This document shows positions 1 through 64,000 of a DNA stretch of 64,000 nucleotides, one piece after another; position 1 is the stretch's first letter; the number at the start of each line of letters is the position of its first letter. A program made the translations under genes and the position numbers. Source of the stretch: Fusobacterium sp. JB019. Lineage in GTDB: Bacteria; Fusobacteriota; Fusobacteriia; Fusobacteriales; Fusobacteriaceae. The notes below the pieces were generated by a model. The model worked only from the letters and a program-made list of their open reading frames with translations, had not been told where the DNA came from and searched no databases. The stretch lies in the NCBI GenBank assembly GCA_030673965.1, contig JAUTCN010000022.1, positions 1 to 64,000 on the forward strand. The letters are read 5' to 3'.

Positions 1-109
1 CTAATACCTTAGAGATAGCTGCTGTTGTAGTTGTTTTTCCGTGGTCAACGTGTCCTATTGTACCAATGTTTACATGGGGTTTACTTCTGTCAAATTTTTC
101 TTTTGCCAT
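1..109 (-). CDS. tuf: Elongation factor Tu, N-terminal fragment (cut by window edge)
   Basis: EF-Tu delivers aminoacyl-tRNA to the ribosome. Only the first 36 codons lie in the window. They read [20 protein letters not shown] and continue into the P-loop VDHGKTTTT, which is diagnostic for EF-Tu. The ATG is preceded on the minus strand by a strong AGGAGG. It follows fusA by about 54 bases, so it is the last visible gene of the str operon. The rest of the gene lies to the left of the window. Confidence 0.96.
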
Positions 110-163
110 TTTTTTTGTCCTCCTAAATTTTTATTAATTTTAAATTTTATTTGATATAAAGAG

Positions 164-2239
164 TTATCTTCCTCTTTCTTCTTTAATAGCTTCTTGAATA
201 TTTCTAGGTACTTGAATATATTTTTCAAATTCCATAGCATAGTTAGCTCTTCCTTGAGATTTAGATCTTAAGTCAGTTGCATAACCAAACATTTCTGATA
301 AAGGAATTTTAGCATCAATGATTTTAGCACCATTTCTATCTGTCATTCCACCAATCATTCCTCTTCTAGAGTTGATATCTCCTATGATATCTCCCATATA
401 CTCTTCAGGAGTAGTAACTTCTACTTTGAATAAAGGTTCAAGAATAACTGGTTTACATTGAGAAGCTCCTTGTTTCATAGCCATAGATCCAGCTATTTTA
501 AATGCCATCTCAGATGAATCAACCTCATGGAAAGATCCATCATATAATGTAACTTTAACACCAACTAAAGGATATCCAGCAACAACACCATTTTCAAGCG
601 CTTCTTTACATCCTTTTTCAACAGCAGGAATATATTCTCTAGGAATAGCTCCTCCTGTAATTGAGTTAACAAATTCAAAGTCTTTATCTTCAATAGGTTC
701 AATTTTAATTTTAACATGTCCGTATTGACCTTTACCACCTGATTGTTTAGCGTATTTAACTTCTTTATCAGTAGAACTTGTAATAGTTTCTCTATAGGCA
801 ACTTGAGGTTTACCAACTGTAGATTCAACTTTAAATTCTCTTTTCATTCTATCAACAATGATATCTAAGTGAAGTTCACCCATTCCAGATATGATAGTTT
901 GTCCAGTTTCCTCATCAGATTTAACTCTAAATGTAGGATCTTCTTCAGCAAGTTTAGCTAAAGCAATACCCATTTTTTCTTGGTCAGCTTTTGTTTTAGG
1001 TTCAACTGCAACAGAGATAACTGGTTCAGGGAATTCCATTTTTTCAAGAATAATAGGAGCTTCTGGGCTACATAAAGTATCTCCAGTAGTAGTGTCTTTA
1101 AGACCAACAACAGCTGCTATATCTCCACAATAAACAACATCTTCTTCAGCTCTTTTATTAGCATGCATTTGAAGAAGTCTTCCCATTCTTTCTTTTTTAC
1201 CTTTAGTAGAGTTTAATACATAAGAACCTTTATTAGCAATTCCTGAGTAAACTCTAAAGAAAGTTAATCTTCCTACAAAAGGATCTGTCATAACTTTAAA
1301 AGCTAATGCAGAGAAAGGAGCGTCATCAGATATTTCTAACTCAACAACTTTATCTTCATGCTTAGGGTCAGTTCCTGATATAACACCTTTTTGAGTAGGT
1401 GCAGGCATGAAATCAACAATTACATCAAGTAATGGTTGGATTCCTTTGTTTTTAAATGCAGTTCCACAAAGTACAGGAATGATCATATTTCCAATAGTTC
1501 CTGTTCTTAAAGCAGATTTTATTTCATCAATAGAAATTTCTTCTTCACCTAAATATTTTTCCATTAAAGCATCGTCACATTCAACGATAGATTCAATCAT
1601 AGCTTCTCTCATTTCTGTAGCTTCATCAATTAATTCAGCTCTGATTTCTCTTTCTTCGATGTTAGCCCCAATTTCATCAAGGTAAACTATTTCTTTCATT
1701 GTAATTAAGTCTACAATTCCTTCAAAATTGTCTTCAGCACCTATAGGTAGTTGAAGAGGAACAGGATTTGCTCCTAATTTTTCTTCGATATCGTTTACGC
1801 ACATTTTAAAATCTGCTCCAACTCTATCCATTTTATTGAAGAAAGCTATCCTAGGTACTTCGTACTTATCAGCTTGTCTCCAAACAGTTTCAGACTGTGG
1901 TTGAACTCCATCAACTGCAGAGAAAACTGCTACAGCACCATCTAGAACTCTAAGAGATCTTTCAACCTCAACAGTAAAGTCCACGTGACCTGGTGTGTCT
2001 ATTATATTTATTCTGTGTTTTTTCCAGAAACATGTTGTAGCGGCAGAAGTAATTGTGATACCTCTTTCTTGCTCTTGCTCCATCCAGTCCATAGTTGCTG
2101 CTCCATCATGAACCTCTCCGATGTTATGGTTAACTCCAGTATAGAAAAGAATTCTTTCTGTAGTAGTAGTTTTACCAGCGTCAATATGAGCCATTATACC
2201 AATGTTTCTAGTCATGTCTAATGAAACTTGTCTAGCCAT
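164..2239 (-). CDS. fusA: Elongation factor G
   Basis: EF-G is the GTPase that drives ribosomal translocation, and with RRF ribosome recycling. The 691 residues match the family length. The P-loop AHIDAGKT is at residues 17-24, followed by the switch region [17 protein letters not shown] and the NKMD guanine-specificity motif. Domains II to V follow, with the C-terminal end rich in the usual domain IV and V motifs ([16 protein letters not shown]-like). The start has an AAGGAGG about 8 bases upstream. It is third in rpsL-rpsG-fusA-tuf on the minus strand. Nothing is truncated, and a second EF-G copy elsewhere cannot be excluded. Confidence 0.98.
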
Positions 2240-2274
2240 TTAATGATTCCTCCTTGATATAAAAATACGCTAAA

Positions 2275-2745
2275 TTAATATTTATAATGTGCGAAAGCTC
2301 TATTTGCTTCAGCCATTCTATAAGTATCTTCTTTTTTCTTGATAGTAGCACCCTCGTTATTTGCTGCTGCAATTAATTCAGCTGCTAATTTTTCGATCAT
2401 ACCATATTCTTTTCTTGCTCTAGTATAAGCTTTTAACCATCTTAATGCTAAAGTTTGTTGTCTTTCTAATCTTACTTCAGTAGGAACTTGATAAGTTGCT
2501 CCTCCAATTCTTCTAGATCTTACTTCAACTTGAGGTTTAATATTTTCCATTGCTTGTTTGAAAATATCGTACCCCTCTTTACCAGTTTTTTCTTTAATTA
2601 AATCCATTGCTGAATAGAATATAGATTCAGATAAAGATTTTTTTCCATCTATCATTAATGCGTTTATAGTTTTAGTAACTACCTTATCGTTATATCTAGA
2701 ATCAGGTAATACATCTCTTTTTACCGCTGCTCTTCTTCTTGACAT
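2275..2745 (-). CDS. rpsG: 30S ribosomal protein S7
   Basis: S7 nucleates assembly of the 30S head by binding the 3' domain of 16S rRNA. In other bacteria it is the translational repressor of the str operon. The 156 residues begin [18 protein letters not shown], a typical S7 N-terminus, and contain the conserved [11 protein letters not shown] and RAFAHYKY stretches. It lies 35 bases downstream of rpsL and 35 bases upstream of fusA, so it is surely co-transcribed. I see no extended S7-binding structure in the short rpsL-rpsG gap, unlike the longer gap in E. coli. Confidence 0.98.
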
Positions 2746-2780
2746 ACTAAACTGTTCACCTCCTTAATTTTTATAAATTG

Positions 2781-3149
2781 TTATGCTTTTTTTACACCAT
2801 ATTTAGATCTTGATTGTTTTCTATTGTTAACTCCTGCTGTATCTAGAGCTCCTCTTACAATTTTATATCTAACTCCTGGTAAATCCTTTGTTCTTCCACC
2901 TCTTATAAGTGCGATTGAATGTTCTTGTAAGTTATGTCCTTCACCTGGAATATAACAAGTAACTTCAAGTCCATTAGTTAATTTAACTCTGGCAACTTTT
3001 CTTAAAGCTGAGTTTGGTTTTTTAGGTGTAGTAGTATAAACTCTTACACAAACTCCTCTTCTTTGTGGGTTTCCTTGTAATGCTGGTGACTTACTTGTTT
3101 CTTCTAAAGTTTGTCTTCCTTTTTTTACTAATTGATTTAGAGTAGGCAT
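2781..3149 (-). CDS. rpsL: 30S ribosomal protein S12
   Basis: S12 sits at the decoding centre and influences fidelity. The 122 residues contain the universally conserved [12 protein letters not shown] and [12 protein letters not shown] loops. Both lysines that are mutated in streptomycin-resistant strains of other bacteria are wild type here. It is the first gene of the minus-strand str operon, with its own promoter about 60 bases upstream and an AAGGAGG site. The C-terminus [12 protein letters not shown] is typical. There are no anomalies. Confidence 0.98.
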
Positions 3150-3206
3150 TTTACCCTCCTTCCGATTTTTTTATTTTTTTATAATTAAAAATTATATAAC
3201 TTAAAT

Positions 3207-3235
3207 ATTATAGCTTTTATATAAATAAAAGTCAA
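3207..3235 (-). promoter_or_regulatory. rpsL promoter: Sigma-70-type promoter of the str operon
   Basis: Read on the minus strand, TTGACT (3230-3235) is followed by exactly 17 bases and then TATAAT (3207-3212). This places the start of transcription near 3200 and gives a leader of about 50 nt before rpsL. A near-consensus promoter fits a highly expressed operon. The spacer is A/T only apart from its last two bases. Confidence 0.8.
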
Positions 3236-3283
3236 TTATCTTAGTGTATATAGCAGAAAACATTTTATCATATTTTAAAATAT

Positions 3284-5194
3284 TTAGAAAGCATTTTTTA
3301 AATTTTTTAATTTAATTTCTAAATTTTCCCATTCTTCCATTGAGATCAAAATCTCATTATCTAATAAGTCTAAGTCTTTTTGGATTCTCAATAGTTCGTC
3401 TAAATTATTTTCCTTTCCTGCTAATTCGTATTTATTTTCTAAGACATTTTTTTTGTTTTCTAAAGTTTCGATATTTTTTTCAATATTAAAGGATTTTTTT
3501 TCTAAAGAAGAAATTTTGTTTTTTATTTTTTTTTGTTCTTCATAATTATTGCTTTTATTGTTGTTATTTTTAATGGGAGAATTTAACTTTGATTTACAAT
3601 AATCAGTGTAGTTTCCAGAAAATTTGATAGCACCTTCTTTGTTTATTTCATAAATAGTATTTGTAACATTTTCCAAAAAATATCTATCATGAGAAACTAT
3701 TAAAAGTGTTCCAGGAAATTCTTCCAAAGCTTCTTCTAGAATTTCTCTTGAATATATGTCAAGATGATTAGTTGGTTCATCAAGTATTAAAAAATTGGAT
3801 TTTTTTAAGATCAACTTCATTAAAGAAACTCTTGCCTTTTCTCCTCCGCTAAGAGAAGCAATTGTTTTGAAAACATCATCTTCTGGAAAAAGAAAACTAC
3901 CGGCTAATTTACGTACATCTTCTTCTCCCATAGGATAATTAAACATAAATTCATTAAGAATACTAGCTTTTAAATCAAGATTTTTATGGTTTTGATCATA
4001 GTAACCAATAGAAACTTTTTCTCCAATGTTTATATTTCCTGAATCAGAAGATAATTCGCCTATAATTATTTTTAAAAGAGTGGATTTACCTACCCCATTT
4101 TTACCAATAATTCCAATTCTTTCTCCTTTAAAAACCTCTAAATTAAGATTATTGAAAAGGTTGGTGTTTCCAAATGATTTAGATAAATTTTTAATATTTA
4201 AAACTCTGTCTGCACTAGGTTTTTCAATTTCAAATTTTAATTTCATTTTGCGTGGTTTAATTACAGGATTTTCCATTTTTTCCATACGGTTTAATAGACT
4301 TTGACGTCCTCTTGCTTGTTTTGATTTTATTCCAGCTTTATATCTTTGGATATATTCTTCGGTTTGTTTTATTTTTTCTTGTTCTTTATTAAAAGCTTTT
4401 AAAGCTCCGCTTAAAAATAATTCTTTTTGAATAACGAAGTCGTCATAATTACCTTTATATGTTTTTAAATGATGATTTTCAATTTCAAATATTTTATCAA
4501 TGACATTGTTTAAAAAATATCTATCATGTGAAACTACCAATACAGCACGATTATAATCTTTTAAAAATTTTTCCAACCATTCGATAGCTAATAAGTCTAG
4601 ATGATTAGTGGGCTCATCTAAAATTAAAAGGTCAGGTTCTTCTAAAAGAATTCTACTTAATGCTACTCTAGATTTTTGTCCACCAGACAAAGTTTTTATT
4701 TTTTGTTTCCAAAGTTTTTCAGGCAAACTAAGTCCATGTAATATTTGTTTTACCTTGTATTCAATAGCATATCCTTCATTGTGTTCATATCGAGATGTAA
4801 CGGTAGCTAAAGTTTCCATAATTTCATCGAAATTATTAGGTTCTTCAGATAATTTTAAAGTTAAAGAAGTTATTTCATTATAGTCGTCTAAAATATTTTT
4901 AAAAACTAACATTAGCTCGTTAAAGACGGTGTTTTCATTATTTAAGTTGATGTTTTGAGAAAGATAACCTATTTTTAAATTACTTTTTTTAGAAATATTC
5001 CCTCTTTGATTATTTTCAGGATTAACATCATTAAGTTCTTCTCCTAATATAATTTTAATAAGAGTAGTTTTTCCAACTCCATTCATACCAATTAAGCCTA
5101 TTTTATCTTTAGAATCTATAGAGAAAGATAAATCTTTAAATATAGTTTCTCCAGAAAAACTTTTATATAAATTATTAATATTTAATATAGCCAT
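3284..5194 (-). CDS. ABC-F family ATP-binding protein (YdiF/Uup-like)
   Basis: ABC-F proteins have no membrane domain. They bind the ribosomal E site to rescue stalled ribosomes, and some protect against antibiotics. The 636 residues hold two cassettes. The first has Walker A GMNGVGKT (36-43), signature LSGGQKSR and Walker B LLILDEPTNHLD. The second has GKNGVGKS, LSGGEKAR and FLILDEPTNHLD. Both catalytic glutamates are intact. The inter-cassette linker carries the basic KSKQARGRQSLLNRM arm. A long Lys/Glu coiled coil fills about residues 545-636, as in Uup/YdiF. It is monocistronic and divergent from the lipoprotein gene. Its tail lies close to the str promoter, with no clear terminator. The housekeeping subfamily is likely, but an antibiotic-resistance role is not excluded. 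Confidence 0.93.
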   Translation of the reverse strand: MAILNINNLYKSFSGETIFKDLSFSIDSKDKIGLIGMNGVGKTTLIKIILGEELNDVNPENNQRGNISKKSNLKIGYLSQNINLNNENTVFNELMLVFKNILDDYNEITSLTLKLSEEPNNFDEIMETLATVTSRYEHNEGYAIEYKVKQILHGLSLPEKLWKQKIKTLSGGQKSRVALSRILLEEPDLLILDEPTNHLDLLAIEWLEKFLKDYNRAVLVVSHDRYFLNNVIDKIFEIENHHLKTYKGNYDDFVIQKELFLSGALKAFNKEQEKIKQTEEYIQRYKAGIKSKQARGRQSLLNRMEKMENPVIKPRKMKLKFEIEKPSADRVLNIKNLSKSFGNTNLFNNLNLEVFKGERIGIIGKNGVGKSTLLKIIIGELSSDSGNINIGEKVSIGYYDQNHKNLDLKASILNEFMFNYPMGEEDVRKLAGSFLFPEDDVFKTIASLSGGEKARVSLMKLILKKSNFLILDEPTNHLDIYSREILEEALEEFPGTLLIVSHDRYFLENVTNTIYEINKEGAIKFSGNYTDYCKSKLNSPIKNNNNKSNNYEEQKKIKNKISSLEKKSFNIEKNIETLENKKNVLENKYELAGKENNLDELLRIQKDLDLLDNEILISMEEWENLEIKLKNLKNAF

Positions 5195-5230
5195 ATTTTT
5201 TCTCCTAAAATTAATATATATTCGAAGAAT

Positions 5231-5262
5231 ATTATAACATATTTTATAAAGATAAAATATGT
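5231..5262 (-). promoter_or_regulatory. Probable ABC-F promoter (extended -10) with overlapping inverted repeat
   Basis: On the minus strand TATAAT (5231-5236) is preceded by TG plus one base, an extended -10, but no good -35 is visible. In the place of the -35 is a perfect inverted repeat, ACATATTTTAT with loop AAAG and ATAAAATATGT (5237-5262). A second, smaller dyad ATATTC-GAA-GAATAT (5218-5232) covers the expected start of transcription. The arrangement looks like a repressor site over a promoter, but A/T-rich palindromes also arise by chance. Confidence 0.45.
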
Positions 5263-5349
5263 TTGGTAAAAAATAACTAAGAAAAAAAAGAAAGCTTGGA
5301 GGAATTATAGTATAATGTATACTGTAGAAAATAAAAAAGGGGGAATCTT

Positions 5350-6510
5350 TTGAAAAAAATAATATATATTCTGTTAATGGGAACCTTTCTAGGATGTTCT
5401 CAAATAGATAATTTTAAATTAAAAACTAAGAAAGAAAAAGAAGTGGATTATAATTTAGCGATTATAAACACAGGAAAAGGACAAGGCGTTTTAAATGAGG
5501 GGATTGGATATTCAAGAGTTTCAACAATTATAAAAAGAGCAGAAGACAGATATGGAAAGAAAAATGTTTTATATCTAGATGTTGGAGGAAATTTTTCCGG
5601 AACAAAGCTAGCTAATAAAACTAAAGGGGCATCTAGTGTTACTGTATTTAATGGAATAAAATTAAAAGCTACCACTTTAGGAGAAGAAGATTTTAAATAT
5701 GGGTTGGATAATTTAGAACAAATCAAAGAGAAATCTAATTTTAAATTAATTGCAACAAATATAAAAAAAATAGACGGTAGCACATTTTTAGATAATTATT
5801 TAATTGAGAAAATTGGAAATAATAAAATAGGAATAATTGGATTAGTTTCTCCTAAATTTTATGAAAAATTAGAAGGAAGAGAAATAGAGAAAATATCAAT
5901 AGAAGAGCCTATAAGTTCAGCTAAAACAACTATAAAATCATTTAAAAAACAAGGTGTTGATTTTATAATAGTATTATCTTCATTGGGAAATGATGAAAAA
6001 ATCAATAAAGAATGGACAATTAAAAAATTAGCAGAAGAAACTAACGGAATAGACTTAATTATAGACAAAGGAGAAAATAATGATAACAGTTTTAAAATAA
6101 AAAATACTTTAATTGTTTCTTCAAGAGAAAAATTAAAATCATTAGGAATTATTCAAATAGATTTAAATGCAAGAAAAACAAATAAAAATAGAATGAATTA
6201 TAGAGTTTTAAAAGCAGAAGAAATTTATAAAAATGATTTACCAGAATTAAAAATAGAGCAATATTTAGTAAAAAAAGAAGATACATTATATTCCTTAGCT
6301 AAAAAATATAAGACAACAGTAGGTGAATTGCTTAAACTTAATCCTGAAATTAAAGATGGACAAACAATAAAAATTAATCAAAAATACTTAGTACCAATTT
6401 TAAAAGAAAAATTTGATGAAAGGATTCAAGAAAACAAGAAAAACAAAACTAAACAAATAAAAATAATAGAAGATAGACAGATAAAAAAAATAATAGAAAA
6501 AATAAATTAA
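5350..6510 (+). CDS. Lipoprotein with degenerate 5'-nucleotidase-like domain and C-terminal LysM
   Basis: A lipoprotein signal is clear: MKKIIYILLMGTFLGC, with the lipobox cysteine at residue 16. Residues about 30-230 follow the layout of the 5'-nucleotidase/UshA metallophosphoesterase domain (YLDVGGNFSGT, ATTLGEEDFKYGLDNL, KIGIIGLVSP, GVDFIIVLSSLG, NGIDLIIDKGEN). However, the metal-binding Asp/His/Asn residues expected in DxH, GD, GNHE and GGHTH are replaced. A LysM domain (about 304-350, VKKEDTLYSLAKKYKTTVGE) should bind peptidoglycan, and a basic tail follows. The start is TTG with AAGGGGG upstream. It is first in an operon ending in FakAB, and rpoN follows 14 bases later. Probable role: an envelope-anchored non-enzymatic binding protein. 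The function is unknown. Confidence 0.72.
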   Translation: MKKIIYILLMGTFLGCSQIDNFKLKTKKEKEVDYNLAIINTGKGQGVLNEGIGYSRVSTIIKRAEDRYGKKNVLYLDVGGNFSGTKLANKTKGASSVTVFNGIKLKATTLGEEDFKYGLDNLEQIKEKSNFKLIATNIKKIDGSTFLDNYLIEKIGNNKIGIIGLVSPKFYEKLEGREIEKISIEEPISSAKTTIKSFKKQGVDFIIVLSSLGNDEKINKEWTIKKLAEETNGIDLIIDKGENNDNSFKIKNTLIVSSREKLKSLGIIQIDLNARKTNKNRMNYRVLKAEEIYKNDLPELKIEQYLVKKEDTLYSLAKKYKTTVGELLKLNPEIKDGQTIKINQKYLVPILKEKFDERIQENKKNKTKQIKIIEDRQIKKIIEKIN

Positions 6511-6524
6511 AAAAGGATAGAAAT

Positions 6525-7760
6525 ATGGATTTTTCTTTAAATATAAAACAAGAATTAAAATTAATATTAACTCAAAGTATGAAAATATCATTAAATATTT
6601 TAGAAATGTCTTCTTTTGATTTAGAAAAATATATTTTGAAAGAAAGCAAAAAAAATCCCTTTGTAGAAGTTCAGTATACTAATAATTATAGAAAAACTAA
6701 AAATTCTGATGGAGCTTCTCCTTTAGATTTTGCACATAAAGAAAAGAATTTAATAGATTTTTTAGAAGAACAGATAGGCTATATTCATTTAAATAATAAT
6801 CAAAGGTTTTTATATACTTTTATTGTAAATAATTTAGATAATAGAGGATATCTAGGGTTGAATATAAAAGAAATAAAAAGTCTAACAAAATTTTCAACTA
6901 AAGAGATAAAAGAAGCATTAAAAAATATTAAAAAATTTGAACCAATAGGAATAGGGGCTTCAAATTTAGAAGAGTGCTTAATTATTCAACTGCATAAAAA
7001 AAATATAACTGATTTAAAATTAGAATATATTATAAAAAATTTATTAAAAGAGATAGCTTTAGGAAGACTCGAAGAAATAGGAGAAAAAGTTGAACTTTCT
7101 ATTCAAGAGGTAGAGGAAAAACTAAAAATAATAAGAACATTAAATCCAATTCCTTCTCGAGGATTTTATATGGGTGATACAATAAGATATATAATTCCAG
7201 AGGCAGAGGTGAAAAAAATAGAGGGGAAGTATGCTATCATAATGAATGAGGATAGTGTGCCTAAAGTCAAAATAAATAAAAGTTTAAAACTTGAAAAAGA
7301 AAGCTCAAATGATTATTTTAATTCAGCTAATAATTTAATAAAATGTATAAAAAAGAGAAGGGAAACATTAAAAGAAATCTTAGAAATTATTTTAGAAAAA
7401 CAGTATGATTATTTTTCCGAGGGAAAAACTAAAAAATTTTTGCCAATGAAACTAGTAGCAAAGCAATTAAAAATACATGAATCAACAGTATCAAGGGCCA
7501 TAAAAAATAAATATATAAAAACAGAAAAAGGGGTTGAAAGGATAAGGGATTTTTTTGTTTTGGATGAACAAAAAGAAAAGGTGGATAGTATTATTGAAAA
7601 AATAATATTAAAAGAAGATAGAGAAAAGCCCGTATCAGATCAAGAAATAACAAAAATTTTAAATGAAATGGGAATAAAAATAGCTAGGAGAACGGTTGCT
7701 AAATATAGAGAGAACCTAGGAATTAAATCAACTTCAAAAAGGAAAGTGAAAAGAATATGA
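6525..7760 (+). CDS. rpoN: RNA polymerase sigma-54 factor
   Basis: Sigma-54 recognises -24/-12 promoters and needs AAA+ activators to open them. The 411 residues show the N-terminal activator-interacting region I (LILTQSMKISLNILEMSSFDLEKYI) and the central core-binding domain. The HTH lies around residues 310-340 (MKLVAKQLKIHESTVSRAI). The RpoN box ARRTVAKYRE is at about 385-395, close to the consensus ARRTVAKYREML. It is slightly shorter than the 470-residue proteobacterial forms, as is common in Gram-positives. It overlaps coaE by 4 bases (ATGA). No activator gene and no -24/-12 site was found in the window, so its regulon lies elsewhere. Confidence 0.95.
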   Translation: MDFSLNIKQELKLILTQSMKISLNILEMSSFDLEKYILKESKKNPFVEVQYTNNYRKTKNSDGASPLDFAHKEKNLIDFLEEQIGYIHLNNNQRFLYTFIVNNLDNRGYLGLNIKEIKSLTKFSTKEIKEALKNIKKFEPIGIGASNLEECLIIQLHKKNITDLKLEYIIKNLLKEIALGRLEEIGEKVELSIQEVEEKLKIIRTLNPIPSRGFYMGDTIRYIIPEAEVKKIEGKYAIIMNEDSVPKVKINKSLKLEKESSNDYFNSANNLIKCIKKRRETLKEILEIILEKQYDYFSEGKTKKFLPMKLVAKQLKIHESTVSRAIKNKYIKTEKGVERIRDFFVLDEQKEKVDSIIEKIILKEDREKPVSDQEITKILNEMGIKIARRTVAKYRENLGIKSTSKRKVKRI

Positions 7761-8344
7761 TATTAGGATTAACAGGAGGAATAGCATCTGGAAAATCAAC
7801 AGTGAGTAATATTTTAAAAAAGTTGGGAATCAAAATTATAGATGCAGATTTAATGGCAAAAAAAATTTCTAATCAAAAATATATAAAAAGAGAAATAGCC
7901 TTAAGATTAGATGAAACTTTATTGGATTCTAATTATGAAATTGATAGAGAAAAATTAAAAAAAATAGTTTTTAAAGATAAAAAAAAATTAGAAATATTAA
8001 ATAGCATCTATCATCCAAGGATAAAAGAAGAATTTAAAAAAATAAAGGAAAATCATAATAAAAATGATATAATAATATTTGATGTTCCGTTATTATTTGA
8101 AACAGGGATAAATAAGTATTGTGATCTAGTCATTTTAGTTTGTGTAGATGAGGAAATTCAAATAGAAAGAATTATGAAAAGAGACGGAATAGATAAAAAG
8201 TTAGCAATAGAAATTATAAAAAGTCAAATGTCTCAAAAAGAAAAAAAAGATATGGCAGACATTATTATATATAATAATAATACTTTAGATAAATTAAAAA
8301 AAGAAACAATGAAAATAATAAAAGATATTATAAGGAGAAAATAA
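7757..8344 (+). CDS. coaE: Dephospho-CoA kinase
   Basis: This enzyme makes the last step of CoA synthesis, phosphorylating the 3'-OH of dephospho-CoA. The 195 residues begin with P-loop GGIASGKST (7-15), followed by IDADLMAKK and the lid and CoA-binding segments (FDVPLLFETG, RIMKRDG). Length is normal. Its ATG overlaps the rpoN stop (ATGA) and its stop lies in the ribosome-binding site of the next gene, so translation is probably coupled. coaD, the preceding step, is at 59103 in another operon. Confidence 0.95.
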   Translation: MILGLTGGIASGKSTVSNILKKLGIKIIDADLMAKKISNQKYIKREIALRLDETLLDSNYEIDREKLKKIVFKDKKKLEILNSIYHPRIKEEFKKIKENHNKNDIIIFDVPLLFETGINKYCDLVILVCVDEEIQIERIMKRDGIDKKLAIEIIKSQMSQKEKKDMADIIIYNNNTLDKLKKETMKIIKDIIRRK

Positions 8345-8347
8345 AAG

Positions 8348-10510
8348 ATGAAAATAGTAGCCCCTGCTGGAAACATAGAAAGATTTTATTCAGCTATAAA
8401 ATCAGGTGCAGATGAAATATATATGGGTTTAAAAGGATTCGGAGCAAGAAGAAATGCTGAAAATTTTACAGTAGAAGAAATAAAAGAAGCAATAGATTAT
8501 GCTCATGAAAGAGGGAGTAGAATTTTTCTAACTTTAAATACATTAATGAAAAATAATGAGATAGAATTTTTATATACTAACTTTAAAAAGTTATATGAGT
8601 ATGGATTAGATGCAGTAATAGTTCAAGATTTAGGATATTTCAGATTTTTAAAAGAGAACTTTCCAGATATTGATTATCACGGCAGTACTCAAATGACTAT
8701 AGCTAATCATGTTGAAGCTAATTATTTAAAAAAAATAGGATTTAAAAGAGTTGTTTTACCAAGAGAAATGTCTTTACAAGAAATACAAGAAATAAAAGCT
8801 AAAACAGATATTGAACTAGAAGTTTTTGTATCTGGAGCTTTATGTGTGAGTTGTTCTGGAAATTGTTATATGAGTAGTTTTATTGGTGGAAGAAGCGGAA
8901 ATAGAGGAATGTGTGCCCAACCTTGCAGAAAAGAATATATAGTTTCTAAAGAAAAAGGATATTTATTAAGTCCAAAAGATCAGTTGATGGGGTTAGAGGA
9001 AATAAATGAATTAAAAAAAATTGGAGTCAATTCAATAAAAATAGAAGGAAGAATGAAACAGAGTAATTATATATATGAAGCAGTTACTTATTTTAAAAAC
9101 TTGTTAAATAATAAAGAAGTTGAAAATAATTTAGATTCTATATTTAATAGAGGATATTCTAAAGGATATTTAGGAAATGACCAAGAGAATATAATAAATA
9201 AAAATTATTCATTTAATGCCGGTAAAAAGTTAGGGATAATAAGTGGAAAAGAATTAAGATTAGAAGAGAAAGCTATGCTGGGAGATGGGATAACTTACTA
9301 TTCTAAAGATTTTAATAATTTAGGTGGAGACTATATAAACAGGATAGAAAAGAAAAATAAAAAGGAAAAATATAAAGAAGCCTCAGTAGGGGATAAAATT
9401 ATTTTATCAAAGGCACCTAAAGGATCGAAATATGTTTTTAAAAATTTTGACAAGAAAATAAATTCTCAGATTGAAAGTAATTTAAAAAATATCAATAAAT
9501 TTTTAGGAATAGATTTTAAATTTCAAGGGAAAATAAATAAAAAGCCTATTCTAGAAGCTGTTGTTATTAATAGCTTTGGAGAGAAAATAAGTTCAAAATT
9601 ATTAGGAGATAAAGTTTTAGAGAAAGCTTCGAAGAAGGAAGCAACAGAAAAAGATATTTCTGAAAAATTAGCAGAAACAGGAGGAACATCATTTGATGTA
9701 AAAAATATTAATGTGGAAATAGATAAGGGTATGTTTTTACCGGTGTCTTTATTGAAACAACTTAGAAGAGATGTTCTAAATAAATTAAGAGATAATTTAG
9801 TAGAAAGTTATAGAAGAAAAGTTGAAATTAAAAAGAAGTTTGTTGAAGTAGTTAACAAAGATAACTCTAAACATGCAGAAATTTCAGCAATAGTTTCCAA
9901 TAATTTACAAGAAAAAGTATTAAAAAAATTAGGGATAAAGAGAATATATAAAAGAGGTTATCATGTAGCTAAAGAAAGCAATTTAGAAAATATAGATTTA
10001 AATTCTAATTTGGCAAGTAACTTATATCAAGTCTTGGAAAATAAAACCAAAGATATAACTATTAATTGGAATTTAAATATAGGAAATATTTATTCTTTAC
10101 TAGAATTAGGAAGAATAAAAAATGTAAAAACAGTAATATTATCTCCAGAATTAAGTTATGAACAAATTGAAAATATAGGGCAGGTTCCTGTTAGAAAAGC
10201 AATGCTAGGATATAGTAAATTATTAGCTATGTATATAGAGAAGAGATTATTTAAAAATAACGAAATTATTGAAAGTCCTCAAGAGGATAAATTTATTTCA
10301 AAAATAAATGATTTAGGAAATAATGAAATATATTTTAATAAAAGCTTAAATGTTCTTAGTCAAGTTAAAAGATTAGGGAAAATAGGAATAGATGAAGTTG
10401 TTATTGAGCTTTTAGATGAAACAGAAGAAGAAATAAAATTTCTCATAAATAATATAAATAAAAAGGAAAATGTATATAGTCCTTACAATTATGAAAGGGG
10501 AGTATTTTAA
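8348..10510 (+). CDS. U32 family protein, RlhA/TrhP-type RNA C5-hydroxylation factor
   Basis: Once annotated as collagenase-like peptidases, U32 proteins such as RlhA (23S rRNA hydroxycytidine) and TrhP (tRNA wobble hydroxyuridine) install 5-hydroxyl groups on pyrimidines using prephenate-linked chemistry. The 720 residues begin with the U32 core (MKIVAPAGNIERFYSAIKSGADEIYMG). The cysteine cluster lies about residues 160-195 (SGALCVSCSGNCYMSS, then GMCAQPC) and probably holds an Fe-S cluster. The long extension after about residue 350 corresponds to the DUF3656 collagenase-associated domain, which makes it RlhA-like in length. I cannot decide between rRNA and tRNA as the target. It shares one base with pgpA (TAATG). 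Confidence 0.85.
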   Translation: MKIVAPAGNIERFYSAIKSGADEIYMGLKGFGARRNAENFTVEEIKEAIDYAHERGSRIFLTLNTLMKNNEIEFLYTNFKKLYEYGLDAVIVQDLGYFRFLKENFPDIDYHGSTQMTIANHVEANYLKKIGFKRVVLPREMSLQEIQEIKAKTDIELEVFVSGALCVSCSGNCYMSSFIGGRSGNRGMCAQPCRKEYIVSKEKGYLLSPKDQLMGLEEINELKKIGVNSIKIEGRMKQSNYIYEAVTYFKNLLNNKEVENNLDSIFNRGYSKGYLGNDQENIINKNYSFNAGKKLGIISGKELRLEEKAMLGDGITYYSKDFNNLGGDYINRIEKKNKKEKYKEASVGDKIILSKAPKGSKYVFKNFDKKINSQIESNLKNINKFLGIDFKFQGKINKKPILEAVVINSFGEKISSKLLGDKVLEKASKKEATEKDISEKLAETGGTSFDVKNINVEIDKGMFLPVSLLKQLRRDVLNKLRDNLVESYRRKVEIKKKFVEVVNKDNSKHAEISAIVSNNLQEKVLKKLGIKRIYKRGYHVAKESNLENIDLNSNLASNLYQVLENKTKDITINWNLNIGNIYSLLELGRIKNVKTVILSPELSYEQIENIGQVPVRKAMLGYSKLLAMYIEKRLFKNNEIIESPQEDKFISKINDLGNNEIYFNKSLNVLSQVKRLGKIGIDEVVIELLDETEEEIKFLINNINKKENVYSPYNYERGVF

Positions 10511-11007
10511 TGAGAAGAAAAGTAGTGAAAAATTTAGGAACGTGGTTTGGATTAGGAGATTTGCCAAAAGCTCCAGGGACTTTTGGGACTTTAGGAGGGA
10601 TACCTGTTTATATAGGACTGAATTTAATTAGAAAGTTATTTCCTAACAATTTAGTTTTTAATTCTTTTTATTTTATGTTTTTAATGACTTTTTTTATGGT
10701 AGCAGTTTATGTTGCTAATATTTGTGAAAAAGAAATATATCATAAAAAAGATCCTCAAAATGTTGTGATTGATGAAGTTTTGGGGTATTTAACAACACTA
10801 TTTCTTATAAATCCTGTAGGGTTAAAAGAAAATATAGTTGCCATAATACTTGCATTTATAATTTTCAGATTTTTTGATATTACAAAACTAGGACCAATTA
10901 ATAAATCTCAAGCTTTAGGAGAGGGAGTCGGAGTTGTAATAGATGATTTTTTAGCAGGTATAATAGGAAACTTTTTATTAGTTTGTATATGGTCAATAAT
11001 ATTTTAA
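10510..11007 (+). CDS. pgpA: Phosphatidylglycerophosphatase A
   Basis: PgpA removes the terminal phosphate of phosphatidylglycerophosphate to give phosphatidylglycerol in the inner membrane. The 165 residues contain the family signature GLGDLPKAPGTFGTLGG near the N-terminus. The acidic catalytic stretch NVVIDEVLGYL follows, and then KLGPINKSQALGEGVGVVIDDFLAGIIGN. Three to four hydrophobic segments are visible (around residues 53-73, 92-120 and 145-163). The start overlaps the U32 stop by one base. It groups functionally with the lipid genes downstream. Confidence 0.93.
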   Translation: MRRKVVKNLGTWFGLGDLPKAPGTFGTLGGIPVYIGLNLIRKLFPNNLVFNSFYFMFLMTFFMVAVYVANICEKEIYHKKDPQNVVIDEVLGYLTTLFLINPVGLKENIVAIILAFIIFRFFDITKLGPINKSQALGEGVGVVIDDFLAGIIGNFLLVCIWSIIF

Positions 11008-11025
11008 GAAGGGAGAAAAAAGGTG

Positions 11026-12234
11026 ATGGAAGCAACACTCATATTAGTTGGAACTGAATTGTTAAATGGAGCAATGTTAGATACAAATAGCATATATATG
11101 ACAGAAAAATTAAACTCTTACGGTATTTTAATAAAATATAAAATAATTGTTAAAGATGATATAGAAGAAATAAAATATGCAATAGATATTGCAAAAAAAA
11201 GTGGAGATTTAGTAATAATGTCTGGAGGTTTAGGTCCAACTATAGATGATTTAACAAAAAAAGCTGTTGCAGAATATTTAGAAAAAAAATTAATTATAGA
11301 AAATGAAGATTTAAAAAAAATAAAAAATAAATTTAAAGAAAAAAGGATTAAGTTTTTAGATGAAAATAAAAAAGAAGCAGAAAAAATAGAAGGAGCAATT
11401 TCTTTCGAAAATGAAATAGGAATGGCCTCAGGAATGTATATAGACAATATCGTTTGCTTTCCCGGAGTACCAAGAGAATTATATAATTTATTTCCTAAAT
11501 TTTTAAAATGGTATTCAGAAAAGCATGAATTAAAAATAGATCAAATTTACACCAGAGATTTATTGACTTATGGAATACCGGAATCATATTTAAATAATAA
11601 GTTAAAGCGTTTATTTAAAGAGCCAAGAATAGAATATGAATTTTTAATAAAAGATTATGGAACAATAATAAGATTGCAAAGTAGAATAAGTAATAAAAAC
11701 GTAGTAGAAAAAATAATTAAAAAGATATATAATGAAGTAGGTGACAAAATTTTTAGTGAGAATAATATGAAATTAGAGGAAGTGATATTAGGAATTTTAA
11801 AGAAAAAGAAATTGACGCTTTCAGTTGCAGAGTCATGTACAGGTGGAATGATTTCTTCTAAATTAGTATCGGTCTCAGGGGCTTCGGAAATTTATAAAGA
11901 AGGGTTAGTAACATATAGTAATTTATCTAAAAGTGAAAGATTAGGTGTAAATAAAAAAACATTGGAAAACTATGGAGCGGTTAGTTTTGAAGTGGCAACA
12001 GAAATGGTAAAAGGGTTAAAGACAGATGTGGGGATAGCTACAACAGGAATAGCAGGACCATCTGGAGGAACAAAAGAAAAACCAGTAGGGTTAGTTTTTA
12101 TTGGTTTAAGGGTAAAAGAAAGAATAAAAATAATAAAGAAAATATTTAAAGGATCTAGGGAAGAAATAAGGGAAAAAGCTGTGTTATGTAGTTTATTTTA
12201 CTTAAAGGAATTATTAGATGAAGGAAGTAATTAA
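11026..12234 (+). CDS. cinA: CinA family protein: MoCF-like domain plus nicotinamide-nucleotide amidase
   Basis: The N-terminal COG1058 domain hydrolyses ADP-ribose-type substrates in characterised members. The C-terminal domain deamidates NMN to nicotinate mononucleotide for NAD salvage. The start motif is ILVGTELLNGAMLDTNS, followed by SGGLGPTIDDLT. The C-terminal amidase has SVAESCTGGMISSKLVS at about 265 and TTGIAGPSGGTKEKPVG. The gene could start at GTG 11023 or ATG 11026; both fit the GGGAG site. In competence-positive bacteria cinA is linked to DNA uptake, but nothing nearby supports that role here. Confidence 0.94.
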   Translation: MEATLILVGTELLNGAMLDTNSIYMTEKLNSYGILIKYKIIVKDDIEEIKYAIDIAKKSGDLVIMSGGLGPTIDDLTKKAVAEYLEKKLIIENEDLKKIKNKFKEKRIKFLDENKKEAEKIEGAISFENEIGMASGMYIDNIVCFPGVPRELYNLFPKFLKWYSEKHELKIDQIYTRDLLTYGIPESYLNNKLKRLFKEPRIEYEFLIKDYGTIIRLQSRISNKNVVEKIIKKIYNEVGDKIFSENNMKLEEVILGILKKKKLTLSVAESCTGGMISSKLVSVSGASEIYKEGLVTYSNLSKSERLGVNKKTLENYGAVSFEVATEMVKGLKTDVGIATTGIAGPSGGTKEKPVGLVFIGLRVKERIKIIKKIFKGSREEIREKAVLCSLFYLKELLDEGSN

Positions 12235-12235
12235 G

Positions 12236-12784
12236 ATGACTATAGGGGAAAGAATAAAAAAGCAAAGAAACGAAAAAGGTTTTTCATTAAGAGAATTAGC
12301 AAGTAAAGTTGATTTATCTGCAAGTTTTTTATCTCAGATTGAACAAGGAAAAGCATCTCCATCTATTGAAAATTTAAAAAAAATTGCAAACTGTTTAGAA
12401 GTAAGAGTAAGCTATTTGATAGAAGAGGAAGATGAAAAAATAGGTTCTTATCATTTGAAGAAAAAAGATAGAAAATATGTTGAAAGTATTGATTCAAAAA
12501 CGTCAATAGCTTTATTAACATCTTCTAAAATAGAAAAGGATATGGAACCAATTATGTATGAAATAAAACCTGGAGGAGAAAGTGGGAGAGGTTTATTCAA
12601 TCACAATGGAGAAGAATTCATATATATAGTGGAAGGAAGCTTAGATATATATATAGAAGATCATATTACAACTTTAAATGAAGGAGATAGTTTCTATTTT
12701 AAATCAACATTAAATCATAGATTTAAGAATAATGGAAAAAAATTGACAAAAGCTTTATGGGTAGTTACACCACCGACATTTTAA
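12236..12784 (+). CDS. XRE-family transcriptional regulator with C-terminal cupin domain
   Basis: The 182 residues comprise an N-terminal Xre/Cro HTH (IGERIKKQRNEKGFSLREL, then SASFLSQIEQGKASPSIENL) and a cupin barrel at about 105-175 (GGESGRGLFNHNGEEFIYIVEG, LNEGDSFYFKSTLNHRFKN). Regulators of this layout sense small ligands in the cupin pocket. The ATG at 12236 is preferred over the in-frame ATG 12218, because AAGGAAG lies about 9 bases upstream of 12236 and this start comes two bases after the cinA stop. It directly precedes the FakAB fusion, which suggests, but does not show, control of lipid or redox genes. Confidence 0.9.
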   Translation: MTIGERIKKQRNEKGFSLRELASKVDLSASFLSQIEQGKASPSIENLKKIANCLEVRVSYLIEEEDEKIGSYHLKKKDRKYVESIDSKTSIALLTSSKIEKDMEPIMYEIKPGGESGRGLFNHNGEEFIYIVEGSLDIYIEDHITTLNEGDSFYFKSTLNHRFKNNGKKLTKALWVVTPPTF

Positions 12785-12802
12785 AAATATATGGAGGAAG
12801 AA

Positions 12803-15319
12803 ATGAAAATAGAAGTAAAAGTTTTAAATGCTATGAGACTTACAAAGTTATTGATAGCGGCGAGCAGATGGCTTTCAAGACATGCTGACATATTAAATGA
12901 TTTGAATGTTTATCCTGTTCCTGATGGAGATACAGGAACTAATATGTCAATGACGTTACAAGCTGTTGAAAATGATTTGGTTAGACTTAGCTATGAACCA
13001 GAAATGAATGAATTATGTGAAATAGTATCAGAGACAATTCTTTTAGGTGCAAGAGGAAATTCAGGAACAATATTATCTCAAATAATTCAAGGATTTTTGG
13101 ATGGCTTAAAAGATAAAGAAGCAGTTACTGTAGAAGATGTAATAAAAGCTTTTGAAAAAGCCAAAGAAAAGGCATATAAAGCAGTAAATAATCCAGTTGA
13201 AGGAACTATGCTTACAGTTATAAGAAAAGTTTCAGAAGCAGCTAAAATTTATGAAGGGAATAAAGAGGATTTTATTCCTTTTTTAAGCTATTTAAAAAAT
13301 GTGGCAGCAGATGCAGTAGAAGAAACACCAAATTTATTAGATAAACTAAAAGAAGCGGGAGTAGTAGATGCAGGGGGAAAAGGAATATATTATATTCTAG
13401 AAGGATTTGAAAAATCTGTAACTGATCCTCAAATGCTAGAAGATTTAGAAAGAATAATTCAATCTCAATCAAAAAGAAAAGAAATTTTAGATGCGAATGT
13501 ATCTATTATGGACGAAATAAAATTTAAATATTGTACAGAATTTATAATTGAAAACGGAGATTTTGATTTAGAAGAATATAAAGGAAAAATAACTGATTAT
13601 GGAGATTCAATGGTTTGCGCCCAGTCTTCTAAAAAAACTAAGACACATATTCATACAAATAATCCAGGATTAGTTTTTGAAGTAGCTTGTAAATTAGGAG
13701 ATTTATCGCATATAAAAATAGATAATATGTCATTACAACAACATAAAAATAATTTGTTTAAAGATTATGATTTATTTAACAGTAAAAATGATAGTTTTTT
13801 AGTAAATAATAAAAATAGTAAACCGTTAGCTTTCTTTGCTATTGCTGATAATAAAGAATTAGGAGAGGAGTTTATTAAAGCTGGAGCTACGGCAGTTTTA
13901 ATAGGAGGACAAACACAAAATCCAAGTGTAGCTGATATTGAAAAAGTATTGGATAAGATAGAAACAAATACTATTTATCTTTTGCCAAATAATAAAAATA
14001 TAATTTCAGCAGCAAAAATTGTAGCGGAAAGATCAGATAAAGAAGTAATTGTAGTGGAAACTAAGACAATGTTAGAAGGGTATTATATTGTTGAAAATAA
14101 AGAATTAGATTTAGAGAAAGTTACAAATCAACTAATTTATAACAACTCTATAGAAATAACAAAAGCAGTAAGAGACACCAAGGTTGAATTATTAGAGATA
14201 AAAAAAGGTGATTATATTGCTTTAGTTAATGGAAAAATAAAACAAAAAGCTAAAAAATTAAGTGAATTAATAGAAATTATAAAAATAAATTATATTTCAG
14301 AAGAAACTTTAAAAGTTGTAACAGCTGTAGGAAAGCAAGCGGATAAAAATACAACTTTGGAGTTAGGGAAATTGAAAGAAATTTTGAGATATAAAGAAAT
14401 GAATATTTTTCAAGAAAATTATTTTTATTACATTTATATAGAAAATAGAGATCCAAATCTTCCAGAAATAGCTATAGTAACTGATTCAACATCAGATTTA
14501 AGCAAAGATATGATAAAGGATTTAAAAAACATCGAAATAATTCCATTAAAAGTCAAATTAGATGGAAATAATTATTATAGAGATGGAGTAGATATTTCAA
14601 GTGAAGAATTTTGGGGAAAGCTTCTTACAGAAGGACAAGTTCCCAAAACATCTCAACCTTCTCCAGCTGAGTTTAAAGATTTATATGAGAAATTATTAAA
14701 CAAGGGTTACAAAAAAATTATTTCAATTCATATTTCAGGAAAACTTAGTGGAACTCAGCAAGCAGCAAGAGTAGGAAGAAGTATGCTTAAAAGAGATAAG
14801 GATATTGTGATAATAGATTCAAAAACAGTCACATTTGCTTTAGGATTTTTAGTGACAGAAGCAGCAAAAATGTCAAAACAAGGAGTTGCTTTATCTCAAA
14901 TTATTAAGTGGATAGAAGATAGAAAAGAAGCGATGAAAGTATATTTTGTAGTAAAAGATTTAGAATTATTACAAAAAGGTGGAAGAGTAGGAAAAACTTC
15001 AGCAACAATAGGAGGAATTTTAAAAATAAAGCCAATTCTTAAAATGGAAAATGGAGAAATAACTACAGAAACTAAGGCTATAGGAGATAAGGGAGCAATG
15101 CTTCATATGGAAAAACTGATCAAATCTAGTAAAAAATCGATTGTTTTGTATACTGGGTGGGGAGGAGAAAGAAATCAATCTTCTAATGCGGATATGCTTA
15201 AAAATATAGCGGATAAATATAAAAAAGTTGATTATAGAGGTAGGGTTGAAATAGGAGCGGTTATTGGTTCTCATGTAGGTTCTGTTTATGGAATGGGAAT
15301 TATGGATAAAATAAGATAA
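12803..15319 (+). CDS. FakA-FakB-like fusion: DhaL/DAK2 kinase, FakA middle domain and DegV fatty-acid-binding domain
   Basis: In Firmicutes the fatty acid kinase is two proteins: FakA (DhaL-type ATP domain) and FakB (DegV fold, holds the acyl chain). Here both lie in one 838-residue chain. The DhaL ATP/Mg site PVPDGDTGTN has Asp41 and Asp43, followed by ARGNSGTILSQ and GGKGIYYILEGF up to about 210. The FakA middle and C-terminal parts (THIHTNNPG, GATAVLIGGQTQNPS) span about 230-450. DegV runs from about 553 with VTDSTSDLS, KTSQPSPAEF, ISGKLSGTQQA and LQKGGRVGK. The start is ATG 12803: the earlier in-frame ATG at 12791 overlaps the GGAGG that serves as ribosome-binding site. The likely product is acyl-phosphate from exogenous fatty acid for PlsX/PlsY. 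Confidence 0.9.
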   Translation: MKIEVKVLNAMRLTKLLIAASRWLSRHADILNDLNVYPVPDGDTGTNMSMTLQAVENDLVRLSYEPEMNELCEIVSETILLGARGNSGTILSQIIQGFLDGLKDKEAVTVEDVIKAFEKAKEKAYKAVNNPVEGTMLTVIRKVSEAAKIYEGNKEDFIPFLSYLKNVAADAVEETPNLLDKLKEAGVVDAGGKGIYYILEGFEKSVTDPQMLEDLERIIQSQSKRKEILDANVSIMDEIKFKYCTEFIIENGDFDLEEYKGKITDYGDSMVCAQSSKKTKTHIHTNNPGLVFEVACKLGDLSHIKIDNMSLQQHKNNLFKDYDLFNSKNDSFLVNNKNSKPLAFFAIADNKELGEEFIKAGATAVLIGGQTQNPSVADIEKVLDKIETNTIYLLPNNKNIISAAKIVAERSDKEVIVVETKTMLEGYYIVENKELDLEKVTNQLIYNNSIEITKAVRDTKVELLEIKKGDYIALVNGKIKQKAKKLSELIEIIKINYISEETLKVVTAVGKQADKNTTLELGKLKEILRYKEMNIFQENYFYYIYIENRDPNLPEIAIVTDSTSDLSKDMIKDLKNIEIIPLKVKLDGNNYYRDGVDISSEEFWGKLLTEGQVPKTSQPSPAEFKDLYEKLLNKGYKKIISIHISGKLSGTQQAARVGRSMLKRDKDIVIIDSKTVTFALGFLVTEAAKMSKQGVALSQIIKWIEDRKEAMKVYFVVKDLELLQKGGRVGKTSATIGGILKIKPILKMENGEITTETKAIGDKGAMLHMEKLIKSSKKSIVLYTGWGGERNQSSNADMLKNIADKYKKVDYRGRVEIGAVIGSHVGSVYGMGIMDKIR

Positions 15320-15350
15320 AGAAGGACTCAATTTGAGTCCTTCTATCTTT
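15320..15350 (+). terminator. Hairpin terminator or attenuator after the FakAB fusion
   Basis: An 11-bp perfect stem (AGAAGGACTCA 15320-15330, loop ATT, TGAGTCCTTCT 15334-15344) starts at the base after the stop codon and is followed by a modest T-rich run. Only 45 bases separate this stop from the next start, and no promoter is visible between them. The hairpin therefore either sets partial read-through or protects the upstream mRNA. Confidence 0.7.
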
Positions 15351-15364
15351 TAGGAGGCTGGATT

Positions 15365-16645
15365 GTGAAAGAAAATTTGATTTTATTCGTCGGCATTTTT
15401 ATATTTTTATGTACTTTTTATTTTATAGTTTCAGAAAAATATCCAAAATCAGTAATGTCTGTAGTGGGTGGAAGTTTAATGGTGTGGGTTGGAATATTAG
15501 ATGAGAAGAAAGCTTTAAAAACAATAAGTTATAATCTAGAAATATTATTTTTACTTATAGGAATGATGATTATAGTTGAAATAATATCAGAGACAGGCTT
15601 ATTTCAATGGGTAGCAATAAAAATAGCTCAGCTGGTCAGAGGAAATGCTATGAAAATATTAATTTTTCTTTCTTTAGTAACTGCATTTTTTTCAGCAATG
15701 CTAGATAATGTAACAACAATTTTATTGATGGTACCTATAACTATATTTTTGGTGAAAAAATTAAAGCTAGATCCCAAACCCTTTATATTAATTCAAATAT
15801 TTATGTCAAATATAGGTGGAACAGCCACAATGATAGGAGATCCTCCTAATTTAATAATAGCTAGTTTAGGGGATATAAATTTTAATGAATTTATTATAAA
15901 TTTAATGCCAATAATAATAATAAATATAATTATTATATTAGGTGTAGCTAGTTTTTTTTTAAGAAAAAAATTAATTGTTTCAAGAGAACTTAAAAATAGT
16001 ATAATGGAATTAGATGTTTCAAGAGTAATAAAAAATAAGAGATTAATGTTTCAATCGTTAATTGTATTTTCGTTAGTAATAATTGGATTTTTAACTAATT
16101 TTTTTACTCACATGGGGTTAGCTATTATAGCTATTTCAGGAGCATTTATTTTAATATTGATAAGTAAAAAAAATCCAGAAGAAATTTTAAAAAAAATAGA
16201 GTGGGATATGATATTTTTCTTTGGAGGATTATTTATTTTAGTTCAAGGAGTAGAAGAATTAGGAATAGTTGAAAAATTAGGAGAAAAATTAGTTTTTCTA
16301 ACAGAGGGTAATTTAAAGTTAACATCTAGTTTAATTTTAATTATGTCAACATTTTTTTCACCTCTGCTAGGGGCGATACCCAGTACATTATCTTTAGGAA
16401 AAATTATATTAGAGATATTGCCTAATTACAATGGAGAAACAAGAATTTTATGGTGGGCATTGTCTTTAGGGGCTTGTTTAGGTGGAAACATGACAATTGT
16501 TGGAACTGCAGCAAATATGGTGGGTGTTTCGGTAGCTAAAAAGGTTGGAATAGAAATTTCATTTAAGGAATTTTTTGGATATGGAGTAATGATAGTTTTA
16601 GAAACAACAGTTATGAGTTTAATTTATTTATATATTAGATATTAA
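15365..16645 (+). CDS. NhaD/ArsB-like ion permease (SLC13/IT superfamily), paralog 1
   Basis: This is a polytopic inner-membrane protein of 426 residues with about 11 hydrophobic segments. It carries the first-half hallmark AMLDNVTTILLMVP with its acidic residue and the loop GGTATMIGDPPNLIIAS. These are typical of the ArsB/NhaD/P-protein group, whose members exchange Na+ for H+ or export arsenite. The symmetrical second-half site (usually an Asp-Asn-Ile-Pro) reads LLGAIPSTLSLG and has lost the Asp. The start is GTG behind AGGAGG. It is followed 13 bases later by an EIIA-CBS protein and then by a paralog with the same layout. The substrate cannot be read from sequence. Confidence 0.82.
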   Translation: MKENLILFVGIFIFLCTFYFIVSEKYPKSVMSVVGGSLMVWVGILDEKKALKTISYNLEILFLLIGMMIIVEIISETGLFQWVAIKIAQLVRGNAMKILIFLSLVTAFFSAMLDNVTTILLMVPITIFLVKKLKLDPKPFILIQIFMSNIGGTATMIGDPPNLIIASLGDINFNEFIINLMPIIIINIIIILGVASFFLRKKLIVSRELKNSIMELDVSRVIKNKRLMFQSLIVFSLVIIGFLTNFFTHMGLAIIAISGAFILILISKKNPEEILKKIEWDMIFFFGGLFILVQGVEELGIVEKLGEKLVFLTEGNLKLTSSLILIMSTFFSPLLGAIPSTLSLGKIILEILPNYNGETRILWWALSLGACLGGNMTIVGTAANMVGVSVAKKVGIEISFKEFFGYGVMIVLETTVMSLIYLYIRY

Positions 16646-16658
16646 GGAGAGGGATAAT

Positions 16659-17588
16659 ATGAAATTTTCGAGTTATTTGGATAAAAATTTAATATTTAAC
16701 GGAATAAAAGGGAAAACCCAAGAAGAAGTTATAGAAAATATGTTGAAAGAAATGTCCAAAAAAGATTCTAAAATAGCAAAGAAACAAAATGAGATAAGAG
16801 AGGCTGTATTAAAAAGAGAAAGAGAAATCTCAACTGCAATAGGGAAAGGGATAGCTATCCCTCATGCAAGAATGTCTAAATTTAATGACTTTGTTGTTGC
16901 GATTGGTATATTGGAAGAACCTTTAGATGTTCAGGTCGAAGGATTAAATGAAAAAGACGAAGTTAAAGTCGTCTTTTTAATAGTTTGTGATATATTAAAA
17001 AATAAAAATATATTAAAAATAATGAGTACAATTACAAAATTAGTTATGAAATATCCTGAAATTATGGAAAAAATAAAAAATTCAAAAAATTCAGAAGAAA
17101 TTTTTGATTTAATTGATAGTGCGAAACTAGAAATAGGTAAAAAAATAATAGCGGATGATGTATTGAGCCCAAATATAGATCCAGTAACTCCTGACATGAC
17201 TTTAGAATATGTGGCTAAAAGACTAATTGTAGAAAAAATAGCAGGAATTCCTGTAGTTGATGAAAATAGAAATTTTTTGGGAGAAATAACTGAAAAAGAA
17301 TTAATAGAATTTGGAATGCCTAAATATTATTCAGTTATGTCTGATTTGAATTTTTTAACAGTGGGAGAACCCTTTGAAGAATATTTGATTAATGAAAAGA
17401 CAGCATTGATAGAAAATATATATAGAGAAAAAAGTAGTTTATGCGTAATAGATAGAAAAGCTCCTATTATGGAAATTTGTTTTATTATGATAAATAAAGG
17501 AATAACAAGGATATATGTAGTTGAAGATGGAAAGTATTGTGGAGTGATTAGAAGATACGATATAATAAAGAAAATTTTACATATATAA
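16659..17588 (+). CDS. PTS EIIA (fructose/nitrogen type) fused to a CBS pair
   Basis: The EIIA domain fills about residues 5-155 with the phosphorylatable histidine at 69 in GKGIAIPHAR. Two CBS motifs follow at about 170-305 (VTPDMTLEYVAKRLIVEKIAGIPVVDENRNFLGEITEKEL, then GITRIYVVEDGKYCGVIRRYDI). CBS pairs usually bind adenine nucleotides. No EIIB or EIIC gene is near, so this is more likely a regulatory EIIA than a sugar-transport part. Its place between two antiporter-like permeases suggests that it gates them according to PTS phosphorylation and energy state, which is inference. The start ATG has GGAGAGGG upstream. Confidence 0.88.
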   Translation: MKFSSYLDKNLIFNGIKGKTQEEVIENMLKEMSKKDSKIAKKQNEIREAVLKREREISTAIGKGIAIPHARMSKFNDFVVAIGILEEPLDVQVEGLNEKDEVKVVFLIVCDILKNKNILKIMSTITKLVMKYPEIMEKIKNSKNSEEIFDLIDSAKLEIGKKIIADDVLSPNIDPVTPDMTLEYVAKRLIVEKIAGIPVVDENRNFLGEITEKELIEFGMPKYYSVMSDLNFLTVGEPFEEYLINEKTALIENIYREKSSLCVIDRKAPIMEICFIMINKGITRIYVVEDGKYCGVIRRYDIIKKILHI

Positions 17589-17616
17589 ATAATAAATAGA
17601 AATTTTAGGAGGAAAG

Positions 17617-18894
17617 ATGTTTTATTTAATAGCTGGGATGATTATTTTTATAGGGACATTTTATTTTATAATAACAGAAAAAATACCATCTGCATGGGCA
17701 ACTATGCTAGGGGGATTATTAATGTCTTTGATTGGAATAATGAATGAGGAAGAAGCTTTAAAATCAGTTGGGGAAAGATTGGAAATATTATTTTTATTGA
17801 TAGGAATGATGATAGTTGTTCATATTATTTCAGAAACAGGAGTTTTCCAATGGTTTGCAATAAAAGTAGCTCAGTTAGCTAAAGGTGAACCATTTAAATT
17901 AATATTAATGTTATCTATAGTGACAGCTATATGTTCTGCGTTTTTAGATAATGTAACAACAATATTATTAATGGCTCCAGTATCAATTCTTTTAGCAAAT
18001 GAATTAAGGTTAGATCCTTTTCCTTTCGTGATGACAGAAATAATGGCAGCGAATATAGGAGGAGCAGCAACCTTGATAGGAGATCCAACTCAATTAATTA
18101 TAGGACATGAAGGAAGAATAGGATTTAATGAATTTTTAATAAATACTTCTCCCATGGCTATAATAGCTATGGTGATATTACTTTTAAATGTTTATTTTTT
18201 TTATTGTAAAAAAATGGAAGTTTCAAGAGAATTAAAAGCAAGAATAATGGAATTAGATCCTAGTCGTTCTTTAAAAGACAAAAAAGTTTTAAGGATAGCA
18301 TTGGTAATATTTTTATTGATTATAACAGGTTTTATTTTGAATAATTTTGTAAATAAAGGGTTAGCTATAATATCTCTTTCAGGAGCAATAATTTTAGTTG
18401 TTTTAACTAAAAAAGAACCGAAAGAAGTTTTGGAAAACGTAGAGTGGGAAACTTTATTTTTCTTTATAGGCTTATTTATGATGGTTACAGGAATTGAATA
18501 TCTGCATGTAATTGGATTTATAGGAGAAAAAATAGTGAAAATAACAGAAGGAAAATTTAATTTAGCTTTAATCTTAATCACTTGGGTTTCTGCAGGGTTT
18601 ACATCTATAATAGGAAATGTAGCCAATGCAGCGACAGTTTCTAAGATTATAGCAGTTATGGAACCAGCTTTTAGAAATGAGATCCATATAAAAGCTCTTT
18701 GGTGGGCGCTATCTTTTGGTTCTTGTTTAGGAGGAAATTTAACTATTTTAGGCTCAGCGACTAATGTTGTTGCTGTTGGAGCGGCTAAAAAGGCTAGTTG
18801 TAAAATAGATTTTGTAAAGTTTTTTAAGTTTGGAGCAGTTATATCTATACAAACGTTGATTGTAGCAACTATTTATTTATTAATTAGATATTAA
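17617..18894 (+). CDS. NhaD/ArsB-like ion permease (SLC13/IT superfamily), paralog 2
   Basis: A second polytopic permease of 425 residues, clearly homologous along its whole length to the protein at 15365 (shared ALKSVGERLEILFLLIGMMI-like N-terminus and the DNVTTILLM acidic helix). The substrate-loop motif differs: GDPTQLIIGHEG replaces GDPPNLIIAS. The second-half site reads IIGNVANAATVS, so the usual Asp is again absent. The differing loops suggest different ions or a split role. It lies 28 bases after the EIIA-CBS gene with AGGAGG upstream, and birA follows 13 bases later. Confidence 0.82.
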   Translation: MFYLIAGMIIFIGTFYFIITEKIPSAWATMLGGLLMSLIGIMNEEEALKSVGERLEILFLLIGMMIVVHIISETGVFQWFAIKVAQLAKGEPFKLILMLSIVTAICSAFLDNVTTILLMAPVSILLANELRLDPFPFVMTEIMAANIGGAATLIGDPTQLIIGHEGRIGFNEFLINTSPMAIIAMVILLLNVYFFYCKKMEVSRELKARIMELDPSRSLKDKKVLRIALVIFLLIITGFILNNFVNKGLAIISLSGAIILVVLTKKEPKEVLENVEWETLFFFIGLFMMVTGIEYLHVIGFIGEKIVKITEGKFNLALILITWVSAGFTSIIGNVANAATVSKIIAVMEPAFRNEIHIKALWWALSFGSCLGGNLTILGSATNVVAVGAAKKASCKIDFVKFFKFGAVISIQTLIVATIYLLIRY

Positions 18895-18907
18895 TTTAGG
18901 AGAAAAA

Positions 18908-19615
18908 ATGAATATATATAGATTTAAAGAGATAAATTCAACCAACACTTTTTTAAAAGAGTTAGATGAAAAAGAAAGTTATGATATTGCTATAGCAGAA
19001 AAGCAAACTTTAGGGAGAGGAAGGAGAGGGAATAAATGGTCTTCTGAAAAAGGAGGGGCATATTTTAGTTTTTTGTTGGAAGAAGAGAGAGGTATTTCTT
19101 CTGAAAAATATATAAAATTACCATTAGTTGTTGGTTATTCTCTTTTAAGAACCTTTGAAAAAATGGAATGTTTAGATTTTAAATTTAAATGGACAAATGA
19201 TATTTATGTAAATGATAAAAAATTAAGTGGAATACTCGTTGAGAAAAAAGCAAATTTTTATATTATTGGTATAGGAATTAACTTAAATAATGAAATAGGA
19301 AAAGAATTCAAAGAGAAAGGAATATCTTTGAAAGATATTAATAAAAAACATTACAATAAAGAAGAGGTTATTTTTAAAGTCATTGATGACTTTAAAAATA
19401 ATTTAAGATATTATTTGAACGGGAACTGGAAAGAGATATTAGACTATTTAAATTCTAGAAATTATCTTCTAGGAAAAAAGATAATTATAGATTTAAGAAA
19501 TAAAAAGGAAGAAGGAATAGGTCAAGAAATTGATGAAAGCGGAGAATTTTTAGTTGAAATAAAAGGAGAAATAAAAAGCTTTTCCATAGGAGAAATTCAT
19601 ATTAAAAGGAGATAA
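18908..19615 (+). CDS. birA: Biotin--[acetyl-CoA-carboxylase] ligase, no DNA-binding domain
   Basis: BirA activates biotin with ATP and attaches it to a carrier lysine on carboxylases. The 235 residues hold the adenylate loop TLGRGRRGNKW (34-44), the KWTNDIYVNDKKLSGIL catalytic segment and the GIGINLN motif, then a small C-terminal SH3-like domain. The N-terminal winged-helix repressor domain of E. coli BirA is missing, so this copy cannot repress biotin genes by itself. It overlaps no gene but sits only 13 bases after permease 2 and 2 bases before the next gene, in one operon. Biotin-dependent Na+-pumping decarboxylases are common clients in this phylum. Confidence 0.94.
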   Translation: MNIYRFKEINSTNTFLKELDEKESYDIAIAEKQTLGRGRRGNKWSSEKGGAYFSFLLEEERGISSEKYIKLPLVVGYSLLRTFEKMECLDFKFKWTNDIYVNDKKLSGILVEKKANFYIIGIGINLNNEIGKEFKEKGISLKDINKKHYNKEEVIFKVIDDFKNNLRYYLNGNWKEILDYLNSRNYLLGKKIIIDLRNKKEEGIGQEIDESGEFLVEIKGEIKSFSIGEIHIKRR

Positions 19616-19617
19616 TT

Positions 19618-20052
19618 ATGAAGGGAATAAAATTAGTTTTGTTATTAGTTGCGTTTTCTTTGAGACTGTGTGCAGAGACTAGTCAAGATTTAAAAATTGA
19701 TTTAAATATAATGACGCCATTGACAGTTTGGGAACAATCTCCAATGAATTTTGGGAAATTAATGATAGGAAGTCAAGGACCTTTTTTAGCAAAGACGGTT
19801 TTAAAAGCAAAAGGAGAAAAGAATAGACACTTTAAAGTAAACGTTCCCAGAATAGTTGTTTTGAGAAATATAGAAGGGTATTCTTCTATTAATTTAACTA
19901 TAGATAGAAATGCAGGAGAAGGAATTTTAGGCGAAGAGATAAATGGAAACATAGGCAGTAGATCTATGACCTTTGAAGGGCGGATAGATGTTCTTGCGAA
20001 CGAACCAGGAATATATAAAACAACAGTTCCAGTAAAGATTATTTACGATTAA
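19618..20052 (+). CDS. Small secreted protein, DUF4402-like
   Basis: This is a 144-residue protein with a Sec signal peptide (MKGIKLVLLLVAFSLRLCA, predicted cut near residue 19). The rest is beta-rich. It has the motif SPMNFGKLMIGSQGP near residues 40-55, which resembles the LDFG-x-I-xxG start of DUF4402 and pilin-like domains. It ends in GIYKTTVPVKIIYD, like the closing strand of those domains. No cysteine pair is present. It begins two bases after the birA stop, so it is translated with that operon, an odd partner. The location is probably periplasm or cell surface. The function is unknown. Confidence 0.7.
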   Translation: MKGIKLVLLLVAFSLRLCAETSQDLKIDLNIMTPLTVWEQSPMNFGKLMIGSQGPFLAKTVLKAKGEKNRHFKVNVPRIVVLRNIEGYSSINLTIDRNAGEGILGEEINGNIGSRSMTFEGRIDVLANEPGIYKTTVPVKIIYD

Positions 20053-20058
20053 AAGTAA

Positions 20059-20095
20059 TAAAAAAACTTTGTTTATACAAGGTTTTTTTTATTTT
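20059..20095 (+). terminator. Rho-independent terminator after the permease-birA operon
   Basis: A/T-rich stem AAAAAACTTTGT, loop TTAT, ACAAGGTTTTTT (one G-T pair), followed by a T run. It directly follows the stop of the DUF4402-like gene and closes the operon. Confidence 0.85.
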
Positions 20096-20102
20096 AAAGA
20101 AA

Positions 20103-20131
20103 GTGACATCTGGCTCAAAGTATGTTAAAAT
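20103..20131 (+). promoter_or_regulatory. Promoter of the recF-gyrBA operon
   Basis: GTGACA (20103-20108), 17 bases, TAAAAT (20126-20131), with TG plus one base before the -10 (extended -10). The transcript would start near 20138, leaving about 40 nt before the S4 gene. No DnaA boxes were seen around it. Confidence 0.65.
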
Positions 20132-20177
20132 ATAAAGTATGATATACGCTTATTGTTAAGAAAACAAGGAGAAAGAG

Positions 20178-20384
20178 ATGAATAAAATAAAGATAAATAC
20201 AGAGTTTATAAAATTAGATCAATTTTTAAAATGGATTGGAATTGCAGAAAATGGAGTAATGGCTAAAGAAATAATTTTATCGGGAGAAGTGAAGGTAAAC
20301 GAAGAAGAAGAAAGAAGAAGAGGTAAAAAATTATATCCAGGAGATGTTATTTTTGTTTTTGGGAAAGAATATACTGTAGAGTAA
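20178..20384 (+). CDS. yaaA: S4-domain RNA-binding protein (YaaA/RlbA type)
   Basis: A 68-residue protein that is essentially one S4 RNA-binding domain: LDQFLKWIGIAENGVMAKEIILSGEVKVNEEEERRRGKKL, then PGDVIFVFGKEY. In many Firmicutes the same small gene stands between dnaN and recF, as it does here next to recF, but dnaN is absent. It is the first gene of its operon and has an AAGGAGAAAG site. A role in ribosome or 23S rRNA metabolism is proposed for the family. Confidence 0.88.
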   Translation: MNKIKINTEFIKLDQFLKWIGIAENGVMAKEIILSGEVKVNEEEERRRGKKLYPGDVIFVFGKEYTVE

Positions 20385-20406
20385 ATGATTTTATAGAGGT
20401 GAAGTT

Positions 20407-21498
20407 TTGAAAATTTTAGAAATAAGTTATATTAATTTTAGAAATTTAAAAGATAAGAGTATAAAGCTATCACCAGGAATAAATTTATTTATAGGAAAAA
20501 ATGGTCAAGGGAAAACTTCTGTAGTAGAAGCTATATATTTTAATGCTACGGGAAAAAGTTTTAGAACTTCAAAATATGATGAAATCATAAGTTATAATAA
20601 AACAAAAACAGGTTGTCATATGAAGTTTATGGATAAGTTAAGTAATAAAAGCCTAGCAATAAAGTTTGATTCGCAAAAAAAAGAATATATTTTTAATAAA
20701 AAAAAGATAGCTTATGAAGAATATTATGGAAAAGTCAATATAGTTTCTTTTATTCCTGAGGATATAGAACTTATAATGGGGGCTCCTTCTATTAGAAGAC
20801 GTTTTTTTAATAGTGAAATTTCTCAAAGTAACGAGGATTATTTTTATAACATAAGAAAATATAAAAAATTATTAAAAATAAGGAATAGGTATTTAAAAGA
20901 TAAAGATGTGAAAAACGAGATGTATAGAATATATGAAGAAGAATTTATAAAGTATGGTTCTTTAATTGTGAAAAAAAGGATTGAATATGTTAAAAATATA
21001 TCAATTTTATTAAATTTAAATTATAGAAAACTTTTTGACAATGAAAAAGAATTATGTTTAAAATATTCTTGCTTTTTAGGAAAAGTAAAAAGAATAGAAT
21101 TAAGTGAAATACAAAAAAAGTTTAGAGAAAGTATAGTTAAAAATTATAAAAAAGAGATAAAATATGGTTATTCTTTTGTGGGACCTCAAAAGGATGATTT
21201 TATATTTTTTTTAAATGAGAAAGAAGCAAAATCATTTTCATCTCAAGGAGAAAAAAAATCAATAGTTTTTTCTTTGAAATTGGCAGAATTAGATATGATA
21301 CTAAAAGAGAAAAGAGAAAATCCTATTTTTATTATAGATGATTTATCTTCATATTTTGATAAAACAAGAAAAGATAATATTATAAAATTTTTAGTAAAAC
21401 GAAATATACAAGTTATGATTACTTCAACAGAAAATTTTAAAATAAATTCAAAAAATTTCAATGTATTTGAAGGAGAACTTTGTTATGAAAATAATTAG
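20407..21498 (+). CDS. recF: DNA replication/repair protein RecF
   Basis: RecF is an SMC-like ATPase that helps load RecA at gaps together with RecO and RecR. The 363 residues include Walker A GKNGQGKT (30-37), the signature SSQGEKKSIVFSLKLAEL and Walker B NPIFIIDDLSSYFD. The length is typical. The start is TTG, with AGAGGTGA upstream. The 3' end overlaps the next gene by 14 bases, with the downstream ribosome-binding site inside recF, which suggests coupled translation. Confidence 0.95.
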   Translation: MKILEISYINFRNLKDKSIKLSPGINLFIGKNGQGKTSVVEAIYFNATGKSFRTSKYDEIISYNKTKTGCHMKFMDKLSNKSLAIKFDSQKKEYIFNKKKIAYEEYYGKVNIVSFIPEDIELIMGAPSIRRRFFNSEISQSNEDYFYNIRKYKKLLKIRNRYLKDKDVKNEMYRIYEEEFIKYGSLIVKKRIEYVKNISILLNLNYRKLFDNEKELCLKYSCFLGKVKRIELSEIQKKFRESIVKNYKKEIKYGYSFVGPQKDDFIFFLNEKEAKSFSSQGEKKSIVFSLKLAELDMILKEKRENPIFIIDDLSSYFDKTRKDNIIKFLVKRNIQVMITSTENFKINSKNFNVFEGELCYENN

Positions 21499-22018
21499 TG
21501 TTGAAGAAATGATAAGTAAAGGAATAAAAAAAAGTAAAACATTAAGAGAGGCTTTAATAAAAGCTTATTGGAAAGATATTGTTGATAAAATGGAAGTGAA
21601 GTCAGAAGTTATAAAAATTAAAGATGAAATATTAATTGTTAAGGTTGAAGGATCGGCTAATTTACATTTTATGACAATGAAAAAAAATATTTACTTAGAA
21701 AATATAGAGAAATTACTAAAAGGCAAATATATAAAAAAAATAAATTATAAACTTGGAAAAGTTAATTTACAAAACAAATTACAAAATAAATTAGAAGAAA
21801 TAAAAGAGGCTGAAAGAATAAAAGATGTAGATTATAGCATTTATTCATTAGAAGAAAGAATAGAATTATTAGCACAAGCATCTAAAAAAAGAGAAAAATA
21901 TTTGTTGCAAAATGGTTATAGTAAATGTATTCAATGTGATAATTTATTTTTAGGAAACAACCTTAAATGCCCAAAATGTAGGGGGATAGAGGATAAAACA
22001 GTTGTGAATAAATATTAA
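21485..22018 (+). CDS. DUF721/DciA-like protein with C-terminal zinc ribbon
   Basis: The N-terminal 90 residues fit DUF721 (TLREALIKAYWKDIVDKMEV, ILIVKVEGSANLHFMTMKKN). This is the family of DciA, which loads the replicative helicase in many bacteria that lack DnaC/DnaI. The C-terminus adds two CxxC pairs (CIQCDNLFLGNNLKCPKC), a likely zinc ribbon. ATG 21485 is chosen over the upstream in-frame ATG 21461, because AAGGAG at 21470-21475 serves the later start. Position between recF and gyrB is the same as that of DUF721 genes in several phyla. The helicase-loading role is inferred from the family. Confidence 0.82.
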   Translation: MKIISVEEMISKGIKKSKTLREALIKAYWKDIVDKMEVKSEVIKIKDEILIVKVEGSANLHFMTMKKNIYLENIEKLLKGKYIKKINYKLGKVNLQNKLQNKLEEIKEAERIKDVDYSIYSLEERIELLAQASKKREKYLLQNGYSKCIQCDNLFLGNNLKCPKCRGIEDKTVVNKY

Positions 22019-22036
22019 ATGGAGGGAAGATAAATA

Positions 22037-23941
22037 ATGAGCAATTATCAGGCAGAAAATATTACAGTCCTAGAAGGATTGGAAGCAGTAAGAAAAAGAC
22101 CTGGGATGTATATAGGTACAACTTCAGAGAGAGGACTTCATCACTTAGTTTGGGAGATTATAGACAATTCAATTGATGAAGCTTTAGCTGGATTTTGTAA
22201 TAAAATAATAGTAAATATTCTTCCTAACAACATTATTGAGGTTATTGACAATGGAAGAGGAATTCCGACAGGACTACATCCTAAATATGGAAAATCAGCA
22301 TTAGAAATAGTTTTAACAGTTTTACATGCTGGAGGAAAATTTGAGAATGATAACTATAAAGTTTCAGGAGGACTTCATGGAGTTGGTGTATCAGTTGTTA
22401 ATGCTCTTTCTGAATGGTTAGAAGTTGAAGTTAAAAGAGAAGGTAAAATTTGGTATCAAAGATACGACAGAGGAATACCTGAAGAAGATGTAAAATCAAT
22501 AGGGGAAACGAATGAAACAGGTACTAAAGTAACATTTAAAGCAGATGGGGATATATTCGAAACTTTAGTCTATAGTTATGAAACATTAGAAACAAGATTT
22601 AAAGAATTGGCTTATTTAAATAAAGGACTTGCAATAGAATTAAATGATCAAAGAAAAGAACCTATGAAAACTTCAGATTTAATATTTGAAGGGGGAATAA
22701 TAGATTATATAAAAGAAATAGAAAATGATTCTATTAAACTTATAAAAGAACCAGTTTACATGTCAGGAGAAGCTGAAAATATTATAGTAGAAGCTGTAAT
22801 ACTTTATAATACAAATCAAAGAGAAAAAATATATTCTTTTGTTAATAATATTCATACTCATGAGGGAGGAACTCATGTGAGCGGATTAAAAACAGCTTTA
22901 ACTAGAATTATAAATGATGTAGGAAAGTCTCAAGGGTTTATAAAAGAAAGAGATGGAAAACTTCAAGGAACAGATATAAGAGAGGGGTTAACTGCAATTA
23001 TTTCTATAAAAATAGCTCAGCCTCAATTTGAAGGACAAACAAAAACAAAATTAGGAAATTCTGAAGTAACAGGAATAGTTTCTAATATTGTAGGTACACA
23101 TTTAAGAATGTTTTTAGAAGATAATCCAGGAGATACTAAAATAATAGTTGAGAAAGTTTTAAATTCAAAGAGAGCAAGGGAAGCAGCACAGAAAGCAAGA
23201 GAATTAGTTTTAAGAAAATCGGCTTTAGAAGTAGGTTCTTTACCAGGTAAATTATCAGATTGTTCATCTAAGAATCCAGATGAATGTGAAGTTTATATAG
23301 TCGAAGGAGATTCGGCAGGAGGATCAGCTAAACAAGGTAGAGATAGACGTTTTCAAGCCATATTGCCATTAAGAGGAAAGATTTTAAATGTTGAGAAAGC
23401 AGGATTACATAGAGCGTTGGAAAACACAGAAGTAAGAGCTATGATTACTGCTTTTGGAGCAGGTTTTGGAGAAAATTTTGATTTAGAAAAATTAAGATAT
23501 GGGAAAATAGTAATTATGACAGATGCTGATGTTGATGGAGCACATATAAGAACTTTATTATTGACATTTTTCTATAGATATATGGTAGAACTTTTACATA
23601 ATGGAAATATATATATAGCACAACCACCATTATATAAAATATCAGTAGGAAAATCTGTTTCATATGTTTATAGTGATAAACAATTAAAAGAAGCTCAAAC
23701 AAAGCTAGAAAATGAAGGTAAAAGATATACATTACAAAGATATAAAGGTTTAGGAGAAATGAATCCAGAACAATTATGGGAAACTACTATGGATCCAGAT
23801 GCAAGAACTTTTTATCAAGTTCAAGTTGATGATGCTATTGAAGCGGATACAATTTTTGATAAATTGATGGGAGATAAAGTTGAACCGAGAAGAAAATTTA
23901 TAGAAGAACATGCAGAATTTGTTAAGAATTTGGATATTTAG
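22037..23941 (+). CDS. gyrB: DNA gyrase subunit B
   Basis: GyrB is the ATPase half of gyrase, which introduces negative supercoils. The 634 residues are the short form, without the E. coli insert. Present are the GHKL ATP site ([40 protein letters not shown]), the TOPRIM motif [15 protein letters not shown] near 421 and the metal-binding [12 protein letters not shown]. The quinolone-determining region of GyrB looks wild type. AGGGAAG precedes the start. It is followed 29 bases later by gyrA, as in many chromosomes. Confidence 0.98.
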
Positions 23942-23970
23942 TAATTGTATGTGGAGAGGAGAAAAATATA

Positions 23971-26529
23971 ATGTCTAACATAATAAATAGATATGTCGAA
24001 GAAGAAATGAAGGAATCATATTTAGATTATTCGATGAGTGTAATAGTTAGTAGAGCTTTACCTGATGTCAGAGATGGGATGAAACCAGTTCATAGAAGAA
24101 TTTTATTTGCCATGAACGAAATGGGAATGACTTATGAAAAAGCTTATAAAAAATCAGCAAGAATCGTTGGGGAAGTACTAGGTAAGTATCATCCTCATGG
24201 AGATAGTGCGGTTTATGGAACAATGGTTAGAATGGCTCAAAGTTTTAACTATAGATACGAATTAATTAATGGACATGGAAATTTTGGATCAATTGATGGT
24301 GATTCAGCAGCTGCAATGAGATATACAGAAGCTAAAATGTCTAAAATAACTAGTGAATTATTAGAAGATATCGATAAAAATACAGTTGATTATAGAAAAA
24401 ACTTTGATGATTCCTTAGATGAGCCGGTAGTTTTACCAGCAAAATTACCAAATTTATTATTAAATGGAGCTACAGGAATAGCAGTCGGAATGGCGACTAA
24501 TATTCCTCCTCATAATTTAGGAGAATTGATTGATGGGATATTGGCTCTAATAGAGAACAGGGAAATAACCTCTTTAGAGTTGATGGACTATATTCCTGGG
24601 CCAGATTTTCCAACAGGAGCAATAATTAATGGGAAAAAAGGTATTGTAGATGCATATACGACAGGTAGAGGAAGAGTTAGAGTAAGAGGAAGAGTAGAGA
24701 TAGAAGAAGGAACAGGAAAATCTCCAAAAGCGTCAATAATTATTAAAGAAATTCCTTTTCAAGTAAATAAATCAAATCTTATTGAAAAAATAGCTAGATT
24801 AGTTAGAGAAAAAAAGATATTAGGAATAGCTGACTTAAGAGATGAATCTGATAGAGATGGAATAAGAATAGTTATAGAATTAAAAAGAAATGAAGAACCA
24901 GAAATAGTATTAAATAAATTATATAAATATACAGAACTTCAAAATACATTTGGAGTTATTATGCTGGCGTTAGTAAATAATGTTCCTAGAGTGTTAACTT
25001 TAAAAGAGGTTCTAAGTGAATATTTAAAACACAGATTTGAAGTTATTACAAGAAGAGTAAAATTTAATTTAGAAAAAGCAGAAAAAAGAGATCATATATT
25101 ACAAGGATTTAGAATTGCTCTAGAAAATATAGATAGAATAATAGAACTTATTAGAGCTTCTGCAGATGGAAGCAGTGCTAAAGAATTATTAATAGAAAAA
25201 TATGCTTTTTCAGAAATACAAGCAAAAGCTATTATGGATATGAAACTTCAAAGATTGACTGGTTTAGAAAGAGAAAAAATAGAAAATGAATTTATAGAAC
25301 TAGAAAAGAAAATAAAAGAATATAAATTAATATTATCTGATGATGACAAAATATATGAAATTATAAGAGAAGAGTTAGAAGAATTAAAAGAAAAATATAA
25401 TGATGAGAGAAGAACAACTATTCAAGACGAAAAATCAGAAATTAATATAGAAGATTTAATTAAGGATGAGAAAGTATTGATAACCATTACAAATAGAGGA
25501 TATGTTAAGAGAATAGGATTAAATACATATAAATCTCAAAAACGTGGGGGAAAAGGAGTTTCAACTCAAAACACAGTTGAAGACGACTTTGTTCAAGATA
25601 TGGATATCATGTCGAACTTGGATTCTATGATGTTGTTTACAGATAAGGGAAGAGTATTTAATATCAAGGCTTATGAAATTCCGGAAACTTCAAGACAATC
25701 AAGAGGAAAGTTAATAGAAAATATTATTAAACTTCAAGAAGATGAGAAAGTTAGATTTACAATCAAAATAAAAGAATTTACAGATAAACAAGAAATTATA
25801 TTTGTTACTAAAGATGGAACTGTTAAGAAGACAAATTTAATGGAATTTAAGAATATAAATAGTTCTGGAATAATTGCAGTAAAATTAAGAGAAGAAGATG
25901 ACTTAATTTATGTTGGCGTTGTTACTGATTTAGAAGATCAATTATTTATTGCAACTAAAAAAGGTTATGCAATAAGAGTTTCTACAGGTGAAATCAGAAG
26001 TTTAAAAAGAAATACAACTGGGGTTAAGGGAATTACGTTAAGAGAAGAAGATCACGTTGTATCTGCTTTATTAATAAAAGATATCGAAGAAGAAAATATT
26101 TTAACAGTTACAGAAAATGGATACGGGAAAAGAACAAGAATTAATGAATATCCTCTTCAAGGAAGAGCGGGAAAAGGAGTTATTAATTTAAAATGTAATG
26201 AAAAGACAGGAAATATAGTAGAAGTTAAGCCAGTAAGGATGGAAGAAGAATTAATGGCGATAACATCGATGGGAGTTGTTTTAAGAACTCCAGTAGATTC
26301 AGTTTCTATTTATGGAAGAACAGCAATGGGAGTTAAAATAATTAGGACTTCTGAAGATGAAAAATTAGTTGCTATAGCAAAAGTTAAGAATGAAAAAGAT
26401 GAAGAAAAAATGTTACAAGAAGAAGAAATGGAAGGTAAAGAAATTAAAAAAGTTTCACAAGAAGAAAAAGATTTAAAAAAATCTGAGGATTTGTTTAAAG
26501 TTTTTGATAATGAAGAAGATGAAAACTAA
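23971..26529 (+). CDS. gyrA: DNA gyrase subunit A
   Basis: GyrA cuts and rejoins DNA through a tyrosine. The 852 residues contain catalytic Tyr118 ([10 protein letters not shown]) and a C-terminal beta-pinwheel with the GyrA box QKRGGKG near residue 525, which marks it as gyrase and not topoisomerase IV. The quinolone-determining stretch reads [14 protein letters not shown]. Ser79 equals E. coli Ser83 and is wild type, while Gly83 equals E. coli Asp87, where Gly is unusual. The last 45 residues are an acidic/basic low-complexity tail ([19 protein letters not shown]). Confidence 0.98.
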
Positions 26530-26561
26530 TTACTAATGAAGCTACATATGGAGGGGATTTT

Positions 26562-27338
26562 ATGAATAAGAATGTTCTTTTGGTATTAGGAAATGGTTAT
26601 AATAGGGAAAATCTTATTAAAAGTGCGCTATATTTAAGAGATAACTTAGGGGTTGAAATAAGACCGATTCATGTGAGGGATGTTAGAAAAAAAGAATTTT
26701 TGCCCAATGCTATTGATGGAATAATGTTAGAACCAATGATAGCAGGGGTAAACAAAGAATGGACAGAATATGAGGATAAAGAAATTTTAAAAATTCAAGA
26801 TTTGTTAAAAAAAAATAGAATTGAAAAAGATTTAGAAATAAAATATGGAATAACTCCTGAAATAGTTATACAGGAACTAAAAAAATCAGATATGCTTCTT
26901 ATAGAAAAAGAAGAAAAATTTACAGAAGATTTAATAGTTTTAATGAAAAGATTTTTCAAACCAATTATAGTTGTTAGGGATAAACCTTTAAAACTAGATA
27001 AAATATCTATAGCTAATGATGATGGAACTAAAGTTAATAAAAGTTTTCAAAGATTTTCAAATATATTTGATATAAAGGAAGTAAGGTCTTTAAAGTTGAA
27101 GGAAACTTCTTCTGATGAAGAAGAAAATTATTTAGAAACATTTATTCTAAACAAGGGATTAAAACTAACTTCTAAACAATTTGAAAAAGAGAATATAGAA
27201 GAATTTATAAAAGAATGTAACAAAGCGGATATATTAGTAATGGGAAACTTAAGTAATTCTTATTTGTTTGAAAAGATTACTAAAAAAATAGGAATAAAAA
27301 TTATGGAATCAGTAGAAACTACTTTATTTATAGCTTAA
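26562..27338 (+). CDS. Universal-stress-like protein of unknown function
   Basis: A 258-residue cytosolic protein without signal peptide or membrane segment. The fold signs are those of an alpha/beta nucleotide-binding Usp pair: an opening strand NVLLVLGNGYNRENLIKSAL, a mid-chain KPIIVVRDKPLKLDKISIANDDG that looks like a second half-start, and ADILVMGNLSNSYLFEKITKK near the end. The usual GxxG-x9-GS/T ATP motif is not clear. It lies 33 bases after gyrA with GGAGGGG upstream and 15 bases before a phosphoesterase gene. No function can be assigned. Confidence 0.6.
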   Translation: MNKNVLLVLGNGYNRENLIKSALYLRDNLGVEIRPIHVRDVRKKEFLPNAIDGIMLEPMIAGVNKEWTEYEDKEILKIQDLLKKNRIEKDLEIKYGITPEIVIQELKKSDMLLIEKEEKFTEDLIVLMKRFFKPIIVVRDKPLKLDKISIANDDGTKVNKSFQRFSNIFDIKEVRSLKLKETSSDEEENYLETFILNKGLKLTSKQFEKENIEEFIKECNKADILVMGNLSNSYLFEKITKKIGIKIMESVETTLFIA

Positions 27339-27352
27339 AGGATAGAATAATT

Positions 27353-27811
27353 ATGAAAATATTAGTTATGTCAGACAGTCATGGAAATTTTCAAAATTTT
27401 TATAATGCTTGTATTAAAGAATCTCCGGAAATTGTACTTTTTTTAGGAGATTTAACAAAAGATGCTTATGAAATAGAAAGTATATTTCAAGATATCAAGT
27501 TCTATATAGTTAGAGGAAATTGTGATTATGATGATTTTAAGTCTGATGATGAAAAAAATATTGAAATAAAAGGAGTTAAAATATTTTTAACTCATGGGCA
27601 TATATATCAAGTTAAAAGAAATTATAAATCAATATCTGCTAAGCTAAAATATGCAGATATTGTTCTTTTTGGACATACTCATGCTAAATATCTAGAACGA
27701 TTAGAAAATAAAATATTGTTTAATCCAGGAGCTCTTATTTTAGGGGAATATGGATTAATTGAAATAGAAAATAATAAACAAATAAAAATTAAACATAAAA
27801 ATTTAGGTTAG
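27353..27811 (+). CDS. Metallophosphoesterase, YfcE/MJ0936 family
   Basis: A small calcineurin-like phosphodiesterase of 152 residues with all metal motifs: DSHGNF (8-13), GDLTKDA, GNCD, THGHIYQ and GHTH followed by FNPGA. Characterised homologs cleave artificial phosphodiesters such as bis-pNPP; the natural substrate is unknown. It is translated 4 bases before the region that serves as the pheS ribosome-binding site, so it belongs to the same transcript. Confidence 0.92.
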   Translation: MKILVMSDSHGNFQNFYNACIKESPEIVLFLGDLTKDAYEIESIFQDIKFYIVRGNCDYDDFKSDDEKNIEIKGVKIFLTHGHIYQVKRNYKSISAKLKYADIVLFGHTHAKYLERLENKILFNPGALILGEYGLIEIENNKQIKIKHKNLG

Positions 27812-27830
27812 TCTTATGTGGGAGGAAAGA

Positions 27831-28847
27831 ATGAAAGAAAAGTTATCTTTGCTTAGTAAACAAGCAAAAGAAGAAATTTTTAATTTGAAAGAGCTTCAGG
27901 AATTAGAAAATTTTAGAGTTAAATATTTAGGTAAAAAAGGACAGTTAACAGAAATTTCTAAAGGAATGAAGAATTTAACAAAGGAAGAGAAACCAGTTAT
28001 AGGTCAAGCTTTAAATATAGTAAGACAAGAAATAACAACTTTAATTGAAACTAAAAAAGTTGAAATTATGGAAATGCTAACAGAAAAAAAATTAAAAGAA
28101 GAGGTAATAGATATAACTTTATCTGGTAAAAAAGTTGAAGCAGGAAGTATTCATCCTTTAACAGAAACAGCTAATTTTTTAAAAAAAATATCTATGGAAA
28201 TGGGATTCGATGTTGCAGATGGACCAGAAGTTGAATTGGTTTCATATAATTTTGATGCTTTAAATATTCCAAAAACGCATCCATCAAGAGATTTAACAGA
28301 TACTTTTTATATATCTAAAGATGTTGTTTTAAGAACTCAAACATCTCCAGTTCAGATAAGATATATGTTAGAAAAAAAGCCACCTTTTAGAATGGTTTGT
28401 GTTGGGAAAGTATATAGACCAGATTATGATGTTTCTCACACTCCAATGTTTCATCAAATGGAGGGACTAATGGTGGGAAAAGATATTTCTTTTGCTAACT
28501 TAAAAGCAATCTTAACAGAATTTGTAAATAAAGTTTTCGGAGAAACAAAAGTTAGGTTTAGACCTCATTTTTTTCCGTTTACAGAGCCAAGCGCAGAAAT
28601 GGATGTAGAATGTGTTATTTGTAAAGGAAAAGGATGTAGAGTTTGTAAAGGTAGTGGTTGGCTAGAAATTATGGGCTGTGGGATGGTAGACCCTTCAGTA
28701 TTAGAAGGAGTTGGATATAATCCAGAAGAAGTTTCAGGGTTTGCATTTGGAATGGGTATAGAAAGAATAACTATGCTTAGACATGGAATAGATGATTTAA
28801 GAGCATTCTTTGAAAATGATATGAGATTTTTAAAACAATTTAAGTAG
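27831..28847 (+). CDS. pheS: Phenylalanine--tRNA ligase alpha subunit
   Basis: PheS carries the catalytic class II core of the heterotetrameric synthetase. The 338 residues open with the coiled-coil tRNA-binding arm and contain motif 1 (SIHPLTETANFLKK), motif 2 (FRMVCVGKVYRPDYDVSHTPMFHQMEG) and motif 3 (GFAFGMGIERITML). A zinc-like cluster CVICKGKGCRVCKGSG, seen in many PheS, is present. ATG 27831 is chosen over in-frame ATG 27816, because GGGAGGAAAG lies directly upstream of it. pheT follows after 15 bases. No T-box leader is near, since the pair is embedded in a longer operon. Confidence 0.97.
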   Translation: MKEKLSLLSKQAKEEIFNLKELQELENFRVKYLGKKGQLTEISKGMKNLTKEEKPVIGQALNIVRQEITTLIETKKVEIMEMLTEKKLKEEVIDITLSGKKVEAGSIHPLTETANFLKKISMEMGFDVADGPEVELVSYNFDALNIPKTHPSRDLTDTFYISKDVVLRTQTSPVQIRYMLEKKPPFRMVCVGKVYRPDYDVSHTPMFHQMEGLMVGKDISFANLKAILTEFVNKVFGETKVRFRPHFFPFTEPSAEMDVECVICKGKGCRVCKGSGWLEIMGCGMVDPSVLEGVGYNPEEVSGFAFGMGIERITMLRHGIDDLRAFFENDMRFLKQFK

Positions 28848-28862
28848 GAGAGTGGATAGGTA

Positions 28863-31253
28863 ATGTTAATTTCGTTAGAATGGCTTAAACAATATGTAGA
28901 TATAAAAGAAAATATAAATGAGTTAGAAAATGCTTTAACGATGATAGGTCAAGAAGTGGAAGCGATAAATATACAAGGTGAAGATTTGGATAATGTTGTG
29001 ATAGGCCACATAGTTGAATATGGTAGGCATCCTGAAGCAGATAAATTATCTTTATTAAAAGTTGATGTTGGAGAGGAAGAAAATCTTCAAATAATTTGTG
29101 GAGCTTCTAATCATAAATTAGGAGATAAAGTTGTAATTGCAAAAATTGGTGCAGTTTTACCAGGAAATTTTAAAATAAAGAAAAGTAAAATAAGAGGAAT
29201 AGAATCACAAGGAATGTGTTGTTCAGATGAAGAGCTGGGCTTAGGAAAAGACTCTTCAGGAATAATAATATTACCAGAGAATGCTCCAATAGGTGAGGAA
29301 TATAGACAATATGCGGGATTAAATGATGTTGTTTTTGAATTAGAAATAACTCCAAATAGACCAGATTGCTTATCTCATATAGGAATAGCAAGAGAGATAG
29401 CAGCTTATTATGGAAGAAAAGTAAAGTATCCTCATGCAGAAGTATTTGAATCTTTAGATGATATTGAAAATAATATAAAGATTGATATAGAAGATAAAGA
29501 AAGATGTAAAAGGTATGCAGGAAGAGTAATTAGAGGAATTAAGGTAAAAGAATCTCCAGAGTGGTTAAAGAAAAGAATAACTTCAATGGGATTAAATCCA
29601 GTTAATAATATAGTAGATATTACAAATTTTGTAATGTTTGAATATAACCAACCAATACATACTTATGATTTAAGTAAGTTAGAGGGGAATAATATAATAG
29701 TAAGAAAAGGTAAAGAAGGAGAAAAATTAGTAACTTTAATGGATCAGGAAGTTGAATTAAATGGAGAATTAGTTATAGCTGATGCTCAAAAGCCAATTGG
29801 TTTAGCAGGAGTTATAGGAGGAGCTAATACTTGTATAAAGGAAGAGACTACAGATTTATTTTTAGAAGTAGCTTATTTTGAACCAGATGATATTAGAAAA
29901 AATTCTAAAAAATTAGGAATATTTACGGATGCTTCGTATAGATTTGAAAGAGGCTTAGATATTGATAATATAGAAGAAGTTTTAGAAAGAGCAACATATT
30001 TAATTGAAGAGCTTGCAGGAGCAAAAATTATAGGAAAAGCAAAAGATTGTTATTTAGAAAAGGCAACAAGAAAAGAAATTCCTTTAGACATGAATAAATT
30101 GAAGAAGTTTATGGGGAAAGAGATAGAAGCTCAAGACGGAATTAAAATTTTAACAAACTTAGGTTTAGAAGTTAAAACTTCTTTAGGGGAAGGTGCGGTA
30201 GTAGTTGTTCCTCCTTTATATAGACAAGATTTATCGAGACCTGCAGATTTATATGAAGAAGTTATACGTATGTATGGATTTGAAAATATTGAAAATAAAA
30301 TGCCAATAGAAGATATAACTGCAGGTAAGAAAGATCAAACAATTTCTTTAATGGATGAAACTAAAGAAATGTTGGCTAAAATAGGATTACAAGAAGTTAT
30401 AAACTATAGTTTTATTCCAAAGGAAGTTAATAATATTTTTGAAATAAATAAAAATGAATTAATGATATTAAATCCAATAGTTGAAACAATGTCTATGATG
30501 AGACCATTTTTAGCTTATAGTATTTTATCTAATATAAAAGAAAATTTAAATAGGAATCAAAATTCAATAAAAATATTTGAAGTATCTAAAGTTTTTGAAA
30601 AGACAGAAGATCTATTGGCTAAAGAAGAAGTTCACATGGCCATTGGAATTTCAGGAAGAGAAGAAAGAGATCTTTGGAATTCAAAACCAGAATCATACGA
30701 CTTCTATACATTAAAAGGATATGTAGAAGAGTTTATGAAACAAGTTGGAGTTAAGAATTATAAAGTTGAAAGGACGGATAATAAAAATTATCATCCTGGA
30801 AGAGCTGCAGATATTAAAATAGGAAAAGTTTTAGTAGGAACTTTTGGAGAGATACATCCAAAAGTATCTGAAAAATTAGAAATAGAAAGAGAAAGAGCTT
30901 ATATTGCTGAAATTAATTTATCTTTATTAGAAAGATATATGAAAAAGAAAAGTAAATATGAAAAAGTAGTTAAATATCCGGAAGTAAGTAGAGATTTAGC
31001 AATTGTTTTAGAGGAAAATATATTAGTAGGAGAAATGATAACAGCGATTGAAAAAAGTTCATCTTATATAGAAAGTGTTAATCTATTCGACATTTATAAA
31101 GGCGAACATATAGAAAAAGGGAAGAAATCAGTTGCTATAGGAATAATATTAAGAAAAAAAGAAGGAACTTTATCAGAAGAAGAAATATTAAAAGTTCAAG
31201 AGAAAGTTTTATCGTTAATTGAGAAAAAATTTAAAGGAGAGATAAGAAAATAA
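28863..31253 (+). CDS. pheT: Phenylalanine--tRNA ligase beta subunit
   Basis: PheT provides the editing and tRNA-binding parts. The 796 residues contain the N-terminal OB-fold tRNA-binding domain (about 38-150: VVIGHIVEYGRHPEADKLSL), the B3/B4 editing domain (about 205-370, QPIHTYDLSKL, GLAGVIGG), the B5 domain (from about 400), a catalytic-like core and a C-terminal ferredoxin-fold anticodon-binding domain (VKYPEVSRDLAIVLEE). Length is the normal full-size form. It follows pheS by 15 bases. Confidence 0.97.
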   Translation: MLISLEWLKQYVDIKENINELENALTMIGQEVEAINIQGEDLDNVVIGHIVEYGRHPEADKLSLLKVDVGEEENLQIICGASNHKLGDKVVIAKIGAVLPGNFKIKKSKIRGIESQGMCCSDEELGLGKDSSGIIILPENAPIGEEYRQYAGLNDVVFELEITPNRPDCLSHIGIAREIAAYYGRKVKYPHAEVFESLDDIENNIKIDIEDKERCKRYAGRVIRGIKVKESPEWLKKRITSMGLNPVNNIVDITNFVMFEYNQPIHTYDLSKLEGNNIIVRKGKEGEKLVTLMDQEVELNGELVIADAQKPIGLAGVIGGANTCIKEETTDLFLEVAYFEPDDIRKNSKKLGIFTDASYRFERGLDIDNIEEVLERATYLIEELAGAKIIGKAKDCYLEKATRKEIPLDMNKLKKFMGKEIEAQDGIKILTNLGLEVKTSLGEGAVVVVPPLYRQDLSRPADLYEEVIRMYGFENIENKMPIEDITAGKKDQTISLMDETKEMLAKIGLQEVINYSFIPKEVNNIFEINKNELMILNPIVETMSMMRPFLAYSILSNIKENLNRNQNSIKIFEVSKVFEKTEDLLAKEEVHMAIGISGREERDLWNSKPESYDFYTLKGYVEEFMKQVGVKNYKVERTDNKNYHPGRAADIKIGKVLVGTFGEIHPKVSEKLEIERERAYIAEINLSLLERYMKKKSKYEKVVKYPEVSRDLAIVLEENILVGEMITAIEKSSSYIESVNLFDIYKGEHIEKGKKSVAIGIILRKKEGTLSEEEILKVQEKVLSLIEKKFKGEIRK

Positions 31254-31275
31254 ATAAAAAGTAAGGAGGGGTAAA

Positions 31276-32481
31276 ATGGATTCGTTAAAAGAGTTATTCA
31301 AAATTGGAAATGGACCTTCTAGTTCGCATACTATGGGACCAGAAAGAGCTGCAAGAAAATTTAAAAAAGAGGTTAGTAATGCAGAAAAATACAAGGTGGA
31401 GCTCTACGGTTCATTAGCCCTTACTGGAAAAGGACATTTAACAGACTGGATAGTTGAGAAAACTTTAGGTAAAGAAAAAACTGAGATTATTTGGAAGCCT
31501 GAATTTATTCATCCTTTTCATCCTAATGCAATGAAATTTTTTGCGTATGATAAAAATGGGGATGAAATAAAAAATTGGTTAGTTTTTTCAGTTGGTGGAG
31601 GAACTATTATAGAAGAAGGACAAGAAAGAAATTCAAGGTCAACTGTTTATCCTTTAAAAAAAATGGATGATATATTAGAGTGGTGTGAATCTAATAAAAA
31701 GGAATTGTGGGAATATGTGTTCCAATATGAAGATAAAAATATAAAATTATTTCTATTAGATATATGGCAAGCAATGAAAGAAGCTGTAGAAAGAGGAATA
31801 ATTAAAGAAGGAGTTCTTCCTGGAAGTATCGGGTTAAAGAGAAGAGCAGCAGTATTTTATAAAAAAGCCAGAACAGAAGGGAAAGTAAGAGCTTTTAGAG
31901 GAAAACTATTTGCTCATACTTTAGCTGTTTCAGAAGAAAATGCTGCAGGAGGAAGAGTTGTAACAGCTCCTACTTGTGGAGCGGCAGGAGTTATTCCAGG
32001 TACTTTATATACTTTAGTAGGAACTTTTGAATTATCTGATGATGAAATAGTAAAAGCGTTAGCTATAGCGGGTCTTATAGGAAATATAGTTAAAGAAAAT
32101 GCTAGTATATCTGGAGCTGAAGCAGGATGTCAAGCTGAAGTAGGAACAGCATGTGCTATGGCAGCAGGAATGGCAACCTTTATAATGGGAGGAACAAAAG
32201 AACAAATAGAGTATGCTTCAGAGATGGCTTTGGAGCATAGTTTAGGATTAACTTGCGATCCTGTTGGAGGTTATGTGCAAATTCCATGTATAGAAAGAAA
32301 TGCATCAGCAGCAGCCAGAGCTTTAGATACAGCTAATTATGCTATATATACCGATGGAATTCATTCTGTTTCTTTTGATGATGTGGTAATTACAATGAAA
32401 GAAACAGGAAAAGATATGAAAAAAGAATATAGGGAAACTTCATTGGGAGGATTAGCAAAATATTATTGTCCTCATTGTTAA
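31276..32481 (+). CDS. sdaA: L-serine ammonia-lyase, iron-sulfur dependent, single chain
   Basis: The enzyme deaminates serine to pyruvate and ammonia with a 4Fe-4S cluster. The 401 residues begin with the beta domain containing GPSSSHTMGPERAA. The alpha domain has the three cluster cysteines in APTCGAAG (about 233), AGCQAEVG (about 285) and LTCDPVGG (about 327), and the CIERNA motif. A single chain contrasts with the two-subunit SdaAA/SdaAB of Bacillus and Clostridium. The C-terminal CPHC is an unusual extra Cys pair. It sits in the gyr-phe operon, 22 bases after pheT, and suits a serine-fermenting metabolism. Confidence 0.92.
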   Translation: MDSLKELFKIGNGPSSSHTMGPERAARKFKKEVSNAEKYKVELYGSLALTGKGHLTDWIVEKTLGKEKTEIIWKPEFIHPFHPNAMKFFAYDKNGDEIKNWLVFSVGGGTIIEEGQERNSRSTVYPLKKMDDILEWCESNKKELWEYVFQYEDKNIKLFLLDIWQAMKEAVERGIIKEGVLPGSIGLKRRAAVFYKKARTEGKVRAFRGKLFAHTLAVSEENAAGGRVVTAPTCGAAGVIPGTLYTLVGTFELSDDEIVKALAIAGLIGNIVKENASISGAEAGCQAEVGTACAMAAGMATFIMGGTKEQIEYASEMALEHSLGLTCDPVGGYVQIPCIERNASAAARALDTANYAIYTDGIHSVSFDDVVITMKETGKDMKKEYRETSLGGLAKYYCPHC

Positions 32482-32499
32482 AGAAGCTAGGAGAAAGAA

Positions 32500-33066
32500 A
32501 TGAAATTAATAATTGGATTGGGAAATCCAGGTAAAAAGTATGAAAAGACAAGGCATAATATAGGTTTTATGGTGGTTGATGAAATTTCTAGAAAATTAAA
32601 TCTTAATAATTTCAAAGAGAAATTTAAAGGATTATTAATAGAAACTAGTTATAATAATGAAAAATTATTTTTATTAAAACCACAAACGTATATGAACTTA
32701 AGTGGGGAATCGATAGTTGAACTTGTTAATTTTTATAAGTTGGATATTGAAAAAGATGTGATAGTAATTTATGATGATATGTCTATGGATTTTGGAAAAA
32801 TAAGAATAAGAGAAAAAGGTAGTGCTGGTGGACATAACGGAATAAAATCAATTATATCTTTTTTAGGAGATAAATTTACAAGAATTAAAGTCGGTATAGG
32901 TGGAGCAAAAACTGATGATAAGATTATAGAACATGTAATAGGTCGGTTTTCAATAGAAGAAGAAAAAGACTTGGGAATTATAATTGAAAATGTTTCTGAA
33001 ATGACTTTATTGTTAGCAAAAGGTGAAAAAAAAGATAAAGTATTGCAGAAAACTAACAAAAAGTGA
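32500..33066 (+). CDS. pth: Peptidyl-tRNA hydrolase
   Basis: Pth recycles peptidyl-tRNA that drops off ribosomes. The 188 residues contain the active-site histidine at 19 (GNPGKKYEKTRHNIGF), the catalytic aspartate in VIYDDMSMDFGKIRIR and the GSAGGHNGIKSI loop. Length is normal. It is the last gene of the long operon starting at 20178. I see no strong terminator behind it before the rnf promoter. Confidence 0.96.
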   Translation: MKLIIGLGNPGKKYEKTRHNIGFMVVDEISRKLNLNNFKEKFKGLLIETSYNNEKLFLLKPQTYMNLSGESIVELVNFYKLDIEKDVIVIYDDMSMDFGKIRIREKGSAGGHNGIKSIISFLGDKFTRIKVGIGGAKTDDKIIEHVIGRFSIEEEKDLGIIIENVSEMTLLLAKGEKKDKVLQKTNKK

Positions 33067-33097
33067 TTAAATAATACTCAAAATGCTCAAAAAAATA

Positions 33098-33126
33098 TTG
33101 TTAAAAAATTATAAGTGTGGTAAACT
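33098..33126 (+). promoter_or_regulatory. Probable promoter of the rnf operon
   Basis: TTGTTA (33098-33103), 17 bases, TAAACT (33121-33126), with TG plus one base before the -10 hexamer. Both hexamers are imperfect, so the extended TG is the main support. The leader to rnfC would be about 58 nt and ends in AAGGAAGGAG. Confidence 0.5.
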
Positions 33127-33190
33127 CTAGAGGGGATTATTTATTATATTAATTAATAAATTTTATATAAGTTTAAGGAAGGAGATTTGT

Positions 33191-34501
33191 ATGAAGTTTT
33201 TTGGATTCAAGGGTGGAGTACATCCGCCTGATAACAAAGCTCAAACGGCAAAATTAGTAACTGAGGATATGGTGTCACCTAAAATGGTATACGTACCAAT
33301 GCAGCAGCATATAGGAGCTCCATTAGATCCAATAGTGAAAATTGGAGAAAGAGTTTTAAAAGGTCAGAAAATAGCTGACTCGAAGGCATTTATGTCTACA
33401 ACTATTCATGCACCAGTTAGTGGAGTTGTAAAAAAAATCGAAAAGCGTGTTTTTCCTTTAATGGGACAGGCTAATACTGTTGTAATTGAAAACGATGGTA
33501 AAGATGAATGGTGTGAACTTGAGAAAATTGAAAATTGGAAAGAGGCATCAACTGAAGAATTATTAAAGCTTATTAGAGAAAAAGGAATTGTTGGTATTGG
33601 TGGAGCTAGTTTTCCAACTCATATTAAGCTAAACCCACCAAAAGATTGTAAGATTGATACATTATTATTAAATGGAGCTGAATGTGAGCCTTATTTAAAT
33701 TCAGACAACAGACTTATGTTGGAAGATCCAAAGGCAATAGTAGAAGGTATTAAGATTATTAAAAAAATATTAGGTATAGATTCTGCAATTATAGGAATAG
33801 AAGAAAATAAACCAGAAGCAATAGCTAGTATGAAAAAAGTTTGTGAAGGAACAGGAATAGAAGTATTACCTCTTCACACAAAGTATCCTCAAGGAGGAGA
33901 AAAACAATTGATAAAGGCAGCTCTAAATAGAGAGGTTCCGTCTGGAAAATTACCAGCAGCTGTAGGAGTAGTTGTTCAAAACACAGGAACTGCAGCAGCA
34001 ATATATAGAGGAATTGTATTAGGACAGCCTTTAATTGAAAAAATAGTAACTGTTTCAGGAAAAGCAATAAAGGAACCTAAAAATTTAAGAGTAGTTATAG
34101 GAACTCCTTTTTCTGAGTTACTAGAAAAATGTGGAGTAGATAGAGAAAAAGTAGATAAACTTGTAATGGGTGGACCTATGATGGGTATGGCACAATTTAC
34201 AGAAGATGTTCCTGTTATTAAAGGAACAGGTGGATTATTAGCATTGACTGATGAAGAGACTAACTACTGTAAACCTCAAGCATGTATTAGTTGTGGTAAA
34301 TGTGTAGATGTATGTCCTATGAATTTAGTACCATTTATGTATGGGAGATTAGCAATAAAAGAAGAATGGGATAATATGGGGCAATATAATTTAATGGATT
34401 GTATTGAATGCGGTTCTTGTGCATATATATGTCCAGCAAATAGACCATTAACTGAGGCTATAAAAATAGGAAAAGCTAAATTAAGATCAATGAAAAAATA
34501 A
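33191..34501 (+). CDS. rnfC: Rnf electron transport complex subunit C
   Basis: Rnf is a membrane complex that couples ferredoxin oxidation to NAD+ reduction and Na+ or H+ export. RnfC is the NADH-binding peripheral subunit. The 436 residues show the flavodoxin-like NADH site GIVGIGGASFPTHIKL near residue 135, the SLBB region, and two 4Fe-4S motifs at the C-terminus: CISCGKCVDVCP (about 364) and CIECGSCAYICP (about 403). It lacks the long Lys/Ala-rich tail of proteobacterial RnfC. It is first in rnfCDGEAB. Confidence 0.97.
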   Translation: MKFFGFKGGVHPPDNKAQTAKLVTEDMVSPKMVYVPMQQHIGAPLDPIVKIGERVLKGQKIADSKAFMSTTIHAPVSGVVKKIEKRVFPLMGQANTVVIENDGKDEWCELEKIENWKEASTEELLKLIREKGIVGIGGASFPTHIKLNPPKDCKIDTLLLNGAECEPYLNSDNRLMLEDPKAIVEGIKIIKKILGIDSAIIGIEENKPEAIASMKKVCEGTGIEVLPLHTKYPQGGEKQLIKAALNREVPSGKLPAAVGVVVQNTGTAAAIYRGIVLGQPLIEKIVTVSGKAIKEPKNLRVVIGTPFSELLEKCGVDREKVDKLVMGGPMMGMAQFTEDVPVIKGTGGLLALTDEETNYCKPQACISCGKCVDVCPMNLVPFMYGRLAIKEEWDNMGQYNLMDCIECGSCAYICPANRPLTEAIKIGKAKLRSMKK

Positions 34502-34525
34502 TTAGCAGATAGGAGGAGAGAAAAA

Positions 34526-35473
34526 GTGTCAAAAGTATATAATATGGGGCCATCACCTCACATAAGAACTTCAGAAACAGTAGACAAAGTAATGCGTGAT
34601 GTTATTATAGCATTAGTTCCAGCTTTGTTAATGGCTATATATGTTTTTAAATTAAAAGCTGTAATAGTAACAGCTGTTTCAGTTATATTCTGTATGTTGA
34701 CAGAGTTAGTATTTAATAAGATAAGAAATAAAGATTGTACATTACATGATGGGAGTGCTATTATAACAGGGCTTTTATTTGCATTTGTAATACCTGTAGA
34801 TATGCCAATTCAATTTGTAATAATTGGAGCAATTGTTTCAATAGCTTTAGGAAAAATGCTGTTCGGAGGATTGGGACAAAATATTTTTAATCCAGCTTTA
34901 GTTGGAAGAGCATTTATTCAGGCTTCATGGCCAGTAGCAATAACAACATTCTCTTTGGATGGAATGGCAGGACCAACAATGTTAGACGCTATGAAAAGAA
35001 GCTTACCTTTAGGAGATGTTTTAATAGGTAAAGGAAATATATATATTCAAAGTTTAATTGGAAATATGGGTGGATGTTTAGGAGAAACATCAGCATTAGC
35101 CTTGCTAATAGGGGGATTATATTTAATATATAAAAAACAAATTGATTGGAAAATGCCAACAATAATAATAGCAACAGTATTTGTATGTACTTATTTACTA
35201 GGTGCAGAAAATCCTTTAGCTCAAATTCTTTCAGGAGGATTGCTATTAGGAGCATTCTTCATGGCAACTGATATGGTAACTAGTCCAGTAACTCCTAAAG
35301 GAAAAATAATTTTTGCTCTAGGGATAGGATTTTTAATTTCAGTTATAAGAATGAAAGGTGGATATCCAGAAGGGACAGCGTTTTCAATATTAATAATGAA
35401 CGGTGTAACACCTTTAATAAATAGATATACAACACCTAAGAAATTTGGGGAGGTGAAAGCTAGTGGAAAATAG
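34526..35473 (+). CDS. rnfD: Rnf electron transport complex subunit D
   Basis: A polytopic inner-membrane subunit of 315 residues that carries a covalently bound FMN. The flavinylation threonine lies in the conserved stretch ATDMVTSPVTPKG near residue 250. About nine hydrophobic segments can be followed. Related to NqrB. The start is GTG after AGGAGGAG; the end overlaps rnfG by 11 bases, which indicates coupled translation. Confidence 0.96.
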   Translation: MSKVYNMGPSPHIRTSETVDKVMRDVIIALVPALLMAIYVFKLKAVIVTAVSVIFCMLTELVFNKIRNKDCTLHDGSAIITGLLFAFVIPVDMPIQFVIIGAIVSIALGKMLFGGLGQNIFNPALVGRAFIQASWPVAITTFSLDGMAGPTMLDAMKRSLPLGDVLIGKGNIYIQSLIGNMGGCLGETSALALLIGGLYLIYKKQIDWKMPTIIIATVFVCTYLLGAENPLAQILSGGLLLGAFFMATDMVTSPVTPKGKIIFALGIGFLISVIRMKGGYPEGTAFSILIMNGVTPLINRYTTPKKFGEVKASGK

Positions 35474-35993
35474 ATTTATACGTTTTGGATCTGTTTTATT
35501 AATTATAGCAGCGATCTCTGCAGGTTGTTTAGCTGGAGTTAATTCTATGACTAAGGGAGTAATTGAAAAGAATAAAATAGCAACTGCGAATGCAGCTAGA
35601 AAAGAAGTTCTTCCAAAGGCAATAAAATTTGATGAATCATTAGCAAAAGAAAATGAAGGATTAAAATTTATACCAGGAGTAGATTCTTCAGAAAATATAG
35701 TTGGTTATGTAGTAGTAGTGGATCAAGGTGGATATGGAGGAAATATTAATTTTTCTTTAGGAGTAGATTTAGAAGGAAAAATTACAGGGCTAAGAATAAT
35801 GAACCATCAAGAAACACCTGGATTAGGAGCTAAAATTACAGGACTTGAATGGGAAAATCATTGGATAGGAAAAGATAAAACTTGTACTTTCGATAAGTCA
35901 GTAGATGCTTTTGCAGGAGCAACTATTTCTCCAAGCTGTGTTTACGCAGGTATTCAGAAAGCATTATCAGCATATGCGGGGGTGAATAAATAA
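35463..35993 (+). CDS. rnfG: Rnf electron transport complex subunit G
   Basis: RnfG has one N-terminal membrane helix (about 8-28) and an FMN-binding domain outside the cytoplasm. The 176 residues contain the flavinylation site DAFAGATISP, with Thr154 as the probable FMN-threonine. The family consensus is SGAT, so Ala replaces the first Ser. The start is GTG with GGGGAGGTGA upstream inside rnfD. The stop shares one base with the rnfE start. Confidence 0.96.
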   Translation: MENRFIRFGSVLLIIAAISAGCLAGVNSMTKGVIEKNKIATANAARKEVLPKAIKFDESLAKENEGLKFIPGVDSSENIVGYVVVVDQGGYGGNINFSLGVDLEGKITGLRIMNHQETPGLGAKITGLEWENHWIGKDKTCTFDKSVDAFAGATISPSCVYAGIQKALSAYAGVNK

Positions 35994-36595
35994 TGGCTAA
36001 AAATAGATTAAGTATAGTTATAAATGGATTAGTAAAAGAAAATCCAGTATTTGTTTTATTACTAGGGTTATGTCCAACACTAGGAACAACAACTTCTGCA
36101 ATTAACGGTATGTCTATGGGACTTGCTACAACAGCTGTTTTAGTGTGTTCGAATTTTTTAATATCATCAGTAAAGAAATTTATACCAGATAAGGTAAGAA
36201 TTCCAGCGTTCATTATGGTAATAGCCTCTTTAGTTACTGTTGTTCAAATGATGATGGAAGCATATACTCCTGGAATTTATAAAGTTCTAGGTTTGTTTAT
36301 ACCTCTGATAGTTGTTAACTGTATAGTTTTAGGAAGAGCTGAAAGTTTTGCTTCTAAAAATGGAGTTTTTGACTCGTTATTAGATGGATTAGGGTCAGGT
36401 CTTGGATTTACATTAGCTTTAACAATATTAGGATCAATTAGAGAAATTCTAGGAAATGGATCATTATTCAATATTTCTCTTTTCCCAGCTAGCTGGCAAC
36501 CAGCATTAATATTCATATTACCTCCTGGAGGATTTATGACTATAGCTTTTGTTATTGCTTTTCAAAACTATTTAAAACAAAAGAAGGAGGCATAG
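35993..36595 (+). CDS. rnfE: Rnf electron transport complex subunit E
   Basis: A membrane subunit of 200 residues with six predicted helices, homologous to NqrD. Family motifs include NPVFVLLLGLCPTLGTT at the start and LIVVNCIVLGRAESFA in the middle, each with a conserved cysteine thought to help hold an iron centre in the membrane between RnfA and RnfE. It overlaps the rnfG stop by one base and precedes rnfA by four bases. Confidence 0.96.
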   Translation: MAKNRLSIVINGLVKENPVFVLLLGLCPTLGTTTSAINGMSMGLATTAVLVCSNFLISSVKKFIPDKVRIPAFIMVIASLVTVVQMMMEAYTPGIYKVLGLFIPLIVVNCIVLGRAESFASKNGVFDSLLDGLGSGLGFTLALTILGSIREILGNGSLFNISLFPASWQPALIFILPPGGFMTIAFVIAFQNYLKQKKEA

Positions 36596-36599
36596 TTAA

Positions 36600-37184
36600 A
36601 TGGATTTCGGAAAATTATTTAGTATAATTATAACTTCAATCTTTATTCAAAACTATGTTTTTGGTAGAGTATTAGGGATTTGTCCTTATATGGGAGTTTC
36701 TAAAAAAGTAGAATCATCTATTGGGATGGGAATGGCAATTGTATTTGTAATTTCATTATCATCCGCGATAACATGGATTATATATCAATATATGTTAGTA
36801 CCTTTTGGTTTAGAATATCTACAAACAATAATGTTTATATTAATCATTGCTTCTTTAGTTCAATTTGTAGAAATGGCAATTCAAAAATTATCGCCTAATT
36901 TATATAATGCTCTAGGGGTTTATTTACCATTAATAACAACAAATTGTTGTGTATTAGGGGTTGCAATATTAAATATACAAGAAGGATATAATTTTATAGA
37001 AACAGTAGTAAACGGAGCAGGAGCAGCAATTGGTTTTACATTAGCTTTAGTATTACTTGCAGGAATAAGAGAAAGAATGGAATATTCAGATATTCCAGCA
37101 CCTTTCAAAGGTGTTCCAATAGCATTTTTAGCAGCAAGCTTTTTGGCAATTGCATTTATGGGATTTAGTGGAATGAAAATATAA
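36600..37184 (+). CDS. rnfA: Rnf electron transport complex subunit A
   Basis: A membrane subunit of 194 residues, homologous to NqrE and to RnfE, with which it forms an antiparallel pair. Cysteines lie in the twin motifs RVLGICPYMGVSK and LITTNCCVLGVAI, matching those in RnfE. Six helices are predicted. GGAGGC lies just upstream in the end of rnfE. Confidence 0.96.
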   Translation: MDFGKLFSIIITSIFIQNYVFGRVLGICPYMGVSKKVESSIGMGMAIVFVISLSSAITWIIYQYMLVPFGLEYLQTIMFILIIASLVQFVEMAIQKLSPNLYNALGVYLPLITTNCCVLGVAILNIQEGYNFIETVVNGAGAAIGFTLALVLLAGIRERMEYSDIPAPFKGVPIAFLAASFLAIAFMGFSGMKI

Positions 37185-37199
37185 TTTTTGGAGGTCAAA

Positions 37200-38090
37200 A
37201 TGGGTAGTGAAATTTTAATAGCTATGGTAATTCTTGGTGTAACAGGACTTGCAATGGGGCTATTCTTAGCTTTTGCCTCTAAAAAATTTGAGGTTAAAGT
37301 AGATGAAAGAGTTACAAAAATAACAGAATGTTTACCAGGAGCAAACTGTGGTGGTTGCGGATTCCCTGGTTGTGGAGGATATGCAGATGCAGTAGTTAAC
37401 AAAGGAGCTAAGCCAAATTTATGTGCTCCTGGTGGTGCTGGAGTATCTGAAAAAGTAGCAGAAATTATGGGAATGAAAGTTGAAGCTTCAACTGGAGATA
37501 AAATAGTAGCTAAAGTTCTTTGTCAGGGAAATACAAAGAATGCGAATACTAAATATAATTTCAGAGGAGAAATACAAACTTGTGCAGCGGCAAATATTTA
37601 TGCAAATGGAGAAAAAGCATGTTCATATGCATGTTTAGGATTAGGAGATTGTGTAAAAGTTTGTCCAGTAGGTGCTATAAAGGTTGTAGATGGAATAGCT
37701 AGTATAGATGAAGAAAAATGTGTATCTTGTGGTGCATGTAAGAATACTTGTCCTAAAGGAGTTATTGAAATGTTACCTCAAAAAAAATTGGTAACTGTAA
37801 AATGTTCATCTAAGGACAAAGGTGTGGATGCTAGGAAAAATTGTAAGGTAGCATGTATTGGTTGTGGAATGTGTGCAAAGGCATGTCCTAAGGATGCGAT
37901 TATAATAGAGAATAATTTAGCAAAAATAGATCCTGAAAAGTGTATAAATTGTGGTTTATGTGAGCTAAAATGTCCGACTAATGCAATTGTTAACTTAAGA
38001 TTTGAAAGTGGTCACGGAGTAAGAAAAAAGCCAGCGCCTAAAAAGCCAGCATCTAAAAAAGAAGAAGTTAAAGCAGAAAATAAAAAATAG
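37200..38090 (+). CDS. rnfB: Rnf electron transport complex subunit B
   Basis: RnfB accepts electrons from ferredoxin. The 296 residues start with one membrane helix and continue with a DUF-type Fe-S domain (CLPGANCGGCGFPGCGGYADA, shown in part). At least four ferredoxin-like 4Fe-4S motifs follow (CLGLGDCVKVCP, CVSCGACKNTCP, CIGCGMCAKACP, CINCGLCELKCP). This is the long multi-cluster form also seen in Clostridium-type Rnf. The ATG at 37200 is preferred over the in-frame TTG at 37188, because GGAGG (37190-37194) lies between the two. The tail is a Lys/Pro/Ala linker ending NKK, where a tandem repeat begins. Confidence 0.95.
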   Translation: MGSEILIAMVILGVTGLAMGLFLAFASKKFEVKVDERVTKITECLPGANCGGCGFPGCGGYADAVVNKGAKPNLCAPGGAGVSEKVAEIMGMKVEASTGDKIVAKVLCQGNTKNANTKYNFRGEIQTCAAANIYANGEKACSYACLGLGDCVKVCPVGAIKVVDGIASIDEEKCVSCGACKNTCPKGVIEMLPQKKLVTVKCSSKDKGVDARKNCKVACIGCGMCAKACPKDAIIIENNLAKIDPEKCINCGLCELKCPTNAIVNLRFESGHGVRKKPAPKKPASKKEEVKAENKK

Positions 38091-38114
38091 AATAAAAAAT
38101 AGAATAAAAAATAG
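38079..38114 (+). repeat. Three tandem copies of a 12-bp unit across the rnfB stop
   Basis: AATAAAAAATAG repeats at 38079, 38091 and 38103, followed by a partial AATAG. The first copy encodes the last codons (Asn-Lys-Lys-stop). Because the unit is 12 bases, each later copy stays in frame and again reads Asn-Lys-Lys-stop. Replication slippage is the likely origin. Confidence 0.9.
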
Positions 38115-38117
38115 AAT

Positions 38118-38154
38118 AGTGCTAATAGAAGAGTATCTATTAGCACTGTTTTTA
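38118..38154 (+). terminator. Rho-independent terminator of the rnf operon
   Basis: An 11-bp perfect stem AGTGCTAATAG / CTATTAGCACT with loop AAGAGTAT is followed by GTTTTTAT. It lies 28 bases after the rnfB stop. Confidence 0.88.
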
Positions 38155-38160
38155 TGAAGA

Positions 38161-38220
38161 AAAAAAAAATATAAAAAAATGTAAAAAAACCTTTGAAATT
38201 GTTATAAAGTATGATATAAT
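38161..38220 (+). promoter_or_regulatory. Promoter of the S10-spc ribosomal operon, with A-tract upstream region
   Basis: TTGAAA (38193-38198), 16 bases, TATAAT (38215-38220), with TG plus one base before the -10. The 30 bases before the -35 are almost pure A-tracts, like an UP element that binds the alpha subunit. A leader of about 54 nt follows, with an A/T-rich hairpin (TTAATT...AATTAA) before the AAAGGAGGTG site. Confidence 0.8.
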
Positions 38221-38280
38221 CTTTCAGGTGTACAAAGGATATTAATTCTTTTAAATGAAAAAATTAAAGGAGGTGTATAG

Positions 38281-38589
38281 ATGTCTAGCAAATTAAGAAT
38301 CTATTTAAAAGCTTATGATCACATGTTATTAGATCAATCAGCTAAAAAAATAGCGGAGGTAGCACAAAAGTCAGGAGCTGAGATAGCAGGGCCAATGCCA
38401 CTACCTACAAGAATAAAAAAATACACTGTATTAAGATCAGTACATGTAAATAAAGATTCAAGAGAGCAATTTGAGATGAGAGTTCACAGAAGAATGGTAG
38501 AAATAAAAAATTCTACTCAAAAAACTATATCATCATTAACAGCTGTAAATTTACCAGCTGGAGTTGGAATCGAGATTAAACAAGCGTAA
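38281..38589 (+). CDS. rpsJ: 30S ribosomal protein S10
   Basis: S10 is part of the 30S head and also the NusE partner of NusB in antitermination. The 102 residues are full length ([40 protein letters not shown]). First gene of the long ribosomal superoperon. The ribosome-binding site is the strong AAAGGAGGTG. A 168-base non-coding gap separates it from rplC, much longer than the other gaps in the operon. Confidence 0.98.
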
Positions 38590-38757
38590 TTTGAGGCAAA
38601 GTATAATGGCTGATTCTCGGGTAATTTGAAATTAAATATAGGTTGAATCAAATTATCCTTACAGAATAATACAAGTTGACGCTTTTTTTAAAGCAAACTC
38701 GTGGAACCACGAGGTCAAGTTGTCAACCGATATATTATTTGATGGAGGTAAAAAGAA
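38590..38757 (+). ncRNA. Candidate structured leader RNA of rplC-rplD (ribosomal autoregulatory element)
   Basis: The rpsJ-rplC gap folds well on inspection. Hairpin P1 has GGGTAATTTGA (38619-38629) with TCAAATTATCC (38648-38658), one G-U pair, extended by ATTCT/AGAAT (38613-38617/38663-38667). A three-way element follows: outer GTTGAC (38675-38680) with GTCAAC (38722-38727) enclosing GCTTT-TTTT-AAAGC (38681-38694) and CTCGTGG-AA-CCACGAG (38698-38713). The P1 loop GGTTGA (38641-38646) is also complementary to TCAACC (38723-38728), which would form a pseudoknot in competition with the outer stem. The site is 15 bases before GGAGG of rplC. Regulation by L4 or L3 is inferred. Confidence 0.6.
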
Positions 38758-39384
38758 ATGTCAGGAATTTTAGGAAAAAAAATTGGAATGACTCAAATCT
38801 TTGAAGACGGGAAATTTGTTCCAGTAACTGTTGTAGAAGCTGGTCCAAACTATGTTTTACAAAAGAAAGAAGTTGAGACAGAAGGATATGTAGCATTACA
38901 ATTAGGTTTTGATGAGAAAAAAGAAAAAAATTCTACTAAACCAATGATGGGAATATTCAATAAAGCTGGAGTAAAACCATTAAGATTCGTAAGAGAATTA
39001 AAAGTTGAAACAGTTGAAGGATATGAACTTGGACAAGAAATAAAAGCAGATGTTTTAGAAGGTGTTGAATATTTAGACATTACAGGAACATCAAAAGGTA
39101 AAGGAACTGCAGGTGTTATGAAAAGACATAACTTTGGTGGAAATAGAGCAACTCACGGTGTTTCTAGAAACCATAGACTTGGAGGTTCAATAGGACAATC
39201 TTCTTGGCCTGGAAAAGTTTTAAAAGGGTTAAGAATGGCTGGACAATATGGAAATGCTACTGTTACAGTTCAAAACTTAAAAGTAGTTAAATTAGATGTT
39301 GAAAACAATGTAATCTTAGTAAAAGGTGCAGTACCTGGACCTAAAAATGGATACGTTGTATTAAGACCAGCTATAAAAAAATAG
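38758..39384 (+). CDS. rplC: 50S ribosomal protein L3
   Basis: L3 is an early assembly protein near the peptidyl-transferase centre. The 208 residues start MSGILGKKIGMTQIFEDGKFVPVTVVE and include the tip loop FGGNRATHGVSRNHRLGGSIGQ with the usual Gln. Site GGAGG lies 11 bases upstream and at the foot of the structured leader, so translation may be controlled there. rplD follows after 27 bases. Confidence 0.98.
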   Translation: MSGILGKKIGMTQIFEDGKFVPVTVVEAGPNYVLQKKEVETEGYVALQLGFDEKKEKNSTKPMMGIFNKAGVKPLRFVRELKVETVEGYELGQEIKADVLEGVEYLDITGTSKGKGTAGVMKRHNFGGNRATHGVSRNHRLGGSIGQSSWPGKVLKGLRMAGQYGNATVTVQNLKVVKLDVENNVILVKGAVPGPKNGYVVLRPAIKK

Positions 39385-39411
39385 GTTAGTAGAAGTGAAA
39401 GGAGGAAAGAA

Positions 39412-40044
39412 ATGGCAGTTTTAAGCATATATAACTTAGCAGGAGCACAAACTGGAACTGTTGAAGTAAATGATACTATATTTGGAATTGAACCAAATAA
39501 AATAGTACTTCATGAAGTACTTACAGCAGAATTAGCAGCAGCTAGACAAGGAAGTGCAAATACTAAGAACAGATCCGCAGTAAAAGGTGGAGGAAGAAAA
39601 CCTTTTAAACAAAAAGGAACTGGTAGAGCTAGACAAGGAACAATAAGAGCACCACATATGGTTGGTGGAGGAGTTGTTTTTGGACCAACACCTAGAAGTT
39701 ATGAGAAAAAAGTAAATAAAAAAGCTAGAGTGTTAGCTCTTAAATCAGCATTATCAGCTAAATGTGCAAATGGAGATATCGTTGTTTTAGATGGCGTTAT
39801 AGAAGCTCCAAAAACAAAAACTATAATTGAATTAACAAAAGCTTTAGGAGCTACAACAAAACAAATGTTTGTAGTTGATGACTTAACAGAACAGAATGAT
39901 TTTAATTTATTCTTATCTGCAAGAAATTTAGAAAATGCAGTAGTATTTCAACCAAGCGAGTTAGGAATTTACTGGTTACTAAAACAAAATAAAGTTATCA
40001 TTACTAAAGAAGCATTAGCAACAATTGAGGAGGTGCTTGGATAA
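39412..40044 (+). CDS. rplD: 50S ribosomal protein L4
   Basis: L4 lines the exit tunnel; in E. coli it represses its own operon at both transcription and translation. The 210 residues contain the tunnel loop ([35 protein letters not shown], given in part) and a normal C-terminal half. The stop overlaps the rplW start by one base. It is the most likely ligand of the leader upstream of rplC, an inference by analogy. Confidence 0.98.
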
Positions 40045-40328
40045 TGACAGCTTATGAAATTATAAGAAAGCCTCTAATTACTGAGAAAACTGAGCTTCTT
40101 AGAAGAGAGCATAACAAATATACTTTTGAAGTAAATAGAAAAGCAAATAAAATAGAAATAAAAAAAGCGGTAGAAGAAATATTTGATGTAAAAGTAGCAA
40201 ATGTTTCTACATTAAACGTTAAACCTGTAACAAAAAGACATGGTATGAAATTATATAAAACTCAAGCTAAGAAAAAAGCAATTGTTGAATTAGCTTCAGG
40301 AACTATTTCATATTTTAAAGAAATGTAA
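40044..40328 (+). CDS. rplW: 50S ribosomal protein L23
   Basis: L23 sits at the tunnel exit and docks SRP and trigger factor. The 94 residues ([42 protein letters not shown]) are the usual size. It shares one base with the rplD stop, and the GGAGGTG site is inside rplD, so translation is coupled. A 52-base gap follows before rplB. Confidence 0.98.
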
Positions 40329-40380
40329 TAAAGGATTTAAAGATAGTTATAGGTCTATATTAGATATCGGAGGATTAAGA

Positions 40381-41211
40381 ATGGCTATAAAAGTAATGAA
40401 ACCAACAAGTGATGGAACAAGACACATGTCAAGACTTGTTGTAGAAGGACTAAGTAAAGCAAGACCTGAAAAGTCTTTAACTGTACCTTTAAACTCTGCT
40501 TATGGTAGAGATAATTACGGTCACAGAACAGCAAGAAATAGACAAAAAGGTCATAAAAGATTATACAGAATAATCGATTTTAAAAGAAATAAATTAGATG
40601 TACCTGCAACTGTTGCATCAATAGAATATGATCCAAACAGAACTGCAAACATCGCATTATTACATTATGCTGATGGAGCTAAAGCTTATATATTAGCACC
40701 TAAAGGATTAAAAGCTGGAGACGTTGTATTAAGCGGATCAAAAGCTGAAATCAAACCAGGAAATGCATTAAAATTAAAAGATATGCCAGTAGGAGCTCAA
40801 ATTCATAATGTTGAACTTCAAGTTGGAAGAGGTGGACAATTAGTAAGATCTGCAGGGACTGCAGCTAGACTAGTTGCTAAAGAAGGAACATATTGCCATG
40901 TTGAGTTACCGTCTGGAGAACTTAGATTAGTACATGGTGAATGTATGGCAACTATTGGAGAGGTAGGAAACTCTGAGCATAGCCTAGTATCAATCGGAAA
41001 AGCAGGAAGAAATAGACATATGGGAAGAAGACCTCATGTTAGAGGTTCTGCAATGAACCCTTGTGATCACCCTCATGGTGGAGGAGAAGGTAAAGCTACT
41101 GTAGGTAGAAAATCTCCATTAACTCCTTGGGGTAAACCAGCACTTGGTATTAAAACAAGAGGTAAAAAATCATCTGATAAGTTTATTGTAAGAAGAAGAA
41201 ACGACAAGTAA
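40381..41211 (+). CDS. rplB: 50S ribosomal protein L2
   Basis: L2 is needed for subunit joining and peptidyl transfer. The 276 residues contain [29 protein letters not shown], given in part, with the conserved histidine of that loop. Site CGGAGG upstream. Full length, no anomalies. The next gene rpsS begins 24 bases later. Confidence 0.98.
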
Positions 41212-41235
41212 TTTCGAGAGAGGAGGACATAGGTT

Positions 41236-41508
41236 ATGGCAAGATCGCTTAGAAAAGGGCCTTTTTGTGATCATCACTTAATGAAAAAGGCTGAAGAAGT
41301 AAAAGCAAGTGGAAATTTAAAAACTGTTATAAAAACTTGGTCAAGAAGATCAACAATATTCCCTAGCTTCATAGGGTTAACATTTGGAGTTTATAATGGT
41401 AAAAAACATATACCAGTTTATGTAACAGAACAAATGGTTGGAAATAAATTAGGTGAATTTGCACCTACTAGAACTTACCACGGACATACAAGAGTCGGAG
41501 GAAAGTAA
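41236..41508 (+). CDS. rpsS: 30S ribosomal protein S19
   Basis: S19 is a 30S head protein that contacts the A-site finger and S13. The 90 residues start [18 protein letters not shown] and end [16 protein letters not shown], both typical. The site GAGAGGAGG is upstream. Length is normal. Confidence 0.98.
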
Positions 41509-41556
41509 TAATTAAAATGTTTAAACGATATTAATATAAAAAAGGAGGAGAAACTA

Positions 41557-41889
41557 GTGGAAGTAAAAGCAAGTACTAGATTCGTGAGAATGTCTCCAAG
41601 AAAAGCTAGATTAGTAGCTGACTTAGTGAGAGGAAAATCAGCACTAGAGGCACTTGATATATTAGAATATACAAATAAAAAAGCAGCTAGAATAATAAAG
41701 AAAACTTTAACATCAGCTATAGCAAATGCAACAAATAATGCTAAATTAGATGATGAAAAATTGGTTATATCTACAATGATAATAAACGATGGACCAGCTC
41801 TTAAAAGAATTAGCCCAAGAGCAATGGGAAGAGCTGATATAATTAGAAAACCAACAGCTCATATTATAGTTGGAGTATCTGAAAAGTAG
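41557..41889 (+). CDS. rplV: 50S ribosomal protein L22
   Basis: L22 lines the exit tunnel together with L4. The 110 residues include the beta-hairpin tip segment GPALKRISPRAMGRADIIRKPTAHI, where macrolide-resistance insertions occur in other bacteria; here it is wild type. Start is GTG after AAAGGAGGAG. rpsC follows after 12 bases. Confidence 0.98.
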   Translation: MEVKASTRFVRMSPRKARLVADLVRGKSALEALDILEYTNKKAARIIKKTLTSAIANATNNAKLDDEKLVISTMIINDGPALKRISPRAMGRADIIRKPTAHIIVGVSEK

Positions 41890-41901
41890 GAGGTTAAAAC
41901 T

Positions 41902-42558
41902 GTGGGACAAAAAGTAGACCCTAGAGGATTAAGACTTGGAATAACAAGAACTTGGGACTCTAACTGGTATGCAGACAAAAAGGAATACATTAAGTACTTC
42001 CATGAAGATGTAAAGATCAGAGAGTTCATTAAGAAAAATTATTACCATGCTGGAATAGCAAAAGTAAGCATAGAAAGAACATCACCTTCACATGTTGTAG
42101 TGATAATCAATGCTGCTAAAGCTGGAATAGTAATAGGTAGAAAAGGTTCTGAAATAGAATCAATAAAAGCTAAATTAGAAGCTTTAACTGGTAAAAAAGC
42201 ATTAGTTAAAGTTTTAGAGGTGAAAAACTTCAATAAAAATGCTGTCTTAGTAGCAGAAAATATAGCTGGAGGAATTGAAAGAAGAATTGCGTATAAAAGA
42301 GCAGCTAATCAAGCTATAATGAGAGCTATGAGATCAGGAGCAAAAGGAATCAAAGTTATGATTTCTGGAAGACTAAACGGAGCTGAAATTGCTAGATCTG
42401 AGTGGATGGTTGAAGGTAAAGTGCCTTTACATACATTAAGAGCAGACATAGATTATGCAACAGCAACAGCACATACTACTTATGGAGCATTAGGAATTAA
42501 GGTATGGATATTTAACGGTGAAGTACTTCCAACTAAAAAGGAAGGAGGGGATAAATAA
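41902..42558 (+). CDS. rpsC: 30S ribosomal protein S3
   Basis: S3 forms part of the mRNA entry tunnel. The 218 residues contain the KH domain with GxxG-type [21 protein letters not shown] and the C-terminal domain motif [31 protein letters not shown], given in part. Start is GTG behind AGGAGGT. Typical length. Confidence 0.98.
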
Positions 42559-42560
42559 TC

Positions 42561-42983
42561 ATGTTAATGCCTAAAAGAACAAAACATAAAAAAATGTTTA
42601 GAGGAAGAATGAAAGGTTCAGCTAATAGAGGAACTACTGTAGCATTTGGTGACTATGGATTACAAGCTTTAGAGCCTGCTTGGATAACAAACAGACAAAT
42701 AGAAGCGTGTAGAGTAGGAATCAACAGAACATTCCAAAGATCAGGAAAGACATTCATAAGAATATTCCCTGACAAACCAATAACTTCTAGACCAGCTGGT
42801 GTTAGAATGGGTAAAGGTAAAGGAGCTGTAGACGGATGGGTTTCAGTTGTTAAGCCTGGAAAAATAATGTTTGAGGTTGCTGAAGTAACTGATGAATTAG
42901 CAAAAGCAGCGCTAAGAAAAGCAGCTATGAAGCTACCAATTAGATGTAAAATAGTTAAAAGAGAAAATGGCGGTGATAAATAA
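42561..42983 (+). CDS. rplP: 50S ribosomal protein L16
   Basis: L16 contacts the A-site tRNA elbow and is needed late in 50S assembly. The 140 residues begin [19 protein letters not shown], which fits the usual L16 N-terminus, so the first of two nearby ATG codons is chosen (GGAGGGG lies 11 bases before it). The arginine of the [12 protein letters not shown] loop is present. The stop shares a base with the rpmC start. Confidence 0.98.
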
Positions 42984-43165
42984 TGAAAGCTAAGGATATA
43001 AGAGAAATGTCTAGTGAAGACTTAGTTGTTAAGTGCAAAGAACTTAAAGAAGAATTATTCAATCTAAAATTTCAACTTTCATTAGGACAATTAACTAACA
43101 CTGCTAAAATTAGAGAAGTTAGAAGAGAAATTGCAAGAATGAATACAATATTAAACGAAAGATAA
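42983..43165 (+). CDS. rpmC: 50S ribosomal protein L29
   Basis: L29 is a small coiled-coil protein next to L23 at the tunnel exit. The 60 residues ([52 protein letters not shown] in part) are typical. Starts on the last base of rplP. Confidence 0.97.
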
Positions 43166-43206
43166 TATTTTAGATATAAAGATTCTTAAGAATAGGAGGT
43201 CAAACC

Positions 43207-43458
43207 TTGAGAAACGATAGAAAAGTAAGAGAAGGAATAGTTGTTTCTAATAAAATGGAGAAAACTGTAGTTGTTGCAATAGCTACTATGGATTTACACC
43301 CACTTTATAAAAAGAGAGTTAAAAAAACTACCAAGTTAAAAGCTCATGATGAAAATAATGTAGCTCAAGTTGGTGATAAAGTTAGAATTATGGAAACTAG
43401 ACCTTTATCTAGAGATAAAAGATGGAGATTGGTTGAGGTTTTAGAAAGAGCTAAATAA
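43207..43458 (+). CDS. rpsQ: 30S ribosomal protein S17
   Basis: S17 is a primary 16S rRNA binder with an OB fold. The 83 residues contain [16 protein letters not shown] and [20 protein letters not shown]. Start is TTG after AGGAGGT. Length is normal. Confidence 0.97.
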
Positions 43459-43493
43459 AATCCAATATATAAATTTGGAAGGAGGATATTTTA

Positions 43494-43862
43494 ATGGTAC
43501 AACAACAAACTATCCTTAATGTTGCAGACAACTCAGGTGCAAAAAAGATTATGGTAATCAGAGTACTTGGCGGAACTAAGAAAAGATTCGGAAGAATTGG
43601 TGACATAGTTGTAGCATCAGTAAAGGAAGCAATACCTGGTGGTAGCGTTAAAAAAGGTGACATCGTTAAAGCTGTCATTGTAAGAACTAGAAAAGAAACA
43701 AGAAGAGAAGACGGATCATATATAAAATTTGATGATAATGCAGGAGTTGTTATGAATGCTAACAACGAACCTAAGGGAACAAGAATTTTTGGGCCTGTTG
43801 CAAGAGAATTAAGAGCTAAAGGCTTTATGAAAATAGTATCTCTTGCTCCAGAAGTAATATAG
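43494..43862 (+). CDS. rplN: 50S ribosomal protein L14
   Basis: L14 forms an inter-subunit bridge and is the docking site of RsfS. The 122 residues ([52 protein letters not shown], in part) are full length. Site GGAAGGAGG upstream. Confidence 0.98.
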
Positions 43863-43878
43863 AGAGGAGGCTAACGAA

Positions 43879-44220
43879 GTGGCTAAACCTAAAATTAAAT
43901 TTGTACCAAATTCTTTACACGTGAAAACAGGAGATACAGTATGTGTTATCTCTGGTAAAGATAAAGGTAAAACTGGAAAAGTATTAAAAGTATTTCCTAA
44001 AAAAGGAAAGATAGTTGTAGAAGGAATTAATGTAGTTACTAAGAACTTAAAACCATCACAAACAAACCCACAAGGTGGAGTTGTAACTAAACCAGCAGCA
44101 ATTTTCTCATGTAAAGTAATGCTTTATGATGAAAAAGCTGGAAAACCAACAAGAGTTGGATATAAATTAGAGAACGGGAAAAAAGTTAGATACTCTAAAG
44201 TGTCTGGGGAAGTTCTATAA
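43879..44220 (+). CDS. rplX: 50S ribosomal protein L24
   Basis: L24 initiates 50S assembly. The 113 residues contain the KOW motif [27 protein letters not shown], in part, at about 15-45. Start is GTG after GAGAGGAGG. No anomalies. Confidence 0.97.
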
Positions 44221-44238
44221 GAAGGGAGGATAACATAA

Positions 44239-44790
44239 GTGTCTAAATATGTTTCTAGATATCATAAATTATTTGATGAAGTAATCAGAGAAAATTTAAT
44301 GAAAGAATTAGAATTAACAAATATAATGGAATGTCCATCTATGGAAAAAATTATAGTTAATATGGGAGTTGGAGAAGCTACTCAAAATACTAAATTAATG
44401 GACGCAGCAATGAAAGATTTAGCAATTATTACTGGACAAAAACCACTAGAAAGAAGAGCTAAAAAATCAGAAGCTGGATTTAAATTAAGAGAACACCAAG
44501 CAATCGGAGCAAAAGTTACTTTAAGAAAGGAAAGAATGTATGACTTTCTTGATAGATTAGTAAATGTGGTTCTTCCAAGAGTTAGAGACTTTGAAGGAGT
44601 TTCAGCTAAAGCTTTTGATGGAAGAGGAAATTATTCAATTGGTTTAAGAGATCAATTAGTATTTCCTGAAATAGATTTCGATAAAGTAGATAAACTACAA
44701 GGAATGTCTATCACATTAGTATCTTCTGCTAAGACTGATAAAGAAGGAAGAGCTTTACTTAAGGCTTTCGGAATGCCTTTTAAAAAGTAA
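44239..44790 (+). CDS. rplE: 50S ribosomal protein L5
   Basis: L5 binds 5S rRNA and touches P-site tRNA. The 183 residues contain [15 protein letters not shown] and [25 protein letters not shown], in part. Start is GTG after GAAGGGAGGA. Typical size. Confidence 0.98.
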
Positions 44791-44811
44791 TTAGTTAAGG
44801 AGGAGTAAAGA

Positions 44812-45099
44812 ATGGCTAAAAAGTCAATGATCGCTAGAGATGCCAAAAGAGCTGAACTTTGTGATAAATATGCAGCTAAAAGAGCTGAATTAAAGAAAAG
44901 AGTGCTTGAAGGAGATTCTGAAGCTATGTTTGAATTAAATAAGCTTCCAGCTAACTCTTCAGCAGTTAGAAAAAGAAATAGATGTCAACTTGACGGTAGA
45001 CCAAGAGGATTCATGAGAGAATTTGGAATATCTAGAGTTAAGTTTAGACAACTAGCAGGTGCAGGATTAATTCCTGGGATAAAAAAATCATCTTGGTAG
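44812..45099 (+). CDS. rpsN: 30S ribosomal protein S14, zinc-free long form
   Basis: S14 joins the 30S head late in assembly. At 95 residues it is the long form without the four zinc cysteines ([21 protein letters not shown] has only one Cys where short forms have CxxC). It therefore needs no zinc, in contrast to L32 at 50838 in the same window. Site AAGGAGGAG. Ends IKKSSW, the family standard. Confidence 0.97.
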
Positions 45100-45138
45100 A
45101 AAGATGCCATTAGTAATATGGAAGGAGGATTAGAGTAA

Positions 45139-45534
45139 ATGTTTTTAACAGATCCAATCGCAGATATGTTGACAAGAATCAGAAATGCTAATGCAGTAAT
45201 GCATGAGAAAGTTGATATTCCTTATTCTAACTTAAAGTTTAAATTAGCAGAAATACTAAAAGAAGAAGGATATGTAACTAACTATAAAGTTATAACTGAT
45301 GATAATAAGAAAAATATAAGAATATATTTAAAATATGACGGAAAAGATAGAGTAATAAAAGGACTAAAAAGAATTTCTAAACCAGGAAGAAGAGTGTACG
45401 CACAGGTAGATGAATTACCAAGAGTACTTTCTGGATTAGGAATAGCTATAGTATCTACTTCAAAAGGTATTGTTACTGATAGAGTAGCAAGACAAGAAAA
45501 TGTAGGTGGAGAAGTCCTTGCATTCGTATGGTAA
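45139..45534 (+). CDS. rpsH: 30S ribosomal protein S8
   Basis: S8 binds the central 16S domain and represses the spc operon in E. coli at the rplX-rplE boundary. The 131 residues ([49 protein letters not shown]) are standard. Site GGAAGGAGG upstream. Confidence 0.98.
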
Positions 45535-45555
45535 TAAACTAGGAGGTGTCCATTA

Positions 45556-46092
45556 ATGTCTAGAATAGGTAAACTACCTATAGTGGTACCTGCTGGGGTG
45601 ACTGTTACAGTTGATGCTAATAATGTAGTAACTGTAAAAGGACCTAAGGGTACTTTAACAAAAGAATTTAACAAAGAAATGGTAATAAAAATAGAAAATG
45701 ATCATGTGGTTATAGAAAGACCTAATGAAGAAAGATTCATAAGAGCTTTACATGGAACTACAAGAGCACTTATTCACAACATGGTTGTTGGTGTAAGTGA
45801 AGGATTCAAAAAAACTCTAAAATTAGTAGGGGTTGGATATAGAGCAGCTGTTAAAGGAAACGGATTAGAATTATCTTTAGGATATTCACATCCAGTTATA
45901 ATTGATCCAGTTGAAAATATAAAATTCTCAGTAGATAAAAATACTACAGTTGTAGTTGAAGGAATTGAAAAAGATATTGTTGGACAAGTTGCAGCAAATA
46001 TCAGATCAAAAAGAGCTCCTGAACCTTATAAAGGAAAAGGAGTTAAATATGAGGATGAAGTTATTAGAAGAAAAGAAGGTAAAAAATCATAG
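45556..46092 (+). CDS. rplF: 50S ribosomal protein L6
   Basis: L6 lies near the GTPase centre. The 178 residues show the two L6 repeats and the C-terminal signature [27 protein letters not shown], in part. Site AGGAGGTG upstream. Full length. Confidence 0.98.
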
Positions 46093-46121
46093 TATTTAGC
46101 TAAAATAAGGAGGTAAGTGAG

Positions 46122-46490
46122 TTGTTTAAGAAAGTAGATAGACAAGCTGTTAGAGTTAGAAAACACTTATCAATCAGAAATAAAATTTCTGGTACAGCAG
46201 AAAGACCAAGACTTTCAATATACAGATCAAACGCAAATATGTTTGCTCAATTAATAGATGATATTAATGGAGTTACTTTAGTTTCTGCATCAACTGTTGA
46301 TAAAGAAATAAAAGGAACAATTGCTAATGGTGGAAATATAGAAGCTGCTAAAGCTGTTGGGAAGTTAATCGCGGAAAGAGCTGTATCAAAAGATATAAAA
46401 AATATTGTATTTGATAGATCAGGATATAATTATACAGGAAGAGTATCCGCTCTTGCAGAATCAGCTAGAGAAAACGGATTAAACTTCTAA
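46122..46490 (+). CDS. rplR: 50S ribosomal protein L18
   Basis: L18 binds 5S rRNA with L5. The 122 residues include [18 protein letters not shown] and [24 protein letters not shown], in part. Start is TTG after AAGGAGGT. Confidence 0.98.
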
Positions 46491-46514
46491 TTTTATTAGA
46501 GAGGAGGATTTCAC

Positions 46515-47021
46515 TTGTCTAAAGTAATGGATAAAAGAGAAGAAAAAGAGTTTGAAGAAAAACTATTAAAAATTTCTAGAGTATCTAAGACAACTAAAGG
46601 AGGAAGAACAATATCTTTCTCAGTATTAGCTGCTGTAGGAAATAAAGAAGGAAAAATAGGATTAGGATTAGGAAAAGCCAACGGTGTTCCTGATGCAATA
46701 AAAAAAGCAATTGCTGCTGCTAAGAAAAACATGATAGATGTTTCTCTTAAAGGAAGAACAATTCCTCACGAAGTTGAAGGAAGATGGGGAGCAACAACTA
46801 TATGGATGGCACCTGCATATGAAGGTACTGGAGTTATTTCAGGATCATCATGTAGAGAAATCCTTGAGTTAGTTGGAATACATAATATTTTAACTAAAAT
46901 CAAAGGATCAAAAAATAAACATAACGTTGCAAGAGCTACAATTGAGGGTTTAAGAATATTAAGAACAGCCGAAGAGGTTGCAGCTTTAAGAGGGAAAACT
47001 GTTAAGGAAATCTTAGGCTAG
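46515..47021 (+). CDS. rpsE: 30S ribosomal protein S5
   Basis: S5 lies at the mRNA entry site and affects fidelity. The 168 residues contain [23 protein letters not shown], in part, [20 protein letters not shown] and [18 protein letters not shown]. Start is TTG after GAGAGGAGG. Typical length. Confidence 0.98.
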
Positions 47022-47034
47022 GAGGTTTAGAAAA

Positions 47035-47217
47035 ATGGCAAAGGTTAAAATAAGACTTGCAAAAAGTATAATAGGAAGAAAGCCTAACCACATAGCAACT
47101 GTAAAGTCGCTAGGGCTTAAGAAAATGAATAGTGTAGTGGAACACGAAGCAACTCCAGATATTATGGGGAAAATAGCTTTAGTTTCTTATTTACTTGATG
47201 TAGAGGAGGTGCAATAA
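47035..47217 (+). CDS. rpmD: 50S ribosomal protein L30
   Basis: A 60-residue single-domain 50S protein: [41 protein letters not shown], in part. Encoded between rpsE and rplO as in most spc operons. Site AGGAGGT upstream. Confidence 0.97.
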
Positions 47218-47220
47218 TAA

Positions 47221-47700
47221 ATGAAATTAAATGAATTACAACCTTCTGTACCAAGAAAAAATAGAAAAAGAGTAGGAAGAGGAGAATCTTCAGGTTGGGG
47301 AAAAACTTCAGGAAAAGGAAGTAATGGACAAAAATCAAGATCAGGTGGAGGAACTAGACCAGGTTTTGAAGGTGGACAAATGCCAATAATCCAAAGAGCT
47401 CCTAAGAGAGGATTCAGTAACTATCCATTCAAAAAAGAGTATGCTATTATTAATTTAGATACTTTAAACAGATTTGAAGAAGGTACAGTTGTAACTCCAG
47501 AAATATTATTTGAAACTGGATTAGTTAAAAAAATGTTAGACGGAGTAAAAGTTTTAGGAAATGGTACTCTTGATAAAAAAGTATCAGTAAAAGCTCACAA
47601 AGTTTCTAAATCTGCTCAAAAAGCAATTGAAGCTGTTAATGGAGTTGTTGAAATTATAGAAGTAAAAACTTTTGCAGACGTAGCTAAAAATAATAAATAG
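47221..47700 (+). CDS. rplO: 50S ribosomal protein L15
   Basis: L15 is a late 50S assembly protein with a glycine-rich N-terminal extension, seen here as [21 protein letters not shown]. The 159 residues are slightly longer than E. coli L15 (144). Site GAGGAGGTG lies in the end of rpmD. secY follows 30 bases later. Confidence 0.98.
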
Positions 47701-47730
47701 TTTTGACTATGATAAGCGAGGTGAAAAACT

Positions 47731-49011
47731 TTGACTTTAATGGAAAGCTTTAATACGAAGTTAAAAGGAATCATGGGTATTCCTGAATTAAAAGCAAGAA
47801 TTGTTTTTACCTTGTTGATGTTCCTTGTTGCTAGAGTGGGGACTTTTATCCCTGCTCCAGGCATAGACATAGAGAGATTGACAGCAATGACATCTCAAAA
47901 TGACTTATTAGGGTTTATCAATATGTTTTCAGGGGGAGCTTTTCAAAGAATTTCTATTTTTGCTTTAGGAATAGTTCCATATATCAATGCGTCTATTGTT
48001 TTTAGTTTACTTGGAGTTATTATTCCTAAAATTGAAGAGATTCAAAAAGAGGGAGAATCAGGTAGAAATAAAATTAATCAATGGACAAGGTATGTGACAA
48101 TACTAATAACTATAATGCAAGGAATAGGAGTTTGTGTTTGGCTTACATCCTCAGGATTAGTGATTAATCCAGGTTTTAAATTTATGCTAGTAACAGTAAC
48201 AATACTTACAGCAGGAACAGTGTTTTTGATGTGGGTAGGAGAGCAAATATCAGTTAATGGTATAGGAAATGGTGTTTCTTTACTAATATTTTTGAATGTT
48301 ATTTCAAGAGGACCATCTAGTATTGTTCAAACAATACAATTAATGAAAGGAAGTAAATTTATAATACCAGTTTTTATTGCTGTTGCAATAGCTGCAATAC
48401 TAACTGTAACAGGAATAGTAATATTTCAACTTGGGCAAAGAAAAATCCCAGTACATTATGTTGGAAAAGGTTTTGGAAGACAAGGAGGAATGGCACAAAA
48501 TTCATATATTCCATTAAAATTAAATACTTCAGGGGTTATGCCGGTAATTTTCGCTTCTGTATTAATGATGATACCAACATTAATAACAAAAGCTTTGCCA
48601 GTAACATTTCCATTTAGAGATTATATTGTTTTAATCTTTAATCAGAAACATCCTGTTTATATGATTTTATATGCATTAATAATAGTGTTCTTTTCATTTT
48701 TCTATACAGCTATAATATTTGATCCTGAAAAAGTAGCGGATAATTTAAAACAGGGTGGAGGAACTATCCCAGGAATTAGACCTGGTGAGGAAACTGTTGA
48801 ATATTTAGAAGGTGTTGTAACAAGAATAACATGGGGAGGAGCAATCTTCTTAGCTATTATTGCTATTTTACCAATGGCAATTTTTACAGCATTAGGATTA
48901 CCTGTTTTCTTTGGGGGAACAGGAATAATAATTGTTGTTGGAGTTGCTTTAGATACAGTTCAACAGATAGATGCCCATTTAGTTATGAAAGAATATAAAG
49001 GATTTTTATAA
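47731..49011 (+). CDS. secY: Protein translocase subunit SecY
   Basis: SecY is the channel of the Sec translocon. The 426 residues contain about ten membrane segments and conserved motifs such as GIVPYINASIVFSLL, the cytosolic GQRKIPVHYVGKGFGRQGG, in part, and the C-terminal QQIDAHLVMKEYKGFL. The start is TTG at 47731 (GAGGTG 7 bases before it); ATG 47740 would be too far. It is the last gene of the ribosomal superoperon here: adk, map, infA and the alpha-operon genes do not follow. Confidence 0.97.
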   Translation: MTLMESFNTKLKGIMGIPELKARIVFTLLMFLVARVGTFIPAPGIDIERLTAMTSQNDLLGFINMFSGGAFQRISIFALGIVPYINASIVFSLLGVIIPKIEEIQKEGESGRNKINQWTRYVTILITIMQGIGVCVWLTSSGLVINPGFKFMLVTVTILTAGTVFLMWVGEQISVNGIGNGVSLLIFLNVISRGPSSIVQTIQLMKGSKFIIPVFIAVAIAAILTVTGIVIFQLGQRKIPVHYVGKGFGRQGGMAQNSYIPLKLNTSGVMPVIFASVLMMIPTLITKALPVTFPFRDYIVLIFNQKHPVYMILYALIIVFFSFFYTAIIFDPEKVADNLKQGGGTIPGIRPGEETVEYLEGVVTRITWGGAIFLAIIAILPMAIFTALGLPVFFGGTGIIIVVGVALDTVQQIDAHLVMKEYKGFL

Positions 49012-49050
49012 AAAAAGGATAACACAGGTATCTGTGTTATTCTTTTTATT
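49012..49050 (+). terminator. Rho-independent terminator after secY
   Basis: Stem ATAACACAG (49019-49027), loop GTAT, CTGTGTTAT (49032-49040), extended outward by AAAAAGG / TCTTTTT. It begins at the secY stop and ends the S10-spc transcript. Confidence 0.9.
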
Positions 49051-49086
49051 AATATAAAGATTTAAATATTTTCAAATGTAATTTTA

Positions 49087-49115
49087 TTTACAAAGAAAAT
49101 TATATATGTTAGAAT
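49087..49115 (+). promoter_or_regulatory. Promoter of ychF
   Basis: TTTACA (49087-49092), 17 bases, TAGAAT (49110-49115), with TG plus one base before the -10. The leader to ychF is about 28 nt. Confidence 0.7.
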
Positions 49116-49149
49116 TGATAGTAAATATAAATTTCAGGAGGAATATGAA

Positions 49150-50244
49150 ATGATAGGAATAGGAATAGTTGGGTTACCAAATGTAGGTAAGTCAACATTA
49201 TTTAATGCAATAACAAAAGCAGGAGCAGCAGAAGCAGCTAATTATCCTTTTTGTACTATAGAGCCAAATGTAGGTATGGTAACAGTTCCAGATGAAAGAT
49301 TAGAAGAATTATCTAAGATAATTAATCCTAATAGAGTTGTAAATGCAACCGTTGAATTTGTAGATATAGCTGGCTTAGTAGAAGGGGCTTCTAAAGGGGA
49401 AGGATTAGGAAACAAATTCTTGTCAAATATAAGAGGAACAGCGGCTATTTGTCAGGTTGTTAGATGTTTTGCTGATGAAAATGTAGTTCATGTAAATGGA
49501 GAAGTTAACCCATTAAGAGATATAAATGTAATTAATGGAGAGCTTATTTTAGCTGACTTAGAAACTGTTGAAAGAGCTTTAGAGAAAAATAAAAAATTAT
49601 TAGTTGCTAAAAATAAAGAAGCAATGAAATTGGTTCCAGTTTTAGAAAAATGTCTAGATCATTTAAATCAAGAAAAATTATTAAAAACATTAACTTTAAC
49701 AGAAGATGAAATAAATTTATTAAAAGTTTATCAGTTTTTAACTATCAAACCAATGCTGTTTGTTACAAATGTTTCAGAAGATGACTTAGCTGATGGAAAT
49801 CAATATGTTGATCAAGTTAAAGAATATGCAAAAAATTTAAATTCTGAAGTAGTAATAGTTTCTGCCAAAGTTGAAGAAGAACTTCAAGAAATGGAAGAAG
49901 AAGATCAAGCTGAATTTTTAGAAAGTTTAGGAGTGCAAGAAGCGGGATTAAATAGATTAATAAAGGCAGGATTTAAATTGTTAGGATTACAGACTTATTT
50001 TACTGCTGGAGTTAAAGAAGTAAGATCTTGGACAATTAAGATAGGAGACTCTGCACCTCAAGCGGCAGGAGTAATACATACTGACTTTGAAAGAGGCTTT
50101 ATAAGAGCTAAGGTATGCTCGTATGAAGATTTTGTTAAATATTCAGGATGGAAAGGAGCTCAAGAAGCTGGAGTAATGAGAGTGGAAGGTAAAGATTATA
50201 TTGTTAAAGATGGAGATTTGATGGAATTTTTATTTAATGTATAA
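49150..50244 (+). CDS. ychF: Redox-regulated ATPase/GTPase YchF (OLA1)
   Basis: An Obg-family P-loop protein that prefers ATP and binds ribosomes. It is linked to stress responses. The 364 residues begin with [14 protein letters not shown] (P-loop 8-15), the switch stretch [20 protein letters not shown], a coiled coil around 130-200 and the C-terminal TGS domain (about 280-363: [20 protein letters not shown]). Standing alone on its own promoter and terminated transcript. Confidence 0.96.
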
Positions 50245-50254
50245 AGAATTATAC

Positions 50255-50283
50255 TTGACATTAATCTAAAAACCGTGTAAAAT
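50255..50283 (+). promoter_or_regulatory. Promoter of yceD-rpmF
   Basis: A consensus TTGACA (50255-50260), 17 bases, TAAAAT (50278-50283). The leader is about 25 nt and holds GGAGGG before the TTG start of yceD. Confidence 0.8.
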
Positions 50284-50314
50284 AACTAGGTATCACAATA
50301 ATGGAGGGCTATAG

Positions 50315-50806
50315 TTGAAGATTGAATTAAAAGATTTTATCACAAAGGATTTAAAAAGATTTGACTTAAGTTTATCAGATATTGAGGGTATATTTTTAGA
50401 CGGAGATGTCCATATAAATGGTTCGGTTTCTAAAGTTGAAAATGAATATATAGTTGAAGGAAGTTATTCAGCTAATATAAAATCTTCATGTGTAAGATGT
50501 CTAGAAGATATTGTTATAAAATTAGAAAAAAAGAAGTTTTACGGGATATTTCTAAAAGAAGAAGATTATTTTAATTATCAAAAATCATTGAGTGAAAAAG
50601 ATATTATGATTAGTGATAATTATTTCGAAATTAAAAATGAAGAAATTGACATTTTAGAATTTATAAGAGAGCAAATTATTTTAGATATTCCTCTATATCC
50701 TAAGTGTAATGGAGGATGTTTAGACGATACATATTTAAAAAAATATGGAGAAGACCAACCAGATCCGAGATGGATGGGATTGTTGGACATTGAAATAAAA
50801 AATTAA
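50315..50806 (+). CDS. yceD: YceD/DUF177 protein (23S rRNA accumulation factor-like)
   Basis: YceD proteins are almost always encoded just upstream of rpmF, as here, and mutants in plants and E. coli affect 23S rRNA. The 163 residues hold CVRCLEDI near residue 68 and CNGGCLDD near residue 130, which could form a zinc site, and the C-terminal DPRWMGLLDI. Start is TTG with GGAGGG upstream. rpmF begins 31 bases later. Confidence 0.9.
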   Translation: MKIELKDFITKDLKRFDLSLSDIEGIFLDGDVHINGSVSKVENEYIVEGSYSANIKSSCVRCLEDIVIKLEKKKFYGIFLKEEDYFNYQKSLSEKDIMISDNYFEIKNEEIDILEFIREQIILDIPLYPKCNGGCLDDTYLKKYGEDQPDPRWMGLLDIEIKN

Positions 50807-50837
50807 AATAAGAAAGTTGTGAGGAGGGGAAACTGAG

Positions 50838-51017
50838 ATGGCAGTACCTAAGAAAAAGACTTCAAAAGCTAAAAAAAATATGAGAAGATCTCACCATGCA
50901 ATTGCAGGAACTACTTTAGTTACTTGTGAAAAATGTGGAGCTACAAAAAGACCTCATAGAGTATGTTTAGAATGTGGAGACTATAACGGAAAACAAGTAC
51001 TAAATTCAGCTGAGTAA
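50838..51017 (+). CDS. rpmF: 50S ribosomal protein L32, zinc form
   Basis: A 59-residue protein too short for usual ORF cut-offs. It begins [20 protein letters not shown] and has two CxxC pairs (CEKC and CLEC) that bind zinc. It ends [19 protein letters not shown] lies about 9 bases upstream. It follows yceD and precedes plsX, the common rpmF-plsX neighbourhood, but a terminator stands between it and plsX. Confidence 0.97.
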
Positions 51018-51028
51018 TTTAGACTAAA

Positions 51029-51076
51029 TAAAAAAAGCAAGAGGAATTAACCAACTTGCTTTTTTTATTTTTTGTA
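51029..51076 (+). terminator. Rho-independent terminator after rpmF
   Basis: AAAAAAAGCAAG pairs with CTTGCTTTTTTT across a 13-base loop (51042-51054), followed by a T-rich run. It begins about 12 bases after the rpmF stop. Confidence 0.82.
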
Positions 51077-51170
51077 ATTTTATAAAAAATAAATATTTGC
51101 TAAATCTTAATGAAATAGGATATAGGAAGTAATTCAAATAGAAAAAAATAAAAATTATTTAAGGAAGGTT

Positions 51171-51254
51171 TTGATTAAAAGAATTTCTTTAAGAAAAAAT
51201 AAAAGTTTTATGTTAAAATATAGAAAAAGAAATTTTTTTAGAGGTGAAAGATGA
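51171..51254 (+). other. Possible 27-codon leader peptide upstream of plsX
   Basis: A TTG-started frame (Met-Ile-Lys-Arg-Ile-Ser then a very Lys/Arg-rich chain) runs for 27 codons. It has AAGGAAGG upstream, with the spacing a little short, and ends with TGA overlapping the plsX ATG as ATGA. Such overlap is common for translationally coupled genes. But the region is A/T rich, the candidate plsX -10 lies inside the frame, and Lys codons (AAA) are cheap here, so chance is quite possible. Confidence 0.2.
51211..51219 (+). promoter_or_regulatory. Weak candidate promoter of plsX-fabH (extended -10)
   Basis: TG plus one base then TAAAAT (51214-51219), without a clear -35 at the usual distance. The 5' leader would be about 25 nt, with GAGGTGA before plsX. 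Confidence 0.35.
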
Positions 51255-52246
51255 AAATAGTTGTAGATGGTATGGGCGGAGATAAAGGTAGTAAAGAAGT
51301 ATTAAAAGGAATAAAGAAAGCGTTAGAAGAAAAAAAAGATATAGAGATAATCGTTGTTGGACAGGAAAATAAATTATCTGAAATATTAAAAGAAATGAAT
51401 TTTTCAGATAAAAGATTAACTATAGTTAATGCAGATGAAATAATCAAGATGGATGATGAACCTGTAGCAGCAGTTAGAGAGAAAAAAAATTCTTCTATAA
51501 ATGTAGGGTTAGGTTTAGTAAAGAAAGGAGAAGCGGATGCTTTTGTATCAGCAGGAAATACAGGAGCATTGATTTCAGCTAGTCAACTTAAATTAAGAAG
51601 AATAAAAGGAATATTAAGACCAGCAATAGCTACAGTATTTCCTTCAAAAAAAGGAAAAATTGTTTTTATGGATGTAGGAGCAACTGCGGATACAAAACCT
51701 GAGTATATAAATCAATTTGCAATTATGGGAACTGAATTTGCTAAAGAAATTTTAAAGATCGATTTTCCTAAAGTTTCTCTTTTAAACATAGGAAGTGAAG
51801 AAGGAAAAGGAAACGAAGTTACTAGACAAGCTTTTGATTTATTAAAAGAAAACAAAGAAATAAATTTTGTGGGTAATATAGAAAGTAGAGAAATGATGTT
51901 TGGAGATGTAGATGTTATTGTTTCTGATGGCTTTACAGGAAATATGGTTTTAAAAACAAGTGAAGGTGTTGCAAATTATATATTTTCGGTTTTAAAAGAA
52001 GAAATTAAGAAGAGTTTTTTTGCAAAAATAGGAGTAATTTTTTTGAAAAAAGCATTGAAAAGTATGAAGAATAAATTAGATTCATCTGAATATGGTGGAG
52101 CTTTATTTTTAGGTCTGAATGGAATTTCAATAAAAGCTCATGGAAATTCTGATTATATAGGTATAAAAAATGCTATAATAGTTGCAGATAGTTTTGCAAA
52201 TAACAAATTTGTAGAGAAATTAAAAAATAAAATTAATAACAATTAA
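51251..52246 (+). CDS. plsX: Phosphate acyltransferase PlsX
   Basis: PlsX turns acyl-ACP into acyl-phosphate for the glycerol-phosphate acyltransferase PlsY. The 331 residues have the conserved VDGMGGDKGSKEVLKGI opening, SAGNTGALIS, FMDVGATADTKPEYI and VSDGFTGNMVLKTSEG. Acyl-phosphate is also the product of the FakAB fusion at 12803, so both supply the same PlsY step. fabH follows 22 bases later. Confidence 0.96.
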   Translation: MKIVVDGMGGDKGSKEVLKGIKKALEEKKDIEIIVVGQENKLSEILKEMNFSDKRLTIVNADEIIKMDDEPVAAVREKKNSSINVGLGLVKKGEADAFVSAGNTGALISASQLKLRRIKGILRPAIATVFPSKKGKIVFMDVGATADTKPEYINQFAIMGTEFAKEILKIDFPKVSLLNIGSEEGKGNEVTRQAFDLLKENKEINFVGNIESREMMFGDVDVIVSDGFTGNMVLKTSEGVANYIFSVLKEEIKKSFFAKIGVIFLKKALKSMKNKLDSSEYGGALFLGLNGISIKAHGNSDYIGIKNAIIVADSFANNKFVEKLKNKINNN

Positions 52247-52268
52247 GAATAACTGGAGGTAAATAGCT

Positions 52269-53255
52269 TTGAAGAGTGTTGGAATCTTAGGGTTTGGGAA
52301 GTACGTTCCTGAAAGAATAATGACTAATGCAGATTGGGAAAAATTGGTAGATACATCAGATGAGTGGATCACAACAAGAACAGGAATAAAAGAAAGAAGA
52401 TATGCAGGTGAAAACGAAGGAACATCTGACTTAGGAGTTGGAGCAGCTAAAAAAGCTTTGGATGATGCTAATATGAAGGCAGAAGATGTTGATTTAATAA
52501 TTTTAGCTACATGCACTCCTGATTATAGAGCTCAAAATTGTTCTTCTTTAATTCAAAGTAAGTTAGGAGCTGTAAATGCAGCAGCATTTGATTTAGAGGC
52601 AGCTTGTAGCGGTTTTATATATTCTTTAACAGTAGGAAAAGCAATGTTACAAGCAGGAATGTATAAAAATATTTTAGTTATTGCAGCAGAATCTATTTCA
52701 AGAATAATAGATATGAAAGATAGAAATACAGGAATTTTATTTGGCGATGGAGCCGCTGCCGCAGTTTTAGGAGAAGTTGAAGAAGGTTATGGAATAATTT
52801 CTTCTTATCTTGGAACAGAAGGAGTAACAGATGGAACTTTAAGAATAAAAGCTGGTGGAACTAGATATCCTATGACTCAAGAGAGATTTGATAATAGAGA
52901 ACATTTTATAGAAATGAATGGAACAGATGTTTTTAAATTTGCAGTAAGAGCATTACCACATGCAACAAAAGAAGCAGCAAAACAAGGAAAGATAGACTTA
53001 AAAGATATTGATATAGTTTTTCCTCATCAAGCAAATTTAAGAATAATTAAATCTGCAGCTAAAAAACTAGGTATTCCATATGAAAAAGTATATATAAATC
53101 TTGAGAAATATGGAAATACTTCTGCAGCCTCAATTGGGATAGCTATGGCTGAAGCAATAGAAGAAGGAAGATTGAAAAAAGGAGATTTAATAGCTTTAAC
53201 AGGATTTGGAGCAGGTTTAACATATGGTTCTTTAATAATGAGATGGAGTAAATAG
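52269..53255 (+). CDS. fabH: Beta-ketoacyl-ACP synthase III
   Basis: FabH condenses acetyl-CoA with malonyl-ACP to start fatty acid synthesis. The 328 residues show the Cys-His-Asn triad in LEAACSGFIYS (Cys about 112), FPHQANLRI (His about 253) and YGNTSAASIG (Asn about 281). Start is TTG after GGAGG. It ends the plsX-fabH pair; the next gene has its own promoter. Confidence 0.97.
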   Translation: MKSVGILGFGKYVPERIMTNADWEKLVDTSDEWITTRTGIKERRYAGENEGTSDLGVGAAKKALDDANMKAEDVDLIILATCTPDYRAQNCSSLIQSKLGAVNAAAFDLEAACSGFIYSLTVGKAMLQAGMYKNILVIAAESISRIIDMKDRNTGILFGDGAAAAVLGEVEEGYGIISSYLGTEGVTDGTLRIKAGGTRYPMTQERFDNREHFIEMNGTDVFKFAVRALPHATKEAAKQGKIDLKDIDIVFPHQANLRIIKSAAKKLGIPYEKVYINLEKYGNTSAASIGIAMAEAIEEGRLKKGDLIALTGFGAGLTYGSLIMRWSK

Positions 53256-53267
53256 TTTTAAAATATA

Positions 53268-53296
53268 TTGAAATAAAGATAAAACTATGATAAAAT
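53268..53296 (+). promoter_or_regulatory. Promoter of fabD
   Basis: TTGAAA (53268-53273), 17 bases, TAAAAT (53291-53296), with TG plus one base before the -10 hexamer. It lies 13 bases after the fabH stop. Confidence 0.7.
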
Positions 53297-53331
53297 TACA
53301 TATGTAATTATAAAAAACAAGGAGAATTTTA

Positions 53332-54243
53332 ATGGGGAAAATAGCTTTTGTTTTTCCAGGTCAAGGAAGTCAATTCGTTGGGATGGGAAAAGATATTTAT
53401 GAAAATAATACTTTAGCAAAACAAGAATATGATAAAATTTTTGAAAATCTTTCTTTTGATTTAAAAACACCTATGTTTGATGGGCCAGAAGAAGTTTTAA
53501 AGAAAACAAAATATACTCAACCAGCAATAGTTGCGATGAGTTTAATTTTAGATAAGTTATTAAAAAGCAAAGGAATTAATCCTGATTTTGTAGCAGGTCA
53601 TTCAGTTGGAGAATATGCAGCAATAGGTTCTGCAGGATTTTTAAATCTAGATGAAGCTGTTAAGTTAACTTCTTTTAGAGGAGAAGTAATGAATGAAATA
53701 GCTGAAAAAGTAAATGGAGGAATGGCTGCAATAATAGGGATGCCTGTAAATAAGATACAAGAGATCTTAACAACAATTCCTGGAACAATTGAAGCAGTTA
53801 ACTTTAATGAACCTAAGCAAACAGTAATTGCAGGGGAAAAAGGAGCCATAGAAAAAGCATGTGAAATACTGAAGGAAAATGGGGCAAGAAGAGCAATGCC
53901 TCTTGCTGTATCAGGACCTTTTCATTCATCTCTTATGAAACCTGCAGGAGAAAAATTAATAAAAGAAATAGAAAATTATACAATTAAAGATACTAATATA
54001 AAATTAGTAGCAAACACAACAGCAGAGTTTATTTCTACAGGAAAAGAATTAAAAGAAGAAATATATAATCAAAGCTTTGGGCCAGTAAAATGGGTAGATA
54101 CTATTGAGAAATTAAAGGAAAATGGAGTAGAAACAATTTATGAAATAGGACCTGGTAAAGTATTATCTGGACTTATTAGAAAAATAGATAAGAGCTTAAA
54201 GGTTATAAATATAAACTCCCTTTCAGCTATTGATAATTTATAA
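53332..54243 (+). CDS. fabD: Malonyl-CoA:ACP transacylase
   Basis: FabD moves malonate from CoA to ACP. The 303 residues include FPGQGSQFVGMGKD, the nucleophile elbow GHSVGEYAA (Ser about 91) and SGPFHSSLMKPA with the catalytic His. Length is normal. Downstream is acpP, with no fabG between them, unlike the E. coli order. Confidence 0.97.
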   Translation: MGKIAFVFPGQGSQFVGMGKDIYENNTLAKQEYDKIFENLSFDLKTPMFDGPEEVLKKTKYTQPAIVAMSLILDKLLKSKGINPDFVAGHSVGEYAAIGSAGFLNLDEAVKLTSFRGEVMNEIAEKVNGGMAAIIGMPVNKIQEILTTIPGTIEAVNFNEPKQTVIAGEKGAIEKACEILKENGARRAMPLAVSGPFHSSLMKPAGEKLIKEIENYTIKDTNIKLVANTTAEFISTGKELKEEIYNQSFGPVKWVDTIEKLKENGVETIYEIGPGKVLSGLIRKIDKSLKVININSLSAIDNL

Positions 54244-54250
54244 TAAATTG

Positions 54251-54279
54251 TTGAAAACTATTGTTAAATTTGGTAATAT
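54251..54279 (+). promoter_or_regulatory. Promoter of acpP
   Basis: TTGAAA (54251-54256), 17 bases, TAATAT (54274-54279), again with TG plus one base before the -10. The leader to acpP is about 42 nt and ends in AGGAGGAA. Confidence 0.7.
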
Positions 54280-54327
54280 GGTATTGAAAACATTTAAATA
54301 ATATAAAAAACTTTAGGAGGAATATTA

Positions 54328-54555
54328 ATGTTAGAAAAAATAAGAGAAATAGTAGTAGAGCAATTAGGAGTAGATGCAGATCAAATTACTGTAGATGCAA
54401 ACTTTATTGATGATTTAGGAGCAGATTCACTAGATACAGTTGAATTAATAATGGCTTTTGAAGAAGAATTTGATATAGAAATTCCTGATACAGATGCAGA
54501 AAAAATTAAAACTGTAAAAGACGTTATAGATTACATCGAAGCAAATAAGAACTAA
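54328..54555 (+). CDS. acpP: Acyl carrier protein
   Basis: ACP carries the growing acyl chain on a 4'-phosphopantetheine arm. The 75 residues are acidic and contain the attachment site [10 protein letters not shown] with Ser34. Four-helix fold is implied. It has its own promoter and a strong AGGAGG, fitting its abundance. Confidence 0.98.
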
Positions 54556-54558
54556 AAG

Positions 54559-54587
54559 TTAAAGGGGATACGTAATATCCCCTTTAA
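54559..54587 (+). terminator. Strong hairpin between acpP and fabF, partial terminator or mRNA stabiliser
   Basis: A 12-bp perfect stem TTAAAGGGGATA (54559-54570), loop CGTAA, TATCCCCTTTAA (54576-54587). The four G-C pairs sit mid-stem. The following bases AATTATAAAAAAT contain no good T run, so full termination is doubtful. Confidence 0.6.
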
Positions 54588-54635
54588 AATTATAAAAAAT
54601 TAAAGGTATTTTATTATAGATTATGAGGTGATTTT

Positions 54636-55868
54636 ATGAGAAGAGTTGTAGTTACAGGTTTAGGACTTATTACAGCTTTAGGAACTGGACTAGAAAAATC
54701 TTGGACAGCTATAAAAGAGGGGAAAACAGGAGTTAAAAAAATAGAATCTTTTGATACTTCTGATTCTTCAGTTAAATGCGCTGCAGAAATAAGAGATTTT
54801 TCTCCTTTAGAATTTGGGATAGAAAAAAAAGAATTAAAAAAAGTAGCTAGAAATACTCAATTTGCAATAGCAGCAGCTAAAATGGCAATAGAAGATTCTG
54901 GTTTAATAATAGATGAAAAAAATGCGGAAAAAGTAGGAGTAATAGTTTCTTCTGGAATAGGAGGAATTGAAGTTTTTGAAAAGCAATATGAGTCAATGCT
55001 AAACAAAGGAGTAAGAAGAATATCTCCTTTTACAATACCAGCAATGATAGCTAATATGGCAGCGGGTAATGTAGCAATATATACAGGGGCTAAAGGGCCT
55101 AACAAATCTGTAGTTACAGCATGTGCAGCGGGAACTCATTCTATTGGAGATGCTTTTGAAATAATTAAGCTAGGAAAAGCAGATTCGATGATAGCAGGTG
55201 GAGCTGAAGGCTGTATAACTAAATTTGCCTTAAATTCATTTGCAAATATGAAAGCTTTATCTACTAATCCAGATCCAGAAAAAGCTTCAAGACCGTTTAC
55301 TATTGATAGAGATGGTTTTGTTATGGGAGAAGGATCAGGGATTCTTATATTAGAAGAATTAGAATCAGCTAAAAAAAGAGGAGCTAAAATTTATGCAGAG
55401 GTAGTTGGGTATGGAGAAACTTGTGATGCTCATCATATTACAGCACCTGTTGTAGAAGGAGCAGCAAGAGCTTTTAGAATGGCATTGAATGAAGCTAACA
55501 TAAAATTAGAAGAAGTTGATTATATTAATGCTCATGGTACTTCTACAGGGCTTAATGATAAAAATGAAAGTGCTGCAATTAAAGAAGTTTTTGGACAACA
55601 TGCATATGAATTAAATGTTTCTTCTACAAAAGGAGCAACAGGTCATGTTTTAGGAGGAGCAGGAGGAATAGAAGGTGTAATACTTGCTAAAAGTATAGAG
55701 GAAGGAATTATACCTCCAACAGCAAATTATGAAAATTCAGATCCAGAATGTGATTTAAATTACACTCCAAATAAAGCAGAAGAAAAAGAGATTAATGTAG
55801 GAATGTCTAGTTCATTAGGATTTGGTGGACATAATGCAGTTATAGTTATGAGAAAATATAAAGATTAA
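54636..55868 (+). CDS. fabF: Beta-ketoacyl-ACP synthase II
   Basis: FabF elongates acyl-ACP with malonyl-ACP. The 410 residues have the Cys-His-His triad in TACAAGTHSIGDAF (Cys about 163), YINAHGTSTGLND (His about 300) and ATGHVLGGAGGIEG (His about 337). Start has GAGGTGA upstream. rnc follows 14 bases later, in the widely conserved acpP-fabF-rnc order. Confidence 0.97.
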   Translation: MRRVVVTGLGLITALGTGLEKSWTAIKEGKTGVKKIESFDTSDSSVKCAAEIRDFSPLEFGIEKKELKKVARNTQFAIAAAKMAIEDSGLIIDEKNAEKVGVIVSSGIGGIEVFEKQYESMLNKGVRRISPFTIPAMIANMAAGNVAIYTGAKGPNKSVVTACAAGTHSIGDAFEIIKLGKADSMIAGGAEGCITKFALNSFANMKALSTNPDPEKASRPFTIDRDGFVMGEGSGILILEELESAKKRGAKIYAEVVGYGETCDAHHITAPVVEGAARAFRMALNEANIKLEEVDYINAHGTSTGLNDKNESAAIKEVFGQHAYELNVSSTKGATGHVLGGAGGIEGVILAKSIEEGIIPPTANYENSDPECDLNYTPNKAEEKEINVGMSSSLGFGGHNAVIVMRKYKD

Positions 55869-55882
55869 TTAAGGAGTGAAAA

Positions 55883-56611
55883 ATGAATATTGAAGTGAAA
55901 TTCGATTTAAGTTTAAAATCATTAGAAGAAAGGTTAACTCATTCTTTTAAAGATATTAATTTATTGAAAAATGCACTTCTTCATAGATCTTTTGGAAATG
56001 AAAATAGGAGATATAAAAAAGTAAACAATGAGAGACTAGAACTGCTAGGTGATGCGGTTCTAGATCTTGCTGTTGCAGAATATTTATATTTACATAACGA
56101 AGATTATACTGAAGGAGACTTAGCAAGAATTAAATCAATGGTAGTAAGTGAGCCTGTTTTTGCTAAAATTTCAAGAAAGTTAGATTTAGGAAAGTATTTA
56201 AGATTGAGTAAAGGTGAATTGATGACTGGTGGACAAGATAGAAATTCTACACTATGTGATACTTTTGAAGCAGTAATGGGAGCAATTTATCTTGACTCTA
56301 ATTTTGAAGAAGCTAAAAGAGTAGGAATAAAATTTTTAAAATATGAAATAGAGCATTTTGATGAAGATGAAGAAATAACAGATTATAAAACAACTCTTCA
56401 AGAATTTGTTCAAAAAAAATATAAGATTGTTCCAACTTATACTGTTGTAAAAGAATCAGGACCTGATCACAAAAAAACTTTTGAAATTGTAGTCAAAATA
56501 GGACAAGATGAAGAAGGATATGGAATAGGGAAAAGTAAAAAAGTTGCAGAGCACGCAGCTGCTAAAGATTTATTAAAAAAAATAAAGGAAATTAAAAATG
56601 AAACATTATAA
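55883..56611 (+). CDS. rnc: Ribonuclease III
   Basis: RNase III cleaves double-stranded RNA, including rRNA precursors. The 242 residues contain the catalytic signature NERLELLGDAVLDLAVAEYL (about 48-68), the second acidic site DTFEAVMGAIYLDSNFEEA and a C-terminal double-stranded-RNA-binding domain (about 165-240, HKKTFEIVVKIGQ, KKVAEHAAAKDLL). Its 3' end overlaps the next gene by 14 bases. Confidence 0.97.
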   Translation: MNIEVKFDLSLKSLEERLTHSFKDINLLKNALLHRSFGNENRRYKKVNNERLELLGDAVLDLAVAEYLYLHNEDYTEGDLARIKSMVVSEPVFAKISRKLDLGKYLRLSKGELMTGGQDRNSTLCDTFEAVMGAIYLDSNFEEAKRVGIKFLKYEIEHFDEDEEITDYKTTLQEFVQKKYKIVPTYTVVKESGPDHKKTFEIVVKIGQDEEGYGIGKSKKVAEHAAAKDLLKKIKEIKNETL

Positions 56612-57632
56612 CATTCCTGTTTTTATAAGTCATTTTGGGTGCCCTAATGCCTGTGTTTTTTGTAATCAAGTAAAGATTAATGGAAGAGAAACAGATGTTA
56701 CTAATAAAGACTTAGAAAATATTATAGAGGAATATTTAAGAATATTACCTGAAACTTCATATAAAGAAGTAGCATTTTTTGGAGGAACATTTACAGGAAT
56801 ATCTTTAGGGAGACAAAAGGAATATTTAGAAGTTGTAAAAAAATATTTAGATAAAGGCTTAGTTCAAGGAATAAGGCTTTCAACTAGACCAGATTATATA
56901 AATAAAGAGGTAATGGATCAGTTAAAAAAATATAAAGTGACAACTATTGAATTAGGAGTTCAATCTTTTGATGAAGAAGTGTTAAAAAAAAGTGCTAGAT
57001 ATTATGAAATAGAATCTGTTTATAAAGCTTGCAACATGATAAAAAGTTATGGGATTGATTTGGGGATTCAAATTATGCCTGGATTACCAGGGTCGACATT
57101 TGAAAAAGATTTTGAAACAGCTAAAATAGTTGTTAGAATAAATCCTATAAATGTAAGAGTTTATCCTACATTAATAATAAAAGATACAGAGTTAGAAAGA
57201 ATGTATAAAGCAGGAGAATATAAAGTATTATCAATGGAAGAAGCAATAAAAAGATGTAGGAAAATATGCGCTCTTATAGAGTTGAATGGAATAAAAATAA
57301 TAAGAGTGGGATTGCAACCATCAGAAGATTTAAGAAATGGTGGGGTATCTGTAGAAGGAGCTTTTCATCCAGCATTTAAAGAATTAGTTGATGGAGAGAT
57401 TTATTTTAATTTTTTGAATAAAATTGAAAATAAAGAAAATAATTTAGATGTGGAGACTTGTGAAAAAAATATCTCTAAAATAATAGGGATAAATAAAAGA
57501 AATAAAAAAAGATTAAAAGCTTTGAAGATGAAAATAAATAACAGCTTAACAGTGGACAAAGTAATAGTTAATGGGGTAGAATATAGTAGAGATAAAATAT
57601 TACAACAGGAATTGAGTGAATGTTATGAATAG
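56598..57632 (+). CDS. Radical SAM protein, Elp3/YhcC-like, no acetyltransferase domain
   Basis: A radical SAM enzyme of 344 residues with cluster cysteines 15, 19 and 22 (HFGCPNACVFCNQ). The SAM-binding GGTFTGI and the ELGVQSFDEEVLKKSAR and LGIQIMPGLPG strands belong to the Elp3/HemN-like SAM fold. The GNAT domain of true Elp3 is missing, so tRNA acetyl transfer is not expected. The same small gene sits between rnc and an RNase G gene in several Clostridia-type genomes. It overlaps both neighbours (rnc and RNase G). Substrate unknown; an RNA-related role is a guess from the neighbours. Confidence 0.85.
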   Translation: MKHYNIPVFISHFGCPNACVFCNQVKINGRETDVTNKDLENIIEEYLRILPETSYKEVAFFGGTFTGISLGRQKEYLEVVKKYLDKGLVQGIRLSTRPDYINKEVMDQLKKYKVTTIELGVQSFDEEVLKKSARYYEIESVYKACNMIKSYGIDLGIQIMPGLPGSTFEKDFETAKIVVRINPINVRVYPTLIIKDTELERMYKAGEYKVLSMEEAIKRCRKICALIELNGIKIIRVGLQPSEDLRNGGVSVEGAFHPAFKELVDGEIYFNFLNKIENKENNLDVETCEKNISKIIGINKRNKKRLKALKMKINNSLTVDKVIVNGVEYSRDKILQQELSECYE

Positions 57633-59091
57633 AATTGTTATTAGTGTAAATACTTTTCAAAGAAAAGCAGCAATCATAGAAGATGATAGGGTTGTAGAAA
57701 TTTTTAATGAGCGAGATGATGAGTCAAATATAATAAAAAACATTTATAAGGGAAGAGTAGCAAATGTTCTTCCTGGAATGGAGTCAGCTTTTGTTGATAT
57801 AGGCTTAAAAAAAAATAGTTTTCTTTTTGTTGATGATTTAAGAGAATTTGAGGAAAAATATTTAAATGGGTTAGTAAATAGTGAAAAACCTATAGAAGAT
57901 TTATTAACTGTTGGTGATCAAGTTGTAGTTCAAGTTTTGAATGTTCCTAGAGGGAATAAAGGAGCGAGAGTTACAACCAATTTTACAATACCAGGAAAAT
58001 ACCTAGTATTGATGCCTAACAGTGATCATATTGCAATTTCTAAGAAAATTTCAAATGAAGATGAGAGACAACGGCTTCAAAAAATATTTGAAGAAATAAT
58101 GCCAAACAAGATGGGAGTCATAATAAGAACAGCTGCTAGAGGGAAATCTGTATACCATTTTGAAAGAGAAATAAGTTATTTAGTTAAAAAATGGCAAGAT
58201 ATTGAAAAAAGAATATCAAAATCTAAAGTAGGAGAAATTTTATATAATGATAATGATATTGTAATAAAAATATTAAGAGATATTTTAAATAGCAACATAG
58301 ACGAAATTATAGTAGATAATGAAGAGGTTTATTTAGAAATAATTGATTATATTAATGCTTTTAGTGAAGGAAAGTCTAAAACAAAAGTTAAACTATTCTA
58401 TGGAGAAAATGAAATATTTGAAGAATATAACATAGATAAGGAAATAGAAAAAGCTCTTCAAAAAGAAGTATGGTTAGATTGTGGAGGATATTTAGTTATA
58501 GAAAAAACTGAAGCTCTTATAAGTATTGATATTAATACAGGAAGAAATACTGGAAGCTATAATTTGGAAAAAACAGTATTAAATACAAACTTAGAAGCAG
58601 CTAGAGAGATACCTAAACAATTAAGAATAAGGAATTTAAGTGGAATTATTATAATAGATTTTATAGATATGAAATTACAAGAAGATAAAGATTTAGTTAT
58701 TCAACAATTAGATTCAGAATTAAAAAAGGACAGATTAAAGAATAATATAGTCCATTTTACTGATTTAGGATTAATTGAAATGACAAGAAAAAGAGTAGGA
58801 AGAAATTTAAGTTATTTTTATCAAACAGATTGTCCAAGATGTAATGGATTAGGAAAAGTGAGATCTATAGAAGGAACAATAGAAATGATAATAAGAGAAC
58901 TTAAAGAAGTTTCTAAGGAAATGGATATAAAAATAGTATGTTTATTATCTACAAAGGAAATAATAGATAAAATAAAAGAAGTTTATTTTGATATTTTAAA
59001 GGAGTATTTTAAAAAAAGAGGAAAATACTTAAAGTTTGTAGTAGAAGAGATAAACAATAAATCAGGTTATGATATATTACTAGAAAAATAG
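57625..59091 (+). CDS. rng: Ribonuclease E/G family protein (RNase G)
   Basis: RNase E/G starts mRNA decay and matures 16S rRNA. The protein is about 488 residues, the short RNase G size without a degradosome scaffold. Motifs in order: S1 domain KNIYKGRVANVLPGMESAF, in part (about 37-115), the DNase I-like metal site residues in SIDINTGRNTG and IIIIDFIDMK, and the zinc-link CPRCNGLGKVR near 405. Start is probably ATG 57625, with GTG 57616 an alternative; both lie inside the end of the preceding gene. Confidence 0.94.
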   Translation: MNRIVISVNTFQRKAAIIEDDRVVEIFNERDDESNIIKNIYKGRVANVLPGMESAFVDIGLKKNSFLFVDDLREFEEKYLNGLVNSEKPIEDLLTVGDQVVVQVLNVPRGNKGARVTTNFTIPGKYLVLMPNSDHIAISKKISNEDERQRLQKIFEEIMPNKMGVIIRTAARGKSVYHFEREISYLVKKWQDIEKRISKSKVGEILYNDNDIVIKILRDILNSNIDEIIVDNEEVYLEIIDYINAFSEGKSKTKVKLFYGENEIFEEYNIDKEIEKALQKEVWLDCGGYLVIEKTEALISIDINTGRNTGSYNLEKTVLNTNLEAAREIPKQLRIRNLSGIIIIDFIDMKLQEDKDLVIQQLDSELKKDRLKNNIVHFTDLGLIEMTRKRVGRNLSYFYQTDCPRCNGLGKVRSIEGTIEMIIRELKEVSKEMDIKIVCLLSTKEIIDKIKEVYFDILKEYFKKRGKYLKFVVEEINNKSGYDILLEK

Positions 59092-59102
59092 GGGGAATAA
59101 AT

Positions 59103-59603
59103 TTGAAAGTAGGAGTTTATTCTGGTAGTTTTGATCCTATAACTTTAGGACATCAGAATATTATTGAAAGAGCAAGTAAAATGTTCGATAAGTTAATAGT
59201 TGTTATTGGAAATAATAGTGAGAAAAAATATTGGTTTAATTTAGAAGAAAGAAAGGCTATGTTAGAAGAATTATTTAAAGAGTATAATAATATTCAGATT
59301 GATACTTATGAAGGATTAATTGTTAATTATTTACTTGAAAATAAATTACAAGTCATAGTTAGAGGGATAAGAACGATTGAAGATTGCGGTTTAGAGTTGT
59401 ATTTTGCTGATGGAAACTTGATGATATCTGAAAATAAAGTGGATACAGTATTTTTACCTGCATTTAAGGAATATATGCATGTTAGTTCAACAGCGGCAAG
59501 AGAAATAGCAAGATATGGAGGAAAAGTAACTTGTTATGTAGATGAAAAAATAGAAAAAAAACTTTTAGAGAGAGGGAAATTGTATAGTCCTAAGAAAAAA
59601 TAA
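59103..59603 (+). CDS. coaD: Phosphopantetheine adenylyltransferase
   Basis: CoaD makes dephospho-CoA from 4'-phosphopantetheine, the step before CoaE (7757). The 166 residues contain the nucleotidyltransferase motif T-x-G-H at 14-17 (SGSFDPITLGHQN), RGIRTIEDCGLE and VSSTAAREIARYGG. Start is TTG with GGGGGA upstream. Length is normal. Confidence 0.96.
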   Translation: MKVGVYSGSFDPITLGHQNIIERASKMFDKLIVVIGNNSEKKYWFNLEERKAMLEELFKEYNNIQIDTYEGLIVNYLLENKLQVIVRGIRTIEDCGLELYFADGNLMISENKVDTVFLPAFKEYMHVSSTAAREIARYGGKVTCYVDEKIEKKLLERGKLYSPKKK

Positions 59604-59612
59604 GGTGAAAAT

Positions 59613-60968
59613 ATGGCTAAAGAAAAAATTGTATATACTTGTCAAGAATGTGGATATAAAACTTCAAAATGGATAGGAAAATGTCCTAGTTGTGGAGAGT
59701 GGGATACTTTTGAAGAATATGAAGAAAAAAAAATAAATAAAAATTTTTCTTTAGCTGATATAGAAAAAAATGTATCTTCTTTTAATGAAATAAAAATAGA
59801 AGAAAATTTTAGATATAAAACTTCTGTGAAAGAAATAGATAGATTATTAGGAGGAGGCTTAGTACAGGGAGAGGTTGTTTTAATAACAGGAAATCCTGGT
59901 ATAGGAAAATCAACTCTTCTTCTTCAAATGGCTTCAGAATATTGTCAATATGGGGATATATTATATGTTTCTGGTGAAGAATCTTTAGGTCAGATTAAAA
60001 GTAGAGGAGAAAGGCTAGGAATAGATAATTCTAATTTATATTTAATGGCAGAAGTTGTTATTGAAAAAATAGTAGAGTATATTACTTTTAAAAAACCTAA
60101 GATAATAATAATAGATTCTATTCAAACTATCTCAAGTGAAAATAGTATGTCAGTTTCAGGATCACCTAGTCAAATAAGAGAATCAACATTAAAAATAGTT
60201 GAAATTGCTAAAAAAACAGGAGTGTGTTTTTTTATTGTAGGACATATAACTAAGGAGGGGAAAGTTGCAGGTCCTAAATTATTAGAGCATATGGTAGATG
60301 CTGTTTTTAATTTTGAAGGTGAAGAAGGTTTGTTTTATAGAATATTGAGAAGTACTAAAAATAGATTTGGATCAACTAATGAGTTGGCTGTTTTTAGTAT
60401 GGATGAAGAAGGCTTGAAAGAAATAAAGAATTCATCAGAATTTTTTATAAGTGAAAGAAATGAAAAAAATATAGGAAGTATGATAGTTCCTGTTTTAGAA
60501 GGAACAAAGGTTTTTCTTTTAGAAGTACAAACGTTATTAACTGAAGGAAACAATATAGGTATACCTAAAAGAATCATACAAGGCTTTGACAGAAATAGAT
60601 TTCAAATTTTAATGGCTATTGGTGAAAAAAGAATGGGTTTAAATATAGGAAATAAAGATGTATTTTTAAATATTCCAGGAGGAATAGCTATAAAAGATCC
60701 AGCAGCAGATTTAGGAGCTTTAATATCTTTATTGTCTATTTATAGAAATGTTGAAATTAGTCAAAAAATTGCAGCTGTAGGAGAGTTGGGATTAAGAGGA
60801 GAAATTAGAAAAGCTTTTTTTATTGATAAAAGATTAGCAGAGCTAGAAAAATTAGGCTTTAAGGGAGTTTATATTCCCGAAGCTAATAGAAAAGAAATAG
60901 AAAAGAAAAATTATAATTTGAAAATAATTTATCTAAAGAATATAGAAGAATTTCTAGAAAGGATGTAG
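59613..60968 (+). CDS. radA: DNA repair protein RadA
   Basis: RadA is a DnaB-like ATPase that extends recombination intermediates. The 451 residues contain an N-terminal zinc finger (Cys10, 13, 24, 27), Walker A GNPGIGKST near 92, the diagnostic KNRFGSTNE motif, and a Lon-like C-terminal domain (about 300-450). disA follows three bases later, the same order as in Bacillus, where RadA down-regulates DisA. It has only a short AAGGTGA site. Confidence 0.96.
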   Translation: MAKEKIVYTCQECGYKTSKWIGKCPSCGEWDTFEEYEEKKINKNFSLADIEKNVSSFNEIKIEENFRYKTSVKEIDRLLGGGLVQGEVVLITGNPGIGKSTLLLQMASEYCQYGDILYVSGEESLGQIKSRGERLGIDNSNLYLMAEVVIEKIVEYITFKKPKIIIIDSIQTISSENSMSVSGSPSQIRESTLKIVEIAKKTGVCFFIVGHITKEGKVAGPKLLEHMVDAVFNFEGEEGLFYRILRSTKNRFGSTNELAVFSMDEEGLKEIKNSSEFFISERNEKNIGSMIVPVLEGTKVFLLEVQTLLTEGNNIGIPKRIIQGFDRNRFQILMAIGEKRMGLNIGNKDVFLNIPGGIAIKDPAADLGALISLLSIYRNVEISQKIAAVGELGLRGEIRKAFFIDKRLAELEKLGFKGVYIPEANRKEIEKKNYNLKIIYLKNIEEFLERM

Positions 60969-60971
60969 AGT

Positions 60972-62030
60972 ATGGAAAAATCAGAAATGAAAGAAATATT
61001 CAGTTTTGTAAGACCAGGAACAAGACTTAGAGAAGGCTTAGATAGCATCCTTGATGGAAGAAAGGGAGCTTTAATTGTTATAGGGATGGACGAAGAAGTT
61101 GAAAAAGTTTTAGATGGAGGTTTTTTTTTAAACTGTGATTATAGTCCTGAAAGACTATTTGAGTTATCTAAAATGGATGGAGCAATAGTACTAGATGAGA
61201 GTATAGAAAAAATATTATATGCAAATGTTCATTTACAACCGGACAAGAGATATACTACAGATGAAAGTGGAACAAGACATAGAACAGCTCAAAGAATAGC
61301 TAAACAATTAGATAGATTAACCATTGCTATTTCAGAAAGAAAAAGAGTTTTGACTCTATATAAAGGGGAAATAAGATATAAACTAAGAAGTTTACTTGAA
61401 TTAACTAATGAAGCAGCTCAAGCCTTAAATACTTTGGAAAGATATAGAAATGTTTTGGAAAGAAGTTTAGGAAATTTAACTATATTAGAATTAGATGATA
61501 TGGTTACAGTTGAAGACGTATGTACTGTTTTACAAAAATTTGAAATGTTAAAGAGGATAAAAAAAGAAGCTTTTGATTGTATAATAGAACTTGGAACAGA
61601 AGGTAGATTAATAAGTCTTCAGTTAGAAGATTTATTGAGAGGAACCAAGGAAGAAAAGGAAGAATTTTTAAATGATTACTATACCTATAAAAGCGAAGAA
61701 GAAATAAAAAATATAGAATTAGAAATTTCAGAATTAGATAATAGTGAAATGTTAGATTTGGTTAAGATTTCTACTATATTGGGATTTGGAAAGTCGGTTT
61801 CTAAATTAGACAATAGAATAAGTCCTAAAGGATATAGAATATTAAATAAATTTGGAAAAATTAATGATAAAGATATTGAAATTTTAGTAGAAAATTTTGG
61901 AGAATTATCAAAAATTCAAATAGCTTCTGCAGATGAATTAGTAGAAAAATCTGAGATAAGTAAATTTAAAGCAAATGCTATTAAGAGAGGATTTGCAAGA
62001 TTAAAGTTTACAGTAGGATTAGATAAATAA
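60972..62030 (+). CDS. disA: DNA integrity scanning diadenylate cyclase DisA
   Basis: DisA makes the second messenger c-di-AMP and stops when it meets branched DNA. The 352 residues have the DAC domain with DGA (about 69-71) and RHR (about 102-104, SGTRHRTAQR), a linker coiled coil (about 140-290), and a C-terminal helix-hairpin-helix DNA-binding domain. It implies c-di-AMP signalling in this organism. c-di-AMP controls potassium and osmotic transport in others. Last gene before a terminator. Confidence 0.96.
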   Translation: MEKSEMKEIFSFVRPGTRLREGLDSILDGRKGALIVIGMDEEVEKVLDGGFFLNCDYSPERLFELSKMDGAIVLDESIEKILYANVHLQPDKRYTTDESGTRHRTAQRIAKQLDRLTIAISERKRVLTLYKGEIRYKLRSLLELTNEAAQALNTLERYRNVLERSLGNLTILELDDMVTVEDVCTVLQKFEMLKRIKKEAFDCIIELGTEGRLISLQLEDLLRGTKEEKEEFLNDYYTYKSEEEIKNIELEISELDNSEMLDLVKISTILGFGKSVSKLDNRISPKGYRILNKFGKINDKDIEILVENFGELSKIQIASADELVEKSEISKFKANAIKRGFARLKFTVGLDK

Positions 62031-62037
62031 TTAGAAG

Positions 62038-62070
62038 AAAAGCGCTAGGTAGTGGACTAGTGCTTTTTCA
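62038..62070 (+). terminator. Rho-independent terminator after disA
   Basis: Stem AAAAGCGCTAG (62038-62048), loop GTAGTGGA, CTAGTGCTTTT (62057-62067), one G-U pair, followed by a T and A/T-rich sequence. It ends the fab-rnc-disA transcript. Confidence 0.85.
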
Positions 62071-62131
62071 TTGAAAAAATAAAATTATATGTATACAGAC
62101 AAAAATAAAAATTATTTAGAAAGGATTTAAA

Positions 62132-62929
62132 ATGAATTACTTTTTGTTTTTAAACCACCCAAAAGGTGAAAAAATTTACAAGGTATCTTTAGAAAAAGAA
62201 AAGTTAGCTAGAAGATATTTTGATTCTATAGATACAATAGAATGTGAGATTACAATAAAAGAAAAAAAATATAATGCAGTAATTGATTATGAAAGTTTTG
62301 GCAAATTATGTAATTTTGATTGTTTTAATTGTGTAAATGACTGTTGTGCAGATAGCCCTTCGCTATTAGAGGAAAATACAAAAAAATTTTTAAAGGATAA
62401 TTTAAAAGAATTTAATAAAATTACTAAGAATTATGATATAGCAGAAGAGTTAGGTTATTGTAAAAAAGAATTAAAAGAAGAGTTAGAAAAAGAAGATGAA
62501 AGAGAAATTATATCTCATGTAGAAGAAGAGACTGAAATGTGTTTTTATGCATATAGAACGAAGGATAGAAAAACTTTATGTAGTATTCACTCAATTTGCT
62601 TAAATAAGAAGATGAAAGAGAAAGAAATATGGCAGTATAAACCTTTAGTTTGTTCTCTATGGCCAATGGAAATATTAATAGAAGATGATAAATCTAAAAT
62701 TTATATTACATTACCTGATGATTTTACAAATAGTTTTACAATAGAAAACTATTATGAAATTCCCTGTATAAATATAGAAATGTTAGAAAGTAGTCTATTT
62801 AGAAAAAAAAATCCAAACGGTTTTTCTGAAAAAAACTATATTCCATTTGTAGAAGCATATAAGACGACAATAAGTTCTATTTTTGGTGAACAAATATATG
62901 AATTAATAAAGTCTAAAGTAATGGAATAA
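62132..62929 (+). CDS. Cysteine-cluster protein, YkgJ/DUF3109-like
   Basis: A 265-residue cytosolic protein with a dense cysteine cluster at about 50-70 (CNFDCFNCVNDCC) and a second group at about 140-190 (ETEMCFYAY, TLCSIHSICLN, YKPLVCSLWPMEI). The spacing resembles YkgJ and DUF3109 proteins, which are thought to bind Zn or an Fe-S cluster. The rest is rich in Lys/Glu, with no signal peptide. It stands alone between the disA terminator and the rplM promoter, with AAGGA before the ATG. Function unknown. Confidence 0.7.
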   Translation: MNYFLFLNHPKGEKIYKVSLEKEKLARRYFDSIDTIECEITIKEKKYNAVIDYESFGKLCNFDCFNCVNDCCADSPSLLEENTKKFLKDNLKEFNKITKNYDIAEELGYCKKELKEELEKEDEREIISHVEEETEMCFYAYRTKDRKTLCSIHSICLNKKMKEKEIWQYKPLVCSLWPMEILIEDDKSKIYITLPDDFTNSFTIENYYEIPCINIEMLESSLFRKKNPNGFSEKNYIPFVEAYKTTISSIFGEQIYELIKSKVME

Positions 62930-62942
62930 TTAAATAAAACTA

Positions 62943-62971
62943 TTGACATCAAAAGAAAATTCATATATAAT
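62943..62971 (+). promoter_or_regulatory. Consensus sigma-70-type promoter of rplM-rpsI
   Basis: A perfect TTGACA (62943-62948), 17 bases, TATAAT (62966-62971). Transcription would start near 62978, so about 72 nt of leader precede rplM. It is the strongest promoter match in the window. Confidence 0.88.
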
Positions 62972-62974
62972 CTT

Positions 62975-63049
62975 AAGGTAAATGTACCTTTCCCACAAAG
63001 GACCGTTGCGTTATATAAAAATATATAACTGAAATTTTAGGAGGATAAA
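62975..63049 (+). ncRNA. Candidate L13 leader RNA
   Basis: The rplM leader contains hairpin A, AAGGTA-AATG-TACCTT (62975-62990). An alternative hairpin B uses CCTTT (62987-62991) with AAAGG (62997-63001) and would break A. Hairpin C is GTTATATA-AAAA-TATATAAC (63010-63029), which ends 11 bases before the AGGAGG site. L13 leaders are a known class upstream of rplM in Firmicutes, where L13 is proposed to repress its own synthesis. I cannot confirm that this one belongs to that Rfam family by eye. Confidence 0.5.
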
Positions 63050-63484
63050 GTGAAGAAATACACTGAAATGCAAAGAAAAGAAGATGTAGTAAGAGAGTGG
63101 TTCCATTACGACGCTGAAGGCGTAGTATTAGGAAGATTAGCTGTAGAAATTGCTAAAAAATTAATGGGAAAAGAAAAAGTTTCTTTCACACCACATATTG
63201 ACGGTGGAGACTATGTAGTAGTTACTAATATTGAAAAAATAGCAACAACTGGAAATAAAATGAAAGACAAACTTTATTATAGACATTCTGGATTCCCTGG
63301 TGGAATTAGCAAAAGAACTTTAGGGGAAATTATAGAAGCTAAGCCAGAAGATGCTTTAATGCTAGCTGTAAAAAGAATGCTTCCAAAAAATAAGTTAGGA
63401 AGAGAACAATTAACAAGACTAAGACTATTTGTAGGAGCTGAGCACGGACATGTTGCACAAAAACCTACAAAGGTAGAAATGTAA
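63050..63484 (+). CDS. rplM: 50S ribosomal protein L13
   Basis: L13 is an early 50S assembly protein. The 144 residues contain WFHYDAEGVVLGRLAVEIAKKLMGK, in part, and the central FTPHIDGGDYVVVTN and YYRHSGFPGGIS stretches. Start is GTG after AGGAGG, giving MKKYTEMQRKEDVVREWF, as in related L13 proteins. rpsI begins 14 bases after its stop. Confidence 0.98.
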   Translation: MKKYTEMQRKEDVVREWFHYDAEGVVLGRLAVEIAKKLMGKEKVSFTPHIDGGDYVVVTNIEKIATTGNKMKDKLYYRHSGFPGGISKRTLGEIIEAKPEDALMLAVKRMLPKNKLGREQLTRLRLFVGAEHGHVAQKPTKVEM

Positions 63485-63498
63485 GGGGGTATTGAACA

Positions 63499-63897
63499 GT
63501 GGCAGAAATGAATCAATTTAGAGGAACAGGTAGAAGAAAAACTTCTGTAGCAAGAGTAAGATTAATTCCTGGAGAAAAGGGAATAGTTATAAATGGAAAA
63601 GATATGAAGGATTATTTTGGAGGAAGAGAAATCTTATCTAAAATAGTTGAACAACCATTATCATTAACAGAAACTTTAGATAAATATCAAGTAATAGTTA
63701 ATGTATTTGGTGGAGGAAATTCAGGACAAGCTGGAGCTATTAGACATGGAGTTTCTAGAGCTTTAGTTGAAGCTGATGAAACTTTAAAAGGAGCTTTAAA
63801 AGCAGCTGGATTCTTAACTAGAGACTCAAGAATGGTTGAAAGAAAGAAATTCGGAAGAAGAAAAGCAAGAAGAAGTCCTCAATTCTCAAAAAGATAA
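63499..63897 (+). CDS. rpsI: 30S ribosomal protein S9
   Basis: S9 reaches the P-site tRNA with its C-terminal tail. The 132 residues end [13 protein letters not shown], the normal basic tail. The core motifs [17 protein letters not shown] and [21 protein letters not shown] are present. Start is GTG behind AAGGGGGT. It ends the rplM-rpsI pair. Confidence 0.98.
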
Positions 63898-63930
63898 TTT
63901 TATCCTTTGGAGAAGTCGAGAAAATATACA

Positions 63931-63970
63931 AAAAAACCTTGGAGATTATATTTCCAAGGTTTTTTATTTT
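63931..63970 (+). terminator. Rho-independent terminator after rpsI
   Basis: A 13-bp perfect stem AAAAAACCTTGGA (63931-63943), loop GATTATATT, TCCAAGGTTTTTT (63953-63965), then T/A-rich sequence. It closes the rplM-rpsI operon. The last 30 bases of the window show nothing I can name. Confidence 0.92.
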
Positions 63971-64000
63971 AGCACACAAAAAAGAGACTGTTTAAACTTT

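What the first reader, a model, noticed from the sequence alone, without database searches (positions are those of the whole stretch)
38590..38757. Unusually long, structured rpsJ-rplC gap: possible new autoregulatory RNA with a pseudoknot switch
Seen: a 168-base gap inside an otherwise tightly packed ribosomal operon. It holds a long hairpin (38613-38667), a three-way element (38675-38727) and a P1 loop GGTTGA (38641-38646) that is complementary to TCAACC (38723-38728). That same strand also closes the three-way element with GTTGAC (38675-38680). The two pairings exclude each other and end about 14 bases before the rplC ribosome-binding site. Known: E. coli L4 regulates its S10 operon through a leader before rpsJ, not after it. 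Inference: L3 or L4 binds here to control rplC onward separately from rpsJ.
Basis: partly seen in the sequence, partly recalled or inferred. Interest (0 to 1): 0.65.

Follow-up and report, generated by a model that had tools for sequence, protein, structure and literature searches.

The report
Conserved rplC leader hairpin RNA
Between two ribosomal-protein genes of a Fusobacteriaceae bacterium lies a small RNA hairpin, conserved across Fusobacteriota and some Clostridia, missing from Rfam and from the papers searched here, that very probably lets a ribosomal protein turn down translation of rplC and the genes after it.

Summary
The conserved core is a hairpin directly before the rplC Shine-Dalgarno: outer helix 38664-38671/38733-38740, a 3x5 internal loop (5' CAA, 3' CGATA here; usually CAATA), and inner stem 38675-38680/38722-38727. 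It is present at 89 of 90 Fusobacteriota rpsJ-rplC junctions read, once per genome by covariance-model search. It also occurs at the same junction in 24 sampled Clostridia loci, where the loop is kept while the helices are replaced by compensatory changes (outer ATA/TAT, AAC/GTT, GGT/ACC). Covariation score 0.61 versus 0.22 in shuffles. The outer helix ends within 4 nt of, or runs into, the Shine-Dalgarno; in Fusobacteriaceae CCTT also pairs with it. Rfam 15 has no match; the known S10-Clostridia leader lies before rpsJ and co-occurs. Most likely this is a new r-protein leader: a downstream-encoded protein (uL4 or uL3, unresolved) stabilises the outer helix and blocks rplC translation. The ligand is inferred.

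The parts
38281..38589 (+). rpsJ (uS10), the gene upstream of the element
   Evidence: ORF and operon order; relatives in 89 Fusobacteriota loci
38590..38757 (+). rpsJ-rplC gap that holds the element (168 nt)
38619..38658 (+). P1 hairpin GGGTAATTTG...CAAATTATCC, an accessory 5' hairpin restricted to Fusobacteriaceae
   Evidence: 86% of cells paired, 4 pairs with changes on both sides; different hairpin sequence at the same place in L088, L089, L097, L100, L118; absent in L124, L127, L135
38657..38660 (+). CCTT, anti-Shine-Dalgarno strand pairing with GAGG 38745-38748; shares CC with P1
   Evidence: RNAalifold consensus on A2; 99% of cells paired
38664..38671 (+). outer helix, 5' strand (GAATAATA)
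   Evidence: compensatory changes across families and phyla
38672..38674 (+). internal loop, 5' side CAA (consensus Y-A-H)
   Evidence: alignments A1-A3
38675..38680 (+). inner stem, 5' strand (GTTGAC)
38681..38721 (+). variable apical region (4 to over 100 nt in relatives); in Fusobacteriaceae carries conserved GAACCACGAGG (38704-38714)
38722..38727 (+). inner stem, 3' strand (GTCAAC)
38728..38732 (+). internal loop, 3' side CGATA (consensus CNATA, mostly CAATA)
   Evidence: alignments A1-A3
38733..38740 (+). outer helix, 3' strand (TATTATTT), ends 3 nt before the Shine-Dalgarno
38744..38748 (+). rplC Shine-Dalgarno GGAGG, the proposed target of occlusion
   Evidence: sequence; fixed distance to the core within each family
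38758..39384 (+). rplC (uL3), first gene downstream; rplD (uL4) follows at 39412
38193..38220 (+). promoter-like site of the rpsJ operon (TTGAAA-16-TATAAT)
   Evidence: 11 of 12 matches to consensus; not evidence of function

Best explanation
A cis-acting ribosomal-protein leader inside the S10 operon. The RNA before rplC forms a hairpin with a near-invariant asymmetric internal loop (YAH/CNATA). Shown: the helices, loop, location, covariation and closeness to the rplC Shine-Dalgarno. Inferred: an excess ribosomal protein encoded just downstream (uL4 or uL3, unresolved; uL4 favoured slightly because it is the established S10-operon regulator in E. coli) binds the loop and stabilises the weak outer helix, in Fusobacteriaceae together with the CCTT:GAGG pairing. 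That hides the rplC Shine-Dalgarno and represses rplC and, through coupling, the genes after it, while rpsJ stays free. In Fusobacteriaceae P1 shares CC 38657-38658 with the anti-Shine-Dalgarno pairing, so P1 would favour the open state.
For: Present at 89 of 90 Fusobacteriota junctions read; R2 finds one copy per genome in 86 of 98 genomes. The same loop and topology lie at the same rpsJ-rplC junction in 24 Clostridia loci although the helices differ. On 38 sequences from both groups: 93.9% of cells paired (shuffles 74.9, slid versions at most 42.2), covariation score 0.606 (shuffles 0.224 +/- 0.020, slid at most 0.116), 73 cells changed on both sides. On an rpsJ+rplC protein tree these are several events: 2 at each of pairs 9-53 and 10-52, 1 at 15-45, 17 at 19-41. 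The outer helix ends within 4 nt of the Shine-Dalgarno or overlaps it in every Fusobacteriota sequence tested; imposing it costs about 1 kcal/mol (0.1-3.3), so it is poised. In G097 a 12-of-12 sigma-70 consensus sits in the gap just before the element, so there it is probably a true 5' leader of rplC. No Rfam match. Clostridia with the element can also carry the known S10-Clostridia leader before rpsJ.
Against: No ligand has been shown. A naive search of the own 23S rRNA for the loop found no convincing mimic. Free-energy predictions already bury much of the Shine-Dalgarno in Fusobacteriaceae without ligand, while in Leptotrichiaceae imposing the helix lowers accessibility only moderately. In three families (L136, L145, L168) the outer helix is only 3 bp and does not lower predicted accessibility. 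No expression data.
Confidence: 0.72

Rival explanations
1. The hairpin is an mRNA processing or stability element: a nuclease cuts or a hairpin protects the 5' end of the rplC part, so that rpsJ and the rest of the operon are made in different amounts. No r-protein binds.
For: Position between the first gene and the rest; extra stable hairpins in Fusobacteriaceae; highly variable apical part.
Against: A near-invariant asymmetric internal loop with freely covarying helices and a fixed distance to the Shine-Dalgarno within each family look like a binding site coupled to translation, not a generic cleavage hairpin.
Confidence: 0.12
2. Passive translational tuning: the hairpin merely sets rplC initiation (or re-initiation after rpsJ) to a fixed level, with no trans-acting ligand.
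For: Outer helix runs to the Shine-Dalgarno; A-U rich helices are easily opened.
Against: A passive structure does not need identical unpaired nucleotides (A of YAH; C, A, T, A of CNATA) across two phyla.
Confidence: 0.1
3. Transcription attenuation: the element controls a terminator in the gap, as uL4 does in the E. coli S10 leader.
For: uL4 is known to act this way before rpsJ in E. coli (review PMC10931766).
Against: No intrinsic terminator on the + strand between rpsJ and rplC; the T-run in the window is missing in many relatives.
Confidence: 0.03
4. One reading: P1 loop GGTTGA pairs with TCAACC and competes with the GTTGAC stem.
For: The complementarity is present in the window.
Against: 34% of cells paired in 30 relatives, loop partly deleted in 10 of them; absent in congeners L084, L085; P1 itself absent in L124, L127, L135 and in Leptotrichiaceae with short gaps.
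Confidence: 0.02

Closest known systems
S10-Clostridia ribosomal protein leader (Rfam RF03136; S10 r-leader of Firmicutes)
   Same: Cis-acting leader in the same S10 operon, partly in the same Clostridia.
   Different: Lies before rpsJ, not after it; different sequence and structure. Both elements occur in the same operon in L195, L197, L199, L200, L201, L213.
uL4 leader of the E. coli S10 operon
   Same: Regulates the S10 operon by an r-protein encoded in it.
   Different: Sits before rpsJ and acts on transcription (attenuation) and translation; narrow distribution in gammaproteobacteria (PMC10931766). The window matches no Rfam family.
Archaeoglobi L4 r-leader (Eckert and Weinberg 2020, PMC7247131, Table 1)
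   Same: Putative leader before rplC, rplD, rplW, rplB.
   Different: Archaeal and rated borderline by its authors; its sequence could not be compared here.
Fusobacteriales S4 r-leader (PMC7247131)
   Same: r-protein leader in the same order of bacteria.
   Different: Regulates the rpsM-rpsK-rpsD operon; its conserved GUAA motif is not part of the core found here.
rpsJ motif RLC-47-1 of Peptostreptococcaceae (PMC11109978)
   Same: r-leader candidate of the S10 operon in Clostridia.
   Different: 5' UTR of rpsJ.

Membership tests
Ribosomal-protein leader (general kind) | Consistently just upstream of r-protein genes | tested here: met
   89 of 90 Fusobacteriota junctions and 24 Clostridia loci, all before rplC
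Ribosomal-protein leader (general kind) | Conserved secondary structure with covariation | tested here: met
Ribosomal-protein leader (general kind) | A way to alter expression of the downstream gene | tested here: inconclusive
   Outer helix at or in the Shine-Dalgarno; no expression data
Ribosomal-protein leader (general kind) | Specific binding of an r-protein from the regulated operon | not testable with these tools
   needs a binding experiment; 23S mimic not found
S10-Clostridia leader RF03136 | Covariance-model match at or above gathering score | tested here: not met
   no match in the window; in the Clostridia RF03136 matches a different place, before rpsJ
E. coli-type S10 (uL4) leader | Position before rpsJ with an attenuator terminator | tested here: not met
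   element lies after rpsJ, no + strand terminator in the gap
T-box riboswitch | Conserved UGGN bulge motif and Rfam match | tested here: not met
   GTGGAACCACG looks like it in the window, but UGGN is lost in L083, L092 and others and Rfam does not match

The most novel reading that the evidence does not exclude
The loop YAH/CNATA is the binding site of uL3, which would be a new kind of r-leader ligand; together with the separate S10-Clostridia leader it would split S10-operon control into two independent feedback points (rpsJ; rplC onward), in two phyla.
Probability: 0.33. Interest if true: 0.65.

Novelty: new member of a known kind. Interest (0 to 1): 0.52.

Why it matters
How Fusobacteriota and many Clostridia balance their largest ribosomal operon is not known to me from the papers searched. 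A minimal hairpin (core under 40 nt in some species) with a clear loop motif is an easy binding and reporter target and could become a new Rfam family. Finding it in two phyla with swapped helices suggests either an old regulator or repeated evolution of one binding site.

Tried and rejected
R1 and the count used a structure typed one column off; both were discarded and redone as R2. Two structure strings were rejected by the counter. The scan of viral contigs with the loop pattern returned many matches that were not followed up. R3 over Bacillota sampled largely the same genomes three times, so it is no independent test of Bacilli. R3 hits in L340 and L341 showed no rpsJ or rplC nearby and are taken as chance. 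23S mimicry: the only CCAATA in the own 23S is near its 3' end; all paired candidates looked like chance. A try to get the Rfam 23S structure for a fragment gave no match. T-box and manA (14.6 bits, gathering 55.2) were considered and rejected. A conserved leader peptide was rejected: the 8-codon ORF in the window is not kept in other genera. Literature: the searches found no report of an rplC leader in Fusobacteriota or Clostridia, but only open-licence papers are held and supplements could not be read.

Full report
Observation. The window carries rpsJ (38281-38589), then 168 nt, then rplC (38758), followed closely by rplD, rplW, rplB and so on. The gap folds better than dinucleotide shuffles (z -2.92). 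rpsJ has its own promoter-like site about 60 nt before its start and no Rfam leader.

What is conserved. rplC was located in 90 of 98 Fusobacteriota genomes and the junction was read from all of them. The gap is 88-202 nt in Fusobacteriaceae, mostly 46-83 nt in the other families, and 9 nt in one genome (G001), which lacks the element. All others share ATAYAH-GTTRN...NYAAC-CNATATAT (or a close variant) directly before the Shine-Dalgarno (L088 and L089 have GTCAATCGATATAT). The core is a hairpin: outer helix, 3x5 internal loop, inner stem, and an apical region that ranges from 4 nt (L163, L165) to over 100 nt (L152). RNAalifold finds this fold without prompting on both the short set A1 and the Fusobacteriaceae set A2. 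On A1 97.4% of cells pair, with 19 cells changed on both sides against 3.6 in shuffles.

Second phylum. A model of the core (R2) found one copy per Fusobacteriota genome, at the junction. It also found a match in an uncultured Clostridia genome (L062) exactly between rpsJ and rplC. A further model search and a loop pattern search in Clostridia gave 24 loci at rpsJ-rplC in all. The loop pattern fixed the loop and a few inner bases but left the outer helix and the N:N pair free, so their covariation is not produced by the search. There the outer helix is GGT/ACC or AAC/GTT instead of ATA/TAT, and the second inner pair is C-G in one clade. On 38 sequences the covariation score is 0.606 against 0.224 +/- 0.020 in shuffles and at most 0.116 when slid. 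Counting on a protein tree shows repeated events, not one inherited change. This is strong evidence for a functional RNA and for the internal loop as the recognised part. Whether the Clostridia copy is homologous or convergent is open: on the tree the two groups separate cleanly.

Fusobacteriaceae extras. P1 (38619-38628/38649-38658) pairs in 86% of cells with some compensation and is replaced by another hairpin in two genera. TTACAG follows it, and CCTT can pair with GAGG of the Shine-Dalgarno in 99% of cells. The sequence GAACCACGAGG is conserved in the apical part while its apparent partner is not (57% paired).

Mechanism. The outer helix ends 3-4 nt before GGAGG in Fusobacteriaceae and directly at or in it elsewhere; the core-to-Shine-Dalgarno distance is 16, 11 or 8 nt and constant within each group. 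Imposing the helix costs about 1 kcal/mol, so a ligand could tip it. In G097 a perfect sigma-70 consensus lies in the gap just before the element, as expected for a leader that serves rplC onward independently of rpsJ. A protein-stabilised block of rplC initiation is therefore the best explanation. Which protein binds is not shown. uL4 is the established regulator of this operon in E. coli (PMC10931766); uL3 is the nearest gene product. No 23S look-alike was found to decide it.

Known or new. No Rfam 15 family matches the window or the Clostridia element; RF03136 (S10-Clostridia) lies before rpsJ in the same operons. The list of 20 r-leaders by Eckert and Weinberg has an L4 candidate before rplC only in Archaeoglobi, and an S4 leader for Fusobacteriales; the 50-genome survey has an rpsJ motif in the 5' UTR of rpsJ. 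So this is a new member of a known kind, r-protein leaders, with an unusual place inside the operon.

Limits. E-values of R2 and R3 are rough. Large searches used strict filters that lose weak matches, so the range in Clostridia is a lower bound. Structure and ligand binding remain to be tested at the bench.

Noticed in passing
L195, L197, L199, L200, L201, L213: These Clostridia S10 operons carry two different leader-type elements: RF03136 before rpsJ and the new hairpin before rplC.
   Followed up: partly
L046 and L051, rpsJ-rplC gap: Tindallia and Anaerovirgula have another conserved-looking element there (hairpin followed by CGCTGTAAGATTA just before the Shine-Dalgarno), without an Rfam match at that place.
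   Followed up: partly
L012, L013, L014, L026, L063, rpsJ-rplC gap: Peptococcaceae-like genomes share an ACACCCG-type stretch in the gap; possibly yet another rplC leader.
   Followed up: no
L168:277-305 (- strand): Perfect TTGACA-17-TATAAT with extended -10 inside the rpsJ-rplC gap of G097, just before the element.
   Followed up: yes
window 38698-38714: CTCGTGGAACCACGAGG resembles the T-box core sequence; the GAACCACGAGG half is conserved in Fusobacteriaceae for an unknown reason.
   Followed up: partly
window 38606-38629: Short ORF ATGGCTGATTCTCGGGTAATTTGA (MADSRVI) without a clear Shine-Dalgarno; kept in congeners but not in other genera.
   Followed up: partly
L143 and L152, apical part of the hairpin: Two Leptotrichiaceae genomes of one genus carry insertions of about 90-110 nt in the apical loop while the core is kept.
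   Followed up: no
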